DNA of 64,000 nt. It comes from an uncultured Parvularculaceae bacterium. GTDB taxonomy: Bacteria; Pseudomonadota; Alphaproteobacteria; Caulobacterales; Parvularculaceae. Below are positions 1 to 64,000 of this stretch, piece by piece; position 1 is the stretch's first letter; each line of letters opens with the position of its first letter. A program made the translations under genes and the position numbers. The stretch covers positions 1 to 64,000 of the forward strand of contig CAJXLJ010000010.1 of NCBI GenBank assembly GCA_913055785.1, read 5' to 3'. The notes under the pieces are model-generated. The model had not been told where the DNA came from and ran no database searches. It worked only from the letters and a program-made list of their open reading frames with translations.

Positions 1-1
1 C

Positions 2-322
2 AGTTTCGCGAGCCAGGCCGCCCTTGCCTCGGGAGAGGCGGGACGGGTTGGCGCGCCGGGTGGGGAGACGGCGGGGAGCGTGACCATAGGCGAAGGTAAC
101 GGGGGGGTTACCGACCGCGCCTATGTCACGGCTCCGCCGAACTATCTTTATGTGGTCGAGAAGGAGCGCGGCAGCTTTCTCGATTGCGGCGCCGGCCAGG
201 AAATCCGCGCGACCGACGGGGACGGCCGCGACATGGCGCATCTGCGCTGCGGCGTGACCCTGACCGAGACCGTCGTCATTCCCGCCGCAGCCTCGAGCGC
301 GCGCATCATCGTTCATTATTGA
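2..322 (+). CDS. C-terminal part of an unrecognised protein
   Basis: The frame is open from base 2 to a TGA at 320-322, giving the last 106 codons of a gene that begins before the window. A GTG at 80 lies in the same frame, but there is no reason to prefer it because the frame continues upstream. The first 30 residues are rich in Gly and Ala, and the rest is a more ordered segment with two cysteines (in LDCGAG and LRCGV) that may pair. I do not recognise a family. The codon third positions are GC-rich like the neighbouring genes, which supports real coding. Confidence 0.6.
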   Translation, partial: SFASQAALASGEAGRVGAPGGETAGSVTIGEGNGGVTDRAYVTAPPNYLYVVEKERGSFLDCGAGQEIRATDGDGRDMAHLRCGVTLTETVVIPAAASSARIIVHY

Positions 323-346
323 GACTGGCTTTCAAACGAAAGCTGA

Positions 347-412
347 CCTCATCCTTCGAGGCTTGCGGCCCTTCGCTGCCGCGGCGGCGCAGGCTCGCAC
401 CTCATGATGAGG
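347..412. repeat. dispersed palindromic repeat, copy 1
   Basis: The element opens with CCTCATCCTTCGAGGC and closes with CCTCATGATGAGG, so the outer CCTCATC and GATGAGG form an inverted repeat. It lies between the 3' ends of two convergent genes. The same opening and closing words recur near 50.2-50.4 kb, and related forms occur near 25.9, 47.8 and 57.5 kb. It may form a hairpin that stops transcription from both sides. Confidence 0.6.
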
Positions 413-428
413 GGTGTTCTGATAAAAA

Positions 429-833
429 CTACCGCGCCTGGCGCATCAGGCATTTGTCGGTTTCGTAACCGTCCTCGCCTTCGCGAACCGCGAGTTTGTA
501 GATGCGCCCGTAATCGAAACTGAGACCGCATTTTCCCGGCGCGTTCGAATGCCAGATGCGGGTGCGCCCGCTGGCGGCGCCGTCGGAGGCGTAGGAAATG
601 TCGAAGATCGTCGCCATCCAGTCATTGGCGTAGCTGCCGTCGGGAGAGGCGGTCATTTCCGCATCGACGACGAGACCTTTCAGCAGGATGGCGCCGGTTT
701 CATATTCATCCGGACACGTACATTTCGGCGGCTCCGGGGGTTTGCGGATCGTCGGCACGGCGGTGAGATCGCGTTCCGTCGATTGCGCCGCGGCGGCGGC
801 CAGAAGGGCGATGCCGGCGAGAACGATCTTCAT
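429..833 (-). CDS. small secreted protein with NTR/TIMP-like pattern
   Basis: This 134-residue protein starts with a short signal peptide (MKIVLAGIALLAAAAAQS), so it is exported. GGAG lies about eight bases before the ATG. After a Pro-rich spacer comes CTC, then a strand-rich region with CG near residue 105 (PGKCGLSF) and a final Cys in TDKC. The CxC start, the mid CG and the late Cys, with hydrophobic strands between, match the arrangement of netrin-like/TIMP-type OB folds, some of which occur in bacterial secreted proteins. The match is by pattern only. The function is unknown; protease inhibition is possible but not shown. Confidence 0.6.
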   Translation of the reverse strand: MKIVLAGIALLAAAAAQSTERDLTAVPTIRKPPEPPKCTCPDEYETGAILLKGLVVDAEMTASPDGSYANDWMATIFDISYASDGAASGRTRIWHSNAPGKCGLSFDYGRIYKLAVREGEDGYETDKCLMRQAR

Positions 834-865
834 GACTCAACAAACTCCTGCGTGATGCGACGGCG

Positions 866-1327
866 CTAATCCTGCGGCGCCCGGCTGTCCTTATAAAGCG
901 CCAATAAGGCGGGTTGATGGCCGGTGAGATCATAACCGGCGCGCGCCGCGTCGGCGATGATGTCCTCGGCGGACCGGCCGGCGCGGGCCTGCGCATAGGC
1001 GTCAACGATCGTCGAGCGCGTTCCCGAGCGGCAGAAGGCGAGAACGGGACCGTCGCCGGCCGCTTCGCGGGCGCCGGCGAGGGCGTCAATATGCGCCATC
1101 GAGACGCCGCTCCCGTCGACCGGGATGTGGGCGTAGGAAAGCCCCGCCGCCTTCGCCGCCGCTTCGAGCTCGGCGGATTTCGGCTGGCCGATCATTTCGC
1201 CGTCCGGGCGGTTGTTGACGATCAGCCTGACGCCGAGCGCCGCCGCCTCGCGCACATCCTGCGCGCTGATTTGCGGCGCGACCCAGAAGTCTTCTCTCAG
1301 CTTGATGAATTTGCCCGACATCTTCAT
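866..1327 (-). CDS. DUF442/TIGR01244-type phosphatase-like protein
   Basis: The 153-residue product resembles the beta-lactamase-hydrolase-like phosphatases (DUF442, TIGR01244) related to dual-specificity phosphatases. It begins [14 protein letters not shown], carries the family's NNRPDGE segment, and has the P-loop FCRSGTRS with Cys near residue 99 as the expected nucleophile. The frame stays open to 1411, but starting there would run into the divergent VOC gene at 1391. The ATG at 1327 or the one at 1321 (GGA lies upstream of the latter) gives the family's usual N terminus. Relatives take part in sulfide metabolism when fused to other domains; this one is stand-alone. Confidence 0.8.
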
Positions 1328-1390
1328 TCCGTTATGCTTCGAATGGCGTTCCATATAGGAACCGCGCGCCCGTTTCAAAGGGAGACGCCG

Positions 1391-1810
1391 ATGAGCCTCA
1401 CGCCTTTTCACCTCGCCATACCGGTCGACGATCTCGCCGCCGCGGAGGCGTTTTATTCAGGGCTTTTGGGCTGCGCGCAGGGGCGGCGCTCCGACCGCTG
1501 GATCGATTTCGACTTTTTCGGCCACCAGCTTGTGACGCATCTGGCGCCGGAAGAATGCAGAACCGCCGCGGTCAACGCCGTCGACGGCCATGACGTTCCC
1601 TCGCGTCATTTCGGCGTGGTTCTCAGTCCGGACGACTGGCGCGGGCTCGCCGCCAGACTGGAACAGGAGGGCGCCGATTTCGTGATCGAGCCCTATTGGC
1701 GTTTTGAAGGCGAGCCCGGCGAACAGGGAACGTTCTTCATTCTCGACCCGGCCGGCAACGCGCTGGAGTTTAAATGCTTCAAGGATATGGCGCAGCTCTT
1801 CGCCCATTGA
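1391..1810 (+). CDS. VOC family (glyoxalase-like) protein
   Basis: The 139-residue protein has a vicinal-oxygen-chelate fold signature. It opens [20 protein letters not shown], has a central hydrophobic strand region, and ends [16 protein letters not shown], the classic last strand with the metal-ligand Glu. AGGGAG lies eight bases before the ATG at 1391. The frame runs far upstream, but that part overlaps the antisense phosphatase gene and is not credible. The fold serves glyoxalases, dioxygenases and resistance proteins, so the substrate cannot be told. A second VOC gene follows 60 bases later and the two may be co-transcribed. Confidence 0.85.
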
Positions 1811-1870
1811 GCTTGTGTCGAACGGCGCGCTGCTCGCCCGTCGTCAAGGAAAAGAACGAGGAGACCAGCG

Positions 1871-2263
1871 ATGCATATTCCCGAAGGTTTCGCGCAAGTC
1901 GCGCCGTATATTTTCGCGTCGGAGGCGGGCGCCTATATGGATCATCTCGTCGCCGCGCTTGGCGGCGCCGAGACTGACAGAACCCTGCGGCCCGACGGCA
2001 AGCTCGCCAATGGGCAGATCCGGTTCGGCGGCGCCTCGATCATGGTGAGCGAGGCGAGCGACGCCTTTCCGCCGTCGCAATGCGCGCTCTATCTTTATGT
2101 CGAAGACGCCGACGCCGCGATGAAGCAGGCGGCGGAAAACGGCATGGAGAAAATCATGGATGTCGCCGACATGTCTTATGGCGACCGGCAGGGCGGGGTG
2201 CGGGACAAGGCCGGCAATATCTGGTGGATCTCGCAACGGCTGACCGACGCGCCCTACGCATAG
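1871..2263 (+). CDS. VOC family protein, PhnB-like
   Basis: The 130-residue protein has the PhnB-like form of the VOC fold: QVAPYIFASEAGAYMDHLVAAL at the start, a GGASIMVSE strand in the middle, and YGDRQGGVRDKAGNIWWIS at the end, which is diagnostic for the PhnB/YdcJ-type group. Such proteins are usually dimers and often lack a proven enzymatic role. It is only distantly related to the VOC gene just upstream, so the pair is probably not a recent duplication. A perfect hairpin follows 40 bases after the stop. Confidence 0.85.
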   Translation: MHIPEGFAQVAPYIFASEAGAYMDHLVAALGGAETDRTLRPDGKLANGQIRFGGASIMVSEASDAFPPSQCALYLYVEDADAAMKQAAENGMEKIMDVADMSYGDRQGGVRDKAGNIWWISQRLTDAPYA

Positions 2264-2302
2264 CTTTTCTGCTTGGTTGTTTCGGCGCCGGTGCGGAAAA
2301 GG

Positions 2303-2324
2303 CGCAAAAAGTTCGCTTTTTGCG
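2303..2324. terminator. perfect TTCG-loop hairpin
   Basis: CGCAAAAAG, loop TTCG, then CTTTTTGCG form a perfect nine-base-pair stem with a stable tetraloop. It lies between the VOC gene and the promoter of the RHH gene. The run of T is inside the stem, so it may end VOC transcription or insulate the following promoter, whose likely -35 begins at the next base. Confidence 0.55.
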
Positions 2325-2363
2325 TTGACCGCCCCTCAAAACGTATATACATTGTATAGACGT
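2325..2363 (+). promoter_or_regulatory. promoter region with palindromic operator
   Basis: A TTGACC at 2325-2330 is a good -35 box. Downstream, 2341-2351 (ACGTATATACA) and 2353-2363 (TGTATAGACGT) are inverted repeats matching at 10 of 11 positions around one central base, and the core TATACA-T-TGTATA is perfect. The palindrome covers the place where a -10 box should be (TATACA or TACATT), so a protein bound here would block transcription. The next gene encodes a small RHH protein, the usual architecture for autoregulation. Confidence 0.6.
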
Positions 2364-2389
2364 AAAGCGTTGCGTTCGGCGGGGGCGGG

Positions 2390-2584
2390 GTGGCCGGCAA
2401 GAAAGTCAAGAAAAATAAAAAGAAGGATAGCCAGCTGGTCATCCGGGTGTCCGCTGACGAGCGCGAAGCATTTGTCTCCCTGTGCGATACGCTCGACACC
2501 AGCGCGTCGCGTGAAATACGCCGCTTCATGAAGCGGTTCGTCGCCGAAAAGGGCGGCGGCCAGGATGGAGCGAACAAGGACTAG
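2390..2584 (+). CDS. small ribbon-helix-helix-like protein
   Basis: This 64-residue protein starts at a GTG. Its first 13 residues are very Lys-rich. Residues 14-52 read QLVIRVSADEREAFVSLCDT then a helix ending in EIRRFMKRFV, the strand-helix-helix pattern of CopG/Arc-type DNA-binding dimers. The gene sits just behind a near-perfect 23-base palindrome that overlaps its promoter. No toxin gene follows, so it is not an obvious antitoxin. It may be a free-standing autoregulated repressor, or a mobilisation or antitoxin relic. Family assignment rests on pattern and context. Confidence 0.6.
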   Translation: MAGKKVKKNKKKDSQLVIRVSADEREAFVSLCDTLDTSASREIRRFMKRFVAEKGGGQDGANKD

Positions 2585-2709
2585 GAACGGCCCGGCAGAA
2601 GGCCGTCAAAGCCGCCAGATCGTCAGGGTCTCCCCAAGTCTGACGGATCGCGGCGCCCATAAAAGCAAGCCGCCGCAACAAAGCGGCAAGGCGCTGCAGA
2701 ACTTCAAAC

Positions 2710-2743
2710 AAGGCCGGCTCCCCCCGGGGTCGGCCTTTTGTTT
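2710..2743 (+). terminator. intrinsic terminator after RHH gene
   Basis: AAGGCCG with an inner CCCC pairs with GGGG and CGGCCTT, followed by TTTTGTTT. The hairpin lies 126 bases after the RHH stop. The stretch between stop and hairpin shows no further gene. Confidence 0.65.
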
Positions 2744-2860
2744 ACGCTGAAGCGCGCCTTCGGCGCGTCGGGGGCGGCTGGACAGACATGTTTTTTCTGG
2801 GGAAAATCCCGCCCGAACGTCCGGGCCGCCTACCCGGGCCGGAGCAGGAGGGGTTGGGGC

Positions 2861-3817
2861 ATGGCGACATACAAATCCATTTACGCGCCGATACATGACC
2901 GCGCGCGCATCATCTGGTCGTTTCTGACGATCCTGCCGCTGATCGGTATCGTTGCAGCCGCGGCGCTGTCGACGGCGCCGGCGCTCGAGACGCTCGCTGC
3001 TCTTGCGGGCATTGTCGACGATCCCGCCGATCTCAGGGAATATGTGAAAGCGCAGGCGCCCTGGGTCGGCGATCTTATCCAGCTTTCGCCGTTCATTCTT
3101 TTTATTCTGTATACGTTCATATGGGTGATCGTCGGAGAGAACCGGTCGCTCGGCACGATCGGATTCACCATGCGGTCGTGGTTCTCGCGTTATGTGCGGG
3201 GCTTTGTTTCTGGCGTGCTGTTTCTGCTGGCGGTGATCGGCGTCATCTATTACCTGGGCGGCTATCAGGTTGAAGCGATGCTGCCCGTCGCCGCCGCGGC
3301 CAATCCGCTGCTTCCGGTCGGCGTCATCGGCCTGTTTCTGATCGGCTTCATCATTCAGGGCGCGGCCGAGGAAGTGGTCTTTCGCGGCTGGTGGATGTCG
3401 GCGCTGGCCGCGCGGCGCGGCAAGGCGATCGCGCTTGGCGTGACCTCCGTGTTGTTCGCCCTCGCCCATATGGGCAATGTCTGGCCGCCGACCATGGAAA
3501 GCATGATCGGCGTCGCCAATATCGTGCTGTTCGGTCTCTTCATCGGCCTTTACGCCCTCAAGGAAGAGTCCCTCTGGGGCGTGTGCGGCTGGCACTCGGC
3601 CTGGAACTGGCTGCTCGGCCTTGGCTTCGGGCTTGAGGTGAGCGGGCAGGGGATCGGGGCGACGCCGCTGATCGTCGACCTCGCCGATGCGGAAGGCGCA
3701 AACACGCTGATCACCGGCGGCGGCTTCGGGCCCGAAGCCAGCGTCGTCACGACCGGCGTCCTGATGGCCGGTTGCCTGTGGTTCCTGATGCGCGGGGCGA
3801 TGAAGCCGGCCGGCTAG
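2861..3817 (+). CDS. CPBP family intramembrane metalloprotease
   Basis: The 318-residue protein has seven or eight hydrophobic segments and the three conserved motifs of the CPBP (CAAX protease/Abi) family: EEVVFRGW with Glu170 and Glu171, a second motif with His203 (LAHMGN), and HSAWNW with His245 and Asn249. These place a metal-type active site inside the membrane, as in Rce1-type proteases. AGGAGGGG lies about eight bases before the chosen ATG; the frame is open further upstream only into non-coding sequence. It ends overlapping by a few bases the convergent amidohydrolase gene. Bacterial members process bacteriocins or membrane proteins; the substrate here is unknown. Confidence 0.88.
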   Translation: MATYKSIYAPIHDRARIIWSFLTILPLIGIVAAAALSTAPALETLAALAGIVDDPADLREYVKAQAPWVGDLIQLSPFILFILYTFIWVIVGENRSLGTIGFTMRSWFSRYVRGFVSGVLFLLAVIGVIYYLGGYQVEAMLPVAAAANPLLPVGVIGLFLIGFIIQGAAEEVVFRGWWMSALAARRGKAIALGVTSVLFALAHMGNVWPPTMESMIGVANIVLFGLFIGLYALKEESLWGVCGWHSAWNWLLGLGFGLEVSGQGIGATPLIVDLADAEGANTLITGGGFGPEASVVTTGVLMAGCLWFLMRGAMKPAG

Positions 3818-5505
3818 TCGGCGGCGCGCCCGTCATAAACGATCTCGCCATCGACCACGGTCATCACCGTTTCGGCGGTGAGAATCTCCGCCGCCGGAAC
3901 TGTCATGATGTCTTTTGAAAAGACCGTGAAGTCGGCGCGCTTGCCCGGTTCGATCGTGCCGAGCAGGTCTTCCTGAAATGACGCATAGGCCGGCCACAGC
4001 GTGAACATCTTCAGCGCTTCTTCGCGGGTCACCGCCTGTTCGCCGTGCCAGTCGTCCGTCTGCGTCCCGTCAAGGCCGCGGCGGGCGACGGCGGCGTAGA
4101 ACTCGATCCGCGGATCGCCGCGCTCGACCGGGGCGTCCGATCCGCCCGCGATGATCGCGCCGGCGTCGATCAGCGCCCGCCAGGCGTAAGCGCCGGAGAG
4201 CCGCTCCGATCCGAGCCGGTCCGGAGCAAAGTAGAGATCGCCGATCGCATGGCTCGGCTGCATCGAGGCGATGACCCCCAGCTCGGCGAAACGCGGGATG
4301 TCCGCCGGATCGAGGATCTGCGTGTGCTCGTCCCGCCAGCGCAGGTCTCCGGCGTCGAGATTGGCCGCGAACGCTTCCTCATACCAGTCGAGCAGAAGCT
4401 GGTTGCCCCGGTCGCCGATGGCGTGAGTGCAGACCTGTACCCCCGCTGCGACGGCGCGGTTGAACAGCGCCAGCGCTTCATCGTGGTTCATCAACAAAAG
4501 GCCGGTGCTTTCAGGCCGGTCGGCGTAGGGCTCGATCAGCGCGGCGCCGCGCGAACCGAGGGCGCCGTCTATATAGAGTTTCATGGCGCGGGTGATGACG
4601 CGGCCGTTAAGACTGGCGCGCGGACCGTCCTTTTCAAGCATGTCGAGGCCTTGAGGGTCGAGCGCATTGTAGACCCGCAAGCCGAGAGCGCCGCCCGCGG
4701 ACAGCTCTTCCATCATCGCCACGTCCCCGGGGTTCACGGACATGTTGTGCACGCCCGTCCATCCGTAAGCGGAATAAACATCCGACGCCTTGGCGTAGGC
4801 CTCGCTTTTTTCGTCCTCGCTCGGCGCCCCGATCAGGCCCCAGACGAGGCCCATCGCATTGTCGACAAGGATGCCGGTGGCGCGCCCCGCCGCGTCGCGT
4901 TCGATCTTGCCGCCGTCGGGGTCGGGCGTTTCGTCGCCGACACCGGCGGCGTCGAGCGCGGCGGAATTGGCGACCAGCGCGTGGCCGTCGGCGCGGGTGA
5001 GGATCACCGGCGTCGCGCCGCTGACGGGGTCGAGATCGTCGCGGGTCGGCATCCGCCCTTCCGGCCAGCCGGTCTCGATCCAGCCGCGGCCGAAGACGGT
5101 TTCGTTTTCGCCTGCGTGCTGGACATTGGCTTCGACGATGGAGACGAGTTCCGAGATTGAACCGACGTCTTCGAGATTGAGCGTCAGCTCGCGCATGCCG
5201 ATCCCGAGGAGATGGGCGTGAGCGTCGGTAAAGCCCGGATACATGAAGCCGCCGCCGAGATCGACGGTCCGCGCGCCGTCGCCGGCGCTTTCCTCGATCA
5301 TTTCCCGCGTCCCGACCGCCAGAATGACGCCGTCGGAGACCGCCGCGGCCTGCGCTGTCGGGCGCTCTTCAAGGCCGGTGTAGATGAGCCCGCCGGTGTA
5401 AATGACGACTGCCGCCGCATCGGAGGCGGCCTGCTCGCCGCCGTCGGTTTTTCCGCAGGCTTGCAGGGCGAAGGCGGCGGCGGCCAGAAGGAGCAAGGAG
5501 CGCAT
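3814..5505 (-). CDS. amidohydrolase lipoprotein (YtcJ-like)
   Basis: The 563-residue protein begins MRSLLLLAAAAFALQACGK, a lipoprotein signal with lipobox LQAC, so it is exported and lipid-anchored. The mature part is an amidohydrolase of the YtcJ/formamide-deformylase type. It has the metal-binding HAHLLG (His96, His98), a HAIGDRGN segment, the DEHTQILDP strand, the late GGSDAPVERGDPR motif, and a C-terminal half of the composite beta-sandwich (IEPGKRADFTVFSKD). The frame is open to 5751 but the lipoprotein start is clearly preferable. It likely hydrolyses an amide or cyclic amide in the periplasm; the substrate cannot be read from sequence. It is transcribed towards the CPBP gene. Confidence 0.88.
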   Translation of the reverse strand: MRSLLLLAAAAFALQACGKTDGGEQAASDAAAVVIYTGGLIYTGLEERPTAQAAAVSDGVILAVGTREMIEESAGDGARTVDLGGGFMYPGFTDAHAHLLGIGMRELTLNLEDVGSISELVSIVEANVQHAGENETVFGRGWIETGWPEGRMPTRDDLDPVSGATPVILTRADGHALVANSAALDAAGVGDETPDPDGGKIERDAAGRATGILVDNAMGLVWGLIGAPSEDEKSEAYAKASDVYSAYGWTGVHNMSVNPGDVAMMEELSAGGALGLRVYNALDPQGLDMLEKDGPRASLNGRVITRAMKLYIDGALGSRGAALIEPYADRPESTGLLLMNHDEALALFNRAVAAGVQVCTHAIGDRGNQLLLDWYEEAFAANLDAGDLRWRDEHTQILDPADIPRFAELGVIASMQPSHAIGDLYFAPDRLGSERLSGAYAWRALIDAGAIIAGGSDAPVERGDPRIEFYAAVARRGLDGTQTDDWHGEQAVTREEALKMFTLWPAYASFQEDLLGTIEPGKRADFTVFSKDIMTVPAAEILTAETVMTVVDGEIVYDGRAAD

Positions 5506-5820
5506 GGGTATCTCCGGTTGGATCATTCTCAATGACGGCCGCTTTTGCCCGCGCCGGCGCGAACATGCAAACGGTTCGAAATCGGGGAAAAAACACGTCA
5601 GACTATCGCGCCATGGCGGCGGCGTCCGGGGCGATTCCCTTTGGGGTTGCAAATTAACCAAAACCCGCAAAAAACCTTGGGCAAACATTACTGTTCCGTT
5701 AAAATCCGGTTGACAATACCGCTGATCCTTGCTTGATTTTTGCGGGTGCAAAACAGATTCGGTCAGGGATCGGCCGGCTGTCTTGCCAGTGTAGTAACAA
5801 CCTTGTCTTGGGGGACTATC
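5506..5820. other. divergent intergenic region
   Basis: This region separates the amidohydrolase from the first VPLPA-CTERM gene. It is AT-richer than the flanks after 5640, contains a TTAACCA word at about 5656, and has a TTGACA at 5710-5715 that could be a -35 box for the rightward gene. No convincing -10 box is visible at the right distance. GGGGG sits about five bases before the downstream ATG and serves as ribosome binding site. I see no gene here. Confidence 0.4.
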
Positions 5821-6525
5821 ATGACGAAGCTCCTTACTCTTACCGCCGCAGCGTTCGCGGCAAGCGCGATTGTTTCAACAGCAAGCGCAACGACTTTCAC
5901 ATTCAAAGGCGACGGCGGCGCGCATGACACGCCGCTTGGCGGCAATGCGGTCAACGACTGCGGCACCGTCGGCACCGATATCTGCTCGGACGATGACTCG
6001 CTCGGCCTGACCTATGGCAAAGACGGCATCTGGATCAACGTGAAGGCGCTGAACAACTCGACGACCGCCGCCACGCTCATTCAGGACATCCAGCCGTACA
6101 ATTCCGGCCTTGGCGTTCTGTCAGCCGGCGAAAGCGGCAATGACGACCAGGTTCAGGCGAGCACGTCAGAATCGCTGCTGTTCACGTCGCTGTTCGGCGA
6201 AATCGCCATTTCCAACATCGAATTCAACGGCGGCCATGACGGCGACTGCACGCCGGTCGGCTCAGAAGGCGAGTGCGGCACGTTTAACCTCGTGATCGAC
6301 GGCGTTCTCAGCGCGGCGAACACCGGCCTGACGGCGGTGAACCTCCTCGCCATGACCTTCGTCGGTACGACGTTCGAATTCATCGCGACCGGCGACGACA
6401 CGTCCGGCTTCGTGATCGCTCAGTTCGACGTTGAGGCGGTTCCGCTTCCGGGCGCTCTTCCGCTTCTCCTTTCGGGCCTCGCCGGCCTCGGCTTTGCGGC
6501 TCGCCGCAAAAAAGCCGCCGCTTAA
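5821..6525 (+). CDS. VPLPA-CTERM sorting-domain surface protein A
   Basis: The 234-residue protein has a signal peptide (cleavage probably after ASA near residue 23) and ends with VPLPGALPLLLSGLAGLG then FAARRKK. This is a VPLPA-CTERM signal: motif, one membrane segment, basic tail. Such tails are recognised by exosortase-type sorting enzymes in Gram-negative bacteria. The body is rich in Gly, Asp, Asn and Thr, with few charges and paired cysteines, typical of secreted matrix or surface proteins. The next gene at 6866 is a clear paralogue, sharing FKGDG, LIQD, SGLG, IEFN and AQF words. No exosortase gene is in the window. A strong terminator follows. Confidence 0.88.
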   Translation: MTKLLTLTAAAFAASAIVSTASATTFTFKGDGGAHDTPLGGNAVNDCGTVGTDICSDDDSLGLTYGKDGIWINVKALNNSTTAATLIQDIQPYNSGLGVLSAGESGNDDQVQASTSESLLFTSLFGEIAISNIEFNGGHDGDCTPVGSEGECGTFNLVIDGVLSAANTGLTAVNLLAMTFVGTTFEFIATGDDTSGFVIAQFDVEAVPLPGALPLLLSGLAGLGFAARRKKAAA

Positions 6526-6555
6526 GGCGAACCCTCTAACAAGACCAGGTTGTTG

Positions 6556-6586
6556 AAACCGGCTCCCGAAAGGGAGCCGGTTTTTT
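6556..6586 (+). terminator. strong intrinsic terminator
   Basis: AAACCGGCTCCC, loop GAAA, GGGAGCCGG and then TTTTTT form a textbook terminator 30 bases after the first VPLPA-CTERM gene. It makes that gene a monocistronic unit and means the paralogue behind it needs its own promoter. Confidence 0.92.
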
Positions 6587-6865
6587 CTTGCGCGGAATTC
6601 TGCACGTTAAGCGGCCCAGCAAGGCGCCCGGCGCTTATTCGTGACGACGCCGGCGCCGATCACGCGAGGGCGGGCGCGGCGGGAGATAGACCTTATACGG
6701 AATATCAGGCGGGCGGGGGCGCCGCCGGTTTTCCCTGTTGAACAATTTCTTATTTACCGGATTGACCGTGAGAACGAATAAGCGGAGACTCATAAAGTCT
6801 CCGGGTCAGCGATTTGCTGCGGCGTCGCGTACGCAGGCTGACCTCAGGACATATCGGGTGTATTC
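6587..6865 (+). promoter_or_regulatory. leader region of second VPLPA-CTERM gene
   Basis: After the terminator the region turns AT-rich around 6735-6775 (TTGAAC at about 6736 and TTGACC at about 6762), which is where a promoter would be expected. At 6783-6803 CGGAGACT and AGTCTCCG form an eight-base-pair hairpin with a five-base loop, about 60 bases before the ATG and not followed by a T run. It may shape the 5' end of the mRNA. No gene is visible. Confidence 0.35.
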
Positions 6866-7642
6866 ATGAAAGTGTTTGCCAGCATCGCTGCGGCTGTATT
6901 AGCCGCGGGCGCAATAACCACAACCGCCGCCGCCACGACGCTCGTCTTCAAGGGCGACGGCAATAACGTTACGCCGACTGGGGCGTTAGGCGTCGATTAT
7001 GTCGCCTGCGCGTCCGCCGCCGCGTTACAGGATTACTGTTCCAACAGCGCCAACCCGAACGGCGGCCACGGGGCGGGTCTTACATTCATGCTCGACGGCA
7101 TAGAGGTCAACGTCGTCGCCTTCGCGCCCAGCGGAGCGACGAGGTTGATACAGGACAGGGACCCGGGCGATTCCGGCCTCGGGGCCTGGTCTGAAAACAC
7201 CATTCGCGACGATCAAACCCAGTTCGACGCCGGTGAGTCGATCTTGTTTGATTTCACGAAGGAAGGCCGAAACTTCGCGATTACGGACATCGAATTTAAC
7301 GCCGGCATCGATCGCAATTGTTCGGACTATTCCGCGACCTTGCCTGATGAGGGGCCGTGCGGCGAATTTCGTCTCCAGGTCTGGGACATAGGCGGGGCGT
7401 CGGTTCTCGATACGATCGTCAACATCGACACAATGACCTCGATTATCGGAGGGCAGGACATCCTTCCTGGCTTCGGCGCGGCCGGCGCCAAATTCCTGTT
7501 GACCGCGCTCACGGACGGCGGCGGCTTTGCGGTTGCGCAGTTCACGGTGAACGAAGTGCCGATTCCCGGCGCTGCGGTGCTGCTTCTGTCCGGGCTTGCG
7601 GGGCTGGGCTTTGCGACACGCAGAAAGAACAAGTCGCTTTAA
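6866..7642 (+). CDS. VPLPA-CTERM sorting-domain surface protein B
   Basis: The 258-residue paralogue of the gene before it has a signal peptide (MKVFASIAAAVLAAGAIT, cleavage near AAA) and the tail VPIPGAAVLLLSGLAGLG then FATRRK, a sorting signal with one membrane segment and a basic end. The body repeats the partner's landmarks in order: FKGDG, LTFMLDGIEVNV, LIQDRDP, SGLG, DDQTQ, AITDIEFNAG with a following Cys, CGEFRL, and GGGFAVAQFTV. Identity is moderate, so the duplication is old. Both proteins are probably exported, trimmed and attached or released at the cell surface. The function is unknown. Confidence 0.87.
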   Translation: MKVFASIAAAVLAAGAITTTAAATTLVFKGDGNNVTPTGALGVDYVACASAAALQDYCSNSANPNGGHGAGLTFMLDGIEVNVVAFAPSGATRLIQDRDPGDSGLGAWSENTIRDDQTQFDAGESILFDFTKEGRNFAITDIEFNAGIDRNCSDYSATLPDEGPCGEFRLQVWDIGGASVLDTIVNIDTMTSIIGGQDILPGFGAAGAKFLLTALTDGGGFAVAQFTVNEVPIPGAAVLLLSGLAGLGFATRRKNKSL

Positions 7643-7673
7643 AGCGCGCCATCGAAAGCGTCACGACATTGAG

Positions 7674-7700
7674 ACCGGCCTCATCGCGAGGCCGGTTTTC
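7674..7700 (+). terminator. intrinsic terminator
   Basis: ACCGGCCT and AGGCCGGT form an eight-base-pair stem around TCATCGC... followed by TTTTC, 31 bases after the second VPLPA-CTERM stop. It also separates that gene from the oppositely oriented tRNA-Pro. Confidence 0.8.
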
Positions 7701-7761
7701 AACGTTTCGGTGCAAATTGGTTTTTGTGCGAATGAATGTGCGAATGAATGGCGGTGAGTAA

Positions 7762-7838
7762 TGGTCGGAGTGGGGTGATTCGAACACCCGGCCCCTGCCT
7801 CCCGAAGACAGTGCTCTACCAGGCTGAGCTACACTCCG
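7762..7838 (-). tRNA. tRNA-Pro, anticodon CGG
   Basis: Read on the minus strand, the acceptor stem CGGAGTG pairs with CACTCCG, followed by discriminator A and an encoded CCA. The first pair is C-G, as is usual for bacterial tRNA-Pro. The anticodon stem CTGTC/GGCAG holds the loop TTCGGGA, giving anticodon CGG for codon CCG. The T arm GGGTG-TTCGAAT-CACCC is complete. The total length is 77 bases. Confidence 0.96.
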
Positions 7839-8130
7839 ATAACCAACGCCGCGCGATGGCGGGCTCTGGTTCCTGGCCCGGCCGCCATGTTTGGCGGCGC
7901 TTGTTCTTGCCGGACCTGCGCGAGGCGCGGACCCTGAAAGGCGCTTCCTATAACGACGCTTCGGCGCTTGCGCAACGGCGAAATTGCGCCGCCGGGGCGG
8001 CGCGGCGATTTTACCCGCGCGGCCCATTGCATGCTGGGAAGGAAAGCGCTATTTCCGCGCTCCCGGCGGCTGCTCGAGGGCGCTGTCCTTGATCGCGCCG
8101 GCATCCAAAATCGGCGGGATTTCACGCTGT
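7839..8130. other. spacer between divergent tRNA genes
   Basis: Just under 300 bases separate the 5' ends of tRNA-Pro and tRNA-Gln, so both promoters should be here. The sequence is GC-rich with several runs of alternating G and C. I see no clear -35/-10 pair, gene or integration site. Confidence 0.35.
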
Positions 8131-8205
8131 TGGGGCGTCGCCAAGTGGTAAGGCATCGGTTTTTGGTACCGACATTCCCAGGTTCGAATCCTGGCGCCCC
8201 AGCCA
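8131..8205 (+). tRNA. tRNA-Gln, anticodon UUG
   Basis: TGGGGCG pairs with CGCCCCA in the acceptor stem, followed by discriminator G and an encoded CCA. The anticodon stem TCGGT/ACCGA encloses TTTTGGT, giving anticodon TTG (codons CAA and CAG). The T arm CCAGG-TTCGAAT-CCTGG is intact. The total is 75 bases. Confidence 0.96.
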
Positions 8206-8631
8206 TTCTTCCCGTGATTTCACGTATCCGTGTGAACCCGATATTCGTCTTGCCCGGGGGCGCCCGTCCGGGACAAATTAACCTTTAGTATAATCTTTCG
8301 TTGCAAGTGCGTATTGGTGTTGTTACAAACTAACGAGGGGCGCCGCTCTGCGCGGCTTTGAGGGATATAAAGATTGCGGCGCAAATCTTTGAAAAGAGCG
8401 TATTTGACACCGTCGTCAAAACGCCGTTTCAATATCGTCGCAAAAAGGTGGTTTAATGCGGTTAGCGCCCGGACAGGCGCCGCATGCAGGGGATTTTGAC
8501 GGGGTGACAGTTGTTACGAAAAACCAGGCTACGCTCGCCCCGCGTCCGGACTTCAGGCGCGTCGGCGCGTCGTATCTAGTCGGCGTTCGCGCCGGATTAA
8601 TCAGCCGTATCATTCGGTAGGTGAGGCAAAT
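8206..8631 (+). promoter_or_regulatory. leader region of the Ton operon
   Basis: This long gap between tRNA-Gln and the DUF3450 gene holds no credible gene. At 8403-8420 TTTGAC and GTCAAA form an inverted repeat around six bases, and TTGACA at 8404-8409 inside it could be a -35 box, though the -10 is not clear. A second AT-rich patch lies at 8276-8335. Ton-system genes in related bacteria are often iron-regulated, but I could not find a convincing Fur or RirA box. Confidence 0.35.
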
Positions 8632-9399
8632 ATGAAAAGAGCAGCGATTTTAGGATCAACAGCGGCCGTGCTCGCGTTTTTGAGCGCGCCGGCCCACGCG
8701 CAGTTCAAGGACGCGCTGGGCGTCAGCGATCAGACCGCCAAGGATACAGCGACATCCCAGCAGCGGATCGACCAGCTTGACGATCAGACCGCGCGTCTCC
8801 TCAACGATTATCGCGCGAACCTGAAGCAGCTCGAAGCAGCCAAGCGCTACAACACGTCGCTGCGCACCAATATCGAGAACCAGGAAGCGGAAATCGAGCG
8901 CCTGACCGCCGACATCGACAATGTCGAAGGTCTCCAGCGCGCCATGCAGCCGCTGATGGAAGACATGGCCAATCGCTTCGGCGAGATTGTCAGCGCCGAC
9001 ATGCCGTTCCTCGAAGGCGAACGGTCGGCCCGCGCGGCGCGTCTGCAGAGCATTCTCAGCAACCCGTCAATGTCGGCGGCCCAGCGCTACCGCCTGATCG
9101 TCGAGGCCTATCAGATCGAAAACGAGTACGGCCGCACGATCGGTTATTACGAAGGCACGATCGGCGACGGCGAGGAAGCGCTCACCGGCGAATTCCTCCG
9201 TGTCGGCCGTATCGCGCTGATGTTTAAAACGCCGGACGACTCGGTTCTGAAAATCTACAACAAGTCGACCGGCGAATGGGAAGACCTGTCCAAAGGCTCC
9301 TATCTGCAGGACGTCAAGTTCGGCCTCAGAATGGCGAAAGAACAAACGGCGCCGGATATCTTCTTCGTACCGGTCAAACCTCCGGTAACGGCTCAGTAA
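8632..9399 (+). CDS. DUF3450 family periplasmic protein
   Basis: The 255-residue protein has a signal peptide ending AHA-QF near residue 23, then a long Gln/Glu/Ala-rich region from about residue 35 to 100 predicted to be coiled coil, and a C-terminal globular part (WEDLSKGSYLQDVKFGLRMA). That layout is the DUF3450 family, which regularly precedes TtpC-type ExbB genes in TonB2-like operons of marine bacteria. It probably sits in the periplasm and bridges the inner-membrane motor to the TonB complex. It is the first gene of a seven-gene same-strand run. Confidence 0.88.
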   Translation: MKRAAILGSTAAVLAFLSAPAHAQFKDALGVSDQTAKDTATSQQRIDQLDDQTARLLNDYRANLKQLEAAKRYNTSLRTNIENQEAEIERLTADIDNVEGLQRAMQPLMEDMANRFGEIVSADMPFLEGERSARAARLQSILSNPSMSAAQRYRLIVEAYQIENEYGRTIGYYEGTIGDGEEALTGEFLRVGRIALMFKTPDDSVLKIYNKSTGEWEDLSKGSYLQDVKFGLRMAKEQTAPDIFFVPVKPPVTAQ

Positions 9400-9428
9400 C
9401 GGCGACGATGGCGAAGGGAAATCAAGTC

Positions 9429-10802
9429 ATGAACGTTTTCAAACTTGCAGGTCTTTCTCTGGTTGCCGGCGTTGCGGCCATGAGTGTTGACTTTTCAAAC
9501 GGCGATTTAACCACCGGCGCTTACGCGCAGGCGGTGACGCTCGATCAGGTGCTGCAGGCGGTTCGCCGCGAACGCACCGAGGTCTCGGCGGAAAACCAGG
9601 AGCGCGAGCGGCAGTTTCTCGCCCAGCGCAACCAGCAACAGTCGGCGCTGAACCAGGTCAAGGCCGAGGTCGCGCGCGAAGAAGCGGAATCGACCCGCCT
9701 TGAAGGCATCGTCGAGGCCAATCAGGAAGAGATCGCCAAGCTCGATGCGCAACTCGCTGACAAGCAGGGTGAATTCCAGGAGCTGTTCGGCGCGGCGCGT
9801 TCCGCAGCGGCGGACCTCAACAAGCAGCTTGAACTGTCGATCATCTCGACCCAGTTCCCGGGCCGCGGCGAAACGCTTAACGAACTCGCCACGACCGAAA
9901 AGCTGCCGAGCGAGGACCAGCTCCGCGATCTCTGGGAAATCATGATCCAGCAGATCTCCGAACAGTCCAAGACCGTCACCTATACGACGGATGTTGTTCA
10001 GGCGAACGGTGAAAAGACCCAGGAAGCGGTCACCCGGATCGGTCCTTATGTGGCTTTCGCCAACGGCAAATATCTTGAGCTCAGAGGCGACAATCTGCAG
10101 TTCCTCGCCCGTCAGCCCGCCGGCGACATAACCGGCGCGGCGAGCCGTGTTGCGAGCGCTTCCGGCGACAACTGGGTGCGCGGCGCGATCGACCCGTCTC
10201 TCGGCACGCTGCTTTCCCTGGTGGTTGAAACGCCGACGGTTGTCGAGCGGATCAATCAGGGCCGCTTCATCGGTAAGGTGATCCTTGTGGCCGCGGCGCT
10301 CGGCGTTGTTCTCGGCATCTACAAGTGGGTGACCCTGACGATGACCGCCGGCGCAGTGCGCAGTCAGGTGCGGCGCAAGAAACCGTCGAAGGCGAACCCG
10401 CTGGGCCGCGTCATGCTGGCTTATGAAGCAACATCCTCGAACAATGTGGAAACGGTCGCGCTCAAACTCGACGACGCCATCCTCAAGGAGGTGCCGAAGC
10501 TCGAGGGCGGTCTCAATCTCATCAAGGTGCTTGCCGCCGTCGCGCCGCTGCTAGGCCTTCTCGGTACGGTTATCGGCATGATCAACACCTTCCAGGCGAT
10601 CACGCTGTTCGGCACCGGCGACCCGCAGATCATGGCCTCGGGTATTTCCGAAGCGCTGGTCACCACGGTGCTGGGCCTGATTGCGGCGATCCCGCTGCTC
10701 CTCCTTCACGCCTTTGCGTCAGGCGCGTCAAAACGCGTGTCGCAGATTCTGGAAGAGCAGGCGGCCGGCATCATCGCCGAGCACGCCGAGGGCGGCCGCT
10801 AG
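9429..10802 (+). CDS. ttpC: large MotA/TolQ/ExbB protein, TtpC-like
   Basis: The 457-residue protein starts with a signal-like segment (VAGVAAMSVDF). It continues as a Gln/Glu-rich coiled coil through about residue 120 and a periplasmic domain to about 280, and then has three membrane segments near 281-305, 363-385 and 405-430. The last part is a MotA/TolQ/ExbB proton-channel domain with VAPLLGLLGTVIGMINTF. This extended ExbB is the hallmark of TtpC from Vibrio-type TonB2 systems, which add a coiled-coil periplasmic domain to the motor. The ATG at 9429 is chosen because the upstream extension overlaps the DUF3450 gene. Confidence 0.88.
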   Translation: MNVFKLAGLSLVAGVAAMSVDFSNGDLTTGAYAQAVTLDQVLQAVRRERTEVSAENQERERQFLAQRNQQQSALNQVKAEVAREEAESTRLEGIVEANQEEIAKLDAQLADKQGEFQELFGAARSAAADLNKQLELSIISTQFPGRGETLNELATTEKLPSEDQLRDLWEIMIQQISEQSKTVTYTTDVVQANGEKTQEAVTRIGPYVAFANGKYLELRGDNLQFLARQPAGDITGAASRVASASGDNWVRGAIDPSLGTLLSLVVETPTVVERINQGRFIGKVILVAAALGVVLGIYKWVTLTMTAGAVRSQVRRKKPSKANPLGRVMLAYEATSSNNVETVALKLDDAILKEVPKLEGGLNLIKVLAAVAPLLGLLGTVIGMINTFQAITLFGTGDPQIMASGISEALVTTVLGLIAAIPLLLLHAFASGASKRVSQILEEQAAGIIAEHAEGGR

Positions 10803-10826
10803 GCCGGTTGGAAAGGATCTCGAGAA

Positions 10827-11360
10827 ATGCTCGAGTTTTTAAACCCGACGATCGCATGGGATGCGTTGAACGATTTCCTCAATGCCGGCGGATTCGTTCT
10901 TCGCGCCATCATGGTCGTCACCTTCTTCATGTGGGCGTTGATCGTCGAACGCATGATGTACTGGTCAGGCGCCCATTCTGGCGTCGCCAAACGGGCGCAA
11001 CGCGCCTGGGCGGCGCGCAGCGATCATCAATCGTGGTACGCCCATGCGGTCCGCGAGAAGCTGATTTCCGAAGCGATGCTTGAAGCCTCGCGCTTCAACA
11101 ACGTCATCCGCGCGCTGGTTGCGGTGACGCCGCTTCTGGGTCTGCTCGGCACCGTGACCGGCATGGTGCAGGTGTTCGACGTCATGGCCGTCACCGGCTC
11201 GTCGAACGCACGCCTGATGGCGGCCGGCATTTCGAAAGCGACGATCCCGACCATGGCTGGTCTCGTCGCATCGCTCTCGGGGCTGATTTTCATCAACACG
11301 TTCGACAGAAACGTTCAGAAAGCGTCTCACCGCATCTCTGACGATCTGCTGATAGGGTAG
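10827..11360 (+). CDS. exbB: ExbB/TolQ-type proton channel protein
   Basis: The 177-residue protein is a short MotA/TolQ/ExbB subunit. Its first membrane segment is near residues 24-45 (IMVVTFFMWALIVERMMYW), followed by a cytoplasmic loop and two membrane segments with TPLLGLLGTVTGMVQVF and ISKATIPTMAGLVASLSGL. It lies 24 bases after the TtpC-like gene, with AAAGGATCTCGAG before the ATG. In TonB2 systems this small ExbB forms the pentameric proton channel with ExbD, while the larger TtpC-like subunit has an additional role. Confidence 0.9.
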   Translation: MLEFLNPTIAWDALNDFLNAGGFVLRAIMVVTFFMWALIVERMMYWSGAHSGVAKRAQRAWAARSDHQSWYAHAVREKLISEAMLEASRFNNVIRALVAVTPLLGLLGTVTGMVQVFDVMAVTGSSNARLMAAGISKATIPTMAGLVASLSGLIFINTFDRNVQKASHRISDDLLIG

Positions 11361-11366
11361 TAGTCC

Positions 11367-11780
11367 ATGAGAAAAAGAGCGACACATACAGGCGATGAAG
11401 CGGATGTGAACATCACGCCGCTTCTCGACATCGTCTTTATCCTGCTCATCTTCTTCATCGTGACAGCGACATTCCTGCGCGAGAGAGGGATCAATGTTCA
11501 GACGCCGGAAGATAATCCGGACCCGCCTGATATCGCCGTGGCCGCGCTGGTCCTGGCGGTGCAGGAAGACGGTTTCGTGCGCGTCAACGGCGTGCGCGTC
11601 ATCGATCCGGGTTCGGTGAAACCGGTGGTGCAGGAATATATGGCCCGCGAGCCGAACGGCTCGGTGCTGGTCAGCGCCGCAGCGGAATCGGAATCGGGCG
11701 TCGCCGTGCAGGTGATGGACCAGGCGCAGGACGGCGGCGCGAGGGGGCGTATCTCTCTGACGCTCCAGAAAGAACAATAG
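11367..11780 (+). CDS. exbD: ExbD family protein 1
   Basis: The 137-residue protein has the ExbD/TolR layout: a short cytoplasmic N terminus, the motif DVNITPLLDIVFILLIFFIV containing the membrane Asp that carries protons, and a periplasmic domain. It starts six bases after the exbB stop. A second ExbD gene follows 62 bases later. The two share the membrane segment but differ in the periplasmic domain, which has an Asp/Pro-rich stretch (ETPEDNPDPPD-like) after the membrane segment here. Confidence 0.92.
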   Translation: MRKRATHTGDEADVNITPLLDIVFILLIFFIVTATFLRERGINVQTPEDNPDPPDIAVAALVLAVQEDGFVRVNGVRVIDPGSVKPVVQEYMAREPNGSVLVSAAAESESGVAVQVMDQAQDGGARGRISLTLQKEQ

Positions 11781-11842
11781 CGGCGGCGCGTTACCGCGCG
11801 CAGCCGTATCGACAATGTTTTGTTTGAAGACGGACTATTGAA

Positions 11843-12253
11843 ATGGCCAGACGCAGCAGTTTTCAGAATTCCGGCGGAGATGACGAAGACGTCAACGTGA
11901 CGCCGTTGCTCGACATTGTCTTCATCATGCTGATTTTCTTCATCGTGACGTCGACTTTCGTCAAGGAGCCCGGCGTCGACATCATGCGGCCCGAGGCGGT
12001 CACCGCTGAAGAGAAGAAGCTGGCCTCGATCATTGTCGCGATCGCCGCTGACGACAAAATCTGGATCAACAAGGAAGAAGTGAGTCTCGATGAAGTGCGG
12101 GCCGTCGTCGAGCAGCTTCGCCGTGAAAACCCCAAGGGTACGGCGGTTGTGCAGGCGGACGCCAAGTCGAAATCGCGGCTGCTCGTCGAAGTCGTCAATC
12201 AGATCCGCGCGACAGGATTGACCGACGTCGCCGTCTCGACGGAACGGGTTTAG
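11843..12253 (+). CDS. exbD: ExbD family protein 2
   Basis: The 136-residue protein repeats the ExbD pattern with DEDVNVTPLLDIVFIMLIFF, again holding the proton-carrying Asp, followed by TSTFVKEPGVDIMRPE, the segment found in most ExbD proteins. Its periplasmic domain (KIWINKEEVSLDEVRAVVEQL) is closer to canonical ExbD than that of the gene before it. Two ExbD genes in one operon suggest a heterodimeric rod in the motor, as in some marine TonB2-type systems. Confidence 0.92.
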   Translation: MARRSSFQNSGGDDEDVNVTPLLDIVFIMLIFFIVTSTFVKEPGVDIMRPEAVTAEEKKLASIIVAIAADDKIWINKEEVSLDEVRAVVEQLRRENPKGTAVVQADAKSKSRLLVEVVNQIRATGLTDVAVSTERV

Positions 12254-12265
12254 GGAGCAGCGATC

Positions 12266-12868
12266 ATGGGATCTTTTGTTCGGCTTATCTTGGGCGTTCC
12301 GGTCGGCGTCGGCGTGACGGTGCTTCTTTTCCTGTTCATGGCCGCGATGATCAAACAGGATGTGCGCCTCGATGAGGAAAAGGCCGCGGTCAATATCGAC
12401 ATCACCGCGAAGATCGAAGACACCGACCTCGCCAACCAGGCGAACAACATCAAGCGGCCGACGCTCGATGCGCCGCCGCCGCCGCCGCCGGCTGTAAACG
12501 ACCCGTCGAACCGGCCCAACCTCGAAGGCGCCGCCGTCGAGATTCCGCAAATCGACGCCAACCTGTCGGTCGGATCGGGCTTCAACCCGGATCGCGATGC
12601 GCAGCCGCTGGTCAGGATCCAGGACGCTTATCCCGAGCGCTGCATGGCGCGAGCGAAGAATTCCGAAAGCGTCACCGTGCAGTTTGACGTGACGCCGGAA
12701 GGCACCACCACCAATGTTCAGGTGATCGACTCCACTAATCGCTGCTTCGACCGCACGGTTATCCGCTCGGTCGGGCGCTGGAAATATCAGCCTAAAATCG
12801 TCGACAACCAGCCGCAATGGCGGCGGGGCGTCGTGACCACGATCACTTATGTTCTTGAAGACGGTTGA
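12266..12868 (+). CDS. tonB: TonB family energy transducer
   Basis: The 200-residue protein has one membrane anchor (residues 9-28, GVGVTVLLFLFMAAMI), a periplasmic linker with only a short Pro run (DAPPPPPPAVNDP), and a TonB C-terminal domain: YPERCMARAKNSESVTVQFD, then VIDSTNRCFDRTVIRSVGRW and KYQP. It is shorter than E. coli TonB and lacks a long Pro/Lys region, as is normal for TonB2-type proteins. Two cysteines in the C-terminal domain may form a disulfide. It starts 12 bases after exbD. Confidence 0.9.
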   Translation: MGSFVRLILGVPVGVGVTVLLFLFMAAMIKQDVRLDEEKAAVNIDITAKIEDTDLANQANNIKRPTLDAPPPPPPAVNDPSNRPNLEGAAVEIPQIDANLSVGSGFNPDRDAQPLVRIQDAYPERCMARAKNSESVTVQFDVTPEGTTTNVQVIDSTNRCFDRTVIRSVGRWKYQPKIVDNQPQWRRGVVTTITYVLEDG

Positions 12869-12945
12869 TCGCTGGTTTTGAGGGGCGCCGGGGTGCGTGT
12901 TTCTCATGGGGCAACAGGGCTTTTAGAATTGTGTAAGGCGAGAAC

Positions 12946-14520
12946 ATGATTGAGAAACGCTGGAAAAAGATGAAACCCTTTCTGTCCGCCTGCGTCGCCG
13001 CGGTGGCGATCACCGCCGCCGTTGCGCCGTCTGCGGCCGTTGCGCAGCAATGCGCCGATGACAGCGGCCCTTCCAAGACGCTGACGCCCGCCGTCGCGAA
13101 GGTGCTGCAAACTGTTTATGAACAGGTTCAGGCCGACCAGTATCCGGCGGCGCTTGCCGAACTCAATCAGTTGATCGCCAATCGCGGCGATTCCATGCCG
13201 GCCTTCGACAAGGCCACGGCTTATGAAATGCGCGGCTCCATCAAGGCTAACCAGGAAGACTACCGCGGCGCGCAAAGGGATTTCCAGACAGCCCTCAATC
13301 TCAATGCCTTGCCGGCGGCCCGCAACAACAATCTGCGCTATTACATCGCGCAGCTGAGCGTGCAGCTTGAAGACTATCAGTCGGCGATCCGCGGGCTCAA
13401 TGAATGGATCAATAATTCGAAAGCCTGCGGGGAAACCGTCGACTGGAACGCCTATTACCTGCTGGCTGCTTCCTATGTGCAGATTCAGCCGCCGAATTAC
13501 CGGGCGGCGATGTCGCCGGCCGAACAGGCGATCGCCGTCGCGCCGGAACCGAAAAAGGGCGCTTACGATCTCCTCAACCTGGTTTACTCCGAGCTCAAGG
13601 AGACAGCCAAGCGGACGGTGATCCTTGAGAAGATGATCGGCTACTGGCCGGCCGAGAAGGGTTACTGGAAGCAGCTTTCCGCGCTTTACGCAGAACAGCA
13701 GCGCGACCGCGACGCCTTCACGGTGCTGGAAGTCGCTTACCGCGCCGGGCTTCTGTCGGAAGAAGCCGAGATCACGTCGCTCGCCCAGTATTATTCCTTC
13801 TTCAACAATCCCTATCGCGGCGCCAAGCTGCTCGAGCGGGAGATGAATGCGGGCAACGTCAAGCGCAATCAGAAGAACCTGATCTTGTTATCGCAGCTCT
13901 GGAGCCAGGCGCGCGAACACAAGAAATCGATCCCGATCCTTCGTGAAGCGGCGCAAAATTCGAACGACGGCGAACTCTATTACCGCCTCGGCATGGTGCT
14001 GCTTGCGGATGAACAGTACAGGGCGGCGGAAACGGCGTTGCGCAGCGCGGTCAACCGCGGCGGCATGGACCGCAAGGACACCGGCGACGCCTATCTCCTT
14101 CTGGGAACCGCAATTTTCAGCCAGGCCGGGCCGGACGACACGGCGCTGTGGGCCAGGGCTCGCGAAGCATTCGTCAGCGCCCAGCGTTACGAAACCTCGC
14201 GCTTGAGAGCGTCGCAGTGGATTGAATATATCGACGCCGTCGCTGACACTTATGACCGGCAGAAAAAGCTTGAGATCATTCAGGCCAAGCAGCGCTGCCA
14301 GGCGGAACTCGACCGGATCGAGCGCGATCAGCGTATTCGCGATCTGCAAAACCGCGGCGCTACCCCGGAAGAGCAGAAATTCGAAGCCGATACGCATAAG
14401 CGCTGCGACCCGATTCTCGGGATCGGCGACAGCGCGCCGGCGGCGGAGGACGCTGCGGGCGACGATGCAGCAGCCGGCGATGACGCGAATGTCGAAGGCG
14501 AAGACGGCGAAGAAGAATAA
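12946..14520 (+). CDS. TPR protein of the Ton operon
   Basis: The 524-residue protein starts behind AAGGCGAG and has a signal peptide cleaved near AVAQQ (residue 35), so it is periplasmic. The mature part is built of helical repeats: TPR-like units such as ALAELNQLIANRGDS, AYEMRGSIKANQEDYRGAQ, ELYYRLGMVLLADEQYRAAE and AYLLLGTAIF cover residues 50 to 440. The last 35 residues are strongly acidic (Asp/Glu/Ala). TPR genes end many DUF3450/TtpC operons and their products are thought to help the Ton complex contact outer-membrane receptors. A strong terminator follows. Confidence 0.88.
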   Translation: MIEKRWKKMKPFLSACVAAVAITAAVAPSAAVAQQCADDSGPSKTLTPAVAKVLQTVYEQVQADQYPAALAELNQLIANRGDSMPAFDKATAYEMRGSIKANQEDYRGAQRDFQTALNLNALPAARNNNLRYYIAQLSVQLEDYQSAIRGLNEWINNSKACGETVDWNAYYLLAASYVQIQPPNYRAAMSPAEQAIAVAPEPKKGAYDLLNLVYSELKETAKRTVILEKMIGYWPAEKGYWKQLSALYAEQQRDRDAFTVLEVAYRAGLLSEEAEITSLAQYYSFFNNPYRGAKLLEREMNAGNVKRNQKNLILLSQLWSQAREHKKSIPILREAAQNSNDGELYYRLGMVLLADEQYRAAETALRSAVNRGGMDRKDTGDAYLLLGTAIFSQAGPDDTALWARAREAFVSAQRYETSRLRASQWIEYIDAVADTYDRQKKLEIIQAKQRCQAELDRIERDQRIRDLQNRGATPEEQKFEADTHKRCDPILGIGDSAPAAEDAAGDDAAAGDDANVEGEDGEEE

Positions 14521-14549
14521 TCGCCGCCGTACGCGCGCACCCGACCATC

Positions 14550-14581
14550 AAAAAAGGCGGCTCTTCAGAGCCGCCTTTTTT
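14550..14581. terminator. bidirectional terminator
   Basis: AAAAAAGGCGGCTC, loop TTCA, and GAGCCGCCTTTTTT form a perfect 14-base-pair hairpin with a T run on either strand. It lies between the convergent Ton operon and the small lipoprotein gene and can stop both. Confidence 0.95.
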
Positions 14582-14641
14582 GTTCCGGAAAGATGTTCCA
14601 GCAGGCGCAGGCGCGTCGCCTGAACTCTCCTGGATCAGGTC

Positions 14642-14935
14642 TTAAAATTCGTTGCGCTCGCCAGTGATGCGCCCGCCGTCATTATCACGGGGCGTGCGAT
14701 CGCCGCATTCAAGATAGCCCTGGCGCCAGCCTGTGCGATAGGCGGGATCGTTGTCGAATGAGTAGGCGTCGCGCGTCATCTTGGTCGAGAAGCTCTTGTC
14801 CTCCTCGGTTCCGGTCGCGCAGCCGTCGCCATAACCCTGATGATAGCTCGGGCTTTCACGCATGGCTTGCATGTCGGCGGTGGAAGCGCAGCCGGCGAGA
14901 CCCGCAGCGGCGGCGAGAAGCGTTATACGAAGCAC
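14642..14935 (-). CDS. small lipoprotein
   Basis: The 97-residue protein is read from a GTG at 14935 with GAAAGGA at a good distance upstream. The frame is open further but without a signal sequence. It begins VLRITLLAAAAGLAGCAS, a lipoprotein signal with lipobox LAGC. The mature part is hydrophilic, rich in Gly, Asp and Tyr (HQGYGDGCATG, AYRTGWRQGYLECG), and holds two further cysteines. The repeated YxxGYxxGC-type words are common in small alphaproteobacterial lipoproteins. No function is known. Confidence 0.75.
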   Translation of the reverse strand: MLRITLLAAAAGLAGCASTADMQAMRESPSYHQGYGDGCATGTEEDKSFSTKMTRDAYSFDNDPAYRTGWRQGYLECGDRTPRDNDGGRITGERNEF

Positions 14936-15080
14936 GTGACAGGATCCTTTCTGCTCATATCCGGACCCTAGCAAAGCCGGACCCCGCCTGTCTTTGAAAA
15001 AGCCGCCCAAAAGTGAAATCCCCCGTTAACGGTGTTCCGGTTACAACGGTGCGGAATGAAAAACCCGATTTTGGGCGAAT

Positions 15081-16259
15081 ATGGCCGATTTTGATACAGC
15101 GACGGACGCGCCGCCGATTCCGGATGCGGAAACGATGTTGACCCCGATCACCAAGATCGGGACGACGCCGCGCGCCCAGATGGTGCGCAAGCTCGTTGAT
15201 GTTCTGGTCCTGCCGGCGGGACGGATTTCCGGCAATGAACGCGCCCTGACGGCGGATATTCTGCTTCAGGTTGTGGACAAGGTGGAAATCGACCTGCGCA
15301 TGGAGGTGGCGGGCCGCCTGGCGCGCGTGGCCGAAAGCCCGCCCGCGCTGTTGCGCATGCTGCTGCTCGATCAGCCGCCGGTCGCGGAAAAACTGCTTTG
15401 CGGCGCGGAAACCCTTCCCGAAGCGCTGCTGCTCGAAGCCGCCCAGCAAGGCGAGGCCGCCCATCGGCTGATGATCGCGCAGCGTCTCGACCTGACAACG
15501 TCTGTGGCGGACGCGCTCCTGAATTATGACGAGCCCGACGTCGCCAAGGCTGTTCTGAGACGCAATGACTGCATCCTGTCGCCGAACGCCGTCAACAAGC
15601 TTGTGGCCATGAGCGCGACGGTGACCGATCTGCAAAAGCTGCTGTTGCGGCGTCGCGAACTGGAGCCCGCGCACGGCTTCATGATGTTCTGGTGGGTCGA
15701 CGGCGAGCGCCGCCGGCGCATCCTTTCGCGCTTTGCGCTCGATCGCGGCGTTATTCAGGACGCGCTCGCCGATCTTTATCCGAAAGTGTTCCGGGGCGGC
15801 GGCAAACCCGATCCTTTCGTTAAGGATATCCTGATCCTGTGCGAACGCCGGCACCGGCCGCGCGATGAGGACGGCCAGCCGGTTTCGATGGACGTTATTT
15901 TGCGGACCATGCGCGCCGCCCGCCATTATCCGGCGCAGGAAATTGTGGATGCGGTCGGCGTCATCTCCGGCATTTCGCGCGAACTCGCCGCGCGCATCCT
16001 GCGCGATCCGGGGGGCGAGCCTTTCGCCGTCCTGTGCAAGAGCCTCGGGGTGAGCCGCGATAATTTCTTTGCGCTGTTTGAGGAAGACGGCGACGCCGGC
16101 GAGAATTCGCCCGAACAGGCGGAGTATCTCCTGGCGGTGTTCGACACCATGGCGCGTGACTTTTCCCGCGCGATCCTTCGGTATTGGGACTGGGATTCGA
16201 ACCCGCGCATCGCATCGATCACACGGTTGCTGGGGCTCGATACCGCGCCAGTTGAATAA
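15081..16259 (+). CDS. DUF2336 domain protein
   Basis: The 392-residue, largely helical protein matches the DUF2336 family, widespread in alphaproteobacteria. Typical parts are the early helix pair (KVEIDLRMEVAGRLARVAES), paired repeats such as LMIAQRLDLTTSVADALLNY and AKAVLRRNDCILS, and the C-terminal FAVLCKSLGVSRDNFFALFE. The fold is probably an alpha-solenoid like HEAT repeats. It has no catalytic motif. A second, more canonical member is encoded at 43.9-45.0 kb. The ParA gene begins 224 bases later on the same strand; whether the two are linked is not clear. Confidence 0.8.
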   Translation: MADFDTATDAPPIPDAETMLTPITKIGTTPRAQMVRKLVDVLVLPAGRISGNERALTADILLQVVDKVEIDLRMEVAGRLARVAESPPALLRMLLLDQPPVAEKLLCGAETLPEALLLEAAQQGEAAHRLMIAQRLDLTTSVADALLNYDEPDVAKAVLRRNDCILSPNAVNKLVAMSATVTDLQKLLLRRRELEPAHGFMMFWWVDGERRRRILSRFALDRGVIQDALADLYPKVFRGGGKPDPFVKDILILCERRHRPRDEDGQPVSMDVILRTMRAARHYPAQEIVDAVGVISGISRELAARILRDPGGEPFAVLCKSLGVSRDNFFALFEEDGDAGENSPEQAEYLLAVFDTMARDFSRAILRYWDWDSNPRIASITRLLGLDTAPVE

Positions 16260-16483
16260 AATTTTCCGCTTTAAGCCTCGTTTAATCGATTTGCGCCATA
16301 AGCGTCATGCGTCGGTCGCGGCCTTGCGTATCTAGGTTGCTTCCGGCGTCTTTTTTTAACAGCGATAACCGCTCGTCAATAATTTGAGCCAAATTTTCCC
16401 TGCGCTTCACGCCGTGCGTTAACACGCCTTGTGACAGAATGAACGTCGGACAAATCGTCTGACGCAAGTTTTCTGGAGGGCGC

Positions 16484-17194
16484 ATGTTCCCATCGATGCG
16501 TGTCGTTGTCTTCGCGTCGCAAAAAGGCGGCTCGGGCAAGACGACCTTATCGGGACATATTGCGGTCGAAGCCGAACGCCAGGGGGCGGGGCCGGTGGCG
16601 TTAATCGACACCGATCCCCAGGGCTCTCTCGCGAAATGGTGGAACGTCCGTAAAGATCCCGCGCCGGCTTTCATACAGTCGGTGTTTTCAAACCTGTTTT
16701 ACGATCTCGACAGCGCCCGCGAGGAGGGGTTCCGCCTCGTGGTGATCGATACGCCGCCGGCGGTGACCCGCGCGATTTCCGAGGTGGTCAGCTTTGCGGA
16801 CATTGTGGTCGCGCCGACGCGGCCAAGCCCGCATGACCTGCGCGCCGTCGGGCCGACGGTCGATATCGCCGAAGCGCGCGGCAAGCCGCTTGTCTTTGTT
16901 ATCAACGCCGCGACACAGCGCGCGCGGATCACGTCAGAAGCGGCGATCGCCCTCTCCCAGCACGGCACGGTCGCGCCGGTGACCGTTCATCACCGCGTTG
17001 ACTTCGCCGCCTCGATGATCGACGGGCGAACGGTCATGGAGATCGATCCTTTCTGCCAGTCCGCACAGGAAGTCAGCGCGCTCTGGAAATATCTTCACGA
17101 GCGGCTCCAGCGCGCCGACGGCGCCTATCGGGCGCAGGACGATGCGTCGATGGCGTCGCCGCAAAACCGCGTCTTCGGACGCAGGGCGGTGTGA
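16484..17194 (+). CDS. ParA family ATPase
   Basis: The 236-residue protein carries the deviant Walker A motif KGGSGKTT (residues 14-21, signature Lys14), the switch region LIDTDPQGSLAKWW and Walker B LVVIDTPPAV, which define ParA/MinD-type ATPases. Such proteins dimerise on ATP and bind DNA or membranes to position cargo. CTGGAGGG precedes the ATG. Its stop overlaps the start of the next gene (TGATG), so the two are translationally coupled. There is no ParB gene and no parS-like site in view, so it is probably an orphan positioning ATPase rather than the chromosome segregation ParA. Confidence 0.88.
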   Translation: MFPSMRVVVFASQKGGSGKTTLSGHIAVEAERQGAGPVALIDTDPQGSLAKWWNVRKDPAPAFIQSVFSNLFYDLDSAREEGFRLVVIDTPPAVTRAISEVVSFADIVVAPTRPSPHDLRAVGPTVDIAEARGKPLVFVINAATQRARITSEAAIALSQHGTVAPVTVHHRVDFAASMIDGRTVMEIDPFCQSAQEVSALWKYLHERLQRADGAYRAQDDASMASPQNRVFGRRAV

Positions 17195-17802
17195 TGAGCG
17201 GATACGCGCCCAATCCGGAATTCGGCGCCGCCAGCGGGGCCGCGCCGCTGACCGCCAGTCTGCTCGCGCGCAAGGGCGAAGCCCTGCCGGCGGTTGACGC
17301 GGAAGCGCATGCCGGCGTCGACATTGTCATGAAAGCGCCCGGACGTAGCGTGCAGCGCGGCGGCGGCGAGCACGGGCCGCGCCCCTTTGAGGGCTACCCG
17401 GCCAATCCGGGCGCTGGCGCCCGGCCGTCGAATGTACGCGCGTTTCATCCGCGCCCGGCGAACGCCAATGGACAGCGCCCCGCTTCCGCTGCGGCGCCTG
17501 ACAACTGGACATTGCCGCCGCCTCAGCAGAAGCGCGCAAACGTTAAAAGCAGGCTTGAGGCGCGCGCCGCCGCGCCGGGGAGACAGGCGACCGTCACCTT
17601 CAAAATGTCGGCCCGCGATCTGATCCGGCTGCGCCTCGCTTCGCGCAGTCTTGAGATGCCCTGCCAGTCGATCCTGCTCGATGCGCTCGATACATATCTT
17701 GACGCCAACGACGCCGCGCCGGTCACTGACGAAGATGTGGCGCGCGAAACGGAATTGCTGATCCGCAAGATGAGGCTGCGCAGAGCTGTAAACAAGTCTT
17801 AA
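17194..17802 (+). CDS. ParA partner with C-terminal RHH-like domain
   Basis: The 202-residue protein is coupled to the ParA gene by a TGATG overlap; a GTG at 17191 is an alternative start. The first 125 residues are of low complexity, rich in Ala, Gly, Pro and Arg, and probably unstructured. The last 75 read RQATVTFKMSARDLIRLRLA followed by a second helix (QSILLDALDTYL), the strand-helix-helix form of RHH DNA-binding proteins. A disordered N terminus next to a small DNA-binding domain is how ParG-type partners stimulate their ParA. I do not recognise the family, and the role is inferred from coupling and layout. Confidence 0.7.
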   Translation: MSGYAPNPEFGAASGAAPLTASLLARKGEALPAVDAEAHAGVDIVMKAPGRSVQRGGGEHGPRPFEGYPANPGAGARPSNVRAFHPRPANANGQRPASAAAPDNWTLPPPQQKRANVKSRLEARAAAPGRQATVTFKMSARDLIRLRLASRSLEMPCQSILLDALDTYLDANDAAPVTDEDVARETELLIRKMRLRRAVNKS

Positions 17803-17845
17803 CGGAATGTTGTCTCTAAAAGGCAACCACGCGTTTACGCGATTT

Positions 17846-17853
17846 TTAACCAT
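17846..17853 (+). promoter_or_regulatory. CtrA-like half box
   Basis: TTAACCAT, preceded by a T run, matches the CtrA recognition half site of Caulobacterales and relatives. It lies 45 bases upstream of the hybrid kinase gene, where a cell-cycle regulator could act. One short match in this much sequence can arise by chance. Confidence 0.3.
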
Positions 17854-17898
17854 ACGCGCATAGCTTGGTCATCGGACTTTTCCGGGGGCGTACTTCCG

Positions 17899-20493
17899 AT
17901 GCGCAGCATCTCAGACGACACGGCGGCATCGCCGAACAAAGCTACCATGACGCAGAATTCAGGCGCGCGCCTGATGGCGACGGCGCTTGCGGCGGGCACA
18001 TGCGCTGTGCTGGCGATCTTTCTGATCTTCGCCGTTTATCACGACATATCTGAAAACTCGCTGCGCCGGAAGGAACTCAGCCGCTACCTGCACACGGTGG
18101 GCGAGGCGACAGCGTGGGGCGCTGACAACTGGCTCGAGCAACGCGTGCGGTTTGCGGAAGACATCGCGCACATCATCTCGAAAACCGATGACAAGAACGG
18201 CTATATCGACGTTCTGCACAGCCCGGTCTACGAGGAAACTTTCATCTGGACCTATTACGGCGAAGTCGATCGCGCCTATCATATCTGGCCGCCCGACGAC
18301 GAACTGCCGTCTGACTACGATCCGCGTACGCGGCCGTGGTACCATGCGGCGCTCGCCGCCGGACAGGGAACGCTCACCGAACCTTATTTCGACATCACCA
18401 CCGGGGTTGAAACGATCACTGTCGCCGCGCCCGTCTATGCGAACGGCGAACTCAAAGGCGTTGTCGGCGCCGATTTCTCGACCGAGACGTTGAGCGGGGT
18501 GCTGAAGGAAACCAATCTCGGCGGGCTCGGCATCGCGTTTCTGGTTTCGGGCGAAGGCAAGATCCTGGCGCATCCGGACCGCTCGCTGGTGTCGCAGTCG
18601 CTCAGCCATGCGTTTCCGAGCGAACGGCTGAAAATCAAGAACGAGCTTCAATATCTCGACGACCTCGATAACCCGCAAATCGTCACCTTCATCAAGCTGC
18701 CGTCGGTCAGCGCCGTTGACTGGTATCTGGCGCTTTCCGTCGACAAGAGCGCGGCGTTCGCCAGCCTTCGCGAGTTTCGCCAGTCGGCGGTGATTGCGAC
18801 GATTTCGGCCTCGCTCCTGATGGTCATTGTGCTTGGCCTCGTCATTCACCGCTTGCTTGTGCGGCCGCTTCTCAACGCCCGCAAGGCGGCGGATTCCGCG
18901 AATGTCGCGAAGTCCGAGTTTCTCGCCTCGATGAGCCACGAAATCCGCACGCCCATGAACGGCGTTCTCGGCATGGCCGACGTTCTCATGAACACCAATC
19001 TCGACGAGCGCCAGCGCGAGATCGCCTCGATCATCGTTTCGTCAGGCAACGCGCTGATGACGGTGATCAACGATATTCTCGACTTCACCAAGCTTGAGTC
19101 GGGCAAGCTCCGCTTGAGCCCGCGCTCCTTCAATCTGCGCCAGACCGTATATGAGCTTGCGACCATGATGCAGGCGCGGGCGCTGGAAAAAGATCTGGAA
19201 ATGATCGTGCGTTATGCGCCGAACCTGCCGGAGGGCGTCGTCGCCGACGATACGCGCCTGCGCCAGGTGCTCGGCAACCTTATCGGCAACGCGGTCAAGT
19301 TCACCGACAACGGTTATGTGCTGATCGACGTTGCCGGCGAGCGCGAGGGCGACGAGGTCAAGCTGCGGTTCGAAGTCAAGGACACCGGCATCGGCATTCC
19401 GCCTAATGAAATCCCGCGCATGTTCGAACGGTTCGAGCAGGCCGACGGCTCGCATACGCGCCGTTTCGGCGGAACCGGGCTCGGCCTCGCGATCTGCAAG
19501 AATATCGTCGACCTGATGAACGGTGAAATCGGCGCGGAAAGCGATGTCGGCCACGGTTCGCGCTTCTGGTTCACGATGACGCTTACCGCCGACGATTCCA
19601 TCAAGACGCTGGCGGCGGCGGAAAAATCGAACTTCGACGGCGCGCGCATTCTCGCCGTCGACGACAACGCCGTGAACCAGCGCGTTCTCAAGGAGCTGAT
19701 CGACGGCTGGGGCTTGCGCTCGACAGTAGTCGCCGACCCCGTCCGCGCCATGGCGGCGCTCGAAAAGTCGGTCGCCGAGTGCGATCCCTATCACGCGATT
19801 TTAATGGACTATCAGATGCCGCTGGAAGACGGCGTCTCGCTGGCGGCGCGCATCCAGAAAGACGGCCGCTTTGCGAAAATCCCGGTCATCGTCCTGTCAT
19901 CTGTCGATAGCGTACTCGCCGATCAGGACAATATCAGCGCCCGGATCGCTTCGTTCCTGTCGAAACCGGTTCGCCCGTCGCAGCTTCTCGACGCGCTGGC
20001 GAGCGTTCTTGAAGAAAACGCGACCAGCGCTTTGCGCAGCATGATCAAGCCGCTCAAGGAAAAGCCGGAAATGGCGCCGGAGCCGCCGCAGGACGGAAGG
20101 CGGAAAGTGCTGATCGCTGAAGACAACGTCATCAACCAGATGGTGATCTCCGAGTTCATCGACAAATCCCGGTATGAGGTCCTGATCGCGGAAAACGGCG
20201 AGCGCGCGGTCGAGCTTTACAAGAAGCACTGCCCGGCGCTGGTCTTCATGGATCTTTCGATGCCGGTGATGGGCGGCCTTGAGGCGACGCGCGGCATCCG
20301 CGCCTGGGAAACGGCGCAGGCGCTTGTCCGTGCGCCGATCGTTGCGACGACGGCCCATGTGCTTGAGGAAGACCGCAAGCGCTGCGAGCAGGTCGGCATG
20401 GACGATTTCCTGTCGAAGCCGATCAAGAAGGCGGCGCTCGACACGGTGTTGGAGGCCTATCTAGGCGATCAAACGCTTCGCGAGGCGGGCTGA
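17899..20493 (+). CDS. hybrid histidine kinase with Cache sensor and two receivers
   Basis: The 864-residue membrane protein has a first membrane segment near residues 31-53, a periplasmic dCache-type sensor (YDPRTRPWYHAALAAGQ and DFSTETLSGVL are typical words), and a second membrane segment near 300-322. The HisKA domain has SMSHEIRTPMN with phospho-acceptor His347, and the ATPase domain has the N box, DTGIGIP and GGTGLGLAIC. Two receiver domains carry Asp637 (LMDYQMP) and Asp785 (FMDLSMP). The chosen start is the ATG at 17899; another at 17947 is possible. No HPt domain or separate response regulator is adjacent. Cache sensors bind small metabolites such as amino acids or carboxylates. Confidence 0.92.
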   Translation: MRSISDDTAASPNKATMTQNSGARLMATALAAGTCAVLAIFLIFAVYHDISENSLRRKELSRYLHTVGEATAWGADNWLEQRVRFAEDIAHIISKTDDKNGYIDVLHSPVYEETFIWTYYGEVDRAYHIWPPDDELPSDYDPRTRPWYHAALAAGQGTLTEPYFDITTGVETITVAAPVYANGELKGVVGADFSTETLSGVLKETNLGGLGIAFLVSGEGKILAHPDRSLVSQSLSHAFPSERLKIKNELQYLDDLDNPQIVTFIKLPSVSAVDWYLALSVDKSAAFASLREFRQSAVIATISASLLMVIVLGLVIHRLLVRPLLNARKAADSANVAKSEFLASMSHEIRTPMNGVLGMADVLMNTNLDERQREIASIIVSSGNALMTVINDILDFTKLESGKLRLSPRSFNLRQTVYELATMMQARALEKDLEMIVRYAPNLPEGVVADDTRLRQVLGNLIGNAVKFTDNGYVLIDVAGEREGDEVKLRFEVKDTGIGIPPNEIPRMFERFEQADGSHTRRFGGTGLGLAICKNIVDLMNGEIGAESDVGHGSRFWFTMTLTADDSIKTLAAAEKSNFDGARILAVDDNAVNQRVLKELIDGWGLRSTVVADPVRAMAALEKSVAECDPYHAILMDYQMPLEDGVSLAARIQKDGRFAKIPVIVLSSVDSVLADQDNISARIASFLSKPVRPSQLLDALASVLEENATSALRSMIKPLKEKPEMAPEPPQDGRRKVLIAEDNVINQMVISEFIDKSRYEVLIAENGERAVELYKKHCPALVFMDLSMPVMGGLEATRGIRAWETAQALVRAPIVATTAHVLEEDRKRCEQVGMDDFLSKPIKKAALDTVLEAYLGDQTLREAG

Positions 20494-20514
20494 CCCGCGC
20501 GCGGGCGCGCCCCT

Positions 20515-22593
20515 TCATTTTTTCCGGATGACGCCGATCGAGGCGAGCGCGGCGAGATACTCCTCAACTGCTGCAAGCGGAACCGGCGCGAGCGTCCCCG
20601 TCAGCCAGTCGCGTATCTCCCCGACAGTGCGCTCGCCATCGACAAGATTGAGCGCCTCATAGGCGTAGGCGCCGCCCGAGATGACGCGCCCGTCCGGGTC
20701 GCGGCCCGAATGGCCGAGCAGCGCCAGTTCACGGCGGCGTTCGCCAAGCTTGTCAGCGAGATAGGAATAGCCGAAGCCGTTCATCGGGCCTTGAACGGCC
20801 GGATTGCGTTCATAGACGATGTTGCGGGCCATCGCTGGATCCGGGGAGCCGCTGCTCTCCATGTTTCGCTCGCCGGTCACCAGAACGGCGAGGTTGTCGA
20901 TAAAGTCATGCGCTGCCTGTCGCGCCCGGTCATCGAGCGCGGCGAAGTCGTTTATGCTGTCGATTTTTGCATGTTCCGCCGCCCAGTGAACACCGACGGC
21001 GGCTTCGCAGTAAGCATTCCACGCATTGCTGCGGCATTCGCCCAGCGCGCCGGCGCGGCTGAGAGCGTTGCGCCTTAACAGGGAGAGCACGCCGTCGGTA
21101 TCTTTCTCGTTCATGCCGGCGAGGTAGAGCGCCGTTGTAAGGCCGATAAAGGCGGCGCGTTTGAGTTTCGTCGGGTCGATATTGGCCGGCGTGTCGTAAT
21201 TCGTATGGATATAGCGGTCCGGCCAGTCGTGAAGATAAATCCCCGGTATGCGCCATGTCCCTTCGTTGAAAATCTGGTGGTCGCTGCCGAGCGACATGCC
21301 TTCCATGACGGCGTTCTGCGCTTCCTTGCCGCCTTCGGGCGCCGTCAGGTCGAAGGGCGTATCGCCGCCGCTCGCATGAATTTCCGTTTGCGCATTAACG
21401 AAGGCGCCGATCTCATGGCCGAGATCGCTGATGAAATGCGGCTGGCTCGGCGGGCCGCCGGAAACGCGGAAGACGGCCTTGGTGTTTGCGTTGCCGCCGA
21501 CCATGTCCATGTGAATGTTCGCCTTGATGCGCGCCGCGGCTTTCGGGTCGGCGGTGAGATAAATGATCGAGCCTTCGATCTCCGCCGGCCAGATGAAGCG
21601 GATCGTCCGGTCGGGTCGGGCGTAGCGGCCTTCGTCGATGAGTTTCTTGAGCGTGCGCGCGGCTTCGAGAATGGCGACGCAGCCCGAGGCGTTGTCGTTG
21701 GCGCCGGGCCGCGGATGGTCGAGATGGCAGGTGAAAACGATTTCCTCGTTGCGCAGGGTTTTGTCGGCGCCGGGAATGGATGCGGTGACGAGCGAATATT
21801 TTCCTTTTGTATTGTGATAGGCGTCGACCTTGCCGTGAAAACGCAGCTCTTCGCCGCGCGCCAGCCGCTGTTGCAGGCGCCGCGCTTCGCCGAGCGAGAT
21901 CATGAACGCGAAGGTCTCGACATCGGGAAAGCTGTCGAGATGGCCCCAGCGCACCAGGCGGTCGTCTTCCTTCCACCAGGCGGTTCGCTGGTTCGGCGCG
22001 TAGGAGATAATTCCCGCCGCGCCGTATTTCCCGACCGCGAGATCGGCGATGGCGCCCGGTTGGCTTTCGGTGAGCACGAATTTTCCGCTTACGTCCTTTC
22101 CAGCGTAATCGGAGTCCGCCGTTCCCCTGCCGATATCCACAAGCCCCGCCGTCGCACCGCCTGTCAGGCTGTCCTGCGCCAGCGTCAACGGGACCGCGTC
22201 CCAGTCGCCGAGTTTGCGCGCGCGCTCCCATGCGCCGTCATTTTCCTTCAGCTCCCAGAGTTCGGCGAAATTGACGTCCCAGGCGGGGCGGGATTTTTGC
22301 GTGCCGAACATCGTCTTGCCGTCGGCGGGGTATTCGATGATGCGCGCGTCGTCATATCCGTATGAGCGCAGCTCGTCCCTGATATGTTCCGCAGCCTGAC
22401 GAAACTGGCTGCTGGCGCGGGTGCGATGATAAAGCGTCACGCGGTCAAGATTGCGCTTGGCTTCCTCGCCGGAAAGCTCCTGCGCGATCATCAGGAGGTG
22501 TTTCTCATTCATGATTTCGCGCAGCTCTGCGGCGGCCGGGCCCGCCAGCAAGGCGGTGGCGCCGGCGATCGCGCTCAACAACAGTTTTCTCAT
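20515..22593 (-). CDS. secreted M28 family metallopeptidase
   Basis: The 692-residue protein has a signal peptide (MRKLLLSAIAGATALLAGPA, cleavage after AAA). It carries an inserted PA-like domain around residues 130-250 and an M28 zinc peptidase core. Core motifs are FTCHLDHPRPGANDNASGC (His290, Asp292 and Asp300 among the expected residues), the catalytic WPAEIEGS, HMDMVGG, and the final ligand in YIHTNYDTPANID. M28 enzymes are di-zinc aminopeptidases or carboxypeptidases. The extra C-terminal region of about 150 residues (ALGECRSNAWNAYCEAAVG and a late helical domain) is unusual and may govern substrate entry. It is convergent with the kinase gene. Confidence 0.88.
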   Translation of the reverse strand: MRKLLLSAIAGATALLAGPAAAELREIMNEKHLLMIAQELSGEEAKRNLDRVTLYHRTRASSQFRQAAEHIRDELRSYGYDDARIIEYPADGKTMFGTQKSRPAWDVNFAELWELKENDGAWERARKLGDWDAVPLTLAQDSLTGGATAGLVDIGRGTADSDYAGKDVSGKFVLTESQPGAIADLAVGKYGAAGIISYAPNQRTAWWKEDDRLVRWGHLDSFPDVETFAFMISLGEARRLQQRLARGEELRFHGKVDAYHNTKGKYSLVTASIPGADKTLRNEEIVFTCHLDHPRPGANDNASGCVAILEAARTLKKLIDEGRYARPDRTIRFIWPAEIEGSIIYLTADPKAAARIKANIHMDMVGGNANTKAVFRVSGGPPSQPHFISDLGHEIGAFVNAQTEIHASGGDTPFDLTAPEGGKEAQNAVMEGMSLGSDHQIFNEGTWRIPGIYLHDWPDRYIHTNYDTPANIDPTKLKRAAFIGLTTALYLAGMNEKDTDGVLSLLRRNALSRAGALGECRSNAWNAYCEAAVGVHWAAEHAKIDSINDFAALDDRARQAAHDFIDNLAVLVTGERNMESSGSPDPAMARNIVYERNPAVQGPMNGFGYSYLADKLGERRRELALLGHSGRDPDGRVISGGAYAYEALNLVDGERTVGEIRDWLTGTLAPVPLAAVEEYLAALASIGVIRKK

Positions 22594-22912
22594 GGCTTGC
22601 CCTCTCCATCATCGACCGGCGCAGTCCGTGCGCGCGGATAAGAGGGTTTCGCGGATTGCCGCCCTTGGCAAGCGGCGGCCGGGCGGCGGCGCTTTCAGAC
22701 GCTTTTCGGCGCCCACAGCGTTGATTTCTCCGTCAAATCTGCGAAATTCCGCCTCGCTTTCACGCCGCGCCGGTTCCGGCGGAAGAGTGAGGGCGGCGCG
22801 CCGTCTCAATCGCGTACCGGGCGCGTCGTCATAACGGCGTCTCAACTGGGTGTGGGCCTTAAGGCCCTGAATTTATTTGGCTTTTTTGAAAGCCGGTGAG
22901 ATAGCAGGGTCG
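22594..22912. other. divergent spacer before the Mrp operon
   Basis: The spacer between the M28 gene and mrpE is GC-rich and shows no gene, hairpin terminator or clear repeat. Promoters for both directions should be here. I could not identify -35/-10 pairs with confidence. Confidence 0.3.
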
Positions 22913-23395
22913 ATGGGGCGATTTATCATCCTGGTTCTGGCGCTTGGCGCCCTGTGGCTGCTTCTGTCGGGCTATTTCGACAAGCCGCTGCTGTTGGGGT
23001 TCGGCGCCGCCTCGGTCCTGTTCGCCGCGCTGATGGCCCGCCGAGCCGGGATCGTCGACAATGACAGCGTGCCGACCGGGCTTTTTCCGGGGATCTTCGG
23101 CTACTGGCTGTGGCTGACCTTCGAAATCGGCAAGTCGAATATCGGCGTGATCCGCCACGCCCTGGCGGTTGAGCCGAAGCTCTCGCCGAAACTCTTCTAT
23201 GTGCCGTGCCAGCCGAAAACCAGCGTCGGCAAGGCGACCTTCGCGAATTCGATCACGCTGACGCCGGGCACGGTTTCCGTCGATCTCGGCGAGGAGGGCA
23301 TTCTCGTTCACGCGCTGACCGAAGACTTCGCCGATGTCGGCGCCATCAAGGAGATGGGCGACTACGTGGCGCGGATCGAGGGGAGCGAGGCATGA
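22913..23395 (+). CDS. mrpE: Mrp antiporter subunit E
   Basis: The 160-residue protein is MrpE/MnhE, an inner-membrane subunit of the multi-subunit cation/proton antiporter. It has two membrane segments at the start (FIILVLALGALWLLLSGYFD, then LLLGFGAASVLFAALMA) and a hydrophilic C-terminal domain with TFANSITLTPGTVSVDLGEE, which is diagnostic of the family. The ATG at 22913 is preferred over an upstream TTG because it gives the usual N terminus. It overlaps mrpF by ATGA and opens the operon. Confidence 0.92.
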   Translation: MGRFIILVLALGALWLLLSGYFDKPLLLGFGAASVLFAALMARRAGIVDNDSVPTGLFPGIFGYWLWLTFEIGKSNIGVIRHALAVEPKLSPKLFYVPCQPKTSVGKATFANSITLTPGTVSVDLGEEGILVHALTEDFADVGAIKEMGDYVARIEGSEA

Positions 23396-23688
23396 GCATG
23401 TTTGCGGTCGCCACCGCCGGCATCATCGCCGCCATGACGCTCGCCCTGGTGCGGGCCTTCGCCGGGCCGTCGCTTTACGACCGGGTTCTCGCCGGCAACT
23501 CTTTCGGTACGAAGACGGTGATCCTGATCGGCCTGATGGGCTTTCTCACCGGCCGCCCGGATTTTCTCGATATCGCGCTGCTTTATGCGCTGATCAATTT
23601 TGCGGCGACCATCGCCATCCTGCGCTTCTTCTCCTACCGCCAGTCCAGCAAGACGCGGGCGAAGCCGATGAGCGAGGGAGAAGCCTGA
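23392..23688 (+). CDS. mrpF: Mrp antiporter subunit F
   Basis: The 98-residue protein has three membrane segments and the MrpF signature RAFAGPSLYDRVLAGNSFGT, followed by VILIGLMGFLTGRPDFLDIA and ALLYALINFAATIAILRFF. It starts inside the last codons of mrpE (ATGA) and ends overlapping mrpG (TGATG). MrpF is one of the small membrane subunits needed for assembly of the whole complex; no catalytic role is assigned to it alone. Confidence 0.93.
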   Translation: MSMFAVATAGIIAAMTLALVRAFAGPSLYDRVLAGNSFGTKTVILIGLMGFLTGRPDFLDIALLYALINFAATIAILRFFSYRQSSKTRAKPMSEGEA

Positions 23689-24029
23689 TGATCGACTGGG
23701 ACCTCATTCGCGACCTTCTCTCCTGGGCGCTGTTCCTGACCGGCGGGTTTTCGGTTGTCGCCGGCGCTATCGGGCTGGTGCGGTTTCCGGATTTCTTCAC
23801 GCGGCTGCATGCGGCGGGCGTCACCGACACCGCCGGCGCCGAACTCATCATTCTCGGCATGATGATTCAGGCGCCGAACTGGATCGTCGTCGTCAAGCTC
23901 GCCTTCATTGCGGCGTTCTTGTTCCTGACCTCGCCGGTGGCGACCCATGCGATCGCCCACGCCGCATGGATGGTCGGTTTCAAACCGATGCAAGGACCCG
24001 ACCTTCGCTATGAGGGAGACGGCAAATGA
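23688..24029 (+). CDS. mrpG: Mrp antiporter subunit G
   Basis: The 113-residue protein is MrpG, with the diagnostic GLVRFPDFFTRLHAAGVTDT between its first two membrane segments and a third membrane segment (VVVKLAFIAAFLFLTSPVAT) followed by HAIAHAAW. It is coupled to both neighbours by four-base overlaps. MrpE, F and G form one side of the complex in solved Mrp structures. Confidence 0.93.
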   Translation: MIDWDLIRDLLSWALFLTGGFSVVAGAIGLVRFPDFFTRLHAAGVTDTAGAELIILGMMIQAPNWIVVVKLAFIAAFLFLTSPVATHAIAHAAWMVGFKPMQGPDLRYEGDGK

Positions 24030-24631
24030 GCGCGTTCGAAGTCGAACTGACGCCAATCGTCTTTCTCGATCTGTCGCTCCTGACGATGCTGATTCTCGTC
24101 GCCTTCGCGATGCTGCGCTCCCGTCACCTGTTCGCGGTGGTGATGCTGTCGGGGATTTATTCCCTGCTCTCGGCGGCGTTTTTCGTCTCGCTCGATGCGG
24201 TCGACGTGGCGTTCACCGAAGCGGCGGTGGGCGCCGGCGTTTCGACGGTGCTGATGCTGGCGGGCATGCTCCTGACAGCGCGCCGCGAAAAGCCGAAAAC
24301 CCCGGGCCGCGCGCCGGTCGCGCTGGCGGTGGTGTTCGTCACCGGCGCCGCGCTCGCCTATGCGACCATCGACATGCCGGCCTTCGGCGATCCCGACGCG
24401 CCCGCGAATTCCTATGTCGGCCAGCAATATGTGGACGAGACCCCGAACGACATCGCCGTGCCGAACATCGTCACGGCGGTGCTGGCGAGCTACCGGGGCT
24501 TCGATACGATGGGCGAGACCATGGTGATTTTCACCGCCGGCGTCGCGGTGATGCTGTTGCTCGGTCTCGGCTCGGCGCGCGGCGGCCGTGAGGTCAGCGA
24601 CGCCGAACCGGAAGACGGGGAGGCCAAATAA
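24026..24631 (+). CDS. MbhD/MbhE-like subunit (split MrpA C-terminal region)
   Basis: The 201-residue membrane protein matches the C-terminal part of MrpA, which in archaeal Mbh complexes is encoded separately as MbhD and MbhE (DUF4040 region). It shows LLTMLILVAFAMLRSRHLFAVV then DAVDVAFTEAAVGAGVSTVL, the conserved segment of that domain, and a last membrane segment with DTMGETMVIFTAGVAVM. Here the domain is a gene of its own, coupled by ATGA to mrpG and by TAATG to mrpB. In classic bacterial mrp operons it is fused behind the ND5-like MrpA, so this is a split arrangement. Confidence 0.85.
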   Translation: MSAFEVELTPIVFLDLSLLTMLILVAFAMLRSRHLFAVVMLSGIYSLLSAAFFVSLDAVDVAFTEAAVGAGVSTVLMLAGMLLTARREKPKTPGRAPVALAVVFVTGAALAYATIDMPAFGDPDAPANSYVGQQYVDETPNDIAVPNIVTAVLASYRGFDTMGETMVIFTAGVAVMLLLGLGSARGGREVSDAEPEDGEAK

Positions 24632-25071
24632 TGGAACGCCTGATCCTCCGCGTCACGACGAAACTCCTCTTCGCGCCGATCATCCTGTTCGCGCTTTATG
24701 TGCAGTTTCACGGCGATTACGGGCCGGGCGGCGGCTTCCAGGCGGGCGTCATCTTCGCCGTCGCGTTCATTCTTCACGCATTCTGCTACGGTCTCGACGA
24801 GACCAAAAAAGCCGTGCCGCAAAAGGCGCTGACCGTCGCCATGGTGATCGGTCTGCTGTTCTATGTGGGCACCGGCGTCGCCACCATGCTGCTCGGCGCG
24901 AACCTTCTTGGTTATGACTCGATCGACCCGGACTCGACCCACCACGCGGGGCAGCATTACGGCATTCTGCTGGTCGAGTGGGGCGTCGGCATGTGCGTCG
25001 CCTCGACCATGATGACGATCTTCTATCATTTCACGGGCCGCGAGCCGGACATCAACCAGGAGGACTGGTAG
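24631..25071 (+). CDS. mrpB: Mrp antiporter subunit B
   Basis: The 146-residue protein has four membrane segments and the MnhB-domain signature FHGDYGPGGGFQAGVIFAVA, with a second conserved region HYGILLVEWGVGMCVASTMM and a hydrophilic tail (REPDINQEDW). It begins at the last base of the previous stop (TAATG). MrpB sits in the middle of the complex with C and the MrpA C-terminal region. Confidence 0.92.
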   Translation: MERLILRVTTKLLFAPIILFALYVQFHGDYGPGGGFQAGVIFAVAFILHAFCYGLDETKKAVPQKALTVAMVIGLLFYVGTGVATMLLGANLLGYDSIDPDSTHHAGQHYGILLVEWGVGMCVASTMMTIFYHFTGREPDINQEDW

Positions 25072-25074
25072 GCC

Positions 25075-25884
25075 GTGGAGTGGTTCGACTTCGTCCTTGA
25101 ACGGTATAATTACTGGATCGTCATCATCTTGATGATGACCGGGCTTTATATCGTTTTCGCCCGCGGCAATCTCGTCAAGAAGATCGTCGGGCTCAATCTC
25201 TTCCAGACATCCGTCTTCATCTATTACCTCACCATCGGCAAGATCGCGGGCGGCACCGCGCCGATCTATGTCGGCGGCGAGCTCGATCATGGCGGCGGCC
25301 ATGGCGAGGAGGCACCCGGTCATGATGCGCCGGGCCATGACGCGCCTCAGGGATCGGACGCGTCGCTGCACGAAACGCCCGAAGGCGCCAGTGATCATGT
25401 CAACGACCTGTTCGGCGGCGAGGCCGGCAGCGACAAGATCGCCAACGATTTCGCGTCGAACGATCTCAAGGAAACGCTGAAGGATTTTCAGGCGCAGGGC
25501 GCCGCGGCGCCGACCGGCGGAGAGGCTTCGCTGCACACGCCGCCCGAAGGCGTCGACGGCAAGATCGCGAATGATGCGTTCCAGAACATCAAAAAACCTG
25601 AGAGTATCGAGTTCTCAATCGGCGACGGTCATGAGGCGGGCGCGAACTCTCTCGCCGACGCCGTCCACCAGGCGAGCGAGGTGATCTACACCAACCCCTT
25701 GCCGCATGTCCTGATCCTCACCGCCATCGTCGTCGGCGTCGCGACGACTGCGGTCGGTCTCGCCCTCGCGGTGCGTATCCGCGAAGCCTACGGCACGATT
25801 GAGGAAGACGAACTCGAAGTCATCGACAATGTCGCCGAGTTCGGCGAAGAGGCGCGCGCGCGCGCGGAAGGAGCGGCGTCGTGA
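25075..25884 (+). CDS. mrpC: MrpC (NuoK-like) with large soluble insert
   Basis: The 269-residue protein starts at a GTG three bases after the mrpB stop. Residues 1-65 hold two NuoK-like membrane segments (YWIVIILMMTGLYIVFARGN, NLFQTSVFIYYLTIGKIAGG) and 205-235 hold the third (LILTAIVVGVATTAVGLALA). MrpC proteins are usually about 110-130 residues. Here residues 68-203 are an extra hydrophilic stretch rich in His, Gly, Asp and Glu, containing a partial internal duplication: ASLHETPEG at 96-104 with DKIANDF at 120-126, and ASLHTPPEG at 151-159 with GKIANDAF at 162-169. The insert leaves the membrane core intact. It ends GTGA at the next small frame. Confidence 0.85.
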   Translation: MEWFDFVLERYNYWIVIILMMTGLYIVFARGNLVKKIVGLNLFQTSVFIYYLTIGKIAGGTAPIYVGGELDHGGGHGEEAPGHDAPGHDAPQGSDASLHETPEGASDHVNDLFGGEAGSDKIANDFASNDLKETLKDFQAQGAAAPTGGEASLHTPPEGVDGKIANDAFQNIKKPESIEFSIGDGHEAGANSLADAVHQASEVIYTNPLPHVLILTAIVVGVATTAVGLALAVRIREAYGTIEEDELEVIDNVAEFGEEARARAEGAAS

Positions 25885-26039
25885 ACTTCTTTGCCGATCC
25901 TTCTAGACGCCCACACGCCTTCATCCTGAGGGCGTTCGAAGAACGCGTCACGAAGGGCGAAGGCGTATGGGCTCCTCAGGATGAAGGTTTTGAGTTGCTG
26001 AAAGCGTGTTTTGATTCCGGAAGCGAGGTTCTTTCGTGA
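25881..26039 (+). CDS. 52-codon frame formed by a palindromic repeat between mrpC and mrpD
   Basis: A GTG at 25881 overlaps the mrpC stop (GTGA) and has the strongest ribosome binding site nearby, GAAGGAG seven bases upstream. The frame runs without a stop through a complete palindromic repeat and ends with TGA at 26037-26039, overlapping the mrpD start as GTGA. Its first codons (MNFFADPS) resemble the first codons of mrpD (MNFAEQLP). It probably was the original mrpD start region, split by insertion of the repeat. Whether the peptide itself matters is unknown; translating it would keep mrpD coupled to the genes before it. Confidence 0.5.
   Translation: MNFFADPSRRPHAFILRAFEERVTKGEGVWAPQDEGFELLKACFDSGSEVLS
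25918..25987. repeat. dispersed palindromic repeat, copy 2
   Basis: CCTTCATCCTGAGG at 25918-25931 and CCTCAGGATGAAGG at 25974-25987 are perfect 14-base inverted arms around a 42-base centre that has its own smaller palindrome (GCGTTC-GAA-GAACGC). It lies inside the antiporter operon. Related copies are at about 47.75 and 57.44 kb. Confidence 0.85.
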
Positions 26040-27547
26040 ATTTCGCCGAACAGCTTCCCGTTCTCCCGATCATCACGCCGCTGGTCATGGCGCCGGTCAC
26101 GCTGCTGCTGCCGAAGGGCCGCGCGCCTTGGGCATGGGCGACGCTGGCGAGCTGGCTGACCTTCGCCGCATGCGTTTTCCTGCTGCGCGAGGTTTCGGCG
26201 TCATCGGCTGGGTTTATTTCCTATCACCTCGGCGACTGGGCGCCGCCGCTCGGCATCGAATACCGGGTCGATCTCGCCAACGCGCTGGTTCTGCTCCTCG
26301 TATCGGGCATCGCCTCGCTGGTGTTCCCCTTCGCCTACCGCTCGGTGCAGCTTGAAATCGACGAGCGCCAGTCGTCGCTGTTTTACGGCGCGTTGCTGAT
26401 CTGCATGACCGGCCTGCTTGGCGTCACCATCACCGGCGACGCCTTCAACGTTTTCGTGTTTCTCGAAATTTCTTCGCTTTCGACCTATGCGCTGATCGCC
26501 ATGGGCGCCCGGCGCGACCGGCGCGCGCTCACCGCCTCGTTTAACTATCTCGTCATGGGCACCATCGGCGCGACTTTCTTCGTGATCGGCATCGGTCTTC
26601 TTTATCAGGCGACCGGCACGCTCAACATGGCGGACCTCCACGACAAGCTCGCGGGCAACCACTCAAGGGTAGTCGACGCCGGTTTCGCGTTCATCGTCGT
26701 CGGCATGGGCCTGAAGCTCGCCATGTTCCCGATGCATCTGTGGCTGCCGAACGCCTACACCTATGCGCCGTCGGCGGTCTCCGCCTTCATCGCCGCGACC
26801 GCCACCAAGGTCGCGGTCTATGTGCTGATCCGCTTCCTTTATTCAATCTTCGGCTTCGATTTCTCGTTCATGGGCTCGGCCTTCACCTTCGTGCTGCTGC
26901 CGCTCGGGCTCGCCGGCATGTTTGTCGCGTCCTTCGTCGCGGTCTTTCAGGACGACGTCAAACGCATGCTCGCCTATTCTTCCGTGGCGCAGATCGGCTA
27001 CATGCTGCTGGGGCTTTCCTTCGCGACGGTCGAGGGGCTCACGGCGAGCCTCGTTCATGTGTTCAACCACGCGCTGATGAAGGGCGCGCTCTTCATGGCG
27101 GTCGCCTGCGTCGTCCTGCGCGCGGGCTCGCATTCGGTGGAAGCCTTCGCCGGTCTCGCCCGGCGCATGCCGTTCACCACATGGGCGTTCATTCTTTCCG
27201 GCCTGTCGCTGATCGGCGTGCCGCTGACCGTCGGCTTCATCTCGAAATGGTATCTCCTGCAGGCCGCTTTCGCCGCCGGTCACTGGTATGCGGGCTTTTT
27301 GATCGTCGCGAGTTCGCTGATCGCACTCCTTTATGTGGGCCGCATCGTTGAAGTGATGGTGCTGCGCGAACCGGCGGAGGAGGGCAAATACGCGATCCCG
27401 GCGAGAGACGCGCCGCTTTCCATGCTGATCCCCATGTGGATCATGGTGGCGGCCAACATCTATTTCGGCGTGAACACCGAACTTACCGGCGAGATCGCAA
27501 GACGCGCCGCTGAAGCGCTGATGATGGTGGCGGGAGGCGCTCCGTGA
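26036..27547 (+). CDS. mrpD: Mrp antiporter subunit D
   Basis: The 503-residue protein is an ND4/ND2-type subunit with about 14 membrane segments. It has the family core: FEISSLSTYALIAMGARR-like helix 5 with Glu, GLKLAMFPMHLWLPNAYTYA with the lumenal Lys and helix 7-8 motif, and HVFNHALMKGALFMAV with the second Lys. These are the proton- or sodium-path residues of the complex I-like antiporters. It starts at a GTG coupled to the repeat-derived frame upstream, with a weaker AGCGAGG ribosome binding site. It is the closest match to classical MrpD among the three large subunits here. Confidence 0.9.
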   Translation: MNFAEQLPVLPIITPLVMAPVTLLLPKGRAPWAWATLASWLTFAACVFLLREVSASSAGFISYHLGDWAPPLGIEYRVDLANALVLLLVSGIASLVFPFAYRSVQLEIDERQSSLFYGALLICMTGLLGVTITGDAFNVFVFLEISSLSTYALIAMGARRDRRALTASFNYLVMGTIGATFFVIGIGLLYQATGTLNMADLHDKLAGNHSRVVDAGFAFIVVGMGLKLAMFPMHLWLPNAYTYAPSAVSAFIAATATKVAVYVLIRFLYSIFGFDFSFMGSAFTFVLLPLGLAGMFVASFVAVFQDDVKRMLAYSSVAQIGYMLLGLSFATVEGLTASLVHVFNHALMKGALFMAVACVVLRAGSHSVEAFAGLARRMPFTTWAFILSGLSLIGVPLTVGFISKWYLLQAAFAAGHWYAGFLIVASSLIALLYVGRIVEVMVLREPAEEGKYAIPARDAPLSMLIPMWIMVAANIYFGVNTELTGEIARRAAEALMMVAGGAP

Positions 27548-29058
27548 TTGACGCCAATCTCGCCATCCCGCTCGCCCTGTGGGCGCCGCTGCTCGGCTGC
27601 GTCCTGATCTGGCTGCTCGACAAGTCGCCGAACCTGCGCGAGGCGGCGACGCTGGTCACCGGCGTCATCCTGCTTGGCCTCGCGATCACCGTGTTCGCCG
27701 CGGTGGGCGCGGGCGAACGTCCGACCTATGAACTGATCCAGGTGATCGACGGCTTGCCGATCGCGTTTCAGGCCGAACCCCTTGGCGCCATGTTCGGGCT
27801 GATCGCGAGCGGGCTGTGGCTGGTGAATTCGGTCTACGGCATCGGTTACATGCGCGGCCATAATGAGAAGCACCAGACGCGCTTCTTCATGTCGTTTGCG
27901 GTGGCGATCTCCGCCGCCATGGGCGTCGCGTTCGCCGCCAATCTCTTCACGCTCTTCATCTTCTATGAAGTGCTGACGCTGTCGACCTTCCCGCTCGTCA
28001 CCCATTACGGCGATGAAAAAGCGCGAAAGGGCGGGCGGATTTATCTCGGCGTCCTGATGGCGACATCGATCGGCCTGCTGCTGCCGGCGATTGTCTGGAC
28101 CTATGCGATCGCCGAAACCACCGAGTTCACGCCGGGCGGGATTTTCACCGCGCATATGGATGCGGTCGGCCCCATCGCCGGCGTCCTCATGGGGCTTTAC
28201 GCTTTCGGCGTCGGCAAGGCGGCGTTGATGCCGGTTCATCCCTGGCTGCCGAACGCCATGGTCGCGCCGACCCCGGTTTCGGCGTTCCTGCACGCGGTCG
28301 CGGTGGTCAAGGCCGGCGTTTTCTCGATCCTCAAGATCGCGGTCTATATTTTCGGCATCGAGTTCCTGCATGAGACGGGCGCATCCCAGCCCTTCATGTG
28401 GATCGCGGCGGGTTCGATCCTCCTCGCCTCCGCCATCGCCATGCACAAGGACAATTTGAAAGCGCGGCTCGCCTATTCGACGGTCTCGCAGCTTTCCTAC
28501 GTCACGCTCGGCGCGATGCTGGCGACGCAGATGGGCGTCATGGGCGGCGCCATGCAGATCGCCGCGCACGCCCTCGGCAAGATGACCCTCTTCATGTGCG
28601 CCGGCGCGATCTATGTGGCGCACCACAAATCGCTGGTGTCTGAACTTCGCGGCATGGGCCGGGTGATGCCGTTCACCTTCGGCGCGTTTTTCCTCGGCGC
28701 GATGTCGATCATCGGGCTGCCGCCGATGGCGGGCTCATGGCCGAAATTCTTTTTGATGGTCGGCGCGGCGGACGCCGGGCAACTGGCGATCATCGCGGTC
28801 CTGATGATCTCGTCGATCCTCAATGTGATTTATCTCCTGTCGATCCCGATTCAGGCCTTCTATATGAAACCGGCGGAAGGCGATGCGAAACCGCAAGGGG
28901 CGGAAGGCGAGGGGATCAAATGGGGCGCGCTCAAGGAAGCGCCGATCCTCTGTCTCGCGCCGCCGATGCTGACCGCCTTCGGCGCTTTCCTGCTCTTCTT
29001 CTTCTCCGGACATCTCTACGATTATCTCACGCCGCTGATGGGAGGCGTTCATGGCTGA
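27544..29058 (+). CDS. second ND4/NuoM-like antiporter subunit
   Basis: The 504-residue protein, coupled to mrpD by GTGA, is again an ND4-type proton-translocating membrane subunit, with about 14 membrane segments. It has LFTLFIFYEVLTLSTFPLVT with Glu, YAFGVGKAALMPVHPWLPNA with Lys and His, and AAHALGKMTLFMCAGAIY with Lys. It differs clearly from mrpD (no long shared words), so it is an old paralogue with its own role. A GYMRGHNEKHQTRFF segment after the third helix is typical of the NuoM/NuoL group. Classic Mrp operons do not have this extra subunit after D. Confidence 0.87.
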   Translation: MIDANLAIPLALWAPLLGCVLIWLLDKSPNLREAATLVTGVILLGLAITVFAAVGAGERPTYELIQVIDGLPIAFQAEPLGAMFGLIASGLWLVNSVYGIGYMRGHNEKHQTRFFMSFAVAISAAMGVAFAANLFTLFIFYEVLTLSTFPLVTHYGDEKARKGGRIYLGVLMATSIGLLLPAIVWTYAIAETTEFTPGGIFTAHMDAVGPIAGVLMGLYAFGVGKAALMPVHPWLPNAMVAPTPVSAFLHAVAVVKAGVFSILKIAVYIFGIEFLHETGASQPFMWIAAGSILLASAIAMHKDNLKARLAYSTVSQLSYVTLGAMLATQMGVMGGAMQIAAHALGKMTLFMCAGAIYVAHHKSLVSELRGMGRVMPFTFGAFFLGAMSIIGLPPMAGSWPKFFLMVGAADAGQLAIIAVLMISSILNVIYLLSIPIQAFYMKPAEGDAKPQGAEGEGIKWGALKEAPILCLAPPMLTAFGAFLLFFFSGHLYDYLTPLMGGVHG

Positions 29059-29326
29059 CCATGATCACAACGGCAAACCCGGCTGGGCGGACAATCCGGC
29101 GTTCGTGCGCGGGTTTTTGATCGTTCTCATCGTGTCGTCGGTGCTCGCCGCCATCGCCGGTTTCGTGCCGGCCTGGCAAAAGGACCATCCGCATTTCGAG
29201 GTCGAAGGCTGGAAAATCTTCTTCGCGGTCTACGGCTTCGTCGCCTTCTCGTTCATCGTGCTCGCCGGCCAGCATTTGCGAAAACTCGTGGGCCGCAAGG
29301 AAACCTATTACGAGGAGCGCGAATAG
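29051..29326 (+). CDS. small two-TM protein of the antiporter operon
   Basis: The 91-residue protein overlaps the preceding gene by eight bases and ends directly before the next start. It has two membrane segments (VRGFLIVLIVSSVLAAIAGF and IFFAVYGFVAFSFIVLAGQH), a His/Asp-rich N terminus and a charged tail (RKETYYEERE). I do not recognise a named family. Its tight packing in the operon argues that it is a subunit or assembly factor of the antiporter, perhaps specific to this type of cluster. Confidence 0.75.
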   Translation: MADHDHNGKPGWADNPAFVRGFLIVLIVSSVLAAIAGFVPAWQKDHPHFEVEGWKIFFAVYGFVAFSFIVLAGQHLRKLVGRKETYYEERE

Positions 29327-31054
29327 ATGAACGCCTTCCTCGACATGCTCATGCAGAACCCGGCGGTGATCCTCACTGTCGGCGCGGCGGTGACGCTGGC
29401 GGCGCCGCGCCATTTCGCCTCGCCGATCCTGCTCGTCGCGACCGCGCTATCGGCGATCAAGCTTTACGATCTCGGCCTCGGCAATTACGGGGCGATCATG
29501 CTGTTCGGCGAACAGCTGACCACCGTGCGGCTCGATCCCCTGTCGCGCATTTTCGCAGTGGTGTTCCACATCGCGATTGCGCTCAACATCATTTACGGCT
29601 GGGGTCAAAAAGACAGAGCGCAGAACTTCGCAACACTCGCCTATCCGGCGGCGGCGCTCGGCGGCGTCCTCGCTGGCGATTACCTGACGCTGTTCTTCTG
29701 GTGGGAGATGGCGGCGCTCACCTCCGTCTTCCTCGTCTGGGCGCCGGGGACGCGCGTCACCTATCTCGCCGGCATGCGCTATCTGTCGATCCAGATCCTC
29801 TCGGGCGTCTTGCTGCTCGGCGGGATCGCGCTGATCTATCGCGAGACTGGCTCGCTCGACTTCAACCTGGTGGGCCTGCGCGACGATGGCGGCGCGATCA
29901 AGTTCTCCGCGCTCGTCCTGTTCCTCGCTTTCGGGATCAAGTCGGCGTTCCCGCTCCTGCATAACTGGGTGCAGGACGCCTACCCGAAATCGACCATCAC
30001 CGGCGCGATCATCCTCTCGATCTTCACGACCAAGCTCGCGGTCTATTCGCTCGCCCGCGCGTTTCCGGGCACGCCGGAGCTCATCTATATTGGCGCGGTG
30101 ATGACGATCTTCCCGATCTTCTTCGCGCTCATCGAAAACGACCTGCGCAAGGTTCTAACCTATTCGATCAACAACCAGGTCGGCTTCATGGTGGTCGCCA
30201 TCGGCTTCGGCTCGATCAACGGTGCGGCGGGCTACGCCTTCGGCAACATCATTTTCGAAGGGCTCCTGTTCATGGCGCTCGGCGCCGCGATGTTCCGCAC
30301 CGGCACGTCGAAAGCTACCGAACTCGGCGGGCTTTACCGCACAATGCCGCTCACCATGGGCCTTTGCATTGTCGGCGCGCTCTCGATCTCCGCCTTCCCG
30401 GGCACGCTCGGCTTCGTCACCAAGGGGCTGATCATCGACGCCGCCGGCGAGGCGCATATGTTCTGGATCTGGCTGACGCTGCTCTTCGCCTCCGCCGGGG
30501 TTCTCGAACATGCCGGTATCAAGATCCCGTTCTTCACGTTCTTCGCCCACGATTCCGGCAAGCGGCCCAAGGAAGCGCCCTTGCCCATGCTGATCGCCAT
30601 GGGGATTGCGGCTGTGTTGTGCATCGGGATCGGCGTTTACCCGGACCCGCTCTATGCGCTGATGCCTGACCGGGAAGCGATCGCCGGCTATCACCCCTAC
30701 ACCGCCTATCATCTGGTCGAGCAGCTTCAGCTCCTGCTGTGGGCGGTCCTCGCCTTTGCGGTCCTGATGCTCGTCAAGTGGTATCCGCCGGAAGTCCCGT
30801 CGACCAATCTCGACACGGACTGGCTATATCGCGTGCCGGGCAGGGCGTTTATCGGCTGGGTAAGTGGTGCGTCGCGCGCGACATGGAACGCGTTATGGGG
30901 GATTTTCTCCAGCTACATACAAGCGGTGATGGCGCGGATTTACGCCGTCCACGGCCCCGAAGGGCAGATGGCGCGCTCCTGGCCGATCGGCTTCATGGCG
31001 CTGTGGACCGCGGTTTTGCTTGGCTTCGTGCTGATCCTGTCGTTCCTTTCGTAA
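29327..31054 (+). CDS. third ND4/ND5-like antiporter subunit
   Basis: The 575-residue protein has about 14-15 membrane segments and the ND4/ND5 core: DYLTLFFWWEMAALTSVFLV with Glu, LAFGIKSAFPLLHNWVQDAY with Lys, and NIIFEGLLFMALGAAMF in place of the usual His/Lys helix. Near the end NLDTDWLYRVPGRAF is a segment also seen in NuoL and in MrpA-type subunits. In this cluster it may take the place of the ND5-like half of MrpA, whose C-terminal region is encoded separately at 24.0 kb. It is the last gene of the operon; no hairpin terminator is obvious downstream. Confidence 0.85.
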   Translation: MNAFLDMLMQNPAVILTVGAAVTLAAPRHFASPILLVATALSAIKLYDLGLGNYGAIMLFGEQLTTVRLDPLSRIFAVVFHIAIALNIIYGWGQKDRAQNFATLAYPAAALGGVLAGDYLTLFFWWEMAALTSVFLVWAPGTRVTYLAGMRYLSIQILSGVLLLGGIALIYRETGSLDFNLVGLRDDGGAIKFSALVLFLAFGIKSAFPLLHNWVQDAYPKSTITGAIILSIFTTKLAVYSLARAFPGTPELIYIGAVMTIFPIFFALIENDLRKVLTYSINNQVGFMVVAIGFGSINGAAGYAFGNIIFEGLLFMALGAAMFRTGTSKATELGGLYRTMPLTMGLCIVGALSISAFPGTLGFVTKGLIIDAAGEAHMFWIWLTLLFASAGVLEHAGIKIPFFTFFAHDSGKRPKEAPLPMLIAMGIAAVLCIGIGVYPDPLYALMPDREAIAGYHPYTAYHLVEQLQLLLWAVLAFAVLMLVKWYPPEVPSTNLDTDWLYRVPGRAFIGWVSGASRATWNALWGIFSSYIQAVMARIYAVHGPEGQMARSWPIGFMALWTAVLLGFVLILSFLS

Positions 31055-31183
31055 CGCCGGCGGCGCGCGCCGCGCGTTAACCAAAGAATTTCAAATTTTT
31101 ATTCCGTCCACACCCTAAAATCCGGTTGTAGCATCTTACGCAACGGCGCGCCGCCCGGCGCGGCTGACTGCGGGAGGGGTAAG

Positions 31184-31588
31184 ATGTCATTGAACGAGGA
31201 TTATTTTTCGGCGGGCGCGCAAAAGATCATCGCCCGAATGGCCAGGGAAATCGTGTGCGAAGGCTACGGCATTCCGCATGCGGAGCTGAATTTCAATCCG
31301 CGCGGCGACGCGCAGGTCGCGATGGCGCGGCAGACGGCGATCTATCTCGCTCATGTGGTCGGGCAACTGTCCACCAATGAGCTTGCCGGGCTGTTCGATC
31401 GCGACCGCTCCACGGTCAGCCACGCCTGCAACAATATCGAGGATCGCCGCGATAGCCCGATCTTCAATCTGCAGATCGAGTTCATGGAGAAGCGCCTGCG
31501 CAGTCGCATCAATACCTTCAGGCGCGATCTCGCGGCGGCTCGCGCCGGCCGCCCGCCGGAACGCAAGGCGGCGCAGCTATTCCTGTGA
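31184..31588 (+). CDS. stand-alone DnaA domain IV-like DNA-binding protein
   Basis: The 134-residue protein consists mostly of the DnaA C-terminal DNA-binding domain: [20 protein letters not shown], then [20 protein letters not shown], which corresponds to the DnaA signature (GRDHTTVLHA...). There is no AAA+ domain. GGGAGGGG lies before the ATG. Small proteins of this type are found in alphaproteobacteria and could compete with DnaA for DnaA boxes or act as ordinary transcription factors. It stands alone between the antiporter operon and the receptor gene. The lysine/arginine-rich tail may add non-specific DNA contact. Confidence 0.85.
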
Positions 31589-31727
31589 CCTCAAACCGTT
31601 CGCCGCAAGATCGGCGCGCTTCGCCGTTTCGTGGATTTAATTCATTCTCAATCTCGGCCATGAATAAATGTGACAAGTGTCGCATAACTGCCGGCGGGGA
31701 GGCCGGCGCGGGTGTGAGGATACCAAC

Positions 31728-33893
31728 ATGGCTCTGGGCGAACCGGGCGCGGCGGCAGCCGGCCATCAGCAACCTATTGCGTTTATTCACGGAAACCGGA
31801 AATCCGCGCGGCGACGCACCGGTCTCCTGGCGACGGCGGCGGCGCTTGCGCTGATTGCGCCGGCCGCCGCGCAGGAAGAAGCCGCCACGGCTTGCGCCGC
31901 TGCAACGAGCTGCACGGTCGGCGACACGGTGATCTATCTGCCGGCGTTCTTCTCTCAATATAATCCGGTCACGGCCCTCGACATGGTGAGCCGCGTGCCC
32001 GGCTTTTCCATCGACTCGGGCGACAATGTGCGCGGCTTCGGCGCGGCCGGCGGCAATGTGCTGATCGACGGTCAGCGGCCGAGCACAAAGTCGGCCAGTC
32101 TTCAAACCGTGCTGTCGCGGATCGGCGCCAGCGATGTCGAGCGCATCGAACTCATCCGGGGCGGCACCGGCAGTCTCGACGTGGCTGGCCAGTCGGTGGT
32201 CGTCAATGTCGTGAAGAAAAAGGGCGCCGAGGACAAAAGCTCATCGCCCTGGGAGTTCTGGCTCCTGCAGCGCCGCCCGCGCGGCTCGCTGACCCCCGGC
32301 GGTGAGATTTCCTACAGCGGCAAAACGGGGTCGCTCAAATACACGCTCGGCGCCAGCGGCTATGCGGCGGGACTGACTTACGGCGGCGATGAAACCATCA
32401 CCCGCTATTTCGACGAAGACGAGACGCGTGAACGCGAAGGCGGCTACCACGAGCATGGGTATGCGGCGAACATCAATCTCGAACGGCCGTTCGACAATGG
32501 CGACGTGGCGCGGCTCAATATCGAGGCCTCGAAAGACAAATCGCGCGAGACGACGGTCGAGTTCCGTTATCCTGAATCCGGCGGAACCAATATCGCCATC
32601 TTTCCGTTCCCATACGAGCAATATCAGTATGAAGTCGGCGGTGATTACGAACATCATTTTACGGAAAAGTTCGGCGCCAAACTGATCGGCCTTTTCAAGC
32701 GGCGCAACGAAAAATACGACAGCGGCTTTGAATATTATCCGGACATGGACGACGATTATCGTTCGCTGTTCTCATCCGACCGCAACATCGGCGAGACGAT
32801 CGGCCGGGTTGAGTTCGACTGGAAGGGCTGGGAAAATCACGCGATCCAGTTCGGCGGCGAAGTGGCCCACAATTTCATCGACTCGGAGGCCGAATATTTC
32901 GTCGATGACGGCATGGGCGGCCTCGAACAGCAGGCGCTCGACGGCGCCAATACGCGCGTTACCGAATTGCGCGGCGAGCCGTTCATCACCGACAGTTGGA
33001 AAGCGGGATCGAAACTGAAGGTCGACATCGGCATGGCCGTCGAGCTTTCGCGCATCGCGCAGTCGGGCGATTCTGAAAACTCCCGCTTCTTCGTGTACCC
33101 GAAACCGTCGCTTACCTTCACCTACGACCTGACGCCGAAAACCCAGATCCGGCTTTCCGGCAAGCGCGACGTCAACCAGCTTTCCTTCGGCGAATTCGTC
33201 AGCTCGGTGAATTTCGACGATGAGGATTTCGATTTCGGCAATCCGGAACTGCAACCCCAGCGCACATGGGAATTCGAGCTGGCCTTTGAACGCCGCTTCG
33301 GCGAGATCGGCGTGATCGAGCTGACAACCTTCTATCATCTGGTCAACGATGTTGAAGACCTTCTCCCCATCGGCGGCGTCGTCGAAGTGCCCGGCAATAT
33401 CGGCGACGGCGAAGCATGGGGTGCGACCCTCGACTTCACGGTGCCGCTCGACGCTGTCGGGTTGAAGAACGCCCGGCTTGAATCGGAAGTGACGGTGCAG
33501 GATTCCTCCGTGCGCGATCCGGTCACCGGCGAAGACCGGCAGTTCTCCTATTTCAACGATTACGTGGCGGAGACGGAGTTCCGGCAGGATTTCCCGAAAG
33601 CCAGGTTCAGCTGGGGCTGGAGCTTCATCTATATCGGGGAGGAAGCCGGCTACGGTCTCGATGAACTGACCTATTGGCGGTACCCCAAACCGGACTCGGC
33701 GATCTTCGTTGAATCGACGGTTCTCAAGGGCGTCAAAATTCGCCTTCAGGCCAACGATCTTTTCAACTTCAACAATCAGCGCAACCGCACGGTCTATATG
33801 GGCTCGCGCGCGCTCAACGTACCGGCGTTCGATGAAATCCGCAGCAATATGAACGGCGGCGGCGTGACGCTCACCTTCAGCGGGACGCTCTAG
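31728..33893 (+). CDS. TonB-dependent receptor
   Basis: The 721-residue outer-membrane protein starts at 31728 behind TGAGGA; an earlier ATG lacks a ribosome binding site. A long signal peptide precedes AAAQEEAA. The plug domain follows (YNPVTALDMVSRVPGFSIDS, GGNVLIDGQRP, IERIELIRGGTGSL) and then a beta-barrel of about 550 residues with alternating aromatic strands, ending GGGVTLTFSGTL. Its plug is short and cysteine-bearing at the start (ACAAATSCTVGD). The substrate is not indicated by neighbours; no transporter or regulator gene is adjacent. It would be energised by a Ton complex such as that at 8.6-14.5 kb. Confidence 0.9.
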   Translation: MALGEPGAAAAGHQQPIAFIHGNRKSARRRTGLLATAAALALIAPAAAQEEAATACAAATSCTVGDTVIYLPAFFSQYNPVTALDMVSRVPGFSIDSGDNVRGFGAAGGNVLIDGQRPSTKSASLQTVLSRIGASDVERIELIRGGTGSLDVAGQSVVVNVVKKKGAEDKSSSPWEFWLLQRRPRGSLTPGGEISYSGKTGSLKYTLGASGYAAGLTYGGDETITRYFDEDETREREGGYHEHGYAANINLERPFDNGDVARLNIEASKDKSRETTVEFRYPESGGTNIAIFPFPYEQYQYEVGGDYEHHFTEKFGAKLIGLFKRRNEKYDSGFEYYPDMDDDYRSLFSSDRNIGETIGRVEFDWKGWENHAIQFGGEVAHNFIDSEAEYFVDDGMGGLEQQALDGANTRVTELRGEPFITDSWKAGSKLKVDIGMAVELSRIAQSGDSENSRFFVYPKPSLTFTYDLTPKTQIRLSGKRDVNQLSFGEFVSSVNFDDEDFDFGNPELQPQRTWEFELAFERRFGEIGVIELTTFYHLVNDVEDLLPIGGVVEVPGNIGDGEAWGATLDFTVPLDAVGLKNARLESEVTVQDSSVRDPVTGEDRQFSYFNDYVAETEFRQDFPKARFSWGWSFIYIGEEAGYGLDELTYWRYPKPDSAIFVESTVLKGVKIRLQANDLFNFNNQRNRTVYMGSRALNVPAFDEIRSNMNGGGVTLTFSGTL

Positions 33894-33926
33894 GCTGAAG
33901 CCGGCGAGGCATTAGCCACATGCCGC

Positions 33927-34005
33927 TCATTCCGGCGAAAGCCGGAATCTCATGACTGAAAGCGAATAGCTTGTTTCGCCATATCCCGGCCTTCGCCGGA
34001 ATGAA
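33927..34005. repeat. palindromic repeat of the CATTCCGGC type
   Basis: TCATTCCGGCGAAAGCCGGA (starting about 33927) and the reverse complement of CCCGGCCTTCGCCGGAATGA (about 33984-34003) are imperfect inverted arms, and the left arm is itself a hairpin (ATTCCGGC-GAAA-GCCGGAAT). It lies between the convergent receptor and sufE genes. Its sequence differs from the CCTGAGG-type repeats elsewhere in the window. Confidence 0.7.
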
Positions 34006-34033
34006 CGGATTAAACACAGAAACCGGAGTCGCG

Positions 34034-34438
34034 TTACGCGTTATTCGCCGCCAGCCGTTGAATGCGCTCGATCATCGAGGCGAAGCCGTTGGAGCGTTGC
34101 GGCGTCAGGTGGCCCTTGAGATCGAACGGTTCGAGCGCCGTTTGCGGATCGATCTTCAGGATTTCCGCGCGGGTCTTGCCTGAATAAAGCGCGAAGAGGA
34201 GGGCGATCAGCCCCTTGACGATATGCGCGTCTGAGTCCCCGTGCAGCGCGAGGCGCTCGCCGTCCGGCTCGGCGTGAAACCACACCTGGCTGGCGCAGCC
34301 GCGCACCTTGTGAGCCTCGTCGCGGCGGGCTTCCGGATAGGGCGCGAGCTGGCGGCCGAGATCGATGAGATATTTGTAGCGGTCATCCCACTCGTCGAGG
34401 AATTCAAAGTCCGCACGGATGTCGTCGAAAGAAGTCAT
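34034..34438 (-). CDS. sufE: SufE family sulfur acceptor protein
   Basis: The 134-residue protein is SufE: it accepts sulfur from the cysteine desulfurase SufS for Fe-S cluster assembly. The active cysteine is Cys48 in VRGCASQVW, and the flanking words LAPYPEARRDEAHKV, IVKGLIALLFALYSGKT and LTPQRSNGFASMIERIQ are conserved in the family. The ATG at 34438 gives the normal N terminus; the frame extends further without support. No other suf genes are nearby, so this is probably the stand-alone SufE common in alphaproteobacteria. Confidence 0.94.
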   Translation of the reverse strand: MTSFDDIRADFEFLDEWDDRYKYLIDLGRQLAPYPEARRDEAHKVRGCASQVWFHAEPDGERLALHGDSDAHIVKGLIALLFALYSGKTRAEILKIDPQTALEPFDLKGHLTPQRSNGFASMIERIQRLAANNA

Positions 34439-34568
34439 GAGCGGGAGATAAGCCCCCCGTCGCGTCAGGGCAAGCGCGTGAATGGATTGAATGTTCTGCC
34501 GCCGCCCGGGCAAGGGGAAAATGCGCCAGTATCGGGGATAGCGGGCATAAGAATGTCAAACGCGGGGT

Positions 34569-35074
34569 CTACCCGAATACGAAGTCATTCGCGTGCATGT
34601 CGGCGACGACGACATTGAGGAGAACAATGGAATCTCCGCCGCCGAAATCGATGGTCGTGTCGGTTCCATCATCCGACGCCGCCGCGATTACTTCCGCGAA
34701 CGTGTCGAAGCTGGGACCCATTCCGGATCTTTGTAGGCCTCAATTAGATCCATTCCGGCCTGTTGGTCAGCCGTTAGCGTTCCGCCAAAAGCGTGGGTGA
34801 GAAACGCTTCGATTTCGTCGAAATCGCGTTGTGAAAGATCATAACCATACCCTATAGTAGGATTTTCAACATTGGGGTCGTTAGGATCTTCAACACCATG
34901 AATGCCTTCAATGTTTTGGCCATCTCCGCGCGTAGTTTGACCATCAAAAAGAAGATCATTTTCGCTTATTTTGATAAGATTATTTCGCGCTTGAGTGTAG
35001 CTTGTTGCTGCGTTTCCATTGATATCTTCCAATGCCGCACGGCCCCAGTCGTCATGTAAATTCTGTAAAGCCAT
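34569..35074 (-). pseudogene. remnant of an RTX-type protein with lysozyme-like start
   Basis: A 128-codon frame starting at 35074 encodes an N-terminal domain with ENPTIGYGYDLSQRDFDEIE, like the TIGYG motif of T4-type lysozyme folds. It stops at 34688. From about 34718 another frame continues to the TAG at 34569-34571 and encodes FAEVIAAASDDGTDTTIDFG followed by a GDSIVLL strand and a short tail, the standard C-terminal end of haemolysin-type calcium-binding proteins. The long glycine-rich repeat region that should lie between is missing. This is best read as a large internal deletion that joined both ends out of frame. A functional short product is unlikely. Confidence 0.65.
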
Positions 35075-35083
35075 AACATCGTC

Positions 35084-35869
35084 CTATTGATTTTTCTGAA
35101 TTTGATAACGCGCCTGAAATTTGCAGACATATTCGCCAGTTTTTCGGTCGCTCATTTCAATGATCGAGACTCGCCCCAACAGAAAAGAATCCGCTGGCGC
35201 ATAGACCGCTAGATAGTTGCGATCGTCAATTTGGGCGATCGATGAACCTGCCCACCAATATTCGCGAGGAAATATTGGATGCAAATTCATCGGCCCTAGC
35301 CCCCCAACTTCTGGCGATTTACTGGGCTTTCTTGCAGAAAGAAACAAATTCATATTGAGTTCAATATCATTTGCATCATCAAATGCGCTCGATACAAAAA
35401 GCATTGGTATTTTTATACCGCCGTATCCCATGCGACTTTGAAACACGGCATGGATTTTTCCGTTATTGAAAATATCCAGCTTGGCGGCATTAACAACCTC
35501 GTTTCGCCATGGGATGGTGGTGCGGTCTTTCCAGAATCGAGCACCGATGGCCTGAAAAACTCCCTTATCCAATCGGTTCATCGCCTTGGGCTGAGGAAAT
35601 TCATTGAGGAACTCTTGCGCCGTTGCGCAAACCTGTTCGTTCCTGGCGTAACAAAGCGCATAAAAATCATCTGGCCTGTTCCGGATGTAATCACGCGAAG
35701 AGATTTTCGGCCTATCCGCCGCGTCGCAGATTGCGTCCGTTGCGGAAACAGATTCATTTGCAATGCTTTGGCTGGGATTGACGTCGGCTGCACGGCCTTG
35801 AGAGCATCCGGTGAGAATCAATCCGGCCATGAAGGCCGAGGCTAGTTGAATGGGAATATTAGTTCTCAT
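35084..35869 (-). CDS. lipoprotein of unknown function in an AT-rich patch
   Basis: The 261-residue protein starts MRTNIPIQLASAFMAGLILT followed by GCSQG, a lipoprotein signal with lipobox LTGC. An earlier ATG is in frame but would bury this signal. The mature part has four or more cysteines (ICDAAD, ALCYARNEQVCATAQ, EYVCKF) and mixed secondary structure. I do not recognise a family. Base composition is distinctly AT-richer than the window average and codon use differs, which suggests acquisition by transfer together with the adjacent RTX remnant nine bases downstream. Confidence 0.65.
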   Translation of the reverse strand: MRTNIPIQLASAFMAGLILTGCSQGRAADVNPSQSIANESVSATDAICDAADRPKISSRDYIRNRPDDFYALCYARNEQVCATAQEFLNEFPQPKAMNRLDKGVFQAIGARFWKDRTTIPWRNEVVNAAKLDIFNNGKIHAVFQSRMGYGGIKIPMLFVSSAFDDANDIELNMNLFLSARKPSKSPEVGGLGPMNLHPIFPREYWWAGSSIAQIDDRNYLAVYAPADSFLLGRVSIIEMSDRKTGEYVCKFQARYQIQKNQ

Positions 35870-36322
35870 AAGTTCGCTTCTAAAGAACGACGCCAATCGC
35901 CAGTATTGCGGCACACATGCAGCGGCTAAGACCCCGGATGATATGCAAACAATACGGAACGGAAACATCGAATCGCTCTCCCATCTTTACTATATCTGAA
36001 GCAAGAACTGTGCGTAACGCGTTCAATAAAGTTTCATAAAAAGAGTCATCAAATCATGACAGGGAAATGACTGATTTTGTCACAATTGTGATGATTGGAA
36101 ATATTTGCGCATGATTTTGGTTCGAACTTGTATCCGACGATAAAATCAAGCGTCAGGATCTGGAGAGTTTCAGGGGTTTGCGGCTTTACGCGGGGAACTA
36201 ACGCGCCGAATCTCACCTTTGCGCTAAGAGCCGAAACCCCCATCGCCGCCGGCGCGCAAACAAAAAAGCCGCCCATGAAAGGGACGGCCTTTTCGTTTTC
36301 AGCGGTGCATTGTGTGTGAATT
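35870..36322. other. AT-rich intergenic stretch
   Basis: The region is AT-rich up to about 36130 and returns to normal composition after it. It holds the terminator of the gene to the right and presumably the promoter of the AT-rich lipoprotein gene. No gene, transposase remnant or tRNA-like end is visible. The sharp change of composition near 36130 may mark one border of a transferred segment. Confidence 0.4.
36259..36297 (-). terminator. intrinsic terminator
   Basis: On the minus strand AAAAGGCCGTCCC, a short loop, GGGCGGC and TTTTTTG form an imperfect hairpin with a T run, 26 bases beyond the stop of the exported protein at 36323. One bulge interrupts the stem. Confidence 0.7.
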
Positions 36323-37303
36323 CTAGCTTGCGCCGTCGTCGCCGACCCAGCTTACGCAGGAGGCGACGTCGTTGAGGGCGTGTTCGCCGAGGCAGAAGGC
36401 TTCCTCGTAAGGGGTGCGCGTCGCGGCGATGCACTGGTCGAGGGTCAGCTTCGCCATTGAGAGGCAGCGGTCCGACTTGTTGTTCTTGGCGTAGACGGCG
36501 ACGGTCTTTTCATTGAGCGAACCGGCGGAATAGCGCGCGGCGAGATTGAGCACGCGGTCGATGATCACTTGCGCATTCTTCTCGCTCATATGCGCGGCCG
36601 GCGCGGTCGCGCCCCAGTCGGCGCCCCATTGGCCGCTGGCGCTGGCGAGAGAAGGCTCGACGACGCCGTCCTTGCTCGCCGGTTTGAAGCCGGGTTCCGG
36701 CGGCGCGCCGCGATTCGACTGATAGTTGGAAACTTCCTTGATGCGCTCCTGGCTGGAGGAGATGCGCTGCTTGCCCCATTTGGTCTTCTGCATGGCGTAG
36801 GCCTGCGACTTGAAGGTCTCGCCGAGGGCGACGATGCGCGCGGAGTCGCTCATGGTCATCGCGAGCACCTTCTCGATCGCCTTGTCTGCGCCGTTGAGCT
36901 TTCGCGGATAGCTCGGGTCGGAAGCGATCTCGGCCATGAACTTCGCGCGCTTGCGGTCGTTCCTGAGCTCTTTTTTGAGCGCGTCGGCGAATTCCGGCGT
37001 GTCGGCGGCGACCAGCGCCGCATAGGCGACCCAGCCGCCGGAAAGCGCGGTCGGGTCGTGGGCGCCGAGCCGGCGATGCGCCTCGCGGGTGATGTCGGCG
37101 CTGTTGAAGGGCAGCGCTTCGACCGCCGCGACGTCTTCGCGGTAACGGATGTAATTGGCGGCGGCGCGCTCCAGCGAGGAGTCTTTCGGCTGGGCGAGGG
37201 TGTCGGCCGAGACGCCGGTGGCGGCGAATCCGGCGAGAACAGCGGCAAGGGCGGCGTAGCGCGGCGCCGGTTTAGGACGCGCCGGCGTGGGGGTACGCGA
37301 CAT
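36323..37303 (-). CDS. exported protein of unknown function
   Basis: The 326-residue protein starts at an ATG with GGGAGAAGAG at a good distance; the longer frame is not needed. A membrane or signal segment near residues 18-36 (AALAAVLAGFAATGVSA) follows a basic start. The rest is helical and soluble. Clusters such as ERAAANYIRYREDVAAVEAL, FADALKKELRNDRKRAKFMA and a C-terminal part with three cysteines (DRCLSMAKLTLDQCIAA, EAFCLGEHAL) may be disulfide-linked in the periplasm. It looks like the alphaproteobacterial hypothetical proteins with cysteine-paired helices. I cannot name a family. It is divergent from the histidine kinase at 37553. Confidence 0.75.
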   Translation of the reverse strand: MSRTPTPARPKPAPRYAALAAVLAGFAATGVSADTLAQPKDSSLERAAANYIRYREDVAAVEALPFNSADITREAHRRLGAHDPTALSGGWVAYAALVAADTPEFADALKKELRNDRKRAKFMAEIASDPSYPRKLNGADKAIEKVLAMTMSDSARIVALGETFKSQAYAMQKTKWGKQRISSSQERIKEVSNYQSNRGAPPEPGFKPASKDGVVEPSLASASGQWGADWGATAPAAHMSEKNAQVIIDRVLNLAARYSAGSLNEKTVAVYAKNNKSDRCLSMAKLTLDQCIAATRTPYEEAFCLGEHALNDVASCVSWVGDDGAS

Positions 37304-37450
37304 AGAACTCTTCTCCCAGAAACGAATGAACCCGAACGATATCGCCACCACTACGCCCCAGATTTTAAAGCCCACCTGACCACCCTAGCCGAATTATAGA
37401 CAAATTCGAGCGATAGGCTGGGTCTTATGCAAATTTTGCGACGTTTTTTC

Positions 37451-37514
37451 GATTCAACATTTATTAACGACAATCGGCCCAAGGTGAAGATGCGTTAACG
37501 AATCTGTGGGAATC
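37451..37514. promoter_or_regulatory. cluster of three GANTC sites
   Basis: GATTC at 37451-37455 and GAATC at 37500-37504 and 37510-37514 lie within 64 bases upstream of the kinase gene. GANTC is the CcrM methylation site of alphaproteobacteria; clusters in promoters can link expression to replication state. TTAAC words at about 37464, 37495 and 37516 resemble CtrA half sites but lack the usual spacing. Confidence 0.4.
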
Positions 37515-37552
37515 ATTAACGTCCAAGCCGTTCAAACCAAGAGGCCGATGAC

Positions 37553-38833
37553 ATGACGCCGCGCTCCCTGATTGGAAAGCTCGCCGCCGCGATGCGCGGA
37601 GGACCGGCCTGGCGGGGCGGACCCGGCGAGATCGTCGCGACCCTCTATGAAGACGGCGTCATCGTTGAGGTTTCGCCCTCCGCCGAGGAGACGATCGGGG
37701 CCGCCGGGCGGCTCGAAGGGCGCTCCCTGTTCGATTTCATCGCCCGTGAGGACCGGGCCGCGGTGCGGGCCGCCCTCGCGCACGCCGCCAAACACGGGGC
37801 TTACGCCGATCCCGGCAAGCTGCGGGCCGAATTCCGGTTGCTGCGGGTGCGAAGAGCCCCGGCGTCGGCGGAAATCAATTTCAAGCCGCTGGGGCGCGGC
37901 CGGCTGGCGGCGCTCATTCGCGACCGCCGCGAGGAATTTTCAAAACGCCGGGTTGCAAGAAGCGCGGCGGAGGCGGCGGCCGGCGAGGCCCCGGCCGCGC
38001 CGAATGCGGTCTGCGCGGCGGGGACGGTCCCGGCGCGCGCCGACCGCGCGCATCTGATGGCCGATCTCAGCCATGAGATGAAAACCCCCCTCAACGCCAT
38101 CATGGGCTTCGCCGACGCCATGCGCGCTGAAACCTATGGCGGGCTCGGCCATGAGAAATACAAGGAATACGCCGAGCACATTCACGCCTCGGGCGCGCAT
38201 CTGATGGAGCTGATCGGCGCGATCCTCGACTTCGCGAAGGTCGAGGAAGGGCGCTATGTGCTTTCGCCGGCGATTGCGGCGCCGGGACCGGTGGCGCGAG
38301 AATGCGCCGAGATGGTGCGCGGCGAGGCGGAAAAGGCGGGGCTGAAACTCCTCGTCAATATTGCGTCCGACCTGCCGGAGACGATGATCGACAAGCGCGC
38401 GGTGCGGCAGATCCTTCTCAATCTCCTGTCCAACGCCGTGAAGTTCACCGCCGAAGGCGAGATCGAATTAAGCGTCGAGGAAAAGTGCGGCGCCATCGAT
38501 TTCACCGTGCGCGACACCGGGGTCGGGATGAATACGGTCGTCCTTTCCAAGCTTGGCGGGCGCTGGTCCGACACCCATCAAAATGGCGTACGCGGAACAA
38601 AGGGCGCCGGCCTCGGCCTGTCGCTCGCCTTCTCGCTGGCGAAACTGCATGGCGGAAACCTGCGGCTCGATTCCGAGCCAGGCGCCGGCACGACCGCGCG
38701 GCTCACCCTGCCGGTGCGGCGGGTGTTTGCGCAGCCTGCTCAGGAGACTGCCGCGCCAGCGTCGCCGCCGGACATCCAGAGCCAGTTCGACCGCGTCAAC
38801 GCCTATCGCCGCGAAAGGGCGAAAGCGGCCTGA
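37553..38833 (+). CDS. soluble PAS-type sensor histidine kinase
   Basis: The 426-residue protein has no membrane segment. Residues 20-130 form a PAS-like sensor (IVATLYEDGVIVEVSPSAEE, EGRSLFDFIAREDRAAVRAA). HisKA follows with MADLSHEMKTPLNAIMGFAD and phospho-acceptor His174. The ATPase domain has LLNLLSNAVKFTAEG, VRDTGVGMN and GTKGAGLGLSLAFSLAKLHG. A Gln/Pro tail ends with FDRVNAYRRERAKAA. The layout resembles cell-cycle kinases of alphaproteobacteria (PdhS/DivJ group) that also act from the cytoplasm, but the match is by layout only. No response regulator is adjacent. Confidence 0.9.
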   Translation: MTPRSLIGKLAAAMRGGPAWRGGPGEIVATLYEDGVIVEVSPSAEETIGAAGRLEGRSLFDFIAREDRAAVRAALAHAAKHGAYADPGKLRAEFRLLRVRRAPASAEINFKPLGRGRLAALIRDRREEFSKRRVARSAAEAAAGEAPAAPNAVCAAGTVPARADRAHLMADLSHEMKTPLNAIMGFADAMRAETYGGLGHEKYKEYAEHIHASGAHLMELIGAILDFAKVEEGRYVLSPAIAAPGPVARECAEMVRGEAEKAGLKLLVNIASDLPETMIDKRAVRQILLNLLSNAVKFTAEGEIELSVEEKCGAIDFTVRDTGVGMNTVVLSKLGGRWSDTHQNGVRGTKGAGLGLSLAFSLAKLHGGNLRLDSEPGAGTTARLTLPVRRVFAQPAQETAAPASPPDIQSQFDRVNAYRRERAKAA

Positions 38834-39065
38834 CCGGCTCGTTTCAAGCGATCCCTGTTATAAGTCCGCGCCCGTGCGATGAGTCGAACTTATCAAGCGG
38901 TCAAGTGCTCTGTTGGTTGACGTGAGAACGGCTAAACTCAAGCGCAACTGAACGGGGCGCTTAGCTGCTACGTTTCCGATCTATTCTAATATCGCGTCAC
39001 GGTGTGTCAGACGTTGCCCTGAAACCGTATCAACCTGACTTCATGCAATAAGACAAGGAGGAATG

Positions 39066-41288
39066 ATGCTGCTGGAGCGCCGTGACTTCCTGAAAGCGGG
39101 AATTACATCTGCAGGCGGACTGATAGTAGGGGTTGCCGTGTCAGGTTGCGGGCCGCGAACGGCGTCATCGCATCTGGAAAAACATTCGTTTGGCGTTTTT
39201 CTCGAAATCAGCAGCGACGGCCGCGTTCTGTTCCAGCTTTCTAAGCCGGAGATCGGTCAGGGCGTGGAAACGGGAATCCCGATGTTTGTGTGCGATGAAC
39301 TTGGCGGTTCGTGGGAGACATTCGATGTCGAGATAGCTCGATTTGAAATGTCCTCCGCTATTGCGGCCTTGCCGGATCGTCCGCAATTTTTCACGACGGG
39401 TGCGAGCAATGGCGTAAGACGGACCTGGGAGCCGCTGCGCAAAATGGCGGCGATCGCCCGTGATATGCTGGAGCGCGCCGCTGCTGCGCGCTGGGCGGTT
39501 GCGCCTGAAGAATGCGCCGCATCGCAAGGGCGCGTTGAACATAAGCCAAGCGGCCGGTCGTTTGGTTTCGGCGAGCTTGCCTCAGAAGCAGCCATGCTTG
39601 AGCCTTCGAATGAGCCCAAACTTAGATCGCCTTCTGACTATGTCCTCATTGGGCGGCCCTTGCCCAACCGCCGCGCGAAAGCCGTTGTTCGAGGTGAAGA
39701 ACGCTACGCCGTCGATGTCAGTTTGCCGGAAATGGCGCACGCCAGCATTGAGCGAGCGCCGACAGTCAGCGGTAAGATCCTGTCAATCGACGATAGCGCC
39801 GCACGTGCGGTTGCGGGCGTTATCGATGTTATCCCTATGGATGGATATCCAGCACCTGCTTCAGGCAACTCAGCTCTGGATGTCGACTTCACAATGCTGA
39901 TGAAGCCGGGCGTGGCGGTAATCGGGGAAAATCCATGGGCCGCGCTCAAGGGGCGCCGGGCGCTTCGCATTGAATGGGATGACGGACCGGCGGGCAAAAT
40001 CTCTCTTGAAGACTTTAAGCGTGAGATTGCTGAAAATCTTGACAGCCCGACTGAGACATCTGCCGATGTCGGCGCAGTCGAAGAAGCGCTCGGTCGCGCC
40101 GCCACATTAATCGAAGGCGATTATGAAAACCCTTTTCAGGCTTCATTCGGTCTGGAGCCGCTCAACGCGACGGCGCGTATGACTGAAGATGGAGGTCTTG
40201 AAATTTGGGCGGGCAGCCAATCGCCGCAAATGACAGCAGGGTTTATTGCGGAATGGCTAGATATGCCGCTGGAAAAAATAACGTTTCATAACATGAAGGG
40301 CGGCGGCGGTTTCGGGCGCCGTTTTTATTGCGACTTTGTCTCTGAGGCCGCCGCACTTGCGCGCAAAACCGGCAAACCAATAAAATTAATGTGGACGCGC
40401 GAGGATGATATTCAGCACACGAAATGCCATGCCTATCGCCAGGAGCGTCATCGTATCGGGCTTGATGAGAAAGCGCAGCCGATAGCATGGGATTACACAT
40501 CGAGTATGGGTCCCAACGATTGGATTGGGTTTCACGGGAGCTATGTGCCGTATTTTGGCGGGTTGGAACATCGCCGCGCCCGCTGGTCGGCGTCTGATAC
40601 GCACTTGCTTCACCGCGGCTCCTGGCGCTCGGTCATGTTGCATCCGCAGCATTTCACGCTTGAAAGCGCCGTCGACGAAGCGGCGCATGCGGCGGGCGAG
40701 GATCCGCTTGAAATGCGTTTGCGCTGGTTGACGACGCCCGTTTCTTATCCCGGCGAAGAAGTTGACGACGAGGAAATCGCAGCGCGCCGTATTGCGCAGA
40801 AGCGGGCGGAGAAAGTACTTCGTGTCGCCGGAGAAGCGAGCGGATGGGGGCGAACCTTGCCAGAAGGCGTAGGGATGGGCGTGGCGCTCGGCCGTTACAT
40901 CGATACGTTCGTTGGGCAAACCGCGGAAGTGGAAATTGTTGACGGCGCCGTACGTGTGCGCAAGCTCATTTGCGCTTTTGATTGCGGATTAGTCGTTAAT
41001 CCCAACCTCGTTCGCTCTCAAGTCGAAGGCAGTTTGGTTTGGGCGCTTGGGCCGGTTTTATTCGACGCGATAGACATCCAGCGGGGACGGGTCGTTCAAA
41101 GCAATTTTCACGATTATAGACTGCCCCGGCTTTCGGATACGCCTGAAATGGAAATTATCCTTGTGGAAAGCAACGGTCCGCCTGCGGGCGTCGGCGAGCC
41201 CGCCGTGATCGCCTTGGCCCCGGCTGTCGCTAACGCAGTATTCGCCGCAACGGGCCGGCGCGTTCGCACCTTACCGATCAGATTATGA
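39066..41288 (+). CDS. iorB: molybdopterin-binding oxidoreductase subunit, IorB-type
   Basis: The 740-residue protein starts with a twin-arginine-like signal (RRDFLKAGITSAGG) and a Cys in VSGCG, so it is exported folded. It belongs to the xanthine dehydrogenase large-subunit group, isoquinoline 1-oxidoreductase beta type: ISSDGRVLFQLSKPEIGQGV, the molybdopterin-contact NMKGGGGFGRRFYCDFVSEA, RGSWRSVMLHPQHF and the final GVGEPAVIALAPAVANAVF with the catalytic Glu. AGGAGG favours the ATG at 39066 over 39063. The usual partner, a small 2Fe-2S subunit (IorA), is not encoded nearby; both flanks are on other units. Codon use is somewhat more AT-rich than the neighbours. The substrate is unknown. Confidence 0.9.
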   Translation: MLLERRDFLKAGITSAGGLIVGVAVSGCGPRTASSHLEKHSFGVFLEISSDGRVLFQLSKPEIGQGVETGIPMFVCDELGGSWETFDVEIARFEMSSAIAALPDRPQFFTTGASNGVRRTWEPLRKMAAIARDMLERAAAARWAVAPEECAASQGRVEHKPSGRSFGFGELASEAAMLEPSNEPKLRSPSDYVLIGRPLPNRRAKAVVRGEERYAVDVSLPEMAHASIERAPTVSGKILSIDDSAARAVAGVIDVIPMDGYPAPASGNSALDVDFTMLMKPGVAVIGENPWAALKGRRALRIEWDDGPAGKISLEDFKREIAENLDSPTETSADVGAVEEALGRAATLIEGDYENPFQASFGLEPLNATARMTEDGGLEIWAGSQSPQMTAGFIAEWLDMPLEKITFHNMKGGGGFGRRFYCDFVSEAAALARKTGKPIKLMWTREDDIQHTKCHAYRQERHRIGLDEKAQPIAWDYTSSMGPNDWIGFHGSYVPYFGGLEHRRARWSASDTHLLHRGSWRSVMLHPQHFTLESAVDEAAHAAGEDPLEMRLRWLTTPVSYPGEEVDDEEIAARRIAQKRAEKVLRVAGEASGWGRTLPEGVGMGVALGRYIDTFVGQTAEVEIVDGAVRVRKLICAFDCGLVVNPNLVRSQVEGSLVWALGPVLFDAIDIQRGRVVQSNFHDYRLPRLSDTPEMEIILVESNGPPAGVGEPAVIALAPAVANAVFAATGRRVRTLPIRL

Positions 41289-41310
41289 GTTTAGTGCGAA
41301 GCGCCAATGA

Positions 41311-43455
41311 TTACGCGGCCGAAGATTGATTGGAGTTTTCCGGTTTGCAGCGGCTGCGCAGCGCTCGCGTTGCCGCGCTGATCAGGCGATCTTTCACGAC
41401 CGGCTTTGAGACGTAGTCGCACATGCCCATGGCGAGATATTTTTTTGCAACATCTTCAGCGGCGTCGGCGGTCAGGGCGATAACCGGCGTATCTTTCAGA
41501 TGGTCGATATCGCGCATCGCCGCAAAGGTCTGCGGTCCGTCCAGCACCGGCATGTGAATATCGAGAAGCACAAGGTCGACCGGTTCGCGGGCGAGAAGGC
41601 TGAGCGCATCCTTGCCGTTTTCCGCTTCGATGACGCCGGCGCCGCAAGCGTCGAGGAAACTGCGCGCCACCATGCGGTTCACCTTGTTGTCGTCGACCAC
41701 CAGAATGCGCGCGCCTTCAAGGCGGGCCGGACTGGCCGCACAGGAATTATCGGACGGCGCTTCGCTGGCGGCGGCGCCTTTCACAAGGCCGGCCCTGAAT
41801 GTGAAACGGAAGGTCGATCCCTTTCCCGGCGCGCTGGCAATGGTGATGTCGCCGCCCATTTTCTGGGCGAGCATGCGCGCGATGACGAGCCCCAGCCCGG
41901 TGCCGCCATAGCGTCTGCTGGTGGACGCGTCGCCCTGGCTGAAGGCAGAGAACAGGCGCTTTTGCGCTTCCTCGTCAATGCCGATTCCGGTGTCACTGAC
42001 GTCGATCGTCACCATTACGCCGCCATCATCCGCAGGCCTGGCGTCGGTCTTGAGGCTTACGCCGCCATCGGCGGTGAACTTGATAGCGTTGGAGACGAGA
42101 TTGGAAACGCATTGGCGCACGCGCAACGTATCGAACGATAACCGCGACGGTGTGCGCTCGGAAATTTCAAAGTCAAAACGCAGGGCTTTTTCATCGGCCA
42201 ATGGCCTGAACAGCCGCTCGATATGATCGAGCGCGCCGACGAGGCTGGCGTCGTCCGGCTCGATGTCGATTTTTCCGGCTTCGATTTTCGAAAGATCGAG
42301 AATATCATTGACCACAGCGAGCAGCATTTCGCCGGACTCGACGATGGTCTTGACCTTTTCATGCTGATGCGCGGGAAGGCCGTCCATCTCAAGCGAATGC
42401 GCCATGCCGAGCACGCCGTTGAGGGGCGTTCTGATTTCGTGACTCATATTGGCGAGGAACGCCGATTTGGCGTCGGAGGCGGCTTCCGCCTTCTTCTTGC
42501 TGTCTTCGAGCGTGCGCTTGGCGAGATAGAGTTCGGTCACGTCTTGTGAGATCATGATGATCCCGCCAATGGCGCCGTTCGGTTTGCGCCAGGGCCGCAC
42601 TTCCCAGCACAGCCATTGGGTCGAACCGTCCATACGATCGAAACGGTCGTATTGTTGACGTTCCGTGGCGCCGGCGAGACAGCGCTCATGGATATCTTTC
42701 CACCGCTTGGGGACTTCAGGGAAGATGTCGTAATGGGAGCGCCCAATGATATCCTGGCGCTCCAGTCCATAATCCGCCAGCCAGCGGTCGCTCACTTCGG
42801 TATAACGAACCTCTTTGTCGAACATGGCGACGGCGATCGGCGCATTGCGTGCGAACGCCGATAGGAGCTCGCGGCTGCGATCGACGCCGAGAGCGTAGGC
42901 CTCCATGCGGCTGGAGAAATAAAACGACGCGCAGATTGCGATAACGACCATGGCGACCAGAACGAAAGTCGCGGCCGTTCGGATGTTGGATTCAGGATAA
43001 GGCGTATCCACAACCAGACCGGCCAGATCCGCCCCATACAAACCGGCGATGCACGCAATCGTGACGGCGCCCGTCAACATGGCGAGCTTCGCGCCGAGGA
43101 AAAAACCAGCGAGCAGCGGCGCAATCGCGAAAAACGGCGCGACATGCCCGTCAACGCCGCCGTTCAACGTTGCAACGATTGTCACCGCCACGACGGCGGT
43201 CGCGGTCATAATGAATGCAGGCGCTTTGACACGGCGCGACCTCGCCGCCCAGTAGCCGAGAGCAAAGCATGCCGCCGCCGCAGCGCCGCCGAGAATTACG
43301 CCCGGCCGAACGGCGGGAAAGACGAAAAGAGCGAACAGCACATAGACGCTCACCATCGCCGACGTGAGATAGGCGATGTTTCTGAACGGCTCCACTTTCG
43401 ACTCTTCTAACGTCTGAGTGGGCGTTAACCAATCAATAATGTTCTGCTCGCTCAT
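41311..43455 (-). CDS. hybrid histidine kinase with 6-TM sensor, PAS and receiver
   Basis: The 714-residue protein has an N-terminal membrane region of about six segments (residues 30-185), a PAS domain (RNAPIAVAMFDKEVRYTEVS, MDGSTQWLCWEVRPW), HisKA with ANMSHEIRTPLNG and His339, and an ATPase domain (NLVSNAIKFTADG, VSDTGIGID, RYGGTGLGLVIARML). It ends in a receiver with Asp632 (LVLLDIHMPVLDG). The membrane part has the look of MASE-type sensor domains. It ends 23 bases before the convergent iorB stop. No partner regulator is adjacent, so phosphate probably passes through a separate HPt protein. Confidence 0.92.
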   Translation of the reverse strand: MSEQNIIDWLTPTQTLEESKVEPFRNIAYLTSAMVSVYVLFALFVFPAVRPGVILGGAAAAACFALGYWAARSRRVKAPAFIMTATAVVAVTIVATLNGGVDGHVAPFFAIAPLLAGFFLGAKLAMLTGAVTIACIAGLYGADLAGLVVDTPYPESNIRTAATFVLVAMVVIAICASFYFSSRMEAYALGVDRSRELLSAFARNAPIAVAMFDKEVRYTEVSDRWLADYGLERQDIIGRSHYDIFPEVPKRWKDIHERCLAGATERQQYDRFDRMDGSTQWLCWEVRPWRKPNGAIGGIIMISQDVTELYLAKRTLEDSKKKAEAASDAKSAFLANMSHEIRTPLNGVLGMAHSLEMDGLPAHQHEKVKTIVESGEMLLAVVNDILDLSKIEAGKIDIEPDDASLVGALDHIERLFRPLADEKALRFDFEISERTPSRLSFDTLRVRQCVSNLVSNAIKFTADGGVSLKTDARPADDGGVMVTIDVSDTGIGIDEEAQKRLFSAFSQGDASTSRRYGGTGLGLVIARMLAQKMGGDITIASAPGKGSTFRFTFRAGLVKGAAASEAPSDNSCAASPARLEGARILVVDDNKVNRMVARSFLDACGAGVIEAENGKDALSLLAREPVDLVLLDIHMPVLDGPQTFAAMRDIDHLKDTPVIALTADAAEDVAKKYLAMGMCDYVSKPVVKDRLISAATRALRSRCKPENSNQSSAA

Positions 43456-43543
43456 GGTTCCGCAGATTTTTCAGCAATTGTTCCGAAATAAGATTAATCC
43501 TGGGTATAAGGATGAAATTTTCACTGCCGGAAGAAGCATCTGT

Positions 43544-43882
43544 ATGACCGAAGAAGCCCGCCTCAAGACCGAAATCCGCGTTTCAGCGCAGCTTCGCCGG
43601 GCGCGCGCCGCGGGCGCGTTCGCCACGATCGCCCGCAAGGGCGATCCGGATGCGGGCGCCGTCGCGGTGAAGGTCTATCTCGGGGGCCGGACGGCGCGCC
43701 TCTTCGTGCAAAGCCGCGATCTCGACGGCGCCGCGATCTGGCGCGAGCCCTTCGGCGACGACGCGCCGGCGGACGGCTCCGAAGAAAAAGTCGACCGCTG
43801 GCTTGAAAAGGAAGCCTCGATCGACCCCGATCTCTGGATCGTCGAAATCGAGGACAGGGAAGGGCGGCCGTTTGTGGACTAG
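43544..43882 (+). CDS. DUF1491 family protein
   Basis: The 112-residue protein starts at 43544 after GGAAGAAG; the longer frame begins inside the promoter region of the divergent kinase. It matches DUF1491 from alphaproteobacteria: LKTEIRVSAQLRRARAAGAF, ARKGDPDAGAVAVKVYLGG, LWIVEIEDREGRPFVD. The family is short, soluble and without known function. It is convergent with the DUF2336 gene, five bases apart. Confidence 0.85.
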   Translation: MTEEARLKTEIRVSAQLRRARAAGAFATIARKGDPDAGAVAVKVYLGGRTARLFVQSRDLDGAAIWREPFGDDAPADGSEEKVDRWLEKEASIDPDLWIVEIEDREGRPFVD

Positions 43883-43887
43883 TCCCG

Positions 43888-45030
43888 TCACCCCGCGCGG
43901 CGCAGCGCGACGTCATGCAGTTTCGGACCGGCCGGCCGCGTTTGCGCGCTCGCCTGCGCGCGCACCCGCCAGAACCGCATCACCCGCTCCGCCGCTTCCT
44001 GCGGAATCTTGAGATAAAGATCGAGAATCCTCAGCGCCTTGTTCTGTTCGGTCTCGCCGCGTTGAAGGCTGAACACGATCTTGGCGAAGGTCGGCCGCTC
44101 CAGGCCCGCGGCGCGGCTGGCGATCGCGAGGGACTCCCAGGTGCGGTCCTTGAGGATCGCCTGCGTCGTCGAGGGATCGATGCCGGTGAGGTGGGAATAG
44201 GCGAGCAGGAATTCCGTCGGCCGCCGGTTTTCGAGAAGCTCCTTGATCAGCGCTTCGTTGATCGCGTTCGCCTTGATCTTTTCCGAGATGAACGATTGCG
44301 CCGCGGCGACTTCCGACTGCGCGTCATTGACCGCTTCTGAAAGAATCTTTTCGCGATTGGCTTTCACCGCCTCGTCGATCACTGACGGGTCGAGATAGTC
44401 CGAGCGCTTGAGGATTTCCCTTTTCAGCGCGGCGGAGACGAAGAAATACATTTTCGTCAGCAGTTTCGGCGGCAGGTCCAGCCGCTCCGCCATCGGCTTT
44501 TGCAGCGTTTTGACGGCTCGGGCGCGCTCGACCATCTGTTCCATGGACGGCGCGTCGAACTCGGCGCCGCGATTGGCGGCGAGTGAGACCAGCACTTCTT
44601 CGCCGCCGCGCTGGACGAGTTCGGCGGTGAGCTTTTCCGGCACCCGCCGGCGCCGGGTGATCGCTTTCATGTGGTCCTGTCCGCGCTGGCGGATCACGCG
44701 GATCAGGTCCTCTTCAGTCAGCGCCTCGCTGCGCCGGAGCACCGGCTCGGCGACCGAAATCTCGTCATGGGCGAGCTGGCGGATCAGGGTCTTCGGGGCC
44801 GAGGGCTGGTCGGCGAGCTTTTCGGCGATTTCGCGGCGGAGCGAAATTTCGACCTGTTCGGTCACCCGTGACATGATGACGTCAAAATGTTGGAGTTCGC
44901 TCGACGTATAGCGGTCGGGCGCGGCCATGAAGACATCGGTGATTTCCCGCAAGAGGTCTCGACGCTTTTCGCTCGAGCCTTCCTTGGCGACGGAAATCAG
45001 TTCTTTGAGGCGCGACATTCCGGCCGACAT
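43888..45030 (-). CDS. DUF2336 domain protein
   Basis: The 380-residue protein is a canonical DUF2336 member: LKELISVAKEGSSEKRRDLL, YTSSELQHFDVIMSRVTEQV, SLRREIAEKLADQPSAPKTL, and the central helical repeats with AHDEISVAEPVLRRSEALTE. It ends with TFAKIVFSLQRGETEQNKAL and PQEAAERVMRFWRVRA. The fold is probably an alpha-solenoid. It is more typical than the copy at 15.1 kb and shares the same order of motifs, so the two are paralogues. Members of this family have been linked to cell-surface and developmental traits in Caulobacter relatives, but no mechanism follows from sequence. Confidence 0.88.
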   Translation of the reverse strand: MSAGMSRLKELISVAKEGSSEKRRDLLREITDVFMAAPDRYTSSELQHFDVIMSRVTEQVEISLRREIAEKLADQPSAPKTLIRQLAHDEISVAEPVLRRSEALTEEDLIRVIRQRGQDHMKAITRRRRVPEKLTAELVQRGGEEVLVSLAANRGAEFDAPSMEQMVERARAVKTLQKPMAERLDLPPKLLTKMYFFVSAALKREILKRSDYLDPSVIDEAVKANREKILSEAVNDAQSEVAAAQSFISEKIKANAINEALIKELLENRRPTEFLLAYSHLTGIDPSTTQAILKDRTWESLAIASRAAGLERPTFAKIVFSLQRGETEQNKALRILDLYLKIPQEAAERVMRFWRVRAQASAQTRPAGPKLHDVALRRAG

Positions 45031-45144
45031 TCGGGAGACCTCTGCACGGGACCTTTCACAAGCGGCGTAGATTGTGCGAAGGAAGGGTAAACAATCCGTC
45101 GCCCGGCGCGTGAAGAGACGAGAGATCGAAGGAGTATTTCGGTA

Positions 45145-45879
45145 ATGCAGTTTTCAGGTGTAAAAGCGGTAACCTTAGCATTCTTGTCTGCAATTTTATT
45201 GAACGCCTGCAGCACGCTTTCAGGCGGCGGATTTGACGGCGGAAGCGGCGATTTCGCCGCCGGCTCGCGGCTTTCCTACAACCTTTCGGGCGGCGATCGC
45301 AGCGCGCTCGCCGATGCGTTTTTGAGCGCCATGGAGACCGGCGCCGAAACGCCGTGGCGCGGGCGCAACGCAAACGGCGCCGTGACGCCCGGCGATTATT
45401 CCCTTTCAAACCTTAAAGCCGATCCGAGAGAACGGCTGATCCTTGCACGGTCCGATATCGATATCGCGCGCCGCATGGAAACCGACCTCGGGTTGTACGC
45501 CCTCACCAGCAATTCCAACGTTCGCACCGGTCCGGGTACGACATATAAAATCGCGACCATGCTGCCGTCGGGCGCCGGCGTCGAGGTTGTCGGCCGCGTT
45601 GTCGGCGCGCCCTGGATGCTGGTTTCCCATGAGGGCCGTATCGCCGGCTATATCCACGAGAACCTGATGATCAAGGCGCCGGGAACCGAACTGGAGCTGG
45701 CGGGCGGGCCGCATCGCCGGCCGATCCTCTGCCGGGAATTCATCCAGCGCGTCGAAGTCTACGGCGAGGTTGACGCCTGGACCGGCGGCGCCTGCAACGA
45801 CGGCGCCGGCTGGCGCCTTGCCGCGGAGCCGGAGCCGCTGGCGGAAGACTATGTCGACGACGAACTGATGGGGCTATAG
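45145..45879 (+). CDS. SH3-domain lipoprotein with surface-antigen-like ends
   Basis: The 244-residue protein has a lipoprotein signal (FLSAILLNACS, lipobox LNAC). Residues 30-95 read LSYNLSGGDRSALADAFLSA and similar words, which occur in the 17 kDa or RT0821/Lpp0805-type surface antigens. Residues 112-180 form a bacterial SH3 domain (TSNSNVRTGPGTTYKIATML, GAPWMLVSHEGRIAGYIHEN). The end, RPILCREFIQRVEVYGEVDA, resembles the surface-antigen C terminus again. Such proteins bind peptidoglycan and hold the envelope together. The order antigen-SH3-antigen is a domain insertion. Confidence 0.82.
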   Translation: MQFSGVKAVTLAFLSAILLNACSTLSGGGFDGGSGDFAAGSRLSYNLSGGDRSALADAFLSAMETGAETPWRGRNANGAVTPGDYSLSNLKADPRERLILARSDIDIARRMETDLGLYALTSNSNVRTGPGTTYKIATMLPSGAGVEVVGRVVGAPWMLVSHEGRIAGYIHENLMIKAPGTELELAGGPHRRPILCREFIQRVEVYGEVDAWTGGACNDGAGWRLAAEPEPLAEDYVDDELMGL

Positions 45880-45895
45880 GCGTTCGTCCGATGTG

Positions 45896-46456
45896 CTAGT
45901 CGATCAGCACCTTCGCCGGCAGCACTGCGTCGGCGCCGCATGCATAGGTCCCCGACATTACGTCCTTGGCGACGCTGGTGATCTTGAGGTTGCACTTGCC
46001 CCAGTTGAGGATGAAGCCCTTGTTGATGAAGGCGCCCTTGTAGTTCCCGTTAAAACTGATCTCGCCGTTCTCAAGGATGGCGAGCCGGGTGAAGGTGGTC
46101 TGGCTGTAACGGTCGTAAGCGTTTTGTTCTGCGGCGTTTGGCTCGTCCGGCAGGGTCAGTTCCATGGTGAACTGCGTTCTCTTTTTGAGGAAATGGCGCA
46201 GGCCGAGAAAGATCAGGTCGGAATCGTTGCTGTCGAACGCAGCGTCGAAGGCTTCCCGCCGCACGAGATCGTCGTCGCTTTTCAGCCCTTCCTCGATCGC
46301 CGCCATGCGCAGGCTCTTTTCTGCATTCGGACTGATCAGGGTTTTGTACTCTTCGAGAAATCGCGCGCGCTCGCGGATCTCTTCAAGGTTTTGCGCGGCG
46401 GCCGGCGTGATGACGGCGGCCGCGCAGGCGATGGCGGTGATGAGCAGGTTTTTCAT
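45896..46456 (-). CDS. secreted protein of unknown function
   Basis: The 186-residue protein starts with GGAGGGG six to eight bases upstream and a signal peptide (MKNLLITAIACAAAVITPAA, cleavage after AAA-QN). The mature part begins with a helical stretch (LEEIRERARFLEEYKTLISP) and continues with a beta-rich C-terminal half containing two cysteines (GKCNLKITSVAKDV, GTYACGADAVLPAKV). The ATG overlaps the previous gene's stop as TAATG, so the two are co-translated. I recognise no family. Confidence 0.75.
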   Translation of the reverse strand: MKNLLITAIACAAAVITPAAAQNLEEIRERARFLEEYKTLISPNAEKSLRMAAIEEGLKSDDDLVRREAFDAAFDSNDSDLIFLGLRHFLKKRTQFTMELTLPDEPNAAEQNAYDRYSQTTFTRLAILENGEISFNGNYKGAFINKGFILNWGKCNLKITSVAKDVMSGTYACGADAVLPAKVLID

Positions 46457-47070
46457 TATTCCCCTCCAATAGTTTCCGTACTGAAATGTTTGGTGCGAAC
46501 AAAGCCGTATTCGTCGCCGGACCGCACCACATACCATGGGGCGTCGGCGACCTTGCCGTAGAGCGTTACCTGATCGCCGAGCTGCAGCCGGCGGATATGC
46601 GGCGCGCGCAAGGTGGAAGGTTCGGGATAGACATAGGCTTCCCCGGTCTCGACGATGCGCGTTTCTTCATGCGGCTGAACGAGAACGCCCTTGATGGTGA
46701 CCAGACCGCTGTCGTCGTCGCGCGCGATTTCGGCTGGCGGTTCGGTTTCCGAAGGCGGCCGGGTTTCAAGCGAGACCGGCCGCAATGTCGTTTCCGGCAC
46801 GGTCTGCGGCGCCTGCTGCTGCTGGCTCTCAGCGTTGGAGGGCGCGCCCGCGCCGGCTGTCGGGCCGGGCGGCGTTGTCTGTTCGGCTTTTTCCTCGCCG
46901 AGGAAATGCTCGAGAATAGGTACGCTTGCCGCGCCCAGCGCGCCGATGCAGGCGGCGATGATTTCCGGCCGCATATATAGCGGTTTTTTCCCGGCTGTTT
47001 CGGGCGCCGGGGCTGTCTTCACCGCTTCCGCCGCCGCAGCCGGTCTTGTTTCCGTGTTCTCTTCGCTCAC
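46456..47070 (-). CDS. membrane-anchored SH3 domain protein
   Basis: The 204-residue protein has a cytoplasmic Ala/Pro-rich start, one membrane segment near residues 34-53 (MRPEIIAACIGALGAASVPI), a long Pro/Thr/Gln linker and a C-terminal bacterial SH3-like domain (GEAYVYPEPSTLRAPHIRRL, QVTLYGKVADAPWYVVRSGD, EYGFVRTKHFS). It probably senses or binds cell-wall material on the outer face. It is coupled to the next gene by TAATG and shares with the SH3 lipoprotein at 45.1 kb the APW words of the domain. Confidence 0.78.
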   Translation of the reverse strand: MSEENTETRPAAAAEAVKTAPAPETAGKKPLYMRPEIIAACIGALGAASVPILEHFLGEEKAEQTTPPGPTAGAGAPSNAESQQQQAPQTVPETTLRPVSLETRPPSETEPPAEIARDDDSGLVTIKGVLVQPHEETRIVETGEAYVYPEPSTLRAPHIRRLQLGDQVTLYGKVADAPWYVVRSGDEYGFVRTKHFSTETIGGE

Positions 47071-47148
47071 GCGGCCCCGCCCGCTATGGCTGTCGTCCTG
47101 ACGGCCAGCCTACTGAAAAAGCGCCGGAATTGGAAGCCGGCCGGGCCC

Positions 47149-47658
47149 CTAGGGTTTTTTCATGGTGACGAGCTGGACCGAGTTCTGGGCGCCCGAATTC
47201 ATGATCGTATAGGCGGTGAGACGCGCATCCTTTTCGAAATTGATGGTGGTCATTTGCGGAACAGGCTGGCGAAACTGCGTTTCGGTCCAGCCGCCGGCGG
47301 TCATTTTCTCGCGCGCGAAGGCGACGATCGCATCGACGTCTTCATCGGTCATGGCGTTGATCGAAAAGCCGCCCGGCGCCGGCGACACTGCAGCGATGTT
47401 CCAGCCCTCCGAGACCGATACGTCTTCGGGAAAACCGTCGGGCAGGTCGAGCCCCGTGCCGACCTTGGCGCCGTTGACGCCCTTGATCTCGACGCTTTTG
47501 ACTTCGCCGTCATCGTCAAGTTCGACATCGGCGTCGATCCCGTATTTTGCGGCCTGGTCTTCCATCTTCTTCTCGCGCGCTTCTTCGCTTCCGCCGCCGC
47601 AGCCGGCGAGAATAAGTGCGGCGCCGCCAAGCAAGGCGGCGATGGACAGGTTCTTCAT
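47149..47658 (-). CDS. small lipoprotein
   Basis: The 169-residue protein has a lipoprotein signal (LSIAALLGGAALILAGCGG, lipobox LAGC), then a charged helix (EEAREKKMEDQAAKYGIDAD) and a beta-rich part (TGLDLPDGFPEDVSVSEGWN, INFEKDARLTAYTIMNSGAQ). This looks like the alphaproteobacterial lipoproteins of about 170 residues with a DGFP word near the middle. The function is unknown. It stands alone between the SH3 operon and a repeat. Confidence 0.75.
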   Translation of the reverse strand: MKNLSIAALLGGAALILAGCGGGSEEAREKKMEDQAAKYGIDADVELDDDGEVKSVEIKGVNGAKVGTGLDLPDGFPEDVSVSEGWNIAAVSPAPGGFSINAMTDEDVDAIVAFAREKMTAGGWTETQFRQPVPQMTTINFEKDARLTAYTIMNSGAQNSVQLVTMKKP

Positions 47659-47739
47659 GATTGCAAACTCCCCTTTGGCTGTGCGCCAGTCTAGACTGCG
47701 CCGCGACGAGGGTCGAGAGGAAGAGATCGTTTGTGCAAT

Positions 47740-47854
47740 CTCAGTTTGCCTTCATCCTGAGGGTTCTTTCGCCTTTGCCCTTCGTGACGCCGGCCTTCGG
47801 CCGGCCCTCAGGATGAAGGCGAAAGAACGTCACGAAGGACGAAGGAAAACTGAG
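47740..47854. repeat. dispersed palindromic repeat, copy 3
   Basis: GCCTTCATCCTGAGGG at 47748-47763 and CCCTCAGGATGAAGGC at 47805-47820 are perfect 16-base inverted arms. Outside them CTCAGTTT at 47740-47747 and AAACTGAG at 47847-47854 are also inverted, and GTTCTTTCGCC is repeated inverted in between, so the element is a nest of hairpins. It lies between two genes on the minus strand. Confidence 0.85.
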
Positions 47855-47874
47855 ATGCGATGGTCCCGTTCCGG

Positions 47875-48186
47875 TCAGCCCTTCGGCGACGGCAGGCCGA
47901 GAACCCCGGTCAGCGCCTCGAGATAGATCGAAAACGCCTTGCGTCCGGTCTTGGTGAGCCGCACCGTGGTGAGCGGCTTGCGGCCGACAATGCGTTTGTC
48001 GACGGCGACATAATCGGCTTCCTCGAGTTTTCTGAGCTGTACGGACAGATTGCCCTGGGTGACGCCGAGCACGTCTTTCAACTCGGTGAAGCTCGCCGAC
48101 TCCGCATTGGCGAGATAGGCCATGACGCCCATGCGCAGGCGGCCGTGAATCACTTCGTTGATCTTATCGATGTCGAAATCGGGCAC
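47875..48186 (-). CDS. winged-helix transcriptional regulator
   Basis: The 103-residue protein is a one-domain winged-helix DNA-binding protein: INEVIHGRLRMGVMAYLANA, SASFTELKDVLGVTQGNLSV with the recognition helix, then the wing (DKRIVGRKPLTTVRLTKTGR) and a C-terminal dimer helix. This is the MarR/ArsR-like group often annotated as winged helix DNA-binding domain. It is the last gene of a three-gene operon with an acyltransferase and a membrane protein, 18 bases downstream. The promoter of that operon carries a long inverted repeat, and this regulator is the likely binder. Confidence 0.87.
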   Translation of the reverse strand: MPDFDIDKINEVIHGRLRMGVMAYLANAESASFTELKDVLGVTQGNLSVQLRKLEEADYVAVDKRIVGRKPLTTVRLTKTGRKAFSIYLEALTGVLGLPSPKG

Positions 48187-48204
48187 AGGGAGCTACGGTC
48201 GTTT

Positions 48205-48834
48205 CTATTTCCCGGACGCGCCGATCCGCATCAGGGCGTAACCCGGCGCGGCCATGAATGCGAAGCAGCCGAACCCGAGAAAGAGATTGAAGTCAGCGGG
48301 GGTGCGCGCAAAAAGGCCGGTTGCGATGGCGACGGCGAACCAGCCCGCTGCAACGCCGCCCATCCACCAGCGCCGCCGGATGATCGCAATCGCGTACCAG
48401 ACTGCGCCCTGCAGCGCGCAAACGGTGACCGGGAAGAACAGCCACAGTCCGAAGTCATTGCGCTTGAATGCCGTAACGCCGAAAATCAGCGCAAGGACGA
48501 GATTGGCGAGCCCCGCGCCGCCGAACGCCGCGCCCATCGCCCGCGCGGCGACGCCTTTCTGGTTGAGGTTCTTCCCGTCACGGACGATCACCCAGATCAT
48601 GAAGATTACAAACAGCACCGTCGGCATGACGCCGGCGGCGAGCATGCCGAGTTTGCCGAGTGAGAAAACACCTGCGAGATCGATCCACACAAGGACGCAT
48701 TGCAGGCCATAGAGAACACCGGCGGCGGCGTAAACCGCGCCGGTGCCCTTCATCATTGGCGAATGTTCGTCAACGACCGATTTGATGAAGGCGAGATCTT
48801 CGCGAACCGCTTCGATATTGTTTTGCTTCGTCAT
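48205..48834 (-). CDS. polytopic membrane protein
   Basis: The 209-residue protein starts with about 25 charged cytoplasmic residues (NNIEAVREDLAFIKSVVDEH) followed by five or six membrane segments (TGAVYAAAGVLYGLQCVLVW, LGMLAAGVMPTVLFVIFMIW, AAFGGAGLANLVLALIFGVT and so on). Such proteins commonly accompany winged-helix regulators of the kind encoded next to it. No transporter or enzyme motif is visible. Its start lies inside the last 65 bases of the acyltransferase gene. Confidence 0.8.
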   Translation of the reverse strand: MTKQNNIEAVREDLAFIKSVVDEHSPMMKGTGAVYAAAGVLYGLQCVLVWIDLAGVFSLGKLGMLAAGVMPTVLFVIFMIWVIVRDGKNLNQKGVAARAMGAAFGGAGLANLVLALIFGVTAFKRNDFGLWLFFPVTVCALQGAVWYAIAIIRRRWWMGGVAAGWFAVAIATGLFARTPADFNLFLGFGCFAFMAAPGYALMRIGASGK

Positions 48835-50050
48835 GCTCCCGCTCCGGGGTTTGCTTGGATTTGCGCGGCTGGCGCTTTCCGTTGAGGACGCCGCCGATAA
48901 AGCTGTACCTGACCAGGACGTGATAGGACAGCAGCATCAGGGGAATCGAAAGCCCGAGGATGAAGGCGTATTTCGCTTCCGCCGGCCAGCCCCATTTGAA
49001 CGTCCATACTTGCAGCGCGATCACGATCGGCAGGTGAATGATGTAGAGCCAATAGGATGAGTCGGCGAGATAGCGCCGCATCTTGCTCTCGCCGGAGAAG
49101 AATTTCAGCGCCGCGCCGATCAGCCCGAAGGTCCAGAACCACATGGCGACCGCATAGGCGCACGCATAGACGGTCTTGTCCGAGCCCTCGAGGGCCGGGG
49201 TCATCTGCGTGTGGCCGCCGATCAGATACCAGCAGACTGCGGTGAAGGCGCCGGCGAGGACCAGATGCAGGGGCCAGAGCGTTTGAATGCGCATGACGTT
49301 CTCCCCCTGGCGCTGCAGCGCCCAGCCGAAGAGGAAGGCGGTCCCGTAGGCGATCAATGCGGTCGTGTTGGGGACAATGCCGGTGTCGGGGGTCGGCACG
49401 CCCAGCCATTCGAGCCAGCCCGTATGCGTCAGGAACGCAGCGGCGGCGGGGATCGCGAGCAGCGCCGGCAGGAAGGGCGTTTCGAGGGTCGCGGAGATGA
49501 AGCGGTCGATCAGCTTGCGTCCGGCGCCGCCGAAGTCGAGCAGCGCGATCAACGGCCGCGCGACAATCATCGCCGCGTAGAACATCAACAGCACGTAAAG
49601 AAACCACAGATGGGTCAGCGGGAAAGTTTCCGCCGTCAGGGGCGGGGGCGGCGGCGCGCCTTCAAGCGCGGCGGCGCCGTATTGCGCGGCGATCGACCAG
49701 ATGATGATGGCGGTGAAAGCGGCCATCATCATCGGCCAGAAAACGACAAGCGGAATGCCGATGCGCTTCAGACGGCTCAGGGCGAAACGGCCCGCGCCCA
49801 TGCGATGATAGACCATGCGACCGAAGAAACCGGCGAGCAGGAAAAACGTCGTCATACGGAAGATGTGCAGGACGAAACCGGTTCCGAACAGCGCCTCGCT
49901 GCGCTGCGTATCCATGATGATCCACATCGGATCGCCCGGATAATAAGACATCGATGCGTGAAAGAAGATGCCAAGGATCAGCGCGAGCCCGCGCACCGCA
50001 TCAAGCGCGTGCAGGCGGGCGGGCGATGAAGGCGACGATGGTTGAGACAT
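48770..50050 (-). CDS. acyltransferase family 3 membrane protein
   Basis: The 426-residue protein has about ten membrane segments and the acyltransferase-3 pattern: RLHALDAVRGLALILGIFFH at the start with Arg-Gly and the conserved His, LRRYLADSSYWLYIIHLPIV near the end, and a long central hydrophobic region. It resembles the OpgC-type glucan succinyltransferases, in which the His in the first helix is essential. The last 30 residues are hydrophilic and overlap the next gene by 65 bases. The gene is the first of an operon with a membrane protein and a winged-helix regulator. The acyl donor and target are unknown. Confidence 0.85.
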   Translation of the reverse strand: MSQPSSPSSPARLHALDAVRGLALILGIFFHASMSYYPGDPMWIIMDTQRSEALFGTGFVLHIFRMTTFFLLAGFFGRMVYHRMGAGRFALSRLKRIGIPLVVFWPMMMAAFTAIIIWSIAAQYGAAALEGAPPPPPLTAETFPLTHLWFLYVLLMFYAAMIVARPLIALLDFGGAGRKLIDRFISATLETPFLPALLAIPAAAAFLTHTGWLEWLGVPTPDTGIVPNTTALIAYGTAFLFGWALQRQGENVMRIQTLWPLHLVLAGAFTAVCWYLIGGHTQMTPALEGSDKTVYACAYAVAMWFWTFGLIGAALKFFSGESKMRRYLADSSYWLYIIHLPIVIALQVWTFKWGWPAEAKYAFILGLSIPLMLLSYHVLVRYSFIGGVLNGKRQPRKSKQTPEREHDEAKQYRSGSRRSRLHQIGR

Positions 50051-50081
50051 GGGAATACCCCTCTCCAGAGATTGCTGGGCT

Positions 50082-50119
50082 GATATAGTGAAACAAGTTT
50101 ATAATGTAAACTAGTTTCA
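50082..50119 (-). promoter_or_regulatory. promoter and inverted-repeat operator of the acyltransferase operon
   Basis: On the minus strand TTTACA (50110-50105), a 17-base spacer and TATATC (50087-50082) make a plausible sigma-70 promoter. It is overlapped by the inverted repeat TGAAACAAGTTTA (50089-50101) and TAAACTAGTTTCA (50107-50119), matching at 12 of 13 positions around TAATG. GGAGAGGGG then lies before the ATG at 50050. A dimer bound here would cover the promoter. The winged-helix protein encoded as the third gene is the obvious candidate, as negative autoregulation. Confidence 0.65.
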
Positions 50120-50211
50120 TGATATTTTTCCAGAAATGGCGAAATTGCTGGGGTTGAGGGGAGGGGGATGGGCTGGGAAAGGACGAATTGCCTTGTTTCC
50201 GGCGCGTCACC

Positions 50212-50362
50212 CCTCATCCTGAGGCGCCCGGCTGAAATCCCGGCAGGTATTTCGGCCGGGCCTCGAAGGATGCGAGGCAAACGCCGTCCTTGAACGCCAT
50301 CCTTCGAGGCTCGTCCACCCGTTCGGTTTCGCGAACGGGCGTACGCGCACCTCAGGATGAGG
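50212..50362. repeat. dispersed palindromic repeat, copy 4
   Basis: CCTCATCCTGAGG at 50212-50224 and CCTCAGGATGAGG at 50350-50362 are perfect 13-base inverted arms. Inside are CCTCGAAGGATGCGAGG and ATCCTTCGAGGC, plus a hairpin CCGTTCG-GTTT-CGCGAACGG. It is the longest copy and shares its right end with copy 1. Confidence 0.8.
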
Positions 50363-50417
50363 CGTGCGCATTATTCCTGATGTTTATGAGGAAGCCGCGA
50401 CTCGGGCTGAAGCGTAT

Positions 50418-50681
50418 TCAGGCCGCGACAGGACGTTCAACCAGCGAGATCCGCCCTTCGTGAATGTGTTGCAGGAAAACATCGAGGGACAGCGCGAAAC
50501 CGTCATGACTCGCGCGGTTATAAAAGCCGACGCGGCCGTTTCGGTGTTCGATGTCGTATTCCCCGCAAGGCGCGCGGCGGAAGTCGGTCTCGTCTGCGTA
50601 GTAGACGGCGTCCTTGATCACCGCGCGGGCGACGACGCCGAGCGCGGCGATGGGACTTGGCGCATTGGAGGCAAGTGACAT
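50418..50681 (-). CDS. small protein of unknown function
   Basis: An 87-residue protein is read from the ATG at 50681, which has GGGAG eight bases upstream; a longer frame starts at 50732. It contains GVVARAVIKDAVYYADETDF, RRAPCGEYDIEHRNGRVGF and ends with IHEGRISLVERPVAA. The codon pattern is GC-rich at third positions like true genes, and the alternation of hydrophobic residues suggests a small beta-sheet protein. I recognise no family. It lies just beyond repeat copy 4, with no partner gene. Confidence 0.55.
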   Translation of the reverse strand: MSLASNAPSPIAALGVVARAVIKDAVYYADETDFRRAPCGEYDIEHRNGRVGFYNRASHDGFALSLDVFLQHIHEGRISLVERPVAA

Positions 50682-50901
50682 GGAGATTTCTCCCATCTGA
50701 CGCAGCGAATGAATCGCTTTTGTGCGCGACATAGATGGGCGGCGCTTGCGGCAGATGCGCGTTGCATTTGCGTCCGCATTGCGGCGGACGGCGCCGAACC
50801 GGCGCCGCTGGCGAAACGCCGTGTCACAACTGAGTGAAAGCGAACGAGCCTGACGAAAAGGCGCTACCGTCCCCGGCGCCGCTCACCGTCTCCGCCGCCT
50901 G

Positions 50902-52143
50902 TTACTCGCCGGCCTTGCGCTCGGTGACGCGGACGCCGTCCCTGACCGTGGGGCCGGGATAGAGCACCACCGCGTCGCCCGCCTCAAGGCCGTTCGCGAC
51001 GGCGGCGTGTAGCCCGTTATTGCGCACCACCTCGACCGGCGTCAGCCGCGCGCGGCCGCGTACGATCCTGAACGCCGCCCAGCCGCCGTCCGAGCGGAAG
51101 AGCGCGCTTGAGGGAACCGTCAGGGCGTCGTCGTCCTTCCAGACGACAATCCGCGCTTCGACGCGGTAGCCGTGACCGAGGCTTTCGCGGGTTTGAAGCG
51201 CGTCGGCGAAGCTGATGATCACGTTGACGCGCTGCTCCTCGACGCCGAGGGCGGAATATTTCGTAAAGCCCCAGGGTTCGACCCGGTCGACGACGCCGTT
51301 CAGAAGATGGTCGCCGCCCCAGTTGTCGATGATGACCGGATCGCCGGCACCGATCTGAACGGCGTCCGATGACAGCATCTCGGCGACGATTTCAAGATCG
51401 TTTGAAACATCGCCGATTTCGAGAATCGGCGCGCCGGCGGCGAGGACGGTTTCGCTTTTCTGCATCACCTGCAGCACGCGGCCCGAGATCGGCGCGACCA
51501 GCGGCGCGGCTTCGCCCGCCGGGGGTTCGCCGCCGCCGCTCCGCAGCACGTCGTCAAAGCCGATCAGGCTGGCGCGCGCATTGGCGAGTTCCGCCTCGCG
51601 CATCGAGATCGCCGCCCTGGCCGTATCGACCGCGGCGTCGGCGACCCGCTTGGCGCGCAGGGCGCGGTCGAGCGCCTGTTCGGAAACGGTTTCGGTTTCC
51701 CGGAGCGCGCGGGCGCGCGACGCGTCAGCGGCGGCGAGCGATTGTTCGGCGAGGGCGCTGTTGAGATCGGCCCGGGCGACCCGCAGCGCCGCTTCGGCGG
51801 CGGCGACTCCCGCCTCGGCCTGTTCGCGCGTCCTGACGTCGATCGCCGAAGGAGACGCCGCCAATATCCGTGCAATGACGGTTTCGCCGCCGATCACCGC
51901 GTCGCCCGGCTCGACTTCGACCCGCAAAAGCCGGCCCGCCACCGGCGCCGAGACCACATAGGCGTCGCGCACGCGGGTTTTCGCTTCTTCATCGATGGTG
52001 ATCGTCAGCGGCTTTCTTTCGACATCGCCGAAATCCGCCGGAACCGGCTTCGGCGCGAAGGCGAAGCCGAGCCCGAGAGCGATAACGGCGCCTGCGCCGA
52101 TCGTGATCCATCTCCGGGATAATCTCTTTCGCGGTGCGGTCAT
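50902..52143 (-). CDS. HlyD-type periplasmic adaptor of an ABC exporter
   Basis: The 413-residue protein has an N-terminal membrane anchor (WITIGAGAVIALGLGFAFA), a lipoyl-like part (APVAGRLLRVEVEPGDAVIG), a coiled coil around residues 100-200 rich in Ala, Arg and Glu, the second lipoyl half (APISGRVLQVMQKSETVLAA), and a beta-barrel end (DALTVPSSALFRSDGGWAAF). This is the membrane-fusion protein that joins the inner-membrane transporter to an outer-membrane pore. It is the last gene of the operon, two bases after the permease stop. No outer-membrane TolC gene is in the window. Confidence 0.9.
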   Translation of the reverse strand: MTAPRKRLSRRWITIGAGAVIALGLGFAFAPKPVPADFGDVERKPLTITIDEEAKTRVRDAYVVSAPVAGRLLRVEVEPGDAVIGGETVIARILAASPSAIDVRTREQAEAGVAAAEAALRVARADLNSALAEQSLAAADASRARALRETETVSEQALDRALRAKRVADAAVDTARAAISMREAELANARASLIGFDDVLRSGGGEPPAGEAAPLVAPISGRVLQVMQKSETVLAAGAPILEIGDVSNDLEIVAEMLSSDAVQIGAGDPVIIDNWGGDHLLNGVVDRVEPWGFTKYSALGVEEQRVNVIISFADALQTRESLGHGYRVEARIVVWKDDDALTVPSSALFRSDGGWAAFRIVRGRARLTPVEVVRNNGLHAAVANGLEAGDAVVLYPGPTVRDGVRVTERKAGE

Positions 52144-52145
52144 CG

Positions 52146-54512
52146 TTACTCTCTCGATTTCAGTGCGGTGACGAGATCCAGCCGGTCGATATCGTTCTTG
52201 ACGAGCCGGCCCGAGGCGACAGCGGCGGCGAGGACGGCAAGCGAGGCCCAGCCGACCGAGACGGCGTCGACTTCAGCAGGGATGGTGTAAAGATCGGTGC
52301 TGAACCCCGCCGCAATGGCGCCGGCGAGGCCGGCGCCGATGGCGACGCCAGCCGGCAGGGCGATCAGCGTGATGGCGCCGAGCTCGCCGAGCAGCACGAA
52401 CGCCGCCTCGTTGCGGGTGAAGCCAAGCACCCTGAGGCTTGCGAGTTCGTGCGCGCGTTCGGCGAAGGCGATGCGCGCCGAGTTGAAGACGATGCCGAAA
52501 GTGATGATCGCGGCGAGCCCCGCCATGATGAAACGACTGGCGCCGGCGCCCTCGTTCATGATCTTTTCAAGCGCGCCGCGCGCTTCGCTGCGCAGGCTGA
52601 CGCCGGCGACCGCCGGCATGTTCTTGAGCTTTTCATAGATGGCGCGGCTTTTTTCATCGTCGATCCGCAGATAGGCGCCCGACACGCGGCGCGGTTCGGA
52701 CACCGCTTCGCCAAGCGCGCCGATTTCCATATAGGCGGGGGCGCCGAGCAGGGTTTGCGCCACCGCCGCCACCGGCAGGGTCAGCACCGGCCGGCGTCCT
52801 TCGCGTACTTCTACCGTAATCATGTCGCCCGCCCTGACCGCCAGCTTCTCCCGCAGGGGCTCTGCAAGAATCACCCCGTCCTTTCGAATATAGATAGGCG
52901 TCAAATCGTCCGCCATGGCGCGGGAAAGACGCGGTTCGGCGACAAGGCCGCTCAGGGTTCCGCGATGGGTCCTGACGCCGTTGCGCAAGATCACCGGCAC
53001 GGCCCGAAACGGTTCGACCTCGATGACGCCGTCGATGCGCGCGAGTTCGAGCAGCGTCTTGTCGCTTAACGGCTCGATGAAGCTGACCGTGGCGTCGCTG
53101 CGGTCGACAACCGAGAAGTTGAGATCGATGGCGCGATTGAACCCCGCCATTACGCCGAGCATGGCGAGGGAGAGCCCCATGCCGGCGGCGATGCCGGCCG
53201 CCGCGGCGGCGGCTCTGCCCGGCTGCCGCGTCAACCGCCGCAGCACCATGCGGCTCGGCTGGTCGAGCCAGCGCTTGAGCGCGCCGGCGATATCGATGCT
53301 GCGCGAATAATCCGGCGGCGCGGGCGGGCGCATGGCGACGGCGGGGGTGAGCGAAAAGACGCGCCTCAATGCGACAACGCCGCCAGCGGACGCCGCCGCG
53401 ACGCTGACCGCGAAGGCGATCAGGAAGGCGGCGGGATCGACGCGAAAAATCAGGAACGGGAACTTGTAATAGATCTGGTAGTAACCGGCGAGCGACTGTC
53501 CCGAGAGTACGCCGAGAATGCAGCCCGCCACGGCGCCGGCGGCGGCGATCAGCACGACGAACTTGAAATAGTGGAAGCCGACCTCGGCGCCGGAATAGCC
53601 GAACGCCTTCAACAGGCCGATCTGCAGCCTTTCGGCGGAAATCATCCGTGAAATGACGATATAGAGAAGGAACGCGGCGACCCCCATGAAGACCGGCGGC
53701 ACGACGCTGCGCGAAACCCGAAGGCCGCTGATCTCCTCGACGATGAAGCGGTTCGAAAACTGGTCTTCAAGCCCGTAGGCCCCGGCGCCGCCATATGCGT
53801 CGAGCAGCCGGTCGAGCGCGGCGAGCGCCGCCGGCTCGCTTGCGCCGCGTTCGAGATCGATCAGCGCTTCGTTGAAGGCGCCGTCCATGTCATAGGCGGC
53901 GGCGAGGGCTTCCTCATTCATCCAGATGACGGCGAAGCGGGAATCGTCGGGCACAAGCTCGCCGGGCGCGGTCGAATAAAGAAACTCCGGCGACTGGGCG
54001 AGACCGGCGATGTGAAAAGTGCGGCGCGCGCCGTTCATGGTGGCGGTCAGCATATCGCCCGGTTCAAAGCCGCGCGCCTTCGCGAAGCCTTCAAGCAGCA
54101 GGATTTCATCGTGGCGGCGCGGGTCGAGCAGGCGGCCGCGGGCGAGATAGACCGCGTTGAGCCTCGGCTCGGCGAACGCGGGAAGCGACAGCGCCTGCGC
54201 GCGCACCGGCACGGCCTCGCCCGGAATATCGATGAGCGCGCCGCCATTGATGCGGCCTTCGGCGGCGGCGACGCCGTCAATCGCCGCGATGTCGTCAAGC
54301 AGTCTGTCGGGCGCGCGCTTGACCGGCGCGAAGGCGTCGGCGAGACGATAGCGTTCGTAATAGGCGAGGCGGGTTTCCTCGAGCGAATGCACAAGCCCGT
54401 CCATCATCACCAGCATCAGCACGCCGACGGCGATCACCAAAGCGATAGCGAGGCTTTGCGTTTTCATGCGCATCAGGTCGCGGCCGAGCTTTTTGTCGAG
54501 CGGGCTCACCAT
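52146..54512 (-). CDS. FtsX-type ABC transporter permease
   Basis: The 788-residue protein has the two-fold FtsX/MacB layout. There is an N-terminal membrane segment ([20 protein letters not shown]), a large periplasmic domain, three membrane segments near residues 275-385, a fourth near 430-460, a second periplasmic domain, and three final segments ([59 protein letters not shown]). Type VII ABC systems of this kind move lipoproteins or peptides mechanically through the periplasmic adaptor rather than pumping solutes. It overlaps the ATPase gene by seven bases. Confidence 0.9.
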
Positions 54513-55216
54513 TCGATCTCCGAGGCCGGTTGCGGCGTGTCGTTGGTCTCGACGCCGCGCACCGCGCCGTCCGACATCGAGATGACGCGGTTCGCCATCG
54601 CCGCCGTCGCCGCGGCGTGGGTGATGATCATCACCGTGGCGCCGAGCTCGCGGTTGACCCGCTGCAGGACGCCGAGCACCGTCCGCCCGGTCGTGGAATC
54701 AAGCGCGCCCGTCGGTTCGTCGCAGAACAGCACCGTCGGCTGCTTGGCGACCGCGCGCGCAATCGCGACGCGCTGCTGCTCGCCGCCGGAAAGCTCCGCC
54801 GGAAAATGATCTCGCCGCGCGGCGAGGCCGACAAGATCTAGCGCCTCGGAAGGGTCGAGCGGGTCGCCTGAAATCTCGGTGACGAGTTCGACATTCTCCC
54901 GCGCGGTGAGGCTCGGCATCAGATTGTAGAACTGGAAGACGAAGCCCACATGCTCGCGGCGGTAAAGCGTCAGCGCGCGGTCGGTCATCGTCGTCAGTTC
55001 GTCTTCGAAAAACTTCGCGCTGCCGTCGCTCGCGCGGTCGAGCCCGCCGAGAATGTTCAACAGCGTCGACTTGCCCGAGCCTGACGCGCCGAGCAACACC
55101 ACAAGCTCGCCCTTCGGGATGTCGAGATCGACGCCCCGCAGCGCATGCACTGCGGTCGGCCCCTCGCCATAGACTTTCGTCAGGCCGCGCGTCGTGAAGG
55201 CGTGTTCCTCAGCCAT
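54506..55216 (-). CDS. ABC transporter ATP-binding protein (LolD/MacB-like)
   Basis: The 236-residue ATPase has Walker [10 protein letters not shown] (residues 43-51), Q-loop [12 protein letters not shown], signature [14 protein letters not shown], Walker [14 protein letters not shown] and switch His in [11 protein letters not shown]. The [20 protein letters not shown] start is typical of the LolD/MacB group that works with FtsX-type permeases. It is the first gene of the operon ATPase-permease-adaptor. The promoter must lie between 55217 and 55322, where I see AT-rich sequence (AACAAAAATTAGCATTAG) but no clear boxes. Confidence 0.93.
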
Positions 55217-55322
55217 TCCCCGATTATCGGCCGAGAATGTGAAAACTTAACAAAAATTAGCATTAGAGCGGCTCAGCCGCGCTGCTTGGCCGCACGGATC
55301 AGCGCCGGCGGTCAAGAAAACC

Positions 55323-57398
55323 CTACCGCCCACGATACCGCCGCTCGTTGCCGTCGCGGCGGACGCGGGAAAAGCCGCGCGAGACGTCTTCATAAAAATC
55401 GATCAGCGTCGTTTCGGCGGCATAGGTGACCGCCGGATAGGCGCCGTCGATCTCCTCGATGCGCAAACCCTGATGCGCGGCGATCATGAAGTTCTTCCAG
55501 ATCGCTGCCGGGATCGAGCCGCCGGTCACCTTCTCCATCGGGCGGTAGGCGTCGTTGCCGACCCAAACGCCGGCTGTGATCTGCGGCGTGTAGCCGATGA
55601 AGGAGGCGTCGCGCCAGTCATTGGTGGTGCCGGTCTTGCCGCCGGCGGCGCGTTTGCCGAGGCTGGCGCTGGCGCCGGTGCCGGAATGCATCACCTGATA
55701 GAGCATGTGGTTCATCTGCGTTGCGACGGTCGGCGACATGACGCGGACGGGCTCTTTTCTTTCGTGCTCGTAAAGAACGTCGCCGTTTCGGGTTTCGATT
55801 TTTTCAATGGCGTAGGGTTCGGGCTTGAGGCCGTGTTGCGAGAACGGAATATAGGCGGCGGTGAGATCGGCGAGCGTCACGTCGACGGCGCCGAGGGCGA
55901 TGGCGCGGAAGGGTTTGACGTCGGGCACGCCGAAACGCATCGCGGCGTCCGCCACTTTTGACGGGCCGACATATTCCGAAACCTGCGCAGAGATCGTGTT
56001 GATCGATTTCGCCAGCGCTTCCGAGAGGCGCATGGGGCCGCGAAAGCCGTCGGTGTAGTTCGACGGCGCCCAGCCGCCGAAATTGACCGGCTTGTCAACA
56101 AAGCGGGAGTTCGGCGTAAGGCCCGCCTCCATCGCCGCCACATAGACGAAGGGTTTGAACGCCGATCCCGGCTGGCGCTTCGCCTGCACCGCGCGATTGA
56201 ACTGGCTTTCCTTGTAGGAGCGCCCGCCGACCATGGCGCGCAAGGCGCCGTCCGCGTCATAGGCGACGAGCGCCGCCTGGTCGGCGCCTTTAAGGCGGTT
56301 CTCAACCGTGAGGCCGGCTTTCACCGCGCTTTCCGCGTCGCGCTGCAGCTTCTGGTCGATGGTGGTGGTCACGACGATGTCGCCGGCGACCGGACCGGCG
56401 AGCTCGCGGGTCTTCGCCGCGGCGTAGTCGAAGAAATAGCCGAGGTCCGAATCCGTATTTTGATTAATCGTCCTCGCCGGGTTCTGCTGCGCCTCGCGCG
56501 CGTCGAACGGGTCGATCTCGCCGGTCTCGACGAGATTGTCGAGCACGTCCGCGGCGCGGCGTTCGGCGCCTTTCGGGTTCTGTATCGGGTTATAGGTGGA
56601 GGGCGCCTTGGGAAGGCCGGCGAGCAGCGCGGCTTCCGCAAGGGTCACGTCGCGCGCCGACTTGCCGAAATAGGTCTGCGCCGCGCTTTCAATCCCGTAT
56701 GTCCCGGCGCCGAGATAGATGCGGTTCAGATAAAGCGAGAGGATCTTGTCCTTGCCGTAATGGCCCTCGAGCCACAGGGCGAGCAGCGCTTCCTTGATCT
56801 TGCGCACATAGGTCTGCTCCGGCGTCAGGAACAGGTTGCGCGCGAGCTGCTGCGTGATGGTCGAGCCGCCCTCGGTGACGCCGCCGGCTTTCGCGTTGGC
56901 GAGCGCCGCGCGCAAGGTGCCGCGCAGGTCGACGCCGCCATGATCGTAAAAGCGCCGGTCTTCGGTGGCGAGAAAGGCCTTCAGGAGATAGTCCGGCAGT
57001 TCGTCCGGTTCGACCTGTTCGCCATAGCGCGCCCCGCGTGAGGCGATCTCCTCGCCATTGCGGTCAAGGACGATGATCGCCGACTGGCGGTTGACGTTCC
57101 ACATGTCGGCGTTGTCGGGAACCCGCGGCGCCATGACGACGAACGCAAAGGCGAGGGCGCCCGCCCCTCCGAGGAAGAACAGCGACGAGGCGGCCCCGAG
57201 AAACGACCCCCACAGCGCGCGCCACGCCCGGCCTTCGCCGGGGTTTTTCGGATATTTCGAGTCCTCAGCATAAGGACTGCGTCCCGCCGGCTTTTTCTCG
57301 CCCGCCATCAGCTGGCGCGTGAACCATGCCCGAAACGCCTTAAAGCGCGCGGCGATCCCCGCAGCGCCTTTTTTCACTTTGTCCTTCACGTCAGTCAT
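55323..57398 (-). CDS. PBP1A family penicillin-binding protein
   Basis: The 691-residue bifunctional enzyme builds and crosslinks peptidoglycan. A cytoplasmic tail and one membrane segment (residues 63-87) precede the glycosyltransferase domain with EDRRFYDHGGVDLRG and GGSTITQQLARNLFL. The transpeptidase domain has the SxxK motif in RQPGSAFKPF, SxN in KSINTIS and KTGTTND. It resembles the short alphaproteobacterial PBP1A forms. The frame also allows a GTG at 57440, but that codon lies within palindromic repeat copy 5, so the ATG at 57398 is preferred. It is followed after about 100 bases by the convergently placed ABC operon start. Confidence 0.93.
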   Translation of the reverse strand: MTDVKDKVKKGAAGIAARFKAFRAWFTRQLMAGEKKPAGRSPYAEDSKYPKNPGEGRAWRALWGSFLGAASSLFFLGGAGALAFAFVVMAPRVPDNADMWNVNRQSAIIVLDRNGEEIASRGARYGEQVEPDELPDYLLKAFLATEDRRFYDHGGVDLRGTLRAALANAKAGGVTEGGSTITQQLARNLFLTPEQTYVRKIKEALLALWLEGHYGKDKILSLYLNRIYLGAGTYGIESAAQTYFGKSARDVTLAEAALLAGLPKAPSTYNPIQNPKGAERRAADVLDNLVETGEIDPFDAREAQQNPARTINQNTDSDLGYFFDYAAAKTRELAGPVAGDIVVTTTIDQKLQRDAESAVKAGLTVENRLKGADQAALVAYDADGALRAMVGGRSYKESQFNRAVQAKRQPGSAFKPFVYVAAMEAGLTPNSRFVDKPVNFGGWAPSNYTDGFRGPMRLSEALAKSINTISAQVSEYVGPSKVADAAMRFGVPDVKPFRAIALGAVDVTLADLTAAYIPFSQHGLKPEPYAIEKIETRNGDVLYEHERKEPVRVMSPTVATQMNHMLYQVMHSGTGASASLGKRAAGGKTGTTNDWRDASFIGYTPQITAGVWVGNDAYRPMEKVTGGSIPAAIWKNFMIAAHQGLRIEEIDGAYPAVTYAAETTLIDFYEDVSRGFSRVRRDGNERRYRGR

Positions 57399-57722
57399 CA
57401 ACCCGGAACTCTTCTGCACGCGGCCGAAAATACGCTTCACCCTGAGGGCTCTTTTCCCTTCATCCTTCGTGACGGCGCTCCGCGCCCCTCAGAATGAAGG
57501 GAAAAAGAGCGTCACGAAGGGCGAAGCGGGCCTTTTCGATCCGCCCGCTTATAGGCGATTTTCCCATCGGCGATAATGGCGGCGGGAAAAAGGCCGAAAG
57601 CGCCGGAATTGGTGACAAATCCGTCATTTACGCCGCCGCCGCCCTCGTTGCCGGCAGTGGCGTTCGCGATAAAACCTGTTTAAGCCTATGCGCTTCGGGC
57701 GGGAGCCGCTTCGGGGAGGCGG
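57399..57722. other. divergent region with palindromic repeat
   Basis: This region separates the PBP1A gene and the first TolB/TPR gene. Repeat copy 5 fills 57435-57530. The rest (57531-57722) is GC-rich and should contain the promoter of the rightward gene; no clear boxes were found. No further gene is visible. Confidence 0.4.
57435..57530. repeat. dispersed palindromic repeat, copy 5
   Basis: CTTCACCCTGAGGG at 57435-57448 and CCCTCAGAATGAAG at 57486-57499 are inverted arms with two mismatches in 14. Further inside and outside, CTCTTTTCCCTTC and GAAGGGAAAAAGAG pair, and CTTCGTGACG pairs with CGTCACGAAG. The layout matches copy 3. Confidence 0.85.
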
Positions 57723-59534
57723 ATGGGCGACTTTTTCAAGGAACTGCGGCGGCGGAATGTGTTCCGCGTGGCGGGCGTTTACGCCGTGATCGGCTGGCTG
57801 CTGGCGCAGGTGGCGGCGACGCTCGAAGGCGCGCTATCGCTGCCCGGCTGGTTCGATGCGGTGATCGTTTCGGCGCTGTTGATCGGGTTTCCGATCGCGC
57901 TCGTTCTCGCCTGGGCGTTCGAGGTGACGCCGGACGGGGTGAAGCTCACCGCCGCCGTCCCCGAGGGCGAGAGCATTCACGCCAAGACCGGCCGCAAGCT
58001 CGACTATGCGATTCTCGGCGGCCTCGTGCTGGTCGCAGCGATGATTATCGCCGACCGTATGATGCCGGAAAAGCCGGGCATTGGCGTCACGCAAGACGCG
58101 GCTGGTGCGGCATTACCTGAGAACACATCTATTGCAGTGCTGCCTTTCGCCGATCTGTCGCCTGACAAGGATCAGGAATATTTCTCTGACGGCATCGCGG
58201 AAGAAATTCTCAATGTGCTCGCGAAACTCGATAATTTGCATGTCGCATCGCGCACCTCCGCTTTCCAGTTCAAAAACACCGATATCGGCGTGCCGGAAAT
58301 CGCCTCGCAACTTAATGTGCGGCATGTGGTCGAAGGTTCGGTGCGCAAGGCCGGCGACACGCTGCGCATCACGGCGCAGCTGATCGACGCGAATGGCGAC
58401 AAACATCTGTGGTCGGAAACCTATGACCGGCCCTTGACCACTCAAAACATCTTCGAGATTCAAGATGAGATCGCGGCGGCGGTCGTCGAAGCGCTCGGTG
58501 AAAACCTCGATGTGCCGCTCACCCCGAGGGTCAAACGCGCGGCGTCAACGGAAAATCTGGACGCTTATGAACTCTATCTGCGCGCCAATGCGCTTTATCT
58601 TGCGCGGTCACAAGATAACATGCTGGAGATCGAACGTCTCTACAAACAAGCAACCTTGCTCGATCCGAATTTTGCCGAAGCCTGGGCTGGCCTTGCGGCA
58701 ACTTATATCGTTTTACCGGCATGGATTGCCGGTACGGATAAGGACGAATACTACAGCATGGCGCGTATTGCTGCGGATAGGGCAACCGAACTCGATCCGA
58801 AGCTGTCGCTCCCCTACACTGTGCGCGGCGCGGTCGATTCCGATGCTGGCAATCACGATGCTTCCTTCGCGCAGTTTGATCGCGCGCTTGAAATTGACCC
58901 TCGGAACAAGCAGGCCCACGCCTTTCGCGGACAAGCCTATCTGGATATTGGCTATCTCGACAAAGCGATCGAAGACTTCGCGGCTTGCGAGGAGATTGAT
59001 CCCGACTATCTGATTTGCCCGCGCTTTCGCGCCATCGCGCTTCTATTCCAGAAAAAGCCCGATGAGGCGCTGCCGCTGTTTGAAGAAACAATGCGCAAGG
59101 GTCAGCGTTCCTACACGCTGACATTTGCCGACTATTACGCGGCATCAGGCGATCATGGCGCCCTGTCTCTTCTGCTGGCTTCGGAAGTAACCAACCTGAA
59201 CTCACCATTCCCATCCCTCATGTTTCGTTATTTCACCGACATGGATGCATCCGTTGACGATCTTAATCGTGAGGCCGCCACATCATTCAAACTCGCAAAC
59301 GGCGTCGAGCCGCGCAGAAAGCTAATAGACTTCGAAGAACGTGAAGGGCGTTTTATCGCGAATGATTTGTGGAATCCGTATTTGATTGAACTTCGCCGCG
59401 ACGACCTTCGCCCTATCGCCATCAAAGTTCAGCGCGAGACAATCAAGAACAACAAATATGACGTCTATTGGCGCAAGCACGGCTTCCCGCCGCAATGCAG
59501 GCCGGTCGGCAAAGACGACTTCGAGTGCGAATGA
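57723..59534 (+). CDS. membrane-anchored TolB-like/TPR protein 1
   Basis: The 603-residue protein begins FFKELRRRNVFRVAGVYAVI and has membrane segments near residues 15-35, 43-65 and 95-115. A TolB/FlgO-like domain follows (IAVLPFADLSPDKDQEYFSD, LNVRHVVEGSVRKAGDTLRI, YDRPLTTQNIFEIQDEI), then about eight TPR-like helices (AEAWAGLAATYIVLP, AHAFRGQAYLDIGYLDKAIE). It ends with GFPPQCRPVG. This layout is that of the many proteobacterial proteins annotated as TPR/adenylate-cyclase-like (COG5616), which often follow or carry a catalytic domain, absent here. The next gene is a paralogue coupled by ATGA. The role is probably signalling or scaffolding. Confidence 0.85.
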   Translation: MGDFFKELRRRNVFRVAGVYAVIGWLLAQVAATLEGALSLPGWFDAVIVSALLIGFPIALVLAWAFEVTPDGVKLTAAVPEGESIHAKTGRKLDYAILGGLVLVAAMIIADRMMPEKPGIGVTQDAAGAALPENTSIAVLPFADLSPDKDQEYFSDGIAEEILNVLAKLDNLHVASRTSAFQFKNTDIGVPEIASQLNVRHVVEGSVRKAGDTLRITAQLIDANGDKHLWSETYDRPLTTQNIFEIQDEIAAAVVEALGENLDVPLTPRVKRAASTENLDAYELYLRANALYLARSQDNMLEIERLYKQATLLDPNFAEAWAGLAATYIVLPAWIAGTDKDEYYSMARIAADRATELDPKLSLPYTVRGAVDSDAGNHDASFAQFDRALEIDPRNKQAHAFRGQAYLDIGYLDKAIEDFAACEEIDPDYLICPRFRAIALLFQKKPDEALPLFEETMRKGQRSYTLTFADYYAASGDHGALSLLLASEVTNLNSPFPSLMFRYFTDMDASVDDLNREAATSFKLANGVEPRRKLIDFEEREGRFIANDLWNPYLIELRRDDLRPIAIKVQRETIKNNKYDVYWRKHGFPPQCRPVGKDDFECE

Positions 59535-61378
59535 TGGAAAAGCTGTTCAAGGAACTTCGCCGCCGCAATGTTTTCCGGGTCGCCGGGGTTTACGCCGTGA
59601 TCGGCTGGCTGCTGGCGCAGGTGGCGGCGACGCTCGAAGGCGCGCTGTCGCTGCCCGGCTGGTTCGATGCGGTGATCGTTTCGGCGCTGTTGATCGGCTT
59701 TCCGGTGGCGCTGGTTCTCGCCTGGGCGTTCGAGGTGACGCCGGACGGGGTGAAGCTCACCGCCGCCGTTCCAGAGGGCGAGAGTATTCACGCCAAGACC
59801 GGCCGCAAGCTCGACTATGCGATTGTCGGCGGCCTCGCGCTGGTGGCGATCATGATCGTCGCCGACCGGCTGATGCCTGAAAAGCCGGGCGCGATAAGCG
59901 CCGCGCCATCCGGCGAGCCTGCGCCCTCGGAAGTATCGGACGCCTCCATCGCCGTCCTGCCGTTCGCCGATCTCTCGCCGGATCAGGATCAGGAATACTT
60001 CTCTGACGGAATCGCCGAGGAAATCCTGAATGTTCTTGTAAGGATCAATGACCTTAAAGTCGCTTCCCGCACGTCGGCGTTCGGGTTCAAGGGGCAGGAG
60101 GCGCTTGGCATTCCTGTCATCGCCGAGAAGCTGAATGTGCGCCATGTGCTGGAAGGCTCGGTCAGGAAGTCCGGGAACACGGTTCGCATCACGGCGCAGT
60201 TGATCGACGCCGTGACCGACCAGCATCTGTGGTCGCAAACATACGACCGGACGCTCACGGCTGAAAATCTCTTCGCCATTCAGGACGAAATCGCCAACGC
60301 CATCGTCCAGCAGTTGGGTCTCGTCATTGAGGGCGAAGCAAGGGCGCCGGAAGTGAAGGTCGAAGCCGACACGCAAAATCTTGACGCCTATGAAAAGTTT
60401 CTTGAGGCGCGAGCGCTGTTCGTCATCCGGGACAATAATCGCCTGCCGAAAATCATCGAGGAATTCGAACAGGCGGTCGCCGCCGATCCAGACTTCGCCC
60501 GGGGCTGGGCCGGGCTCGCCGCCGCTTACGCCGTGGCGCCCGCCTGGGATATTACTGATCGCGAATACCTGAAACTGTCGAGCGAAGCGGCGGCGCGCGC
60601 GATCGCCCTCAATCCGGACCTGTCTTTGCCTTACGCCGTTCTCGGCGCTATCGAGCACGTTAAAAAGCCGGCCCAGCTCGTCCGCGCCATCGACTTCTAT
60701 AACGAGGCGCTGAAGCGCGACCCGAACGATGTCGAGGCGCTGCAATGGCGCGGCGAAGCCTATATCTATGCCGGCTTTTTCGATCTTGCGGCAAAAGATA
60801 TCGGCCGCTGTCTCGACGTCGCGCCGGAATATTCCCAGTGCCTGGTAGATGACGCCAAGATAAAGCTGTTCAAAGGCGAGATTGATGACGGCCTCGCCGC
60901 TTTCGAAAAAGCGACGGCGCTGGGCGCGGTCGGCGCCGGGGAATGGCACGCGCCGTTCGCCTACGCCTATGCGGGCGACAAGCGCGCCGTCCTGCTGGCG
61001 CTAACATCGATTTTCCACCGCTATCATGTTCTCAACGGGCGATCGGTCCGGTATTTCCGTGCATTGACCGATCCGGATTTCGATTTCGAAAAGGAAGCCG
61101 CCGAGCTTGTAATCGAAGTGGCGGCGTTCACCGGCAGGAAATTCGAATGGAACGACAGCACCGCCTTCATTTTCCGTCAATATGATAAAGTGACCCCGAG
61201 CATAGACCGGCCCTATTGGTGGTACTGGTTCGTGCCGGAATTCACGAAAACGCCGCACAGGAAGCGCCTCATTCGCGAGTCCGGCATTTACGACTACTGG
61301 CGCGCCAAAGGCTTCCCGCCGCAATGCAGGCCCGTCGGCCCCCAAACCGGCGAGACCGGCGATTTCACCTGTGATTGA
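59531..61378 (+). CDS. membrane-anchored TolB-like/TPR protein 2
   Basis: The 615-residue paralogue overlaps the first gene by ATGA. Its anchor (residues 5-120) is almost identical to the partner's at protein level and, from about 59589 to 59839, at DNA level. The TolB-like domain (SIAVLPFADLSPDQDQEYFS, LNVRHVLEGSVRKSGNTVRI) is similar but clearly diverged, and the TPR part shares little beyond pattern. Both end GFPPQCRPVG. Two such proteins could form a mixed complex through the common anchor. A cyclase or kinase domain is missing, as in the first copy. Confidence 0.85.
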   Translation: MMEKLFKELRRRNVFRVAGVYAVIGWLLAQVAATLEGALSLPGWFDAVIVSALLIGFPVALVLAWAFEVTPDGVKLTAAVPEGESIHAKTGRKLDYAIVGGLALVAIMIVADRLMPEKPGAISAAPSGEPAPSEVSDASIAVLPFADLSPDQDQEYFSDGIAEEILNVLVRINDLKVASRTSAFGFKGQEALGIPVIAEKLNVRHVLEGSVRKSGNTVRITAQLIDAVTDQHLWSQTYDRTLTAENLFAIQDEIANAIVQQLGLVIEGEARAPEVKVEADTQNLDAYEKFLEARALFVIRDNNRLPKIIEEFEQAVAADPDFARGWAGLAAAYAVAPAWDITDREYLKLSSEAAARAIALNPDLSLPYAVLGAIEHVKKPAQLVRAIDFYNEALKRDPNDVEALQWRGEAYIYAGFFDLAAKDIGRCLDVAPEYSQCLVDDAKIKLFKGEIDDGLAAFEKATALGAVGAGEWHAPFAYAYAGDKRAVLLALTSIFHRYHVLNGRSVRYFRALTDPDFDFEKEAAELVIEVAAFTGRKFEWNDSTAFIFRQYDKVTPSIDRPYWWYWFVPEFTKTPHRKRLIRESGIYDYWRAKGFPPQCRPVGPQTGETGDFTCD

Positions 61379-61393
61379 GAAAGCAACAAAGAG

Positions 61394-61954
61394 ATGACGC
61401 TCGAGGCCGCTTACATGATTTCGCAGATCGTCGCGTCGATCGCGGTGGTTTTGACGCTTGGGGCCGTTGTGATTTCCATCCGGCAAAACACCAGCGCGCA
61501 GCGCGTGGTCTCCATCCAGTCGATCACCGCGGCGATTGCGGCGATCAATATCCCCGGATCGGAGTCGCCGGCGCTCGGCAACGCGCTTGCCGCCGCGACA
61601 AAGGACTGGGCCGGCGCCAGCCGCGACGAGCGTATCCTGTCGCACTACTTTCTCTTTTCGTTTTTCAAACTGTGCGAGCAGGTCTGGTTTCAGCACAAAG
61701 CCGGCGCCCTGGAAAAAGGCCAGTGGACCGGGTGGGAGAGTTCGCTCCTGCGCTTTTATCACAGTCCCGGGGTGAAAGAGGGATGGTGGCCGGGACGCCG
61801 CGTCGCCTACTCGCCGGCCTTTCAGACCTATCTCGCCCAGAGCGCGCCGCCGGCCTGGCCCGGATCGACATCGCTTTACAGCCTGTTCGACGGTCTTCCT
61901 TCGCCTGACCCGCAACGATCACCGCCCGCAACACCGGAAAGCGCGCCGCTATGA
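61394..61954 (+). CDS. one-TM protein of unknown function, type 1
   Basis: The 186-residue protein has one N-terminal membrane segment (ISQIVASIAVVLTLGAVVIS) followed by a helical cytoplasmic or periplasmic part with ILSHYFLFSFFKLCEQVWFQ and WTGWESSLLRFYHSPGVKEG, then a Pro/Ser-rich tail. It overlaps the following gene by ATGA. The pair share the layout TM-polar helix-W-rich segment (RxNxxxxR after the membrane), so they may be distant paralogues. Related one-TM proteins occur beside DUF6090 and TolB/TPR genes in marine bacteria. No function is known. Confidence 0.7.
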   Translation: MTLEAAYMISQIVASIAVVLTLGAVVISIRQNTSAQRVVSIQSITAAIAAINIPGSESPALGNALAAATKDWAGASRDERILSHYFLFSFFKLCEQVWFQHKAGALEKGQWTGWESSLLRFYHSPGVKEGWWPGRRVAYSPAFQTYLAQSAPPAWPGSTSLYSLFDGLPSPDPQRSPPATPESAPL

Positions 61955-62499
61955 AAGAACAACGCATCGACCGCATCAATCGCTGGCTGACGCTCGGCGC
62001 CAATATCGGCGTCGTCCTCGGGCTGATCATACTGATTGTCGAGGTGCGCCAGAATGCAGCGCTGACCCGGACCGAGCTGGAAACAGCGAAGGCCGACTTG
62101 ATGGCGCGGCTGGAATTTACGTTCACATCCCCCGGTGTGGCCGCCGCCTGGATGAAATCAATTCGTTCGCCGGAAACCCTGACGGACGAAGAAATCCGCA
62201 TCGTGGAGGCGCAACTGGTTGGCCTGATGATGCAGTGGGATCATTTGCTGGCCATGAAAGACTCCGGCCTCGCCACTCGCGCGCGAGTCGAACGGCATAT
62301 CCGGAATACAGCGCCTTATTATTTCGGCAGCCGGTTCGCCAAAAACTGGTGGCGGCGAGAGGCCGCCGGTTGGGAAGGCACGGGCATGTTCGAGATCGCC
62401 GGCCCCATCGTCGAGGGGCTCGATTCTGGTTTTCTGGCGCGTCACTACGATGCATTGCGGTTGCCGCCTGAAACGCCTGGCTCGGAGCACGCGGACTAA
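61951..62499 (+). CDS. one-TM protein of unknown function, type 2
   Basis: The 182-residue protein has a basic start (MKEQRIDRINRWLTLG), one membrane segment (ANIGVVLGLIILIVEVRQNA), and a helical region with LEFTFTSPGVAAAWMKSIRS, VEAQLVGLMMQWDHLLAMKD and WWRREAAGWEGTGMFEIAGP. The words after the membrane (VEVRQNAALTR) parallel ISIRQNTSAQR in the preceding gene, supporting common descent. Its stop TAA overlaps the ATG of a truncated DUF6090 frame (TAATG). Confidence 0.7.
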   Translation: MKEQRIDRINRWLTLGANIGVVLGLIILIVEVRQNAALTRTELETAKADLMARLEFTFTSPGVAAAWMKSIRSPETLTDEEIRIVEAQLVGLMMQWDHLLAMKDSGLATRARVERHIRNTAPYYFGSRFAKNWWRREAAGWEGTGMFEIAGPIVEGLDSGFLARHYDALRLPPETPGSEHAD

Positions 62500-62558
62500 T
62501 GCTCCTCCGCCGCGTCATCGAGCATGTGAGGGCCGCGATGTGGATCACCGAACAATAG
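62499..62558 (+). pseudogene. truncated DUF6090 gene start
   Basis: ATG at 62499 overlaps the previous stop and opens a frame of 19 residues, MLLRRVIEHVRAAMWITEQ, ending with TAG at 62556-62558. The first ten residues match the start of the DUF6090 gene at 63542 (MILRRVIEHVKAQNW) almost exactly. The rest of that gene is absent. It is best read as the stump of a second DUF6090 gene, cut off near where the sulfotransferase unit begins. Confidence 0.6.
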
Positions 62559-62578
62559 TTTTATAAAAGGAATAGAAC

Positions 62579-63493
62579 ATGACCCTGGGATTAGGGCGCC
62601 GCGCGCGCAACCTGGCAGAACTGCGCACCAATATGGAAGCGCTGGAGACCAGTGTAAAACATATCAATTACCAGCCTCTTGCGGCGCAGCCGGGAGACGT
62701 CTTCATCTCGTCATGGGCAAAGAGCGGCACCACCATGATGCAGCAAATGTTTCATCAGTTGCGTATGGGCGCCGCCACCGGCGCCGGCGACATGGCGTTC
62801 GATGATATCAGCCGCGTTGTTCCGTGGGATGACACGGCCTCTATGATTGACTTTGATATGATGGCGCCGCAGCGCGCCCTCCCGCGCGGCTTCAAGTCTC
62901 ATCGCGACTATGATCGCCTGCCTGCTGATATGCGCTACGTCGTCACGCTCCGTGATCCGATGGAAACGTATGTTTCGTTTTATCGCTTCTATGACGGCTG
63001 GCTGTTAGAGCGCGGGGCGCTGCCCATTGAGGAGTTTTTTCCCTTATGGATGTCTGGCGGGCCGGGGGGCTGTGATTATTTTACCCACCTGCTCAGTTGG
63101 TGGGGTCGGCTTAACGAACCCGACACGTTGCTGGCGACCTATAAATGGGCTGCGAGGAATCGGCGCCAAGTGATCGCCCGGCTCGCCGAGTTCCTCGAGA
63201 TTGATCTGACCGATGCGTTGGCTTCCCTCGTTGAAGAGCATACGAGCCGCGAATTTATGCATGCGCATTACGACAGGTTTAACGATGCGATGATCTGCGG
63301 CGCGATGGAACAACGGCTCGGCATTCCGGCCGAGGCCGATTCAACAAAGGTTCAGGCGGTCCCCAGTAAGGCGGCGGAGACACCGTCTGCGATCGTCGAA
63401 CAGATCGAAGTACTCTGGGCCGAACGGGTGAAGCCGGTCACGGGTCATGCGAATTTTGCGGCCCTCGCGGAAGACATTGATGCCAGAGCGTGA
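62579..63493 (+). CDS. sulfotransferase family protein
   Basis: The 304-residue protein has the PAPS-binding P-loop SSWAKSGTTMMQQMF (Lys48) near the start and the 3'-phosphate motif VVTLRDPMETYVSFYRF, which identify the cytosolic-type sulfotransferase fold. The C-terminal EHTSREFMHAHYD region is typical of the family's cofactor lid. Bacterial members sulfate steroid-like, glycan or small hydroxyl compounds; the acceptor here is unknown. AAAAGGA precedes the ATG. The gene sits between a truncated DUF6090 start and an intact DUF6090 gene, suggesting insertion or rearrangement. Confidence 0.85.
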   Translation: MTLGLGRRARNLAELRTNMEALETSVKHINYQPLAAQPGDVFISSWAKSGTTMMQQMFHQLRMGAATGAGDMAFDDISRVVPWDDTASMIDFDMMAPQRALPRGFKSHRDYDRLPADMRYVVTLRDPMETYVSFYRFYDGWLLERGALPIEEFFPLWMSGGPGGCDYFTHLLSWWGRLNEPDTLLATYKWAARNRRQVIARLAEFLEIDLTDALASLVEEHTSREFMHAHYDRFNDAMICGAMEQRLGIPAEADSTKVQAVPSKAAETPSAIVEQIEVLWAERVKPVTGHANFAALAEDIDARA

Positions 63494-63541
63494 TGACAAG
63501 GGGCCATTGGCTTGCAAAACGATGATGAAGGAGCATCGCCG

Positions 63542-64000
63542 ATGATCCTGCGCCGCGTCATTGAACACGTCAAAGCCCAGAACTGGACGGCGGTCGCCCT
63601 CGACTTCGTCATTGTCGTCTTCGGCGTCTTCATCGGCATTCAGGTCTCGAACTGGAACGAAGCGCGGGTCTCGCGACAGCTCGCGGAGGAAACGCTGGTG
63701 CGTCTTCACAGCGAAGCGGTTCGAGTGAGCAAAGAGTTCGAGACGCACCGGAATTTTCACGAGCTCGCCGTCGCCACAAAATACGACCTCATCGATCGCC
63801 TTGCCGACCCGGTCGCCTGCTCCCGCGTCGATGAAGAGTTAAAAGAGCTCGTTTTGAGCGTCGGGGATTTTCCGCCGCCCCGGTTTTCCGTCTCGATCGC
63901 TGAGGGGCTGATCCAGAACGGACAGCTTGCTCTGATTGGCTCGGATGATTTGCGCGCCAAGATACCGTCCATCATCGACGAAATCGGCTTTCTGTCGCAA
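63542..64000 (+). CDS. DUF6090 family protein, 5' part
   Basis: The frame runs from the ATG at 63542, behind AAGGAG, to the window end without a stop, giving 153 residues. It starts MILRRVIEHVKAQNWTAVAL and has one membrane segment with the family signature FVIVVFGVFIGIQVSNWNEA, followed by a coiled-coil-like region (SRQLAEETLVRLHSEAVRVS). This is the pattern of DUF6090, a family of one-TM proteins of unknown function that often occurs in several tandem copies. The stump at 62499 is a relic of such a copy. Confidence 0.82.
   Translation, partial: MILRRVIEHVKAQNWTAVALDFVIVVFGVFIGIQVSNWNEARVSRQLAEETLVRLHSEAVRVSKEFETHRNFHELAVATKYDLIDRLADPVACSRVDEELKELVLSVGDFPPPRFSVSIAEGLIQNGQLALIGSDDLRAKIPSIIDEIGFLSQ

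Follow-up and report, generated by a model that had tools for sequence, protein, structure and literature searches.

How does the operon of a membrane complex accommodate a dispersed palindromic repeat between two of its genes? The question is raised by an Mrp-type antiporter operon in a 64,000-nucleotide stretch of DNA from an uncultured Parvularculaceae bacterium (GCA_913055785.1, contig CAJXLJ010000010.1, positions 1 to 64,000 of the forward strand), called the window here, whose genome has its kin in Marinicaulis and other Parvularculaceae. The gene order is E, F, G, MbhD/E-like, B, C, D, D2, X and A-like, with letters that are in part what we take to be the usual ones for Mrp operons. A Pfam scan of eight of the ten genes, F and G being left out, gave a family match in seven (MNHE, MbhD/MbhE, MnhB, Oxidored_q2 for mrpC, and three Proton_antipo_M proteins) and no Pfam family for gene X. 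The features that concern us are the following.

22877..31054, + strand: Mrp-type antiporter operon (ORFs, Pfam, junction comparison)
25075..25884, + strand: mrpC, NuoK/MrpC-like, 269 aa, with GTGA at its end (ORF; Pfam PF00420)
25866..25873, + strand: GGAAGGAG, Shine-Dalgarno-like, 7 nt before the GTG of the bridge and within the 3' end of mrpC (sequence)
25881..26039, + strand: bridging open frame of 52 codons with a GTG start and a GTGA overlap at both ends (ORF; strict bridge)
25898..25987, + strand: palindromic dispersed repeat, 90 nt, with interleaved inverted arms (genome copies, boundaries, consensus fold)
25918..25931, + strand: left perfect arm, CCTTCATCCTGAGG (inverted-repeat search)
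25974..25987, + strand: right perfect arm, CCTCAGGATGAAGG (inverted-repeat search)
26019..26028, + strand: GGAAGCGAGG, Shine-Dalgarno-like element of mrpD (sequence)
26036..26039, + strand: GTGA, the bridge stop over the mrpD start (sequence, ORFs)
26036..27547, + strand: mrpD, Proton_antipo_M (ORF; Pfam)

The mrpC stop (25884) and the mrpD start (26036) are separated by 151 nt. A first-pass annotation had stated that a gap of about 150 bases at this junction holds a perfect repeat with 14-base arms, that one frame runs open from the GTGA of mrpC through the repeat to the GTGA of mrpD, and that the better ribosome binding site belongs to this frame. Each of these points is borne out. The two arms are 100% complementary and lie 42 nt apart; the frame has its own start and stop and overlaps both the end of mrpC and the start of mrpD at -4; and on inspection the element preceding it is strongly Shine-Dalgarno-like, that of mrpD being weaker. 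The further statement that all other junctions in the 5' half of the operon are overlaps applies to E-F (-4), F-G (-1), G-H (-4) and H-B (-1) but not to mrpB-mrpC, which has a 3-nt gap (+3). The bridging frame matched no Pfam family in the Pfam scan, and its coding log-odds is -0.044 per codon. By shuffling, the probability of its being open by chance is 0.067-0.082; on its own it is only mildly unusual, and its significance comes from comparison across genomes. At the neighbouring mrpC (25075-25884), the 95-position Oxidored_q2 profile was matched in two stretches, and the protein, which has 269 aa, therefore seems to contain a long insertion, rich in His, Asp and Gly, of some 150 residues.

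The repeat was found at 17 places in its own genome at E <= 1.2e-6, the window's place included, six of them with exact arms, so that it has the many dispersed palindromic copies of a REP/REPIN- or MITE-like element. At E <= 1e-8 it was matched in nine of the 28 genus genomes, and an Rfam search of positions 25000-27000 gave no match at E <= 1. The aligned copies start at about TCCTTCGWGACG and finish at about CCTCAGGATGAAG, with the inverted parts interleaved. The predicted RNA fold of 25900-26005 has a z of -4.2, and in a consensus fold from a 12-sequence alignment nine of the 26 predicted pairs are kept with both sides changed in at least one sequence. Each arm, as read from the sequence, has a TGA in one of three frames. 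Between the repeat at 25898-25987 and its copies (L002-L015) the arms differ while each copy is still self-complementary, as if the hairpin arms had been corrected against each other. More copies or parts of the family lie within the window at 47749-47839, 57435-57526 and 50212-50362.

To compare inserts between genomes, we call an insert strictly bridged if it has a frame whose start codon shares bases with the upstream stop and whose stop lies no more than 5 nt from the next start; a loose rule was used alongside. The mrpD gene was matched at E <= 1e-200 in 27 of the 28 genus genomes, the window's own included. In 24 of these 27, mrpC and mrpD overlap plainly, at -4 or -1, as the first-pass annotation had expected of relatives without the repeat. 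The remaining three have an insert, of 151 nt in the window genome (G000), of 139 nt and the same repeat family in G015, and of 235 nt with a different palindrome in G018. An open frame runs from overlap to overlap in all three, that of G018 being unrelated to the window's bridge and at the same place. A long gap without the window's repeat, which the annotation had named as a finding against its reading, does exist in two relatives: that of G018 is bridged, and that of L089, a locus outside the genus with a C-D gap of 162 nt, is bridged loosely only. The L089 insert resembled none of the other fetched loci and contains no palindrome of note. In the mrpD protein tree G000, G015 and G018 do not form one group; three changes are needed, and the starred branches force three. 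Of the matches listed for the window's repeat, the G015 mrpC-mrpD copy ranks first, with 89% over 91 nt at an identical offset against 85% for the next, so that a shared origin of the G000 and G015 inserts, with one gain followed by losses, is possible.

The same arrangement recurs along the operon. We collected the mrp inserts of at least 30 nt (n=30), 26 of them in the genus and four in the more distant loci L089-L091; the D-D2 gap of G005, at a contig end, was excluded. The genus gaps of this size number three at C-D, nine at D-D2, 13 at D2-X and one at F-G, with none in the genus genomes at E-F, G-H, H-B, B-C or X-A. By the strict rule, which like the loose one was fixed after the mrp junctions had been seen, 27 of the 30 inserts are bridged, where dinucleotide shuffles with both flanks fixed and the phase random predict 3.07; the loose rule gives 28/30 against 5.3 expected. 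Inserts at one junction that shared any blastn similarity were merged, which reduced the 30 to 18 groups, and 15 of these are bridged in all members (expected 1.78, P 3e-16; our P values assume that inserts or groups are independent). With a bridge in every C-D insert of the genus and a strict one in 25 of its 26 inserts across the operon, the earlier interpretation of a coupled frame across the repeat gains support at the level of sequence.

The joints of these frames are uniform. The start lies at -4 in each of the 27 strict bridges, and the stop, relative to the next start, at +1 in 20, +5 in six and -2 in one, giving overlaps of 4, 8 and 1 nt. Counted by phase, 28 of the 30 inserts are free of stops in the bridge phase and six and four in the other two. 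The inserts without a strict bridge are those of G008 at D2-X (464 nt, the right part of which holds a 97-aa frame), L090 at D2-X and L089 at C-D. Several repeat families are represented; 23 of the 30 inserts resemble other fetched loci (some a single locus), 22 of these 23 being bridged, and one and the same repeat arm is read in different frames, as FILR, FLHPEE or LRMK. Codon log-odds are negative in 20 of the 27 bridges, which suggests that the peptide is not what is conserved. The highest totals belong to the D2-X frames of G006 (25.0) and G040 (9.1), followed by G023 (5.7) and G017 (4.7), and the frames of G006 and G040 look like small membrane-protein genes. At the D2-X position, which holds repeats in other genomes, the membrane-protein-like small genes of L075, L088 and L086 have 89, 101 and 97 aa. 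Of 485 mrp junctions from outside the genus, 10 are separated by 60 nt or more, and six of these ten are loosely bridged under one or other start choice, as a raw count.

Controls were drawn from copies of the window's repeat elsewhere and from other operons. The repeat copies came from 48 loci, 20 of the 66 own-genome match rows (many of which are arms or fragments) and 28 of 66 further places; 29 of the 48 are tandem, and removal of two mrp junctions (L165, L168) and a duplicate of L006 (L181) left 26. In these ordinary same-strand gene spaces the rates are near chance, with 2/26 loosely bridged (1.04 expected) and 1/26 strictly (0.37 expected). The dcw cell-wall cluster, tested after the rules were fixed, gave 26 inserts from 25 genomes, with the ftsL-ftsI junction (faulty ftsI reference start) and gaps over 700 excluded, and one 31-nt insert left out of the groups. 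Strictly 1/26 is bridged against 0.55 expected, loosely 15/26 against 3.92, and by group 5/13 loosely against 1.37 (P 0.0017); in dcw it is common for a frame to run open across the repeat with no exact overlaps. The upstream stop lies in a DTGA in 29/30 mrp inserts, 5/26 dcw inserts and 8/26 tandem-space copies. As so few of the dcw and tandem inserts have it, the strict controls are low in power, and the loose rule allows the fairer comparison. Both ends have a DTGA in 23/30 mrp inserts and 3/26 tandem-space copies. The exact rule of overlap, frame and overlap is thus seen in the mrp operon, and a weaker related effect in dcw. At murC-murB (L237-L260) inserts were observed in 12 genus genomes, ten of them of 117-173 nt, with at least one stop-free phase in 11 of the 12. 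The nuo operon has few small inserts (four gaps inspected). In the genus (L212-L236) it has kilobase inserts at F-G, G-H and often I-J, wherever readable, and H-I, K-L, L-M and M-N are tight in most genomes.

As to the origin of the second overlap, the repeat had been proposed to have duplicated the start of mrpD on landing. This fits the window genome, whose left flank is closest to its own right flank (29 vs at most 22), and G015, whose left flank resembles mrpD starts generally (own 33, two other genomes 44 and 37); it does not fit G018 and is not the general mechanism. Target-site duplication as the general source of the second overlap was rejected, the own flank pair being the best in five of the 28 inserts over 60 nt (G000 C-D, L089 C-D, G013 D-D2, G003 D2-X and G040 D2-X).

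What could keep such frames open? In native gene pairs of E. coli, +14 nt lowers reinitiation by 40-80% and +38 nt almost abolishes it, according to the relevant part of PMC10666635, which also describes short overlaps as enriched among subunits of heteromeric complexes. Since reinitiation drops so steeply with distance, the 151-nt gap should uncouple mrpD, and a frame from overlap to overlap would restore the link with mrpC. We consider it probable that the repeat inserted at the mrpC-mrpD overlap persists through a bridge that preserves termination-reinitiation coupling, and that the same constraint acts at other mrp junctions. A dispersed palindromic repeat would have inserted at the overlap and been kept by virtue of one open frame with its start in the mrpC stop codon and its stop in the mrpD start codon. 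A ribosome that finishes mrpC would begin again at the bridge start, pass through the hairpin, terminate at the second GTGA and there begin mrpD. The antiporter subunits would in this way stay coupled by termination and reinitiation over a distance at which the coupling would otherwise be lost. The peptide made from the bridge would probably be useless, and the constraint would hold at the other junctions of the operon in the genus whichever repeat had landed. We infer that the bridge frames are translated and that selection for coupling is the cause. Counting against this explanation are the lack of a strict excess in dcw, the three mrp inserts without a strict bridge and the presence of a Shine-Dalgarno-like element of mrpD's own.

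Loading of Rho on untranslated RNA, and the polarity that results, is standard in the account given in the pertinent section of PMC12548453. The main role of the bridges might accordingly be to maintain ribosome cover on the mRNA against a Rho- or hairpin-dependent stop of transcription, with reinitiation at the second overlap incidental; the strong predicted fold of the window's repeat and the dcw frames that are open without exact overlaps would both fit. As the main cause we think this rather unlikely, since cover of the RNA needs no such joints as the -4 starts and the 4-, 8- or 1-nt overlaps that end all 27 strict mrp bridges. Protection from Rho polarity may act together with coupling, and the best reading of the inserts is that they would be retained where they leave intact termination-reinitiation coupling or, at a minimum, the continuity of translation. 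It is improbable that the transposon, instead of selection in the operon, accounts for the bridging, with elements that target DTGA overlaps and bring a ready-made ORF. Mycobacterial MIRUs do behave so in the passages of PMC12548453 devoted to them, and the frequent DTGA at both ends of mrp inserts is as this would predict, but in other tandem spaces only 3/26 copies of the window's repeat have it and these copies are bridged no more often than stated above, several families take part with one arm read in different frames, and in the window the repeat is separated from the overlaps by 13 nt on its left and 48 nt on its right.

Another reading is that the 52-codon frame encodes a genuine small protein that acts together with the antiporter. 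The Shine-Dalgarno-like site of the frame is a good one, and real-looking small membrane-protein genes lie at D2-X in G006, G040 and G008; its own negative coding log-odds, its lack of a Pfam family in the scan, a sequence that is mostly repeat and an unrelated frame at the same place in G018 make this very improbable. Least credible is chance, by which GC-rich palindromes would often be open in some frame. The single-case probability for the window and the blocking of one frame in three per arm speak in its favour, but this reading is already contradicted by the counts, with 27 of 30 inserts bridged where about three were expected with both flanks fixed, and with repeat copies elsewhere near chance.

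As a rule, MIRU elements themselves target DTGA overlaps genome-wide. They are short mobile-looking repeats at start codons (Supply et al. 1997, as cited in PMC12548453), and the section on them in PMC12548453 describes a MIRU ORF coupled to the next gene at -4 spacing, so that insertion does little harm. The mrp inserts are alike in having an ORF at -4 spacing to the next gene (GTGA at 26036-26039; stop at +1 in 20/27 strict bridges). They differ in that several palindromic families are involved, the setting being a single antiporter operon in one genus of alphaproteobacteria, that the bridge frame includes flanks outside the repeat, and that copies of the window's repeat in tandem spaces seldom have DTGA at both neighbouring gene ends (3/26). 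As copies of the window's family in ordinary tandem spaces are bridged at near-chance rates, coupling would not appear to come with the repeat as such. From the DTGA ends (23/30 vs 3/26), the several families and the several frames, it is apparently the operon that selects for insertions with a bridge. MIRUs are thus a close precedent with the same outcome, and the difference is where the bridging property seems to lie.

Other systems share single traits. Rickettsia palindromic elements, as outlined in the pertinent part of PMC10969869, are palindromic repeats of ~150 bp, often in frame, inside genes of alphaproteobacteria. They resemble the mrp bridge as palindromic repeats kept in frame in that class; they lie within a gene with the peptide fused to the protein, whereas the bridge is a separate cistron between two genes. 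The Chunjie MITE of Geobacter, by the title of Chen's 2008 account, is said to be inserted in an operon without disturbing its structure; insertion of a MITE into an operon is the likeness, and we know of no bridging frame in it. A review states, in the passage concerned, that one of two phosphate uptake operons is disrupted by it. In bicistronic design, as sketched in PMC12548453, a short ORF hands ribosomes to a coupled next gene, but such ORFs are engineered or upstream, and here a natural repeat stands inside an operon. BOX elements of pneumococcus are transcribed with operons and some contain ORFs, and overlap coupling does not figure in what the relevant portion of PMC3049150 says of them. 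Among the literature matches listed, at the level of titles and abstract openings, none concerned repeats bridged at operon overlaps in alphaproteobacteria, which is not proof of absence. What appears to be new here, as far as sequence comparison goes, is bridging across several repeat families in one operon; coupled repeats of the MIRU type were already known.

The host operon may impose a general rule: where genes of a stoichiometric membrane complex are coupled, a repeat of whatever family would be retained at the junction solely in the form of a coding-empty bridging cistron that serves continuity of translation and nothing else. We regard the chances of such a rule as evenly balanced. If the rule is true, repeat insertions would be an evolutionary readout of the operon junctions that truly need translational coupling. 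It is still argued whether ATGA-type overlaps are selected for coupling or are a by-product of compact genomes; many insertions by different repeats, nearly all of which end up as overlap, frame and overlap in one complex, unlike the window's repeat at other sites, would speak directly, at the level of evolution, for selection on coupling. The bridges would also be a ready source of non-protein small ORFs with a role in ribosome handover.
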